A stretch of DNA of 22,952 bases from positions 1 to 22,952 of the IMG/VR virus record IMGVR_UViG_3300046746_000366. One strand, 5' to 3'. The position numbers and the translations under genes were made by a program. Below, piece after piece: positions 1-22,952 of the stretch. Positions within the stretch are counted from its first letter, which is position 1. Every line of letters starts with the position of its first letter. The notes beneath the pieces were generated by a model. The model searched no databases, was not told the DNA's origin, and worked only from the letters and a program-made list of their open reading frames with translations. This DNA comes from a virus.

Positions 1-157
1 CAACCACCATATCGTACATATACACCGTTACGTGCCACACACAGCTAAACGTGTTTAGTTGCGCGCGTACTGAGTAGCCCCCATCCACCACAAACTCAAC
101 CACAGCATCCGTCCCCAAGGGCTCATGTTTCTTCTCTTTCTTAACCCAATTAAGCAC
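1..157 (-). CDS. Partial phage protein of unknown function (runs off the left edge)
   Basis: An open frame on the minus strand runs from a GTG at 157-155 to the window edge with no stop, giving 52 visible residues. The visible part begins VLNWVKKEKKHEPLGTD and then has hydrophobic, beta-looking stretches (AVVEFVV, WHVTVYMYDMVV). I do not recognise the family. The GTG start is chosen because it makes an 8-base overlap (GTGCTTAA) with the stop of the zinc-ribbon gene, exactly like the 8-base overlap (ATGTCTAA) between that gene and the terminase-like gene before it. There is no clear Shine-Dalgarno sequence, so translational coupling is inferred. It is the third or fourth gene of a minus-strand operon; packaging or structural genes would be expected further left. 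Confidence 0.6.
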   Translation of the reverse strand, partial: MLNWVKKEKKHEPLGTDAVVEFVVDGGYSVRAQLNTFSCVWHVTVYMYDMVV

Positions 158-392
158 TTTCAGAATCGACCGCTTTTTTAGCCCGTGTACGCTTTGGCGC
201 GGCAACCTTGGCTTGATACGCTTCCTTATCATGCGGGTTTAAATTCTCCCACGCCAAAATAGCCGACACAGGCCTCGGCTCACCACAAACATCGCACTCC
301 CTCAAAAACAAATTCGGATTAACAAACCCCTTATTCAACACGCCGCCATTCGCTGTCGCACAACCAATACAAATAACCTGAATCTTAGACAT
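150..392 (-). CDS. Small zinc-ribbon-like protein
   Basis: An 80-residue protein with two cysteine pairs: CIGC near residues 8-11 and CDVC near residues 33-36, a spacing typical of a zinc ribbon. The C-terminus is basic (PKRTRAKK). A single zinc-binding module plus a basic tail suggests nucleic-acid or protein binding, but the exact role is unknown. The ATG at 392 overlaps the stop of the small-terminase-like gene by 8 bases, so the two are probably translationally coupled. Small zinc-ribbon proteins are common next to phage packaging genes; that comparison is general knowledge and does not assign a function here. Confidence 0.75.
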   Translation of the reverse strand: MSKIQVICIGCATANGGVLNKGFVNPNLFLRECDVCGEPRPVSAILAWENLNPHDKEAYQAKVAAPKRTRAKKAVDSESA

Positions 393-927
393 CTATAACT
401 TCTCCTTTTTCTTGCTTAACCGATCCTAAATCAATGTTTATGTTTATCTGAGTCTTACTACCAGTATCCTCCATACCACCATGACCTGTAAACTTCATTT
501 TATTACTAACCATACTTGCCAACGCCCCCGACACCCGAGAGTCCCCCTCCTCAAATCGCTGCATCAACGACTGCAACACCTCCTCAAACTGCCCCGCCGC
601 AATTTTTGCATCCAACATTACCGCCTTCACATACGTCTTGTGAACACTCACCACAACCTCTTCAATATGCGGCTTTTTTAACCACGTCGCCGCCACTCGC
701 TTATCAACCCCAGCTGCTTTCGCCGCCTTGTCCGGGTCCAACGTCTTCTTATACTCCTCTAAAAAAGCAATTTGGGCCATCGTATACGCATAATGCTCCG
801 GTATTTGTACCGGGTTATTCCGATCCGCTACCAACTCCACCGGTGGATTATCCTTATCCACATCCTTAAATTTCTTTTTTACACGAGCCATAACGTCCTT
901 ATCTATTTTTTTATTAATCTCTTTCAT
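385..927 (-). CDS. Terminase small-subunit-like DNA-binding protein
   Basis: A 180-residue protein. Residues about 50-90 form a putative helix-turn-helix: a helix with AQIAFLEEYKKTL, then DPDKAAKAAGVDKRVAATWL, then KKPHIEEVV. This matches the usual pattern of phage small terminases (a block of helices beginning 'xxFLxxYxxTxNxxxAAxxAGVSxxxVxxW'). The middle is helical and may drive oligomerisation; the end is beta or disordered (KTQININIDL). Small terminases recognise the packaging site and stimulate the large subunit. It starts at ATG 927, 7 bp after the stop of the upstream ORF, with only a weak Shine-Dalgarno match. The large subunit is not in the window. A general transcriptional regulator with the same fold is the main alternative. 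Confidence 0.65.
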   Translation of the reverse strand: MKEINKKIDKDVMARVKKKFKDVDKDNPPVELVADRNNPVQIPEHYAYTMAQIAFLEEYKKTLDPDKAAKAAGVDKRVAATWLKKPHIEEVVVSVHKTYVKAVMLDAKIAAGQFEEVLQSLMQRFEEGDSRVSGALASMVSNKMKFTGHGGMEDTGSKTQININIDLGSVKQEKGEVIDV

Positions 928-934
928 GCATCCG

Positions 935-1171
935 TTATGGCAGCAGTGTGTTGTCGTTTGCTTGGTTTAGTTTGTGAGAGAGAAAAAGAGAGTGAAATGA
1001 TTTTGTCTCCACCACTACCATAACTCCCCCCAATGTACCATACACTTTAAACTCCGTCAAGCCTTTAGCCACGTTAAGTTCATGCTGAAGCTTTTTAAAC
1101 TCCGTCAAGCCTTTAGCCACGTTAAGTTCATGCTGAAGCTTTTTAAACTTTACCCTTTTTGTAAAGCTCAA
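935..1171 (-). CDS. Doubtful small ORF with an in-frame 16-residue duplication
   Basis: A 78-codon minus-strand frame from a TTG at 1171 to TAA at 935. The segment FKKLQHELNVAKGLTE is encoded twice in tandem by a perfect 48-bp duplication, which keeps the frame. Reasons to believe it: it lies directly downstream of a good minus-strand promoter and ends 7 bp before the terminase-like start. Reasons to doubt it: a TTG start, no Shine-Dalgarno sequence, and no family recognised. It could be a real short leader gene, a decayed gene, or a structured untranslated leader. Confidence 0.35.
   Translation of the reverse strand: MSFTKRVKFKKLQHELNVAKGLTEFKKLQHELNVAKGLTEFKVYGTLGGVMVVVETKSFHSLFLSHKLNQANDNTLLP
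1049..1144. repeat. Perfect 48-bp tandem duplication
   Basis: Two identical 48-base units lie head to tail at 1049-1096 and 1097-1144, each beginning aaactccgtcaagcctttag; a partial third copy (aaact) follows at 1145. The unit length is a multiple of three, so an overlapping minus-strand reading frame is kept. Lack of divergence implies a recent event or conversion. Confidence 0.95.
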
Positions 1172-1240
1172 AAAATACAGAGGCGGTTTAGATAACGTTA
1201 TGGCGACAAGTCATTTGGCGGGTACCCCCCACGAAATATG

Positions 1241-1254
1241 ACCCCCCGGGGGGT
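1241..1254. repeat. 14-bp GC palindrome near the minus-strand promoter
   Basis: ACCCCCCGGGGGGT is a perfect palindrome in otherwise mixed-composition DNA. It lies about 10-20 bases inside the transcript expected from the minus-strand promoter at 1269-1296. It could be an operator or a stabilising hairpin at the RNA 5' end. A terminator is unlikely because no U-tract follows on either strand. A 10-bp palindrome, ATAACGTTAT, lies further downstream on the same transcript at 1192-1201. Confidence 0.6.
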
Positions 1255-1268
1255 GTCTGTAACACTGT

Positions 1269-1296
1269 ACTATATTCGTTTTCGTTGTAAACTCAA
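1269..1296 (-). promoter_or_regulatory. Sigma70-type promoter for the minus-strand terminase operon
   Basis: Read on the minus strand: TTGAGT (1296-1291), a 16-bp spacer, then TATAGT (1274-1269). The -10 differs from consensus at one position and the -35 at two. It is placed correctly to transcribe the ORF at 1171-935 and the terminase-like operon to its left. No other good promoter is visible for these genes inside the window. Confidence 0.5.
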
Positions 1297-1303
1297 GCAA
1301 TTA

Positions 1304-1331
1304 TTGACGTATGTCGCATAACCTACATTAT
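1304..1331 (+). promoter_or_regulatory. Weak candidate plus-strand early promoter
   Basis: TTGACG at 1304-1309, a 16-bp spacer, then CATTAT at 1326-1331. The -35 is good and the -10 is moderate (four of six). It would transcribe the small plus-strand ORFs that begin around 1368-1400 and 1541. Offered as a candidate because some promoter must lie between the divergent transcripts. Confidence 0.3.
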
Positions 1332-1399
1332 GTAATGTTTTACAAAAAGCCTGTAACTACAAGGAATATGTATTATGTCCAATGTTCTATGTGCTCTCT

Positions 1400-1534
1400 A
1401 TGAATAACAGCCGTCGAGAGACAAGGGGTAGACGTCTTTACACCACTTTAAACCGCTTAAACAGCTACCAAAGCGATAATTTGGCATCATTTTACGCTTT
1501 TAGCCAATTGGGGTTTGTGGTTAGTAGCGAATAG
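1400..1534 (+). CDS. Possible 44-residue early protein
   Basis: A frame of 44 codons begins at ATG 1400 and ends at TAG 1532-1534. The protein starts MNNSRRETRGRRLYTTLNRL and is basic at its N-terminus. It begins with an ATGA overlap with the stop of a possible 11-codon leader at 1368-1403, and it ends 6 bp before the next gene. There is no strong Shine-Dalgarno sequence directly before it; the only one nearby is AAGGA at 1361-1365, which would serve the leader. Function unknown; existence uncertain. Confidence 0.35.
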   Translation: MNNSRRETRGRRLYTTLNRLNSYQSDNLASFYAFSQLGFVVSSE

Positions 1535-1540
1535 TATATA

Positions 1541-1825
1541 ATGTTGCTTGTGAGCGTTAATAGATACTTAGTACGTATTAGTTTTAAACGAGAAGTTAAG
1601 GCGCAAGTATGGGTTAAGGCCAGAACCACCAATCAGGCACTAGTCAACGCCTTAAACGCTGTCAAGCATAACCTTAGCCACATAACTAGTGTTTGCATAA
1701 TAGGCCAACCAATCCCAGTATGCAAACGCAAGCGTAAACAGCAACAAGCTGAACAATTGCCAGAGCGGGCTGAGCGTTATAAAAAACCAAAGCCACCAAA
1801 GCCGCCAAGTATTTTCGATATCTAA
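1541..1825 (+). CDS. Small basic early phage protein, unknown function
   Basis: A 94-residue protein. Residues about 8-58 look like a compact alpha-beta unit: a strand (RYLVRISFKREV), a strand (AQVWVKA), a helix (TTNQALVNALNAVKHNL) and a strand (ITSVCIIGQPI). It is followed by a highly basic, glutamine- and proline-rich tail (KRKRKQQQ, then KKPKPPKPP). Small proteins with this strand-strand-helix-strand order and a charged tail are frequent in phage early regions, but I cannot name a family. No Shine-Dalgarno sequence precedes ATG 1541; GTG 1550 is a possible alternative start. A strong promoter begins 5 bp after its stop. The minus-strand frames over the same bases have poor composition and are taken as shadows. 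Confidence 0.6.
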   Translation: MLLVSVNRYLVRISFKREVKAQVWVKARTTNQALVNALNAVKHNLSHITSVCIIGQPIPVCKRKRKQQQAEQLPERAERYKKPKPPKPPSIFDI

Positions 1826-1829
1826 TCCC

Positions 1830-1858
1830 TTGCACAAAAAAGCCAGTTGTGTTATAAT
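1830..1858 (+). promoter_or_regulatory. Strong sigma70-type promoter
   Basis: TTGCAC at 1830-1835, a 17-bp spacer, then a perfect TATAAT at 1853-1858. Transcription would start near 1865, inside a CA/CGCC-rich tract, and read through the A+T-rich repeat region toward the gene at 2401. It could serve as an early promoter or supply an origin transcript. Confidence 0.65.
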
Positions 1859-1861
1859 CGC

Positions 1862-1900
1862 GCGCACACACACGCACGCCCACGCCCACGCACGCCCACG
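1862..1900. repeat. CA/CGCC-rich simple-sequence tract
   Basis: After GCGCGCACACACAC the sequence continues as irregular repeats of cacgcc and cacg up to 1900. The tract is strongly purine/pyrimidine alternating, G-poor on the plus strand, and lies exactly at the expected start of the transcript from the promoter at 1830-1858. It stands out against the A+T-rich DNA that follows. Confidence 0.75.
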
Positions 1901-2066
1901 AACAAAAAAGTGTTAAATATATATTTACCCCATTACCCCTATATTATATAAATATATATTTTACTACCCAGATACGTTACTGTAGTTTTTTAAAAATGTT
2001 TAAATATTTTTTTTTTAGTTTATTTTACAACGATTATTAAAAAAAACAAAAAATTTATAAAAATCA
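1901..2066. other. A+T-rich segment, possible DNA-unwinding element
   Basis: About 165 bp with no plausible gene, made largely of A and T runs, including an eight-T run near 2010-2017 and several A runs near 2040-2060. It sits directly next to an array of repeated motifs and palindromes. This juxtaposition is the usual arrangement in iteron-type replication origins, where the A+T-rich part melts. The role is inferred. Confidence 0.4.
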
Positions 2067-2294
2067 CTGTATTACAGCGTTATGCCTAACTTTCGATATA
2101 CAAAATAAAATGCTGTATTTTAGCCAATTTTGTGCTGTATTTTGTTAGGCGTAGTACTGTAATACAGTATTACAACATCAGGCGTGCATTTGTAATACAG
2201 TATTACAACGCTAGGCGTAGTTTTGTAATACATAAAACAGGCTAAAATACATCATTTTGTTTTTGCCGATTTTTGTATTACAACGCTAGGCGTA
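2067..2294. repeat. Repeat array with two 17-bp palindromes; candidate origin or operator
   Basis: The core motif GCTAGGCGTA or close variants occurs in direct orientation at 2144-2153 (GTTAGGCGTA), 2177-2186 (ATCAGGCGTG), 2210-2219 and 2285-2294 (both GCTAGGCGTA), and inverted at 2081-2090 (TATGCCTAAC). The first three direct copies start exactly 33 bp apart. Two of them follow a perfect 17-bp palindrome, TGTAATACAGTATTACA, at 2158-2174 and 2191-2207; half-sites occur at 2069-2075, 2224-2231 and 2274-2280. The spacing of about three helical turns places protein sites on one face of the DNA. Iterons for an initiator, or operators of an early regulator, both fit. Confidence 0.75.
2101..2264. 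repeat. Imperfect 25-bp inverted repeat enclosing the array
   Basis: The segment 2101-2125 and the reverse complement of 2240-2264 match at 22 of 25 positions; the shared core is TGTATTTTAGCC. The arms enclose both 17-bp palindromes and three of the four direct core motifs, so they could form a large cruciform or mark the ends of a nucleoprotein complex. Confidence 0.7.
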
Positions 2295-2319
2295 AATCCA
2301 TATATCACGATTTTTCGAT

Positions 2320-2348
2320 TTGACGAGACTGGTCACGGTTGATACTAT
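2320..2348 (+). promoter_or_regulatory. Extended -10 promoter for the early operon
   Basis: TTGACG at 2320-2325, a 17-bp spacer ending in TGA, then TACTAT at 2343-2348, so the -10 has the extended TGn element. The expected start near 2355 leaves a leader of about 45 bases before the ATG at 2401. The last core motif of the repeat array ends 25 bp upstream of the -35, close enough for regulation by whatever binds the array. Confidence 0.5.
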
Positions 2349-2400
2349 TGGTTTTGTCGAAGTTTTAGTGGTTTTATAGTTTAAAATGGAGTGAAAGAAA

Positions 2401-2853
2401 ATGGGTAAATATAGTGAGTATTGCAAAAGGCTGAATGATGAATGCGATTGGCTTGCCAGAAACTTTTTGAATGAGACGCACACTGATATATCTATAAAAT
2501 GGATTGATCACGATTATTATTTTAAAGGCGATAAAAGACAAAGGGATATATATTATGTAAAGATAACAAGAAAAATGACAAAAGGGGAACAGTCATATAG
2601 CTTCGAATTTGGGCAATCGCTTGCCAATAGCTCCCCTCATCCTTTTCAAAGAAAAAGACCAACAGAATATGACATATTGGCTTGCTTAACGGCAACTGAT
2701 CCAGGCCGTCATGAGGAGTTTTGTTGGAATTACGGATATGATGAGGACTCTATTCATGGCCTTGAGCTTTATGAACGTGTCTATGATGAATTCAAAAACT
2801 TGAGTAGGCTGTATAGTAGTGAAGAGTTGGCAATGCTAGATGAGATCCGGTAA
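2401..2853 (+). CDS. Conserved phage early protein of unknown function
   Basis: A 150-residue soluble, charged protein. It begins MGKYSEYCKRLNDECDWLA and contains a mixed beta middle (ISIKWIDHDYYF, then RDIYYVKITRK, then YSFEFGQSLANS), and an end rich in acidic and aromatic residues (PTEYDILACLT, DPGRHEEFCWNYGYDEDS). From memory, similar proteins, with 'SFxFGQSxxNS' followed by 'PTxYDxLACLTxxDP', recur as hypothetical proteins in phages and prophages of many hosts; no function is known to me. The Shine-Dalgarno region is ggagtgaaagaaa just before ATG. It is the first gene after the repeat array and is more A+T-rich than the replication genes that follow. Confidence 0.85.
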   Translation: MGKYSEYCKRLNDECDWLARNFLNETHTDISIKWIDHDYYFKGDKRQRDIYYVKITRKMTKGEQSYSFEFGQSLANSSPHPFQRKRPTEYDILACLTATDPGRHEEFCWNYGYDEDSIHGLELYERVYDEFKNLSRLYSSEELAMLDEIR

Positions 2854-2855
2854 AA

Positions 2856-2987
2856 ATGATAAAAGTATCTAAAATTAATGGCCGCGTGTGGCTTAAAGTG
2901 TTTAATGAGACTGGCTTAGTGTATAGTGATGGCGATTTTGACACCATCAGTGACGCTATGGTTGCCGCGGCTTATTATTTAAATTAA
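2856..2987 (+). CDS. Small 43-residue phage protein
   Basis: A short frame starting at ATG 2856, two bases after the previous stop, and ending at TAA 2985-2987. The protein begins MIKVSKINGRVWLKVFNETG and ends DTISDAMVAAAYYLN, predicting two or three strands and a short helix. The tight spacing, lack of any other use for these bases and good codon use support a real gene. The Shine-Dalgarno is weak, so translation may depend on coupling to the preceding gene. Function unknown. Confidence 0.6.
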   Translation: MIKVSKINGRVWLKVFNETGLVYSDGDFDTISDAMVAAAYYLN

Positions 2988-3013
2988 TTAATTAAAATAG
3001 GAGAAAAAACAAA

Positions 3014-3688
3014 ATGAATATACAAACACATGCTTACAACTTAAAATGCGATTTAAGCGTAAGATTCACAAAGAAAGACGCGCCAGAAACCCTGGAGCAA
3101 TTGTACAACGCTACAGACGCCGTTGACTTGCGAGAAAAACTGGCCTTGTTATATTCAACGATGACTACAAAACCGGCTGTTAAGAATAATCCGTTGGCAT
3201 GGGCGGCAACGGCTAGTAATCCAAAGTGTGACCGCAATATGTTTGACAAGATGGTTGTTGCTAACGGCTATGCGATTGGTTGCGACGGGTATCGCATCCA
3301 CGGCTACAAATTGCCGGCCAGTCAAGCGGCTGATCTTGATGGCCAGTATATCGACGCTAACGGCAACATTTTAGCTATTGAAAAGCGCAACGATTTACCA
3401 CTTGAGCATATACTCACAATGCTTAATGCCGATACGTACCCGTTAACGGATACTTTTGATATTTCAAAATGTACCGTTGAAGCTGATGAATATAGTTCGG
3501 ATAAATTCTTCGACTTGGAATTGTTCGGCCAGAAGTGCCGGTTTAACAAAAAGTTTATTGAACAAGCGTTCAACGGCCGGCAAGCTGTCCATGTATGCAC
3601 GACAACTGAATTCAATGGCCAGCAATCGGTACGGTTTATGTTAAGTGAATCAGAAACCGCTGTTATCATGCCGGTACGCATTAAGTAA
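3014..3688 (+). CDS. Possible DNA polymerase sliding-clamp-like protein
   Basis: A 224-residue protein with a strong Shine-Dalgarno (aggagaaaaaac). Three places recall the bacterial beta clamp: DGYRIHGYKLP at residues 91-101 (clamps have 'ATDGYRLA'-like strands), FNKKFIEQAFNG at 177-188 (clamps have 'FNxxYLxxALxxL'), and AVIMPVRIK as the very last residues (beta clamps end 'YLxMPMRL'). The protein is shorter than DnaN (about 366 residues), so it would hold two domains rather than three. The phage has its own family A polymerase, which a processivity factor could serve. This is pattern recognition without a search; it may instead be an unrelated beta-rich protein. Confidence 0.45.
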   Translation: MNIQTHAYNLKCDLSVRFTKKDAPETLEQLYNATDAVDLREKLALLYSTMTTKPAVKNNPLAWAATASNPKCDRNMFDKMVVANGYAIGCDGYRIHGYKLPASQAADLDGQYIDANGNILAIEKRNDLPLEHILTMLNADTYPLTDTFDISKCTVEADEYSSDKFFDLELFGQKCRFNKKFIEQAFNGRQAVHVCTTTEFNGQQSVRFMLSESETAVIMPVRIK

Positions 3689-3690
3689 CA

Positions 3691-4071
3691 ATGACTAATA
3701 AACAGATCGCCATACGCATACCGAAAATCAAAAGCCCTGGAGCGTCCGGGGCTAAAGTAGTACCCAATCCGTTAGAAGTCCACACAACTCAAGCAGCTTA
3801 CCTATACATTGGCCATGAGTTAGTGGCGATACAATTATTTAACGGGCCGGCAGTGTTGCCGGTCAAATGGTGTAGTGGGATGCGTTCAGTTGATATAGTT
3901 GCTGAGTTTTTAGTGCAATATGGCCACAACGTCAGGGAGGGCAAGGCCCAGATCGACGAGGCCATTGAGGCGGGTACTATTTTAGTGAAAAATGCAAGGC
4001 CGGGCGGACGATTAGCTGTTGAGATCAAGGGCGACATCGCAAAATTTAAAAACAAGGAGAAAAAACAATGA
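3691..4071 (+). CDS. Phage protein of unknown function
   Basis: A 126-residue protein starting two bases after the previous stop. The N-terminus is basic and lacks predicted structure (KQIAIRIPKIKSPGASGAKV). A strand-rich part with YLYIGHELVAIQLFNG follows, then a helix (VDIVAEFLVQYGHNV) and a lysine-rich C-terminus (KGDIAKFKNKEKKQ). I do not recognise it. Its stop overlaps the next start (ATGA). Its last codons lie inside a 54-bp segment repeated 1.6 kb downstream, which marks the left edge of a module with repeat proteins. Confidence 0.75.
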   Translation: MTNKQIAIRIPKIKSPGASGAKVVPNPLEVHTTQAAYLYIGHELVAIQLFNGPAVLPVKWCSGMRSVDIVAEFLVQYGHNVREGKAQIDEAIEAGTILVKNARPGGRLAVEIKGDIAKFKNKEKKQ

Positions 4072-4079
4072 ATAAACAA
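4026..4079 (+). repeat. 54-bp direct repeat, left copy
   Basis: This segment matches 5621-5674 at 50 of 54 positions. It covers the last 14 codons of one gene, the Shine-Dalgarno (aaggagaaaaaa) and the first codons (ATGAATAAACAA) of the next. The two copies bracket the octapeptide, pentapeptide and 238-residue genes. Confidence 0.95.
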
Positions 4080-4553
4080 GAGATTTATTTGGATGTAGGA
4101 AAAACACAGCCAGTGACTGATTTTGAGGTTGACGAGGATGGCCAAGCTATTATTCGTGAGGGCAGTTGGTACGTTTTTGGCAAGTCAAAAATTAAAGCGT
4201 TTGAGGATGCGGAGGTTTGCGCTTGCGACAATGTGGATGTTACGGCGCACGACAATGCGAAGGTTGACGCTTATGACAATGCGGTGGTTGATGCGCGCGG
4301 CAAAGTGAGGGTTTATGCGGAAGGGAATTCGCGGGTTTTTGCGTTCGACAATGCGAAAGTTTATGCGTTGGGGTATGCTCGGGTTGTGGCGTCTCAAAGT
4401 GCGCGGGTTGTGGCGTTCGACGAGGCGGATGTCGCTGCGCACGACAAGGTGGAGGTGTTTGCGTTCGAAAATGTGGAGGTTTGGGCATACGACGACGCAA
4501 GGGTTAATGCGTTCGACAAGGTGGAGGTACAACAATGGATAAACAAAAAATGA
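4068..4553 (+). CDS. Octapeptide-repeat (predicted beta-solenoid) protein
   Basis: A 161-residue protein. After about 43 N-terminal residues come 14 uninterrupted 8-residue repeats at residues 44-155 with consensus A-[FYH]-[DE]-[NDK]-[AV]-x-V-x, for example AFEDAEVC, AHDNAKVD, AYDNAVVD, AFDNAKVY, AFDEADVA and AFDKVEVQ. Alanine at position 1 and valine at position 7 alternate with charged positions, which predicts a regular beta-helix with small inward-facing residues. Similar 'A-x-D-x-A-x-V-x' arrays occur in uncharacterised phage and actinobacterial proteins, as far as I recall. There is no signal peptide. It overlaps the preceding stop (ATGA) and the following pentapeptide gene by 19 bases, and has a strong Shine-Dalgarno. 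Function unknown; a protein- or DNA-mimicking scaffold is a speculative option. Confidence 0.85.
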   Translation: MNKQEIYLDVGKTQPVTDFEVDEDGQAIIREGSWYVFGKSKIKAFEDAEVCACDNVDVTAHDNAKVDAYDNAVVDARGKVRVYAEGNSRVFAFDNAKVYALGYARVVASQSARVVAFDEADVAAHDKVEVFAFENVEVWAYDDARVNAFDKVEVQQWINKK

Positions 4554-4900
4554 TTGAGTTATTAAAAACAGACGTACCGGCATGGAACCAATGGCGGGCG
4601 GACAACCCCGATGCGGTTATTGATTTATCGGGGGCGAACCTTAGTGGGTTAGACTTGAGAAACGCAGACCTTTTTGACGTAAATTTGTTCGAGGTTAACC
4701 TTAGCGGCGCAAAACTTAATCGCGCCATCCTTGATTGGGCATACCATTGCGGCGCAAAACTTACCGGCGCAAACCTGATGTACGTAACCCTTAATTCGGC
4801 ATATCAGTACCATTCAGACCTTACACGGGCATACCATTACCACGCAAATTGTGCACGGGCATTCTTTGCCGGAGACAACACAAACACGGAGGCAAAATAA
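4535..4900 (+). CDS. Pentapeptide-repeat protein
   Basis: A 121-residue protein. Residues 1-28 form a short helical cap (IELLKTDVPAWNQWRADNPD). From about residue 29 a leucine recurs every fifth residue (L31, L36, L41, L46, L51, L56, L61, L66), with repeats such as LSGAN, LRNAD, LFDVN, LSGAK and LTGAN. This is the pentapeptide-repeat right-handed quadrilateral beta-helix. Towards the end the repeats degenerate into aromatic-histidine variants (AYHYHAN). Some relatives (MfpA, Qnr, McbG) mimic DNA and protect gyrase; whether this protein does so cannot be said. It starts inside the previous gene behind GGAGG, and its stop shares bases with the next start (TAATG). Confidence 0.9.
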   Translation: MDKQKMIELLKTDVPAWNQWRADNPDAVIDLSGANLSGLDLRNADLFDVNLFEVNLSGAKLNRAILDWAYHCGAKLTGANLMYVTLNSAYQYHSDLTRAYHYHANCARAFFAGDNTNTEAK

Positions 4901-5616
4901 TGAAAGACTGGACAGGATTTTGGGAGAGCGATACCCACGAATTGAAACAAATTGCTCAAGAGACGGGCGTGACTAGTGATAAGTTTCAAGACATATACGA
5001 AACGATGTACCCAAATATACATAAATGGGCATGGTACCATCAAACGCTCAAAGATTTAAGAGAGTTACGAGAGCCCAAACCCACCGCGTATGATATAGCG
5101 CATGGTTTAAAAACTACCGAGGACTTAGAGCGTTACGACGACTTACAAGCTGAAATAGACAAACTTCAAGCTGAACTGGACGACTTGTGTCCTCGTTTTG
5201 AGTTTTGTACGGGGTATAATACTATAAGTGGCAAGGAGTATATGGGCGGGGTCCGAGTGTTGAGCGTCGGGATGCCCAACTGGTTAAGAAATGTAACCAG
5301 CGTACCCCCTTGGTACATTTGTATTTTACGAGTTTTATGTTCGTTTAACCAGTATTTGCTAGAGGAAAGTGGATATGGCCCGGGCGTTGCAATCCCAGTG
5401 GAGGGGGAGGAATCGCCTAAATGGTGGAAGTTTTGGGACTATAGCGTTGAGCCGCACGAACCGTGGAGTCCCCCAAACTACGTAAACCGCCTCATAATTG
5501 CGTTTAGAACTTATTTAGAGTACCAAGGCATACAGTACCGCCCGTATCTTGACGACGCACATGCGCGTCATTTTAGATTACCCCCAAAAGAGTGCGAGTA
5601 TAAGGCAGACTTTTAA
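4900..5616 (+). CDS. Phage protein of unknown function with a coiled-coil segment
   Basis: A 238-residue protein starting MKDWTGFWESDTHELKQIA. The ATG at 4900 is chosen over an upstream in-frame ATG because it shares bases with the preceding stop (TAATG) and follows GGAGG at a 7-base spacing. Residues about 67-98 are highly charged and likely a coiled coil (ERYDDLQAEIDKLQAELDDL). The central part is hydrophobic and Trp/Cys-rich (PPWYICILRVLCSFNQYLL), and the C-terminus is tryptophan- and proline-rich (PKWWKFWDYSVEPHEPWSPP). No known catalytic motif is visible. It is the last gene of the segment bracketed by the 54-bp repeats. Confidence 0.75.
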   Translation: MKDWTGFWESDTHELKQIAQETGVTSDKFQDIYETMYPNIHKWAWYHQTLKDLRELREPKPTAYDIAHGLKTTEDLERYDDLQAEIDKLQAELDDLCPRFEFCTGYNTISGKEYMGGVRVLSVGMPNWLRNVTSVPPWYICILRVLCSFNQYLLEESGYGPGVAIPVEGEESPKWWKFWDYSVEPHEPWSPPNYVNRLIIAFRTYLEYQGIQYRPYLDDAHARHFRLPPKECEYKADF

Positions 5617-5620
5617 TTTA

Positions 5621-5674
5621 CAAGGGCGACATGGCAAAAAGTAAAAACAAGGAGAAAAAATAATGAATAAACAA
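5621..5674 (+). repeat. 54-bp direct repeat, right copy
   Basis: This copy is 50/54 identical to 4026-4079. Here the part that encodes the end of a gene in the left copy is reduced to a remnant: a ten-codon frame, MAKSKNKEKK, from ATG 5631 whose TAATG junction overlaps the next gene. It looks like the trace of a duplicated or recombined gene end. Confidence 0.95.
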
Positions 5675-5941
5675 CACATGGTTACATTTAGAACAGAAGA
5701 TGTAGTCGCACGACTATTTAAAGCGTATTGTAAAGACAAGGGCGTGACGGTCACATGGGCGTTGTCGGCGTTCATGGCTATGGCAGTGTCCCAAGTTTAT
5801 GAAGCCGACACAGAGATTGACACAATTTTAGCGAAAAAGATAGCCGGTTCGACTTGTTATCAGCAGGAATTTATGTTACTAATTAGAGACTTGATGGGCG
5901 ATATGATAACGAAAATGGAGCAAGGGGCCGGGGGCAAGTGA
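5663..5941 (+). CDS. Possible ribbon-helix-helix protein
   Basis: A 92-residue protein with a strong Shine-Dalgarno (aaggagaaaaaata). Residues 7-42 could form a ribbon-helix-helix unit: a short strand MVTFRTED, a helix VVARLFKAYCKDKG, a turn, and a second helix TWALSAFMAMAVSQVY. This is the order seen in Arc/MetJ-type DNA-binding dimers. The rest is helical (EFMLLIRDLMGDMITKME). If correct it would be a small regulator within the early operon, but no operator can be assigned to it. It ends with a GTGA overlap with the next gene. Confidence 0.5.
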   Translation: MNKQHMVTFRTEDVVARLFKAYCKDKGVTVTWALSAFMAMAVSQVYEADTEIDTILAKKIAGSTCYQQEFMLLIRDLMGDMITKMEQGAGGK

Positions 5942-6426
5942 CGCCACGTATTGAAACCGCCCAAGTGCGCCAGCCAACGTTTGTTAGGGAAGCTGGCGCG
6001 CAAACAAATAAAATGCCGATGGTTGCGATTGAGAACCGCCATTTAGATTGCGTCCATGGTCCGATTATAGTGAGTCCGTTAGATCTTTTTTCGTCGACTG
6101 AAGTCACTGGTCGTGAAGTAATTCCAACAAAAACACAAGCGACTCAAACAGATTGTGAAGATTTAAAAAAGCCAGTGGAGTCAAAACAATCCAAGGCGGT
6201 GCAAACCGAGTTTACAAGTTTTACGCGTCCGACACATTACCATTTGCCGGAAAATCATTTCGATAAGTATTTGGTCGTCGATTCTTGCGAAGACTTAGAT
6301 TCCGAACAAATAGCGCAAAAAGCTAGAGCGTTCAATAGAGACTTTTTTACGCGCTATGGGTATTTGTTCCCGATGAAATGTATACTGGAGTATTTTTGTT
6401 CAACCCGCAGACAGTCAAACTTATAG
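5938..6426 (+). CDS. Phage protein of unknown function with repeated QT motifs
   Basis: A 162-residue protein read from GTG 5938, whose start overlaps the previous stop (GTGA); no ATG is available upstream in frame. The first 95 residues look disordered and contain three similar short motifs: AGAQTNK, TQATQTDC and KAVQTEF. The last 65 residues look folded and helical (DSEQIAQKARAFNRDFFTRYGYLF). Short repeated motifs in a disordered arm often bind a partner protein; the partner here is unknown. I do not recognise the family. Confidence 0.65.
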   Translation: MTPRIETAQVRQPTFVREAGAQTNKMPMVAIENRHLDCVHGPIIVSPLDLFSSTEVTGREVIPTKTQATQTDCEDLKKPVESKQSKAVQTEFTSFTRPTHYHLPENHFDKYLVVDSCEDLDSEQIAQKARAFNRDFFTRYGYLFPMKCILEYFCSTRRQSNL

Positions 6427-6437
6427 GAGAAGTATTT

Positions 6438-6743
6438 ATGAAACCAAACAACATTAAACCGACGGGCATAGCTAAGTACACAAGTTTAAAGTATAAGTAT
6501 GAACGGGAGGCACGTACTCAGCCAAACTATGGCCAGCCTACGTTCCCCTACACGTACCGTAAAAACGCTCGGGTGAGTTTTCTTGACCAAGTCCAAGTAA
6601 TCCCCTACCGAGAGCTGGACCCGCCAACGCCTAGACGGGCCCTACGTCAAGAAATCACCCCGCCAACGCCTAGACAGGTTCCGATACCCTATAGTTTGTT
6701 GAGCGAAATCCAGTTGCTGTGGATTTTAAGCGCGACCCGCTAA
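6438..6743 (+). CDS. Small proline- and arginine-rich phage protein
   Basis: A 101-residue basic protein starting MKPNNIKPTGIAKYTSLKYK. ATG 6438 is preferred to an earlier in-frame ATG because it follows a good Shine-Dalgarno (aggagaagtattt) and lies after the previous stop. The middle is tyrosine- and proline-rich (YGQPTFPYTYRKNARV). The repeated PPTPR motif is encoded by two identical 17-bp segments at 6620-6636 and 6659-6675, 39 bp (13 codons) apart. Low-complexity composition suggests a disordered binding protein. Its stop shares bases with the next start (TAATG). Confidence 0.6.
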   Translation: MKPNNIKPTGIAKYTSLKYKYEREARTQPNYGQPTFPYTYRKNARVSFLDQVQVIPYRELDPPTPRRALRQEITPPTPRQVPIPYSLLSEIQLLWILSATR

Positions 6744-6961
6744 TGTTAAATCCACTACCGGCTTACTCAAGCGAACAGAATGCCCAATGGCTGCAGGCGC
6801 AATCAAAGTTTACTGCCGCCAACAACGCTGGGCGCGTTGCGGCTAATAACAGTATGAATTTAAATGCTCAGGACGAGCAAGAAAAGCCATATATTAAAAA
6901 GAGCAAGCCTAAAAAGCCATTACTATTTAACTACTATGAAACACTTTACAAGCGCGACTAA
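6743..6961 (+). CDS. Small phage protein of unknown function
   Basis: A 72-residue protein from ATG 6743, which shares a base with the preceding stop (TAATG); GTG 6719 is an alternative that would overlap more. It starts MLNPLPAYSSEQNAQWLQAQ, has an alanine/asparagine-rich helix (FTAANNAGRVAANNSMNLNA) and ends with a lysine-rich stretch and YYETLYKRD. No family recognised. A 50-bp gap with a Shine-Dalgarno (aggagaacagcc) separates it from the primase-helicase. Confidence 0.6.
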   Translation: MLNPLPAYSSEQNAQWLQAQSKFTAANNAGRVAANNSMNLNAQDEQEKPYIKKSKPKKPLLFNYYETLYKRD

Positions 6962-7011
6962 GTAGTTTATATTTAGATTACCTTATCAATATCAAATCAG
7001 GAGAACAGCCA

Positions 7012-9162
7012 ATGACCCGATTAAAGCCGAGTGCGGCATTACTAAAAACCGCTAAAGTTTTTTATGACAACGGACTTATAACCATGCCACTTAAGGGCAA
7101 GGTACCCACGGTAAAAAACTGGACGCAGTTAGAGCTTCCAGATGCGTTTGACGCAAACTACTACACAACAAGCTCAGCGGGCTGGGTGATTCGTGAGCCC
7201 TATATGGTTATCGATGTGGACGTGCGGCCAGAGATTAATGGAATGGTTAGCCTACAACGGTTAGCCGACGACCTTGGGTTTGATTTTATGTCTAACGCAG
7301 GCGTTACGGTGAGCACCCCGACTGGGGGCCTGCATTTGTACTACAAGATCTTCCAAAGCGGCGTTAGCTACAAGAAAAACTTGGCAGCTTACGAAGGGTT
7401 GGACTTTTTGCGGGACGGCCACCAAGTATTGATACCCCATAGCGAAACGGAGGCGGGTACGTACCAACTGGATGGCGGCGAGAACAAATTTTCAAACATT
7501 GTCGAGATACCGGAAGGCCTACATTTATTATTGATGCAAAAAGATGCGGAAGTGTGTGGGGGTACTGGTTATTTTACGGACAATAAAACAGATAAGCTGC
7601 TGTTGACAGGCTACATTAAACAGTTCGGTGTGATTGGCGAGGGCGAGCGCAACAATGCCTTGTATAAAATGGCTTGTCGAGGCTACGATTTAGGGTTGTC
7701 GCCCAAGGTGGTATTAGGTATTGTGGCAGACGCGGATTGTTTCTCGCCACCATTAGGTACTAAAGAGCTGGCCACCACGCTTGTGAGCGCATTGAGCGCA
7801 AGACAAAACGAGATCGGTTCGCATTCTGTTGAGGAAGCACTGAAAGCCCTAGGCCCTATAGATTCTGGCTGTTCTCCGGGCCAAGGGCTTAATGACGTGC
7901 TTCCCCAAGAGAAAGTGGACGCTCAGTTTGATGAAGTGTGCCCGTGGCACGACAAGCTACACAAAACCAAACACGGCACCGTGAGTGCTCAGAATTTTTG
8001 TGTCCGAAACTGCGCCATATTTTTAAAGAACATGAAAGAGTTTAAGGGCAAGTTGGGCTACAATGAGTGGAGTCGTGAGACGGTGTGGCTAGGGCCATGT
8101 AGTTGGCACGCATTTGATAAAGCGGACTGTATGCCGAACGGTATTTCAGTGACGGACGATGATTTACTATCTATTAAAACATTGTTTAATGACATGGAGT
8201 TTGACCCCTTGGTTAACCAGATATACCAAGCCGCTCGGACTGTTGGGTTTGAGAAAAGTTTTCACCCAGTCAAGAAGTGGTTTAGTGAGTTGCCGGAGTG
8301 GGACGGTGTGGAGCGGGTACGTGGGTTGTTTCCGAAATATTGCCATTCAGAAGACACTGCATTTAATCGTGAGGTCGGTGAGGTGTTGATGTGTGCGATA
8401 GTTAAACGGATTTATGAGCCGGGGTGCAAGTATGATCACATGGTGGTGTTGGTGGGCCCAGAAGAGCAAGGCAAGTCCACCGCCATTAAGGCGTTGTCGG
8501 TGTTTAACAGTTGGTTCACGGATTCGCTGGGCGATATTAACAAAACTGGCGATGCCATTCAGCAGATCAAAGGTAAGTTGATTATTGAGGACTCAGAGCT
8601 TAATGCTTTTATGAGCCGGTCGAATACGGTGGCGAGTGTTAAGGCGTTTATATCTCGCGAGGTTGACCGAGCACGACTGGCGTATGCGAAGTTGACCGAG
8701 GACGTTCCGCGCCAGTGTGTGTTTATGGGCACAACAAACGAGAACCAATTTTTGAATAGCGTTACTGGGAACCGTCGGATATGGCCGGTCGAGGTGTACG
8801 ACATTGACGTTCCAACGCTTACCGAAGATTTACCGCAGTTGTATGCGGAGGCGTTGGTCGTTTACAAAAAGCGGTACGCTGGGTTAAAAAATGGACTGGT
8901 GTTGCAATCGGCAGAAGCGATGGAGCAAGCCAAGAAAGCTCAGACTAGTCGCATTGAAGTGGACGAGCTTGAAAGAGTTATCCAAGAGTGGTTGACTAAA
9001 GGCGTGAGAGACGGGTTCCAGTTGAGTGATGTTTGGGACGGTTTAGGTCGAGACATAATACACCTAAGTGTCAAGGAACAAAAGCGTCTGGAGCGTGCGT
9101 TGTTGAAGTTGCAGTATAAACGCAGTGATAATGGATTTGTGAAGATTGGAGGTAAAAAATGA
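7012..9162 (+). CDS. Primase-polymerase / VapE-type helicase fusion
   Basis: A 716-residue replication protein with two enzymatic halves. Residues 1-165 match the archaeo-eukaryotic Prim-Pol domain: the metal-binding D68-V-D70 in MVIDVDVR, the TPTGGLHLYY motif at 102-111, and GHQVLIPHS at 136-144. Residues about 400-660 match the virulence-associated protein E / superfamily 3-like ATPase: WFSELPEWDG before it, Walker A GPEEQGKST at 482-490, the acidic Walker B-like LIIEDSEL near 521-529, and the TTNENQFLNSVTGNRR segment containing the sensor and arginine residues. It should open the origin, unwind DNA and make primers at the phage fork. Good Shine-Dalgarno; the stop overlaps the first DUF4116 gene (ATGA). 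Confidence 0.92.
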   Translation: MTRLKPSAALLKTAKVFYDNGLITMPLKGKVPTVKNWTQLELPDAFDANYYTTSSAGWVIREPYMVIDVDVRPEINGMVSLQRLADDLGFDFMSNAGVTVSTPTGGLHLYYKIFQSGVSYKKNLAAYEGLDFLRDGHQVLIPHSETEAGTYQLDGGENKFSNIVEIPEGLHLLLMQKDAEVCGGTGYFTDNKTDKLLLTGYIKQFGVIGEGERNNALYKMACRGYDLGLSPKVVLGIVADADCFSPPLGTKELATTLVSALSARQNEIGSHSVEEALKALGPIDSGCSPGQGLNDVLPQEKVDAQFDEVCPWHDKLHKTKHGTVSAQNFCVRNCAIFLKNMKEFKGKLGYNEWSRETVWLGPCSWHAFDKADCMPNGISVTDDDLLSIKTLFNDMEFDPLVNQIYQAARTVGFEKSFHPVKKWFSELPEWDGVERVRGLFPKYCHSEDTAFNREVGEVLMCAIVKRIYEPGCKYDHMVVLVGPEEQGKSTAIKALSVFNSWFTDSLGDINKTGDAIQQIKGKLIIEDSELNAFMSRSNTVASVKAFISREVDRARLAYAKLTEDVPRQCVFMGTTNENQFLNSVTGNRRIWPVEVYDIDVPTLTEDLPQLYAEALVVYKKRYAGLKNGLVLQSAEAMEQAKKAQTSRIEVDELERVIQEWLTKGVRDGFQLSDVWDGLGRDIIHLSVKEQKRLERALLKLQYKRSDNGFVKIGGKK

Positions 9163-9602
9163 TTGATAAACTAAGGGGTTCCTGCTTGAAATTTTGCACA
9201 AAAGCAAAGGTATTGGACGTAGTGAGATATGATGGGCGTGCGTTGGAGTATGCGAGTTATAAATTAAAAGGTGATCGTGAGGTCGTATTGGAAGCGGTTA
9301 AAACGGATGGGTATGCGTTGGTGTATGCGTGGTATGAATTTCGTAATGATCGGGAAGTGGTGTTGTGGGCTGTGTGGGACGACGGGCATATGTTGGCGTA
9401 TGCAAGTGAGGAATTGCGGAATGATAAAAAGGTTGTGATGGCAGCGGTGAGGCAGAAGTGGAGTGCGTTGCGGTATGCATCTGATGAGTTACAGAATGAT
9501 AAAGATGTGTTACTGGAAGCATTGAAGTGGAATTGTGATGCGTTGGAGTATGCAAGTGATGAGTTGAAAAGTGAATTAAAAAAGGAGGTAAAAAATGATT
9601 AA
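9159..9602 (+). CDS. DUF4116 repeat protein, first of three
   Basis: A 147-residue protein built of five 25-residue repeats after about 16 residues, with consensus VVLxAVRxDGxALxYASxELRNDRE. Each repeat predicts two short helices, as in DUF4116 arrays. Repeats here are the most divergent of the three neighbours (tryptophan replaces glycine in RQKWSALRYAS). It begins with an ATGA overlap with the primase-helicase stop behind ggaggtaaaaa, and ends VKND with an 8-base overlap (ATGATTAA) with the next gene. No catalytic residues are visible; helical solenoids of this type usually bind other macromolecules. Confidence 0.85.
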   Translation: MIDKLRGSCLKFCTKAKVLDVVRYDGRALEYASYKLKGDREVVLEAVKTDGYALVYAWYEFRNDREVVLWAVWDDGHMLAYASEELRNDKKVVMAAVRQKWSALRYASDELQNDKDVLLEALKWNCDALEYASDELKSELKKEVKND

Positions 9603-9966
9603 TGAAAACAGTACAAAAGAAGAAGTGTTGGAAGCAGTGAAACAGGATGGGTGGGCATTGTGTTATGCCAGTAAGGAATTGAGGGATGATAAAGAAGTCG
9701 TGATGGCAGCGGTGAGGCAGAGTGGTCTTGCGTTGCGGTATGCCAGTGATGCATTGCGATGTGATCGTGAGGTAGTGATGGTAGCGGTTAAGGAAAATGG
9801 GAAATCGCTGGCTTATTCGAGTAGGAAATTGCGTAATGATCGTGAGGTTGTACTGGCAGCGGTTGAGCAGAATTGGTATGTGGTGGATTATGCAAGTGAT
9901 GCATTAAGGTTTGAAATGGCAAAGGGTTGGTTAGAGCGTATGAAACAGGAAATAAAAAATGATTGA
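9595..9966 (+). CDS. DUF4116 repeat protein, second of three
   Basis: A 123-residue protein with four 25-residue DUF4116 repeats (for example VVMAAVRQSGLALRYASDAL). Its opening, MINENSTKEEVLEAVKQDG, is close to that of the third gene (MIDGNSTKAEVLEVVKRYG), and its end, MKQEIKND, resembles the ends of the first and third genes. These shared start and end sequences indicate tandem gene duplication. Shine-Dalgarno GGAGG precedes ATG 9595. The stop overlaps the next start by 8 bases (ATGATTGA). Function unknown. Confidence 0.85.
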   Translation: MINENSTKEEVLEAVKQDGWALCYASKELRDDKEVVMAAVRQSGLALRYASDALRCDREVVMVAVKENGKSLAYSSRKLRNDREVVLAAVEQNWYVVDYASDALRFEMAKGWLERMKQEIKND

Positions 9967-10924
9967 TGGAAATAGTACAAAGGCAGAGGTTTTAGAAGTT
10001 GTTAAACGGTATGGGCTTATGTTGGAGTGTGCGAGTGAGGCATTGCGCGGTGATAAAGACGTGGTGCTGGCGGCGGTGAGGAATGAAGGGGAGGTGTTGT
10101 GGGCTGCTAGTGGGGACTTGAGGGGGGATCGTGATGTGGTGATGGAAGCGGTGAAGCAGAATGGGCTTGCGTTGGGGTCTGCTAGTGAGGAATTGAAGTG
10201 TGATCGTGAGGTGGTGATGGCAGCAGTGAAGAATTATGGGTATTCGTTGTGTTATGCTAGTGATGACTTGAGGGGGGATCGTGATGTGGTGATGGAAGCG
10301 GTGAAGAATTTTGGGTTTGCGTTGCAGTCTGTGAGTGATGAATTTCTGGATGATCGTGAGGTGGTTATGGCAGCGGTTAAGCAGGAGGGGACGGTGTTGG
10401 TGTTTGCAAGTGAGGAATTAAGTAGTGATCGTGATGTAGTGACGGCAGCGGTTCAACAGAATGGGAGAGCGTTGGAGCATGCGAGTTCTGAGTTGAAGGG
10501 TGATCGTGAGGTGGTGCTGGCAGCAGTGAGGCAGGAGGGGTGGGCGTTACAGTATGCCAGCGAGGAATTGCGGGGTAATCGTGAAGTAGTGCTGGAAGCG
10601 GTGAGGCAGAGTGGGGAGGCATTGAAGGCTGCTGGTGAGGCATTGAAGCGTGATCGAGATGTCGTCATGGCCGCGGTGGGTAGCAGTGGGCCTGCGTTGT
10701 ATTATGCAAGTGAGGAATTGCGTGCTGATCGTGAGGTTGTTCTGGCAGCGGTGGGGAGGAGTGGCTATGCGTTGGAGTATGCAAGTGCTGAATTGCAGGG
10801 GGATCGCGAGTTCATCTTGGCAGCGGTTCAACAGAATGGGAGAGCGTTGGAATGTGTTAGTGAGGAATTGCGAATTGAAATAGTGCAATGTTGGGCAGCG
10901 AGTATGGAGGTCAAAAATGATTGA
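9959..10924 (+). CDS. DUF4116 repeat protein, third and longest
   Basis: A 321-residue protein made almost entirely of twelve 25-residue DUF4116 repeats. The invariant core per repeat is VVMAAV, a glycine or similar, AL, a hydrophobic residue, AS, and EL followed by a charged GDRE-like turn. The repeats are close at DNA level too (for example 10141-10166 and 10291-10316, around gatggaagcggtgaag), so the array has probably grown by unequal recombination at 75-bp steps. The opposite strand is free of stops in one frame across much of the array, which is a by-product of the repeat. It ends VKND and overlaps the membrane-protein gene by ATGATTGA. Binding scaffold or decoy are speculative roles. 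Confidence 0.88.
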   Translation: MIDGNSTKAEVLEVVKRYGLMLECASEALRGDKDVVLAAVRNEGEVLWAASGDLRGDRDVVMEAVKQNGLALGSASEELKCDREVVMAAVKNYGYSLCYASDDLRGDRDVVMEAVKNFGFALQSVSDEFLDDREVVMAAVKQEGTVLVFASEELSSDRDVVTAAVQQNGRALEHASSELKGDREVVLAAVRQEGWALQYASEELRGNREVVLEAVRQSGEALKAAGEALKRDRDVVMAAVGSSGPALYYASEELRADREVVLAAVGRSGYALEYASAELQGDREFILAAVQQNGRALECVSEELRIEIVQCWAASMEVKND

Positions 10925-11159
10925 TATGGTAACTTATTGGCAAGTGGTGTTATTTAGTCTAGTGTATTGGGGTTCGTTGATAGGGGCCTTGTTTTTTGTT
11001 TGTTTCGGTCCAAACCTAGATGAAAACGATAGGACTCTAGGCGGAGTATGCTACAACGTTTTAGTCCGTCTTTTACTGGCTGCGGTTGCGTTAGTGGTGT
11101 GGTATTACGTCTTCACATTTATTTTATTTTTATTCTTTGAAACATTGGGAGCGTTGTAA
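10917..11159 (+). CDS. Small inner-membrane protein with two membrane segments
   Basis: An 80-residue protein. Two hydrophobic segments can be drawn: residues about 10-30 (VVLFSLVYWGSLIGALFFVC) and about 50-76 (LLLAAVALVVWYYVFTFILF), joined by an acidic loop (PNLDENDRT). No signal peptidase site is evident. It follows the DUF4116 genes with the same overlap type (ATGATTGA), and its first residues, MID, repeat the start of those genes. Its position in the replication operon rather than the lysis cluster makes a holin role less likely; superinfection exclusion or membrane anchoring are options that the sequence does not decide. Confidence 0.7.
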   Translation: MIDMVTYWQVVLFSLVYWGSLIGALFFVCFGPNLDENDRTLGGVCYNVLVRLLLAAVALVVWYYVFTFILFLFFETLGAL

Positions 11160-11160
11160 G

Positions 11161-11397
11161 ATGAGTGACGATATAAGATCGCATAACATTGGTGCCTCGG
11201 ACTATTCCAAATATAAAATACAACCATGGGATATTTGGCTTGAGTACAACCTAAACCCATGGGACGCTGATATTGTTAAACGTGTATTACGCACCAAGAA
11301 GGGTGAGCGACGACTGGATTATGAAAAAATTATCCATGTGTGTCAGGAACGGATACGCCAACTGGACGCAAGCGAACCGGATAAAGAAAATGAGTAA
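11161..11397 (+). CDS. DUF3310-like protein
   Basis: A 78-residue protein. ATG 11161 is chosen (one base after the previous stop) over an upstream in-frame ATG that would overlap the membrane-protein gene. The sequence YKIQPWDIWLEYNLNPWDAD, followed by VKRVLRTKKGERRLDYEKIIHVCQERI, fits the DUF3310 pattern ('xIQPWDxxxxxxLNxxxAxxVKYxxRxxxKxxxxDxxKxxxYxxxxI'), a small helical family widespread in phages, sometimes labelled nucleotide kinase without proof. Its stop overlaps the helicase start by 8 bases (ATGAGTAA). Confidence 0.75.
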   Translation: MSDDIRSHNIGASDYSKYKIQPWDIWLEYNLNPWDADIVKRVLRTKKGERRLDYEKIIHVCQERIRQLDASEPDKENE

Positions 11398-12895
11398 ACC
11401 AACTTTAACTTATGACCCCATAACGCAAGAGTATTTTTATGCTTGCAGTCGCGAGGAGAAAGACATACCGAAACAATGCCGGATGAAGTGGTCCGCTGGA
11501 AACACAGCTTGGAAAACTAAAGACTGGGCATTGGCCATGAGAGCCGCAGAGCTTTCAGGCATTGGTACCGAGATGTTTAGAGATAAACTTTTACGGCCAC
11601 CAGCTCGACTAACCCTCCCAGATTTCTTATACGACTACCAGAAGGAAGGCATCCAAACGATTGTGGCTAATAAGAATTTATTGCTGGCCGACGAGCAAGG
11701 GCTAGGCAAAACGGTACAAACTATTGAGGCCTTGCGGTACCTAGACGCTCGCCGCATTTTAGTATTGTGTCCGGCATCACTAAAGTATATGTGGCAGGAG
11801 CAATTTGACCAATGGTCGGATAACCTACTCACCCAAGTGGTTGCGAATGGCAAGACACAAATTCTATTTACTAACAACGTCGTTATAGCTAACTACGACT
11901 TGGTGTCTAAACGGTATATCTATGAGCAGCTACGCGCATGGGCTCCCGATATGGTGATCTATGATGAAGCGCATTACCTTAAAAACCCCACGTCCAAACG
12001 GGCTAAGGCGTCGTTTCTACTTGGGGCTAAAGCCAAGCGGCGACTGATGCTTACTGGTACCCCAATGCTTAATCGCCCGATAGAGTTGTATAGCATCCTT
12101 CGGTTTTTAAAACGAGAAGCGGTTGAGCCATACGACAATTATAAAAAGTACGGGTATAAGTTTTGTAACGGTAAAGAGGGCCCGTTTGGTTTTGATGTTA
12201 AGGGGGCCAGTTGTACCGACGAGTTAAACTACCGACTCAAACGCACCGTCATGTTGCGGCGACTAAAGGCCGATGTGCTTACCGATTTGCCAAGCAAGAC
12301 GATGCAGATTATTCCCATGGAGCAAACCAAGGACACTAAAAAGATAGTCAAGCAAGAGGGATTGTTCGACGTGAATAAAATCTTAGAGAAACCAGACGCC
12401 AACCTTATCGGCGAGATGGCTACTATCCGTCGAGAGCTTGGAGAAGCTAAGCTGCCACAGAGCATTAGCTACATTAAAGATGTAATGGCGAGTGGCGTTG
12501 AAAAGGTTGTGGTGTTTGCGTACCACAAGGCCGTATGTGAAGGGTTGTACGAAGCGTTTAAAGAGGAAGGGGCGGTGCTAGTCTATGGCGGTACTGCGTC
12601 AACAGATCGCCAACGCTACGTCGATCGGTTTCAAAAAGACGCAGACACTAAAGTATTTATTGGCCAGATACAAGCTGCTGGCACTGGACTCACCCTAACC
12701 GCAGCCAGTCACGTGGTATTTGTAGAGAACAGTTGGGTGCCCGGAGAGATGGACCAAGCAGTCGATCGCTGCCACCGCATTGGTCAGAACAATAAAGTAA
12801 CGGCGCAAGTATTGGTTGTGAAGGATAGCATCGACCATGTTATAATGAGATCAATGTTTTTTAAAAAGAGAAAGATTAAGGAGGTTTTAAAATAA
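11390..12895 (+). CDS. SNF2-family DNA helicase/translocase
   Basis: A 501-residue superfamily 2 ATPase. The start at ATG 11390 gives the 8-base overlap usual in this operon. Motif I is ADEQGLGKT (residues 100-108), motif II is YDEAH (191-195), motif III is LTGTPMLN, and motifs V-VI lie in AGTGLTLTAASHVVF and DQAVDRCHRIGQ (about 429-466), with the 'HRIGQ' end characteristic of SNF2 proteins. The first 80 residues resemble the HARP-like region of SMARCAL1-type annealing helicases (YDPITQEYFYACSREEKD). Phage members are expected to move on or remodel DNA at forks or during recombination; the exact job is not known. Confidence 0.93.
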   Translation: MSKPTLTYDPITQEYFYACSREEKDIPKQCRMKWSAGNTAWKTKDWALAMRAAELSGIGTEMFRDKLLRPPARLTLPDFLYDYQKEGIQTIVANKNLLLADEQGLGKTVQTIEALRYLDARRILVLCPASLKYMWQEQFDQWSDNLLTQVVANGKTQILFTNNVVIANYDLVSKRYIYEQLRAWAPDMVIYDEAHYLKNPTSKRAKASFLLGAKAKRRLMLTGTPMLNRPIELYSILRFLKREAVEPYDNYKKYGYKFCNGKEGPFGFDVKGASCTDELNYRLKRTVMLRRLKADVLTDLPSKTMQIIPMEQTKDTKKIVKQEGLFDVNKILEKPDANLIGEMATIRRELGEAKLPQSISYIKDVMASGVEKVVVFAYHKAVCEGLYEAFKEEGAVLVYGGTASTDRQRYVDRFQKDADTKVFIGQIQAAGTGLTLTAASHVVFVENSWVPGEMDQAVDRCHRIGQNNKVTAQVLVVKDSIDHVIMRSMFFKKRKIKEVLK

Positions 12896-13254
12896 TGGAA
12901 GTAATTGACCACAGAACGGAGAAACTTAGTAAGATTGTTGGGTTAGAAAAGAACCTAGACATGACGGCTCAATACGCGTCTCGACTCGTTAAACGCTTGG
13001 GGGTTGGTAGTAAACACGCGTTCCCGAGCTGTTATAGTTTCGACGCAACGTATGGGTATTTTGTAGCCAAGGACGGCAGCAAGCTCCCGGGCGCACGGGT
13101 GCATATACACCACAACCTATTGGACTTATCGGTTGTCGAAAACTGGGGGCTGTCCTACGTTGACGAAATACTAGACCCAAAGAACCGAGCATTAGATGAT
13201 CTGGTTAAGCGCATGGCAAACTCGTTCAGAGCCGGAGCGACCCGTGTTAGTTGA
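12895..13254 (+). CDS. Phage protein of unknown function
   Basis: A 119-residue protein whose ATG shares a base with the helicase stop (TAATG). The N-terminal half is helical and basic (EKLSKIVGLEKNLDMTAQYA, SRLVKRLGVG). The C-terminal half has strands and a histidine-rich piece (ARVHIHHNLLDLSVVENWG) followed by a helix (LDDLVKRMANSFRAG). No motif I can name. Its end overlaps the start of the HD-domain gene by 11 bases. Confidence 0.75.
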   Translation: MEVIDHRTEKLSKIVGLEKNLDMTAQYASRLVKRLGVGSKHAFPSCYSFDATYGYFVAKDGSKLPGARVHIHHNLLDLSVVENWGLSYVDEILDPKNRALDDLVKRMANSFRAGATRVS

Positions 13255-13741
13255 AAAAGCGAGAAATTTTTCGATTACGTATCATGAAGGGCAGAAGTAT
13301 AGGGGCTTACCCTACATAGAACACTTGCGTCAAGTGGCCACGTTTTTAATACTAGAGCTTGACATTACCGATGTAGACGCTGTTGCGGCTGCCTACCTTC
13401 ATGACATAGTAGAGGACACTCAATGTACTGCGGAACTGCTTGATAGAGAGTTCAATCAGTGTATCAATACGATAGTTAAAGCGGTGACCCGAGACCCGCA
13501 CGAAACCAGTGAATACTATATTGGTAAAATTCGCAATGCCGGTCGTTACGCCATGGCAGTAAAAACAGCAGACCGAGTGTGTAATTTAAAAAACTTAATA
13601 CTAGATGCTGAGGAAGGTGAGCTAAAACTAAAACTACTAGAGCGATACGAACGCGAGCTCGAACCGATACAAACGTATTTTCCTGCCGAATTCGTAGCGC
13701 ATATCAAGGGGGCACATGGGCATTTGAGGAGCGTACTATGA
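13244..13741 (+). CDS. HD-domain protein of the SpoT/MESH1 (alarmone hydrolase) type
   Basis: A 165-residue single-domain protein. GTG 13244 is chosen because GGAG lies 7 bases upstream and the resulting overlap is short; an in-frame ATG at 13196 is less likely. All hydrolase signature residues are visible: H27 (in YIEHLRQVA), H53-D54 with E57-D58 in HDIVEDT, and D110 plus N114 in KTADRVCNL. This HDxxED and DxxxN combination is that of the (p)ppGpp 3'-pyrophosphohydrolase domain of SpoT and of small MESH1-like enzymes. No synthetase domain is present. Degrading (p)ppGpp, or NADPH as reported for human MESH1, would counter host starvation signalling; that role is inferred. It ends with an ATGA overlap with the nuclease gene. 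Confidence 0.8.
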   Translation: MLVEKARNFSITYHEGQKYRGLPYIEHLRQVATFLILELDITDVDAVAAAYLHDIVEDTQCTAELLDREFNQCINTIVKAVTRDPHETSEYYIGKIRNAGRYAMAVKTADRVCNLKNLILDAEEGELKLKLLERYERELEPIQTYFPAEFVAHIKGAHGHLRSVL

Positions 13742-14865
13742 GCGCACATTCACTATTCGGCGCATCAGCCGCACACATTTGGACTAACTGTACGGCGCAG
13801 CCATGCTTGGCTTCACAAGCTAAAACATTTGAGGAGTCAAGCGATTATGCTAACGAAGGAACCACGGCGCATAATATAGCCGCCGAGATTTTAAAAGACG
13901 TGTTACCACTGAAGTCGGTCGGTACCTTGCCCGACGAGATGATCGACGCCATTATGATGTACGTGAACTACGTCCTGCGACACGTTAAGAAAACCAGTAA
14001 GCTATATGTAGAGCAACGTATCCGACTCGACTCCATAGACGGTGGTCACTTTTTTGGCACGGCAGATGCTATTGTTTCGTCCAAGACAACCCTAACGGTT
14101 ATCGATTTTAAATACGGCCAAGGCATTAGTGTGCAACCCGAGAACAACCCCCAACTGCTTTACTATTTGTTGGGCGCAATAGAGCTTGAAGGGCTGGACA
14201 TTATGTGCGGTAAAAAGTTTTATGTATCTATCGTTCAGCCACGGATGGACAGCGATCCAATTCGTAAAGTTGAAGTGCCGGCTCGATCGTTGATTGCGTT
14301 CCAAGCGTTTCTCGAAGGAAGGTACGAGAAGGTAAAAGAAGACCCAGAATACAGCCAAGGCCCATGGTGCCAGTTTTGTAAAGTTAAAGGCGTATGCCCA
14401 GAGCTTAAACGCATTAGCAACGTCACAACTAAAACTGATATTGAAGGTGATGTTACGTCGTTGCCGGAGGTCGAGCAGTTGAACATGGAAACGATTAGCA
14501 AGGTACTAGAAAACGCCAGTGCTATAAAGAAGTGGTTGACAGCGGTTGAAGCCTATGGTTATAATCTAGCTTTAGAAGGTTGTGAGATTCCGAGACATAA
14601 ATTAGTATTAGGTGGCCGAGCCACCCGCAAATGGATTAATGAGAGTAAAGTTGCAGAAGAATTACAAAGCAAATACGGCCTCGACATTTTCGATATTAAA
14701 CTCAAGTCCCCAGCCAAGATGGAAAAGTTAGTCGATGACAAGGAGGTTGTGCAACAATATGTTATGGTGCCAGAGAAAAAACCAGTACTGGTTTCGGACA
14801 CCGATAAAAGAGAGCCTTATAATTTAGGCAACGAGTTAACAAGTTTATTAGATCAAGGAGATTAA
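13738..14865 (+). CDS. DUF2800 family PD-(D/E)XK nuclease, Cas4/RecB-like
   Basis: A 375-residue protein. The N-terminal SAAHIWTNC has the S-x3-W-x2-C form typical of the family. The helix TTAHNIAAEIL supplies the motif I His/Glu, and VIDFKYG (D123, K125) with the upstream ADAIV stretch forms the PD-(D/E)XK core; QLLYYLLG is the following helix. C18 together with C211, C214 and C220 (CQFCKVKGVC) matches the one-plus-three cysteine 'iron staple' that holds a 4Fe-4S cluster in Cas4 and AddB. It likely acts as an exonuclease or endonuclease in recombination and sits directly before the ssDNA-binding protein, the usual phage order. Confidence 0.9.
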   Translation: MSAHSLFGASAAHIWTNCTAQPCLASQAKTFEESSDYANEGTTAHNIAAEILKDVLPLKSVGTLPDEMIDAIMMYVNYVLRHVKKTSKLYVEQRIRLDSIDGGHFFGTADAIVSSKTTLTVIDFKYGQGISVQPENNPQLLYYLLGAIELEGLDIMCGKKFYVSIVQPRMDSDPIRKVEVPARSLIAFQAFLEGRYEKVKEDPEYSQGPWCQFCKVKGVCPELKRISNVTTKTDIEGDVTSLPEVEQLNMETISKVLENASAIKKWLTAVEAYGYNLALEGCEIPRHKLVLGGRATRKWINESKVAEELQSKYGLDIFDIKLKSPAKMEKLVDDKEVVQQYVMVPEKKPVLVSDTDKREPYNLGNELTSLLDQGD

Positions 14866-14866
14866 A

Positions 14867-15472
14867 ATGGCAAAACAAAGTTACAAGAACAACGTGGTCA
14901 CCCCAGTGGGTAAACTATCGTACCCTTATTTAGTAGATAAACTAAGTACTCAAATCGACGGCCGAGTTATCGAGAAATGGTGTGTCGATTTGTTGTTCGC
15001 TAAAGATACCGACCTATCAGCTTTAAACAAAATCATTAAAGATTTAATCAAAGAACAATGGCCAAAAGCAACACCCGAGTTGGTGAAGAAGATTCGAGTA
15101 CCCTTTAAAGACGGCAACGCAAACCTCGATAAAGAGGGTGAGATCAAGCCCGGGTACGAAGATATGATCTATGTTTCACTTGACACTAAGAATCAAGCAC
15201 CACTTTTAAAAAACGCTAAGGGCGAGCTTATGACCCCAGAGGAGGGACGCAATGAGTTGTACGGTGGGTGTTACGGTCGCGCGTTAGTTAACGCCGGAAC
15301 GTACGATCACCTCGGCAATAAAGGCGTTAAGTTTTATTTAGCCGCTGTCCAAAAACACCGAGACGGTGAGCCAATGGGCGACGGTAAAACGACGTCATCC
15401 CAAGTCGATAAACTTATGGAAGCGTTTGACGATCAAGAGGTCACAACAGACAACTCAGATTTGTTGAGCTAG
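14867..15472 (+). CDS. DUF2815 family single-stranded-DNA-binding protein
   Basis: A 201-residue protein starting MAKQSYKNNVVTPVGKLSYP, with a good Shine-Dalgarno (aaggagattaaa). The N-terminal pattern 'TPxGxLSYPxL', the central KIRVPFKDGNANLD segment, and GGCYGRALVNAGTYD with VKFYLAAVQKHRDG after it match DUF2815, a phage family with an OB-like fold that binds ssDNA. The acidic tail (DDQEVTTDNSDLLS) resembles the protein-interacting tails of SSB proteins. It lies between the DUF2800 nuclease and the polymerase, as in many phages. Confidence 0.9.
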   Translation: MAKQSYKNNVVTPVGKLSYPYLVDKLSTQIDGRVIEKWCVDLLFAKDTDLSALNKIIKDLIKEQWPKATPELVKKIRVPFKDGNANLDKEGEIKPGYEDMIYVSLDTKNQAPLLKNAKGELMTPEEGRNELYGGCYGRALVNAGTYDHLGNKGVKFYLAAVQKHRDGEPMGDGKTTSSQVDKLMEAFDDQEVTTDNSDLLS

Positions 15473-15481
15473 GGCGCACTC

Positions 15482-17407
15482 ATGCTATATATCGACTTCG
15501 AAACAAGGTCGTATTGCGACCTAACAGCCAGTGGTTCGTGGCGATACGCACAAGACCCAACTACAGAGATCTTGTGCATGGCCTACGCTTTCTCAGATAC
15601 GGAGCCTAACCTAGTAATAGGCTCCGAGCTGCCAGATATAGTAGCCTTGCACATTGATATGGGTGGGATCGTTGAGGCGCACAATGCCATGTTTGAGCGA
15701 GCACTATGGGAATCTATATGCGTAAAGAAATACGGATGGCCAGAGATAAAGCCAGAGCAATGGCGATGCTCCGCAGCATTGTGCGCCCGATGGGGCGTGC
15801 CCCGAGATTTGAAGACAGCCCCCATGGCCCTAGGGCTACAAGAAAATAAAGACACCGAAGGCCGGGCTATTATGCTTCAACTGAGTAAACCCCGAAAGAC
15901 TAAAGACGGGCTTACTTATCTCGAGGACGATACTAAACTCAAGAAGCTGTACGACTACTGTCTCCAAGACGTTCGTACCGAACGAGCAATCAGCCACAAC
16001 TTTACCCAAGACTTTGGGTTTGAGAAAAAAGTGTGGGCATTAGACCAGCGGGTCAATTACCGTGGCGTACCGGTTGACCGGCAAGGCGTAGAGAACGCGC
16101 TAGAGCTACTCGCCCTATACGCTGAACAGCTTGACGCCGAAGCCAAGGCGTTGACTGGGGGGATCGCAGTGAGCCAACGAGATAAATTAATCGAGTGGGC
16201 CAACGAGCGCAGTGTCGGTTTGCAATCCTTGACTAAAGAAGCCGTGGCCGATTGTCTCAACTGGGTTCAAGATAAAGAAGTAAAACGAGTGTTGGAGATT
16301 CGTTCGCAATATAAAACGTCCACGGCCAAGTACCAACGGCTGTTATCCAGTATGTCAGAAGGCGATCGTATCCGAGATGCGTTTGTTTACTATGGCGCAC
16401 TAACCGGACGATGGGCTGGCCGCTTGGTTCAGTTCCAAAATTTACCAAAAGGTTCCGTCGCGTCCGATCAGATCGACGACGTGGTGGATTCTGTGGTTAA
16501 AAAGGATATTGCCAAAATAAACGCACACGAGGTTGCCCCTATGTTGCAATTATCTAGTTGCATTAGGGGCATGATAGCGTCGCCCAAAGGGAAGTCCCTA
16601 TATGTGGCGGATTTCGCCGCTATTGAAGCTCGGGTTGTTTCGTGGCTTGCGAATTGTAATTTAGCGTTAGATCAATTTAAAAAAGGAGATGATTTGTATG
16701 TTACCATGGCCGCCAAAATATATAACGTTACTGAAACCGAGATTACCAAAGCCCAGAGGCAATTGGGTAAGGCTGCTATTCTCGGTGCTGGTTATGGCAT
16801 GGGCCATAAAACCTTTCACCGGACTTGCGCGTCGTGGGGAATGGAAGTCTCGGAGGAGTTAGCTCAGTCCGCCATTGCCACGTACCGCTCAGTGTATAGT
16901 GAGATCCGGGATTTGTGGAGACACACTGAGCTGGCTGCTACCAACGCCATTCGGTATGGTAAGCCGGTGACCGTGGGGAAGGTCACATGGTTTATGCACG
17001 AGGGCAATTTACACTGTAAGCTACCGAGCGGTCGGAGCTTGACGTATCGTAAAGCTCGACTCAAAGCCAAAGAAACCCCATGGGGTGGCGAGAGCTATGA
17101 GATACTATACTATGGTTCCCGAGAGAAGGGAGCCAAGTGGGTTGAGATAGATACTTACGGTGGGAAGCTGGTGGAGAATATTACACAAGCCATTGCCCGA
17201 GACTTGTTAGCCGAAGCTATGTTTAGGCTAGAGGATGCAGGGTATGATATAGTCATGCACGTACATGACGAGGTAGTCTGTGAGGTTCCCGACAAAGAAA
17301 ACCGAGCGTTGTCAGAGTATGAAGCTATCATGGCTCAGGTGCCTGCGTGGGCGGAGGGTATGCCCATTGACGTCGAAGGTTGGGTCGGTAAGAGATTTAA
17401 AAAATGA
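15482..17407 (+). CDS. Family A DNA polymerase with 3'-5' exonuclease domain
   Basis: A 641-residue replicative polymerase. The N-terminal DEDD exonuclease is visible: D5 and E7 in YIDFETRS, then EAHNAMFE, and YCLQDVRTE for the third and fourth acidic motifs. Polymerase motif A is VADFAAIEAR (catalytic D377), motif B is RQLGKAAILGAGYG (R426, K430, Y438), and motif C is HVHDEVV (D596, E597). The residue four after the O-helix lysine is Leu434, where E. coli Pol I has Phe762 and T7 has Tyr. The 5'-nuclease domain of Pol I is absent, as usual in phages. The gene is close behind the ssDNA-binding gene and ends in an ATGA overlap. Confidence 0.95.
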   Translation: MLYIDFETRSYCDLTASGSWRYAQDPTTEILCMAYAFSDTEPNLVIGSELPDIVALHIDMGGIVEAHNAMFERALWESICVKKYGWPEIKPEQWRCSAALCARWGVPRDLKTAPMALGLQENKDTEGRAIMLQLSKPRKTKDGLTYLEDDTKLKKLYDYCLQDVRTERAISHNFTQDFGFEKKVWALDQRVNYRGVPVDRQGVENALELLALYAEQLDAEAKALTGGIAVSQRDKLIEWANERSVGLQSLTKEAVADCLNWVQDKEVKRVLEIRSQYKTSTAKYQRLLSSMSEGDRIRDAFVYYGALTGRWAGRLVQFQNLPKGSVASDQIDDVVDSVVKKDIAKINAHEVAPMLQLSSCIRGMIASPKGKSLYVADFAAIEARVVSWLANCNLALDQFKKGDDLYVTMAAKIYNVTETEITKAQRQLGKAAILGAGYGMGHKTFHRTCASWGMEVSEELAQSAIATYRSVYSEIRDLWRHTELAATNAIRYGKPVTVGKVTWFMHEGNLHCKLPSGRSLTYRKARLKAKETPWGGESYEILYYGSREKGAKWVEIDTYGGKLVENITQAIARDLLAEAMFRLEDAGYDIVMHVHDEVVCEVPDKENRALSEYEAIMAQVPAWAEGMPIDVEGWVGKRFKK

Positions 17408-17787
17408 GGATGCCTAGCCCTATCCGCAATCTAATGTTTAGGCTTAAAAGCGGTTTTCGATTGCTTAAACAATTGCGTACAACTCTCCCGATTACAGAGA
17501 CGGTTTCCGTTCGCCAATTAAAAGCTGGTCGTGAACAGATGTACACGCGATCAGAAAGCTTTTATCCGTACGGCCTTTATAATTCGTTCCGCTTCTTGAA
17601 AGTCCCCGGTAATATGTCTTTTTTAGCTCGCGGGATCGCATTATTTTATTACGGATTCGCAACCGAGTATTACGCACAGTATTACCGCCACTCAGAATTG
17701 CATATGTGTAAGGTTGAAGATGCGACGCGCGCCCTAAACAAGCTTTTTAATTTAGATCAAAAATTCCGTAAATACTTTAAGAAATAG
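17404..17787 (+). CDS. Basic phage protein of unknown function
   Basis: A 127-residue, strongly basic protein rich in Tyr, Phe and Arg. The first 20 residues are MRMPSPIRNLMFRLKSGFRL. A central aromatic part contains YPYGLYNSFRF and ALFYYGFATEYYAQYYRHSE, and it ends DQKFRKYFKK. It overlaps the polymerase stop (ATGA). The composition suits nucleic-acid contact, but no fold is recognised. A 148-bp non-coding stretch with inverted repeats follows. Confidence 0.7.
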   Translation: MRMPSPIRNLMFRLKSGFRLLKQLRTTLPITETVSVRQLKAGREQMYTRSESFYPYGLYNSFRFLKVPGNMSFLARGIALFYYGFATEYYAQYYRHSELHMCKVEDATRALNKLFNLDQKFRKYFKK

Positions 17788-17792
17788 TCAAA

Positions 17793-17872
17793 CTGTGGTA
17801 TACTATAAGTACGCATTTGATAGCTATGCTGTCTATGCCTTGATAAAATATACTATCGAATGTGTACCACAG
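17793..17872 (+). ncRNA. Predicted two-part stem in the leader of the RuvC-like gene
   Basis: The 20-base right arm CTATCGAATGTGTACCACAG (17853-17872) pairs with the left side in two blocks. CTGTGGTA (17793-17800) pairs with TACCACAG (17865-17872). CGCATTTGATAG (17812-17823) pairs with CTATCGAATGTG (17853-17864), using Watson-Crick and G-U pairs. The two blocks are contiguous on the right arm but separated by 11 bases (17801-17811) on the left. About 29 bases form the apical loop. No U-tract follows, so it is not an ordinary terminator. A structured leader, processing site or protein-binding site is possible. Confidence 0.45.
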
Positions 17873-17924
17873 GCCCAATACCATTTAACAAAAAAAATAA
17901 TTACTTAAACATTTGATTGGGCCT
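17871..17924 (+). repeat. 9-bp inverted repeat just before the RuvC-like start
   Basis: AGGCCCAAT (17871-17879) and ATTGGGCCT (17916-17924) are perfect reverse complements around a 36-base A+T-rich loop. The right arm ends 11 bases before ATG 17936, where a Shine-Dalgarno sequence would normally lie and none is seen. The left arm shares two bases with the preceding stem, so the two structures may compete or stack. Confidence 0.7.
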
Positions 17925-17935
17925 TACAATTTACT

Positions 17936-18415
17936 ATGACAAACAAACACTCTATTATTGCACTGGATCTAGGAACCACTTGCGGGTGGGCAGTTAAACA
18001 CAATAACCGTACGTACTCCGGCGTATTTAAACTGGCCCCCAGTCGGTTCGACTCTTACGACCAACGGTTTATTACGTTTCGTAAAAGCCTACAAGAGCTA
18101 ATAGCAAAACGGTTTAAAGGGGCGGATCTCAGTACCGTACAAGTGTTCTATGAAGAAGTGAGGCAGTCCCAAGCCCCCGATGCAGCCCACATGTATGGCG
18201 GCTACAAAACCGTGTTAACGTGTTTTTGTTTAGAGCATGGCCTATCGTATAAGGGCGTAGGCGTAAAGACGATTAAAAAGTTTATTACTGGCACTGGCTC
18301 GGCTGGCAAAGATAAAGTCATAGACAGTGTACGTAAGCTAGGCCATTACCCAGAAGACGACAACGAAGCCGATGCCATCTCCATCTTGTACTACGGACTA
18401 GACTATTTGTCGTAG
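17936..18415 (+). CDS. RuvC-like Holliday junction resolvase
   Basis: A 159-residue RNase H-fold nuclease. The first catalytic motif is IIALDLGTTCGWA with D11; the second acidic residue is in VFYEEV (E73/E74); KKFITGTGSAGKDKVI supplies the basic loop typical of phage RuvC proteins; and DDNEADAISI (141-150) gives the last acidic pair. Size matches RuvC-type phage resolvases. It would cut branched DNA before packaging. It is the last gene of the plus-strand replication block and overlaps the convergent nuclease gene by 13 bases. No clear Shine-Dalgarno is seen, and inverted repeats lie directly upstream. Confidence 0.88.
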   Translation: MTNKHSIIALDLGTTCGWAVKHNNRTYSGVFKLAPSRFDSYDQRFITFRKSLQELIAKRFKGADLSTVQVFYEEVRQSQAPDAAHMYGGYKTVLTCFCLEHGLSYKGVGVKTIKKFITGTGSAGKDKVIDSVRKLGHYPEDDNEADAISILYYGLDYLS

Positions 18416-18813
18416 CGTTTAACTAGCCCAGTCGCAAGCATGATTTCGCTGAGACTAACATTGTCGATATAGACGTCCGCCACTATTCTAAAATACTTTC
18501 CTCGCTGAACGTTTCTTAATTCAATACGTTGCGCGTTCTCTAATAGATCTCTTAATTGGTCGCGAGCCGCAATAGCATCCGCCTTATTTGTAGCCCCCCG
18601 AAGCTCAATAGCATCGTACCCCGCTGGACGAATAGAAATGTTTTTACAAAAAATATCGGGGGCACAGTTTAAATTCACTTTAAACGTATCGCCGTCGTAC
18701 ACACTGGTCACGTTAACGACTTGCAAGGGTGTTGGTTCGGACAGAGCGAAAGGACTAAACCCCAATATCGTAATGACCATAGCAAAAATTAAATAAGCCA
18801 AGTCTGTTTTCAT
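18403..18813 (-). CDS. Secreted staphylococcal-nuclease-like (TNase) protein
   Basis: A 136-residue protein. Residues 1-25 form a signal peptide: a charged start, the hydrophobic LAYLIFAMVITILGF, and an ALS cleavage region. The rest matches the thermonuclease fold with every catalytic position kept: D42 in VYDGDTF, R62, D67 and E70 in IRPAGYDAIEL, and R109 in KYFRIV. Spacing (R+5 to D, +3 to E) equals staphylococcal nuclease. It should be exported and cut DNA or RNA outside the cytoplasm. It is the last gene of the lysis-type cluster; the start shares a base with the stop before it (TAATG). Confidence 0.85.
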   Translation of the reverse strand: MKTDLAYLIFAMVITILGFSPFALSEPTPLQVVNVTSVYDGDTFKVNLNCAPDIFCKNISIRPAGYDAIELRGATNKADAIAARDQLRDLLENAQRIELRNVQRGKYFRIVADVYIDNVSLSEIMLATGLVKRYDK

Positions 18814-19211
18814 TAGACAACTTCCAATTTAAAACCAGTCGGATAGGTTGCCAGTAGCCTATTAAGCGTATTGGTGGAATACGACACCGCCAATTGACGG
18901 GGGTGCCCCATAAACTCCCATTCTTTACCAACGAGTATACAACCCTCAGTATCGGTGACGTAATTACCGGCGTGAATAAGTATACCGGATCGCCCCGGTA
19001 CACTCAACACAACAAAGGCCGATGGATACTTGACGCTTGTGTAGTCAGTCACAACGTAGTTTCCGCACGGTATACACGAGATGTTTCTCTGGTTCCGGTC
19101 CCAAGGTAGCTCCAAAGTCTTACACACCTGCTCCCCATCCGAAGTGCGTATCGTTCCGAGTATACCTCGATTACTTTCTATCTCTCGATTAAGAGTTAGC
19201 AAAGGGGTCAT
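18813..19211 (-). CDS. DUF5675 family protein
   Basis: A 132-residue protein from ATG 19211 (start chosen for AAGG about 6 bases upstream; a TTG at 19238 is less likely). It has the DUF5675 pattern: GTIRTSDGEQVCKTLELPW, PCGNYVVTDYTS, LIHAGNYVTDTEGCILVG. The HAGN and 'xTxGCILVG' pieces recall the His and Cys positions of L,D-transpeptidase-like folds, and the family is often found in phage lysis regions; enzymatic activity is unproven. It overlaps the holin-like gene by 23 bases. Since no other endolysin is visible in the window, this is the best endolysin-like candidate. Confidence 0.75.
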   Translation of the reverse strand: MTPLLTLNREIESNRGILGTIRTSDGEQVCKTLELPWDRNQRNISCIPCGNYVVTDYTSVKYPSAFVVLSVPGRSGILIHAGNYVTDTEGCILVGKEWEFMGHPRQLAVSYSTNTLNRLLATYPTGFKLEVV

Positions 19212-19437
19212 TTTGCGCCTTGTCAAAATTACAAGCAACGAGATTAACTAAGCCCATAAGAGTTTTAAAGTTTCTATCTTTAACTGCTGAGGACACCGTG
19301 GATGCAATGGCTGCTCCCCCAGTAATGGCCAAAGCCAATCCTTGTGGGTCGTCTAGGTAGCTAATGCTAACCCCAAGCGAACCCGCACCCGAGGCGGCGA
19401 GTAAAACTTTGTATAGCGTTTTAAAAAATTTAGTCAT
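19189..19437 (-). CDS. Holin-like small membrane protein
   Basis: An 82-residue protein. A basic start (MTKFFKTLYK) is followed by two moderately hydrophobic segments, about residues 11-27 (VLLAASGAGSLGVSISY) and 34-50 (LALAITGGAAIASTVSS), then a charged turn and a weakly hydrophobic stretch (TLMGLVNLVAC). This looks like a two-segment holin or pinholin, with small residues (Gly, Ala, Ser) lining the helices. A strong Shine-Dalgarno (aaggagatacct) precedes ATG 19437. It lies between the coiled-coil membrane protein and the DUF5675 gene, a typical lysis arrangement. Confidence 0.65.
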   Translation of the reverse strand: MTKFFKTLYKVLLAASGAGSLGVSISYLDDPQGLALAITGGAAIASTVSSAVKDRNFKTLMGLVNLVACNFDKAQNDPFANS

Positions 19438-19447
19438 AGGTATCTCC

Positions 19448-19669
19448 TTATTTATAATATAATGCGCTTATAAGCGCGCCAATAACGCTCAGTAATCCAG
19501 TAATAAAAGTTGCGTTAAGCCGCAACATAATGGTTTTAACGTTCTTTCTATGTTCGTCCAGTAGCTGAGTCATGTGTGTCAATTCCCTACTTATCTCCGC
19601 AACGCGGACTTCAAGTTTATGCGCTCGTTCTGATACATCATCCAATTTGCGTTTGTCGTAGGCGTCCAC
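19448..19669 (-). CDS. Coiled-coil protein with C-terminal membrane anchor, XhlA-like
   Basis: A 73-residue protein from GTG 19669. Residues 1-45 form a charged helix with heptad character (LDDVSERAHKLEVRVAEISR), and residues 50-71 a single membrane segment (FITGLLSVIGALISALYY) ending in lysine. This arrangement, a coiled coil then one C-terminal transmembrane helix, is that of XhlA-like proteins, which work with holins in lysis. No good Shine-Dalgarno is seen. It lies 10 bp upstream of the holin-like gene. Confidence 0.65.
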   Translation of the reverse strand: MDAYDKRKLDDVSERAHKLEVRVAEISRELTHMTQLLDEHRKNVKTIMLRLNATFITGLLSVIGALISALYYK

Positions 19670-19730
19670 ACACAGGTATTATGACACGCGTTCGGTAGTT
19701 TTGTCCATAGACGAGTGCGTGTTTTTTTGG

Positions 19731-19964
19731 CTAATTTAATGAATCCAATAGAGTTTGTATCTCTGTTTTTTCACTTTCGTCGGCTACTTCTTCGTAGTGC
19801 GGGTTAGATATAAGAAACGTAATCGCCTTTTTTAAATTTTCTTTTAAGGTAGTTAACTCAGATTTGTGTTTAATTCCGATATTATCTAAGGCATCGCGCA
19901 CGTTTAGCATATTGTTATAAGCGTTTAGTAATTCTTGGTTGTCTTTTATGTTTTTAATTGTCAT
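19731..19964 (-). CDS. Small helical phage protein
   Basis: A 77-residue protein that is almost all helical: NQELLNAYNNMLNVRDALD and LKENLKKAITFLISNP, with an acidic C-terminus (EEVADESEKTEIQTLLDSL). Its ATG overlaps the tail-fibre stop by 11 bases, so it is co-expressed with the fibre and could be a fibre chaperone or an attached small protein; nothing in the sequence proves this. Family not recognised. Confidence 0.65.
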   Translation of the reverse strand: MTIKNIKDNQELLNAYNNMLNVRDALDNIGIKHKSELTTLKENLKKAITFLISNPHYEEVADESEKTEIQTLLDSLN

Positions 19965-22224
19965 TAGTTGTTTGCTCCTTGGTGCTGTTCACCTTATATT
20001 CTACACCGTATTTAGTAAATTCGTCTACTGCTAATTTATCTTTCCGATCGCCAAAGATCAAAATATTGTAGGTACCCGACTGCTCGCATACTATTTTTGC
20101 CCGCTTGCCTCCATCGATTACCTCGCCCCATGCTCGCCCAAAATGCTTAAATGGGTTAGCCCACACTAAACTGTCTTTGTTTAAATGTTCAAAGTAATCG
20201 GGCAAGTCTATGTAGTTCTCGCCTTCACGGCACTCAAGCTGGTACTTGTATATATTACCCCCTGCACTTGGTGTTTCCACAAAGTAATGACGCAACCGGT
20301 GTGTGTCGGTTTTTGCTGGGTCTGGGTGTGCAATGTCAAATGAACCTGAGCCTTTGGACATCGCCCCCGTAACATTTAAACTACCGTAAATGTAGGTGTT
20401 CTTTGTACCTCCGCCGTGAATGTTAAATCGCATGATTAAATCGTCACCATTCCACCCGTGGGGTACGTGAATATCCATTGCCCCATTGACAGTTGAGTAT
20501 CCGCCCCCGGAGCTTCCATACGCATAGCCATAATACCGCATCCAATTATAAGTTCCGGTTCTAAACCCAGAATTTCTACGAACCTTAATGTGCTCATCTA
20601 GCACTATATGGCTTAATTCAGAAGTTCCCCCAGCATCAAGGTATCTTGACGAATTGTTTGAGTCAACAAATCGGGGGCAATGAAAAAAACCGTCATTAAG
20701 ATCAAACCAACTCCATTCACCACCCATTTGATCCCACCCACCTGAAAAATCATCGGATTGGTTATTTAGATGGGGTAAAAAATAAGCTCGATTACTATTT
20801 ACATGAATAGTAAATTCACGATTGCTGTCCGTATCATTAAAATGAATTGACGGGCTAGTGCCTCGGATATTAATTCCATCGTCACACTCAAAGCTGCCGT
20901 CAATTATAAAATCACCATTCTGACTCATTCTTGCCATTTGGGAATTATCGTTTCGAAACAGAATGTCACCGTCCCCAAGTGCATTAATAAATGTGTGAGA
21001 GTTTGTTCCAAACAAGAATCTATAATCATTTTCCCCATTGACCCAAACACCCCCATACCCTGTATACGACGGATGTTGCCCTATACTCACATCAACGTTA
21101 GACGTTGTCCCTGCCCTAATATTACCCAGCACCTGTAAACGCTCGCTAGGCTGATTTGTACCCACCCCGACTTTTCGAGTATAGGTATTTACAGCAAGGT
21201 CAACATTTCCATCGTGGTCTAAAAATTGAATTACACCGTCATTCGATTGCTTGATGTTAAAAGTCGATCCCCCTGTTGCGTACATCGTCAAACGATCGGT
21301 TGTGTTTGTTCCCTCTTTTGCTCTAAATCTCAACCCCCCAGCTTCGTTGTTTACGCCTTCAATTACAGCCTTTGTAGCTGGCGCACTATTTCCAATACCG
21401 ACATTCCCGCCTGTATCTTGTAATATGACTGTACCACTTGAATTTCCAGAGCGTATGTACCAATCAGCGTTAGACCCTGCGTGTATATATGATCCGTTAG
21501 GTGTATTTGATTTGGTGGTTTGTAACGCCATGGTATTTCCGGAACCACCTATTAGATCAAATTTTGAAGATGGCGCAAATGTTCCTATACCGACATCTCC
21601 TGCGTCCGATAGTGTAATTCCTTGGGTTCCTGAATCGTCTAATATTGATATTCCAGCATTACTTCTGGCACGAATCCCCTCTGTCGCTAAATGCTGCCCG
21701 CTGTTTTGGGTAAATGAATCTCTCGGGTCCACTCCCCCAGCATTAGCGTCTACGTAGTCCTTAATTGCTTTAGCACTAGCTAACGTATCGTCGTTTGCGC
21801 TTACGCTTGATAAATCTGTATCTAATACCCCCGGTTTTAGATTATCAGCTTCTAAGTTGCTGACCGTTGTATTGTCGGCGTCTACGGTAGGTAGGCGAGA
21901 TTCCGGTATCGTACCGCTTGTGAGATTCGTAGCGTCTTGGCGTTTAGTATCCAATTCGTCAATGGCTGCTTTGACGGTGCCCGATGATAGCGACGAGTCG
22001 GCGTTATTGTAAATCACCTTGTTTGCTTCAATACCGTCCGCAAACACCCACGCCGCGCCATCCCACCGGTAAAGCCCTTTGATTTTTCGGTTAATGCCGA
22101 TAACGCCTGTGGTTGTCTTTACAGCAAATAAATCGCCTAACTCACCGGTGGTCGGTAAATCCGCAAACGCGTTAACTTGCCCCTTGATCGGGGAGTCCGC
22201 CCCAACAAATAAATCCTCTAGCAC
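19954..22224 (-). CDS. Tail fibre protein
   Basis: A 756-residue protein from GTG 22224, with GGAGG 7 bases upstream. The N-terminal part has FADLPTTGELGDLFAV and GLYRWDGAAWVFADG, repeated in phage fibres and their virion-attachment regions. Next is an Asn/Asp/Ser-rich shaft (TSGTIPESRLPTVDADNTTV) and three 'VGIG' units (DVGIGTFAPSSKFDL, NVGIGNSAPATKAVI, KVGVGTNQPSERLQV) common in marine phage fibres. The C-terminal 120 residues (THRLRHYFVETPSAGGNIY ... SGTYNILIFGDRKDKLAVD) form a distinct domain I have seen in cyanophage-type fibres. No peptidase S74 chaperone signature is visible. It should bind the host surface. Confidence 0.85.
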   Translation of the reverse strand: MLEDLFVGADSPIKGQVNAFADLPTTGELGDLFAVKTTTGVIGINRKIKGLYRWDGAAWVFADGIEANKVIYNNADSSLSSGTVKAAIDELDTKRQDATNLTSGTIPESRLPTVDADNTTVSNLEADNLKPGVLDTDLSSVSANDDTLASAKAIKDYVDANAGGVDPRDSFTQNSGQHLATEGIRARSNAGISILDDSGTQGITLSDAGDVGIGTFAPSSKFDLIGGSGNTMALQTTKSNTPNGSYIHAGSNADWYIRSGNSSGTVILQDTGGNVGIGNSAPATKAVIEGVNNEAGGLRFRAKEGTNTTDRLTMYATGGSTFNIKQSNDGVIQFLDHDGNVDLAVNTYTRKVGVGTNQPSERLQVLGNIRAGTTSNVDVSIGQHPSYTGYGGVWVNGENDYRFLFGTNSHTFINALGDGDILFRNDNSQMARMSQNGDFIIDGSFECDDGINIRGTSPSIHFNDTDSNREFTIHVNSNRAYFLPHLNNQSDDFSGGWDQMGGEWSWFDLNDGFFHCPRFVDSNNSSRYLDAGGTSELSHIVLDEHIKVRRNSGFRTGTYNWMRYYGYAYGSSGGGYSTVNGAMDIHVPHGWNGDDLIMRFNIHGGGTKNTYIYGSLNVTGAMSKGSGSFDIAHPDPAKTDTHRLRHYFVETPSAGGNIYKYQLECREGENYIDLPDYFEHLNKDSLVWANPFKHFGRAWGEVIDGGKRAKIVCEQSGTYNILIFGDRKDKLAVDEFTKYGVEYKVNSTKEQTTNDN

Positions 22225-22544
22225 TATACTACCTCCGAAACGCGTACGCTAAACGTTATACTTGTTGACGCATTAGTGACGATGTTAATTCCTAACGCTA
22301 CCATTGGAGCCGACGTCGCTTTAATCCACACGTTTCCAGTGACACCGGCTAACACGTTGGTCGCAATCGTGTCTCGAATTTGTGGGGTCGTTGAAATCAA
22401 TACCGCTTCCAAGTTTATGTTATCTGACGACGACCCACCCTCAATACGCACGGTCGCTCGCGCGTTACCTTGCAAGTAAATAAGCGGTTGCTGCCCCGTC
22501 TCGGTTGTGTAAGTCTGTATAATGTCCCGAGAATAGTGCGCCAT
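22224..22544 (-). CDS. Small beta-rich virion-associated protein (putative)
   Basis: A 106-residue protein, rich in Thr, Ser, Val and Ile, with alternating strands (ARATVRIEGG, INLEAVLISTTP, NVWIKATSAPM, SITFSVRVSEVV). No cysteine, no signal peptide. It could be a fibre base or decoration protein. Its stop shares a base with the fibre start (TAGTG) and its start with the upstream stop (TAATG), so the three genes form one translated unit. Function inferred only from position. Confidence 0.7.
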   Translation of the reverse strand: MAHYSRDIIQTYTTETGQQPLIYLQGNARATVRIEGGSSSDNINLEAVLISTTPQIRDTIATNVLAGVTGNVWIKATSAPMVALGINIVTNASTSITFSVRVSEVV

Positions 22545-22952
22545 TAATCAGCCCAGTGTTTGTCGTCGGCGCAATCAAACGTCTCTAATTGCTTCACCGT
22601 ATATTTTGCAATTTTTAACTCGAGCGCGTTTGACTTCACCCGTATGTTTTCAATAAACGTCACCATGTCTCGGTATGCGTCTTGCTCAAACGCTTGAGCG
22701 TAAATTAAGTTAAGCTGCTTTGTGATCGGGTAAATCGCTGTGATCCGGCGATACGCTTCTTGTTTGATACCTTGACAGTAGTGTTGCCGGACCTCTTCGA
22801 TAAAAAACTGCTTTTCTAAAACTGTTGAAAACTCATTAATTGGGTTAAGTGCGTACAACTCTTGTTTTAATTGGTCTGTTAATTCCAAAAGCTCAACAGC
22901 GTTATCCCCACCAATGTCTTGATTGGCAGAGACAATGTATTGATTTTGGATA
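22544..22952 (-). CDS. Partial tail-associated protein (runs off the right edge)
   Basis: The minus-strand frame is open from the window edge to TAA 22546-22544. The internal TTG at 22888 is not needed as a start, since the codons before it (reading QNQYIVSANQDIGGDNAVEL) look coding. The visible C-terminal 135 residues are helical with a YAL-PIN-EFSTVLEKQ region and IKQEAYRRITAIYPITKQLN, then AYRDMVTFIENIRVKSNALE. The 'EAYRRI...P...KQxNL...IxxIRxxSNALE' order resembles the C-terminal part of tail-fibre-associated phage proteins that have this helical pair. The real N-terminus lies to the right of the window. Confidence 0.75.
   Translation of the reverse strand, partial: IQNQYIVSANQDIGGDNAVELLELTDQLKQELYALNPINEFSTVLEKQFFIEEVRQHYCQGIKQEAYRRITAIYPITKQLNLIYAQAFEQDAYRDMVTFIENIRVKSNALELKIAKYTVKQLETFDCADDKHWAD

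Follow-up and report, generated by a model that had tools for sequence, protein, structure and literature searches.

The C-terminal domain of the SaPI Rep and SCCmec Cch2 helicases binds iterons; in SaPIs and SCCmec these follow the helicase gene immediately, and in SCCmec they are 5 bp long (PMC7581432). P4 alpha and ORF904 of pRN1 both carry a C-terminal winged helix, and a downstream stem-loop has been proposed as the origin of pRN1 and of phage BIP-1 (PMC4234260). Few uncultured phages have a known replication origin. Many phages encode Prim-Pol/VapE-type helicases, but the site at which these start replication has seldom been shown. In the lambda origin, phased direct repeats lie beside an A+T-rich unwinding block with a promoter nearby, and the initiator is lambda O. 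Initiators that bind iterons often regulate their own operon.

The locus described here lies in IMG/VR virus record IMGVR_UViG_3300046746_000366, whose 22,952 bases were analysed at full length and are called the window below. The evidence tips modestly toward region 1906-2348, which includes a promoter, being the site where a podovirus-like phage of ~39 kb begins vegetative replication. The repeat array in this region is best read as an iteron-type origin that is probably also an operator for the early operon. These two roles are not mutually exclusive.

Comparing the locus with the described systems shows both what it shares with them and where it departs. Like SaPI Rep and SCCmec Cch2, the phage encodes a helicase of the VapE/D5-type self-loading kind, matched over ~350 residues, and the candidate origin is made of short repeats. 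However, the phage units are composite and 33 bp long, and they stand at the head of the operon, with 4.7 kb between them and the helicase gene downstream. An iteron origin is not found just downstream of the helicase gene (7012-9162), where the next gene overlaps the helicase stop codon, and a stem-loop origin at that place was rejected, as the DNA fold there is not unusual (z = +0.6). With phage P4 alpha the window protein would share the joining of primase, helicase and repeat-binding winged helix in one chain, as well as an origin made of repeats, but the P4 primase is of the TOPRIM type and that of the window protein is a Prim-Pol (PMC4234260). The pRN1 ORF904 and phage BIP-1 proteins likewise combine Prim-Pol, SF3-type helicase and C-terminal winged helix, the last only predicted in the window protein, whereas the origin put forward for them is a stem-loop that follows the gene. 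Iteron plasmid origins (PMC4980987) have the same phased direct repeats beside an A+T-rich unwinding block, with a promoter nearby. Unlike in those plasmids and in lambda, initiators of the RepA/TrfA or lambda O kind are not recognised here, and a RepA/DnaA-dependent origin was rejected because 1171-2410 holds no exact match to the DnaA box (TTWTNCACA). The candidate origin stands apart from the nearest described systems in the size and composite build of its units and in lying upstream of the operon. With its candidate initiator, and placed elsewhere than in SaPIs or pRN1, this compact and conserved candidate makes it possible to test directly how helicases of this type select the site where they start.

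The repeat array and its surroundings

In the window, the late genes (terminase, portal and capsid) lie on the minus strand and the early and replication genes on the plus strand, from 2401 to ~18.4 kb. The replication set comprises a Prim-Pol/VapE-like helicase, an SNF2-type helicase, a DUF2800 nuclease, a single-strand binding protein, a family-A DNA polymerase and a RuvC-like resolvase. The array occupies a 575-bp intergenic gap, the largest non-coding gap in the window, at the head of this replication operon, which agrees with the placement given in an earlier, sequence-only reading of this DNA. To the left, a small minus-strand ORF (935-1171) contains a 48-bp tandem duplication. The features of the gap are the following.

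1830-1858, plus strand: upstream promoter-like site P1, TTGCAC-17-TATAAT, near-consensus, with a C-rich (CA/CG) leader after it
1912-1964, no strand: A+T palindrome, AAATATATATTTA ... TAAATATATATTTTAC; comparable palindromes in relatives, including G015
1966-2065, no strand: conserved A+T-rich segment, candidate DNA unwinding element, overlapped by the A+T maximum of the window
2066-2090, minus strand: site a, a partial inverted unit with half-site GTATTACA and inverted core TTATGCCTAA at ~2081
2102-2134, no strand: left inverted arm, 33 nt, 85% complementary to 2231-2263; frames units b-d
2137-2165, plus strand: unit b, with degenerate left end GTATTTTG, core GTTAGGCGTA at 2144 and half-site GTAATAC
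2158-2174, no strand: palindrome TGTAATACAGTATTACA at the b/c junction
2167-2198, plus strand: unit c, GTATTAC, core ATCAGGCGTG at 2177, GTAATAC; layout perfect
2190-2208, no strand: palindrome TTGTAATACAGTATTACAA at the c/d junction, a 19-bp extension of the TGTAATACAGTATTACA at 2191-2207
2200-2231, plus strand: unit d, GTATTAC, core GCTAGGCGTA at 2210, GTAATAC; layout perfect
2231-2263, no strand: right inverted arm, pairs with 2102-2134
2275-2306, plus strand: unit e, GTATTAC, core GCTAGGCGTA at 2285, degenerate right half CATATATC
2320-2348, plus strand: early promoter P2, sigma-70, TTGACG-17-TACTAT with extended -10; 90-96% identity in close relatives

The repeat unit is 32 bp plus one base (32-33 bp) and consists of a half-site GTATTAC, a core TAGGCGT and an inverted half-site GTAATAC. 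Direct reading places cores at 2144, 2177, 2210 and 2285 and an inverted one at 2081, exactly where the sequence-only reading had put them, and also bears out its pair of identical palindromes, which lie at 2158-2174 and 2191-2207. These palindromes are the junctions of adjacent units. The right half of unit e reads CATATATC in the window and CATACATC in most relatives.

The array is not a chance pattern. At a lag of 33, 44 of 60 positions match, whereas 500 dinucleotide shuffles give 28.8 on average and never more than 36, and a 21-nt core pattern is found twice against 0.00 expected by chance. All seven copies of the 8-mer TGTAATAC in the window fall inside 2069-2282. In G012, a 39,572-base record that is near-identical to most of the window and differs in the cassette immediately 3' of the array, every copy is again inside the array; the counts in near-complete relatives are 7/7, 7/7, 6/6 and 6/7, so that the 8-mer is exclusive to the array in three of them.

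The neighbouring DNA was also largely as described before. Over 100-bp stretches, the A+T content of the window peaks at 1977-2076 (87%), touching the array, and both of the flanking promoters that had been called good match well, but only the downstream one, P2, is kept in all close relatives. P1 is present in the L008, G021 and G026 types and missing from the G001 type, which retains the array. The -35 and -10 of both promoters are clear of the array units, and units b-d precede the P2 -35 by about 90-180 bp. The DNA after P1 contains an unusual C-rich run at 1853-1899 (CGCGCGCACACACACGCACGCCC...), which is found in several relatives and not in the G001 type.

Conservation and geometry among relatives

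Scans of IMG/VR with the 2401 protein, the primase-helicase and the palindrome gave overlapping sets of 11, 25 and 14 records, respectively, which group into ten array variants and one distant lineage, G015/G018. Two unrelated contigs with an exact palindrome match, L017 and L021, were discarded because they hold lone palindromes and no array. A DNA similarity search against named phages gave no match, and a helicase search of genome contigs found no prophage or host relatives. In the cultured phages nearest by terminase (Pelagibacter Hodr, Methylophilales MEP301, Vibrio VA-RY-3 and Cronobacter Ss1), no similar array is present in the regions examined. Intermediate relatives were also sought through the large terminase, and among 80 loci none outside the known group shares the replication module. 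L010 and L011 combine window-type arrays with a G015-type terminase, which suggests recombination. The large terminases of L011, L010 and L058 carry a 41-aa Cys-rich insert (CxxC pairs, zinc-finger-like) that is absent from the window-type protein.

The array is retained in 10 variants, contrary to the loss of motifs that the sequence-only reading had named as counter-evidence. It does not, however, always stay upstream of the 2401 gene, a point that the same reading had proposed to check, since several array carriers lack the gene.

The b-c and c-d distances are exactly 33 bp in 10/10 array variants. Units d and e are 75 bp apart except in G021 (64 bp) and G026 (65 bp), a shortening of about one helical turn. 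The core of unit e lies a constant 30 bp from the P2 -35 across all 10-11 variants compared, and in ten the spacing between the A+T block and site a does not change. Constant phasing of this kind is a requirement expected of proteins bound along one face of the DNA. The core vocabulary is small (TAGGCGT, TACACGTG and TAAGCGT). Unit d of G014 has the sequence of a c-type unit turned around, which suggests that whole units may act as functional modules.

Compared with four close relatives, identity is 81-86% in the A+T block, 74-86% in unit e and 90-96% in P2, the best-conserved stretch. All three exceed the four-fold sites of the primase gene (69-77%), but units b-d (61-69%) do not, so it is the layout and vocabulary of these units that are conserved, rather than their letters. 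A more distant comparison is provided by G015, whose primase is 80% identical. Its half-sites have been exchanged for ATATATA-rich DNA, yet cores resembling TAGGCGTAA persist at the matching location, together with unit e and the A+T block.

Candidate binding proteins

A protein that the array requires as its binder must occur in every array carrier. This excludes the 2401-2853 product, which the sequence-only reading had listed as a candidate, because its gene is missing from the array carriers G012, G013, G014, G016, G021 and G026. The genes found in all array carriers, where the record covers them, are the small-terminase gene, 1541, 3691, 5663 and the primase-helicase. Four of their products can be considered.

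1541-1825, plus strand: small basic protein, possible accessory; conserved immediately upstream of the array
3691-4071, plus strand: small protein, possible half-site binder; present in carriers of GTAATAC arrays
5663-5941, plus strand: small protein, possible accessory DNA-binding protein; in every covered array carrier, always upstream of the primase-helicase
7012-9162, plus strand: candidate initiator, Prim-Pol plus PriCT_1 plus VapE-like (SF3/D5-type) helicase, with a C-terminal alpha-alpha-alpha-beta-beta segment

The 7012-9162 helicase is the best candidate for a binder of the array and the likely initiator. No initiator of the RepA or DnaA-like kind had been recognised nearby before, but this protein resembles the self-loading helicases of the SaPI Rep type. 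It matches the VapE-like domain (E = 6.5e-63) and aligns over ~350 residues to PDB 7pds, 'Similar to D. nodosus vapE' (E = 1.2e-46), an entry that we take to come from structural studies of the SaPI Rep helicases. Wherever the record of an array carrier extends over this gene, the primase-helicase is present. Residues 650-711 are predicted to fold as alpha-alpha-alpha-beta-beta, in a low-confidence winged-helix-like model (pLDDT about 45); the quality of the AlphaFold model of the full helicase allows secondary structure only to be read. The C-terminus gave no sequence match, and its final 50 residues fall outside the alignment with the solved VapE-like protein 7pds. In L063 (2707-4854), the primase-helicase homolog has an in-frame stop codon, which could be a sequencing error or a broken gene.

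Within the unit, the most likely target of the helicase would be the core, because the core persists in G015, whose helicase C-terminus is nearly unchanged. The half-sites of G015 have changed while this C-terminus is near-identical, so the helicase target would be at most the core. A 3691 homolog was not detected in G015/G018, the one lineage that lost the GTAATAC half-sites. This correlation within a single lineage makes the 3691 product a possible half-site binder and a lead to follow. Carried further, the helicase would read the TAGGCGT core and a small early protein such as the 3691 product the GTAATAC palindromes, with G015 having swapped the second layer and kept the core; we regard this full two-protein scheme as unlikely.

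As for the other small proteins, the 1541 product has diverged to about 45% in G015. The 5663-5941 product had been called ribbon-helix-helix-like, and its N-terminal sequence pattern and the two helices (14-26 and 30-45) of a model whose N-terminus is unresolved are compatible with that description, but searches for a ribbon-helix-helix match in Pfam, NCBIfam, PHROGs and the PDB give it no support.

Initiation, transcription and competing explanations

In the mechanism that we infer for binding, melting, initiation and autoregulation, the 33-bp units would be iterons in phase on the DNA helix, and the conserved A+T-rich block to their left would be the unwinding element. The phage's own Prim-Pol/VapE-like helicase would recognise the units, probably via its C-terminal domain, assemble as hexamers, melt the A+T-rich block and load itself, and then prime synthesis for the phage family-A DNA polymerase. 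The complex bound at the units would probably also tune early transcription from P2, because the unit e core sits at its fixed distance from the -35. The GTAATAC palindromes may be bound by a second small phage protein or by a host protein. The position of the array, 4.7 kb upstream of the helicase gene and unlike that in known relatives, would count against the helicase acting there.

Conservation, fixed geometry, A+T-rich DNA and GC skew lend the candidate origin of the sequence-only reading support that is indirect and short of proof of function. The skew check that had been proposed gives a cumulative minimum at the array or at most ~1 kb to its left, and a maximum 14-18 kb to its right, in five near-complete genomes. 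This minimum is weak evidence for an origin, because skew also tracks gene direction, with mostly positive coding-strand values for genes on both strands, and because the array is close to the point where the early and late genes change strand. For the 1541 gene and its relatives, on the plus strand to the left of the array, skew is near zero or slightly negative, in small numbers, and this fits a switch at the array rather than at the strand change.

A tentative alternative is that the array is a multi-site operator or enhancer only, in which a small phage or host protein on the palindromes controls P2 and nothing at the site concerns replication. Perfect palindromes of 17-19 bp resemble dimer operators, and several small early proteins are conserved. 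Because unit e is locked to P2, the best-conserved stretch, at a distance that is constant across variants, a pure P2 operator keeps a lower but appreciable probability. However, the units leave both promoter cores free, units b-d are well upstream, and a pure operator needs neither the conserved 100-bp A+T-rich block nor so long an array; moreover, the proteins scanned yielded no recognisable repressor, integrase or helix-turn-helix family. The phage master switch that the sequence-only reading had offered beside an origin is not supported. The array is clear of both promoter cores, neither integrase nor repressor genes were recognised among the proteins scanned, which included part of the late set, and we found no evidence for a lysis-lysogeny switch.

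Packaging sites often have repeated binding sites close to the terminase small-subunit gene, and a conserved gene of that kind (385-927) lies about 1.1 kb from the array. That the array is the recognition site (pac or cosB) for this subunit is nevertheless quite improbable, with two conserved genes (1382-1534 and 1541-1825) in between, the array fused to the promoter of the early operon, and many independent contigs crossing it unbroken, against a cleaved cos site. Strand folding far stronger than in shuffles (z = -6.0) and the near-consensus P1 would suit a region that acts as RNA, with P1 transcripts folding through the inverted repeats to regulate early genes or prime replication. But inverted protein sites alone predict strong folding, G001-type relatives keep the array without P1, and an Rfam search gave no family matches, which leaves this reading very improbable. 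Slighter still is the chance of a centromere-like partition site of a plasmid-phage: direct repeats and the N-terminal pattern of the 5663-5941 protein recall a ParR-like ribbon-helix-helix protein and its site, but that protein lacks a fold match, and no ParM/ParA-type gene or lysogeny gene was recognised in the proteins scanned.

The segment just after the early promoter (2401-4071) is a swapped cassette, and G012, near-identical elsewhere, carries different genes there; in G026, the early promoter leads straight to a 43-aa gene and then to the 3691 homolog. Further along, the variable early region at 4068-4900 encodes a short-motif repeat protein and a pentapeptide-repeat protein. Tandem DUF4116-repeat genes occupy 9159-10924, with local GC skew of up to 0.6, and their paralogs sit elsewhere in relatives, including as the first early gene of G015 and G013. 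Among the late genes, L049:12112-14304 encodes a protein of 730 aa that has RCC1-like repeats and may serve as a tail fibre or in receptor binding.
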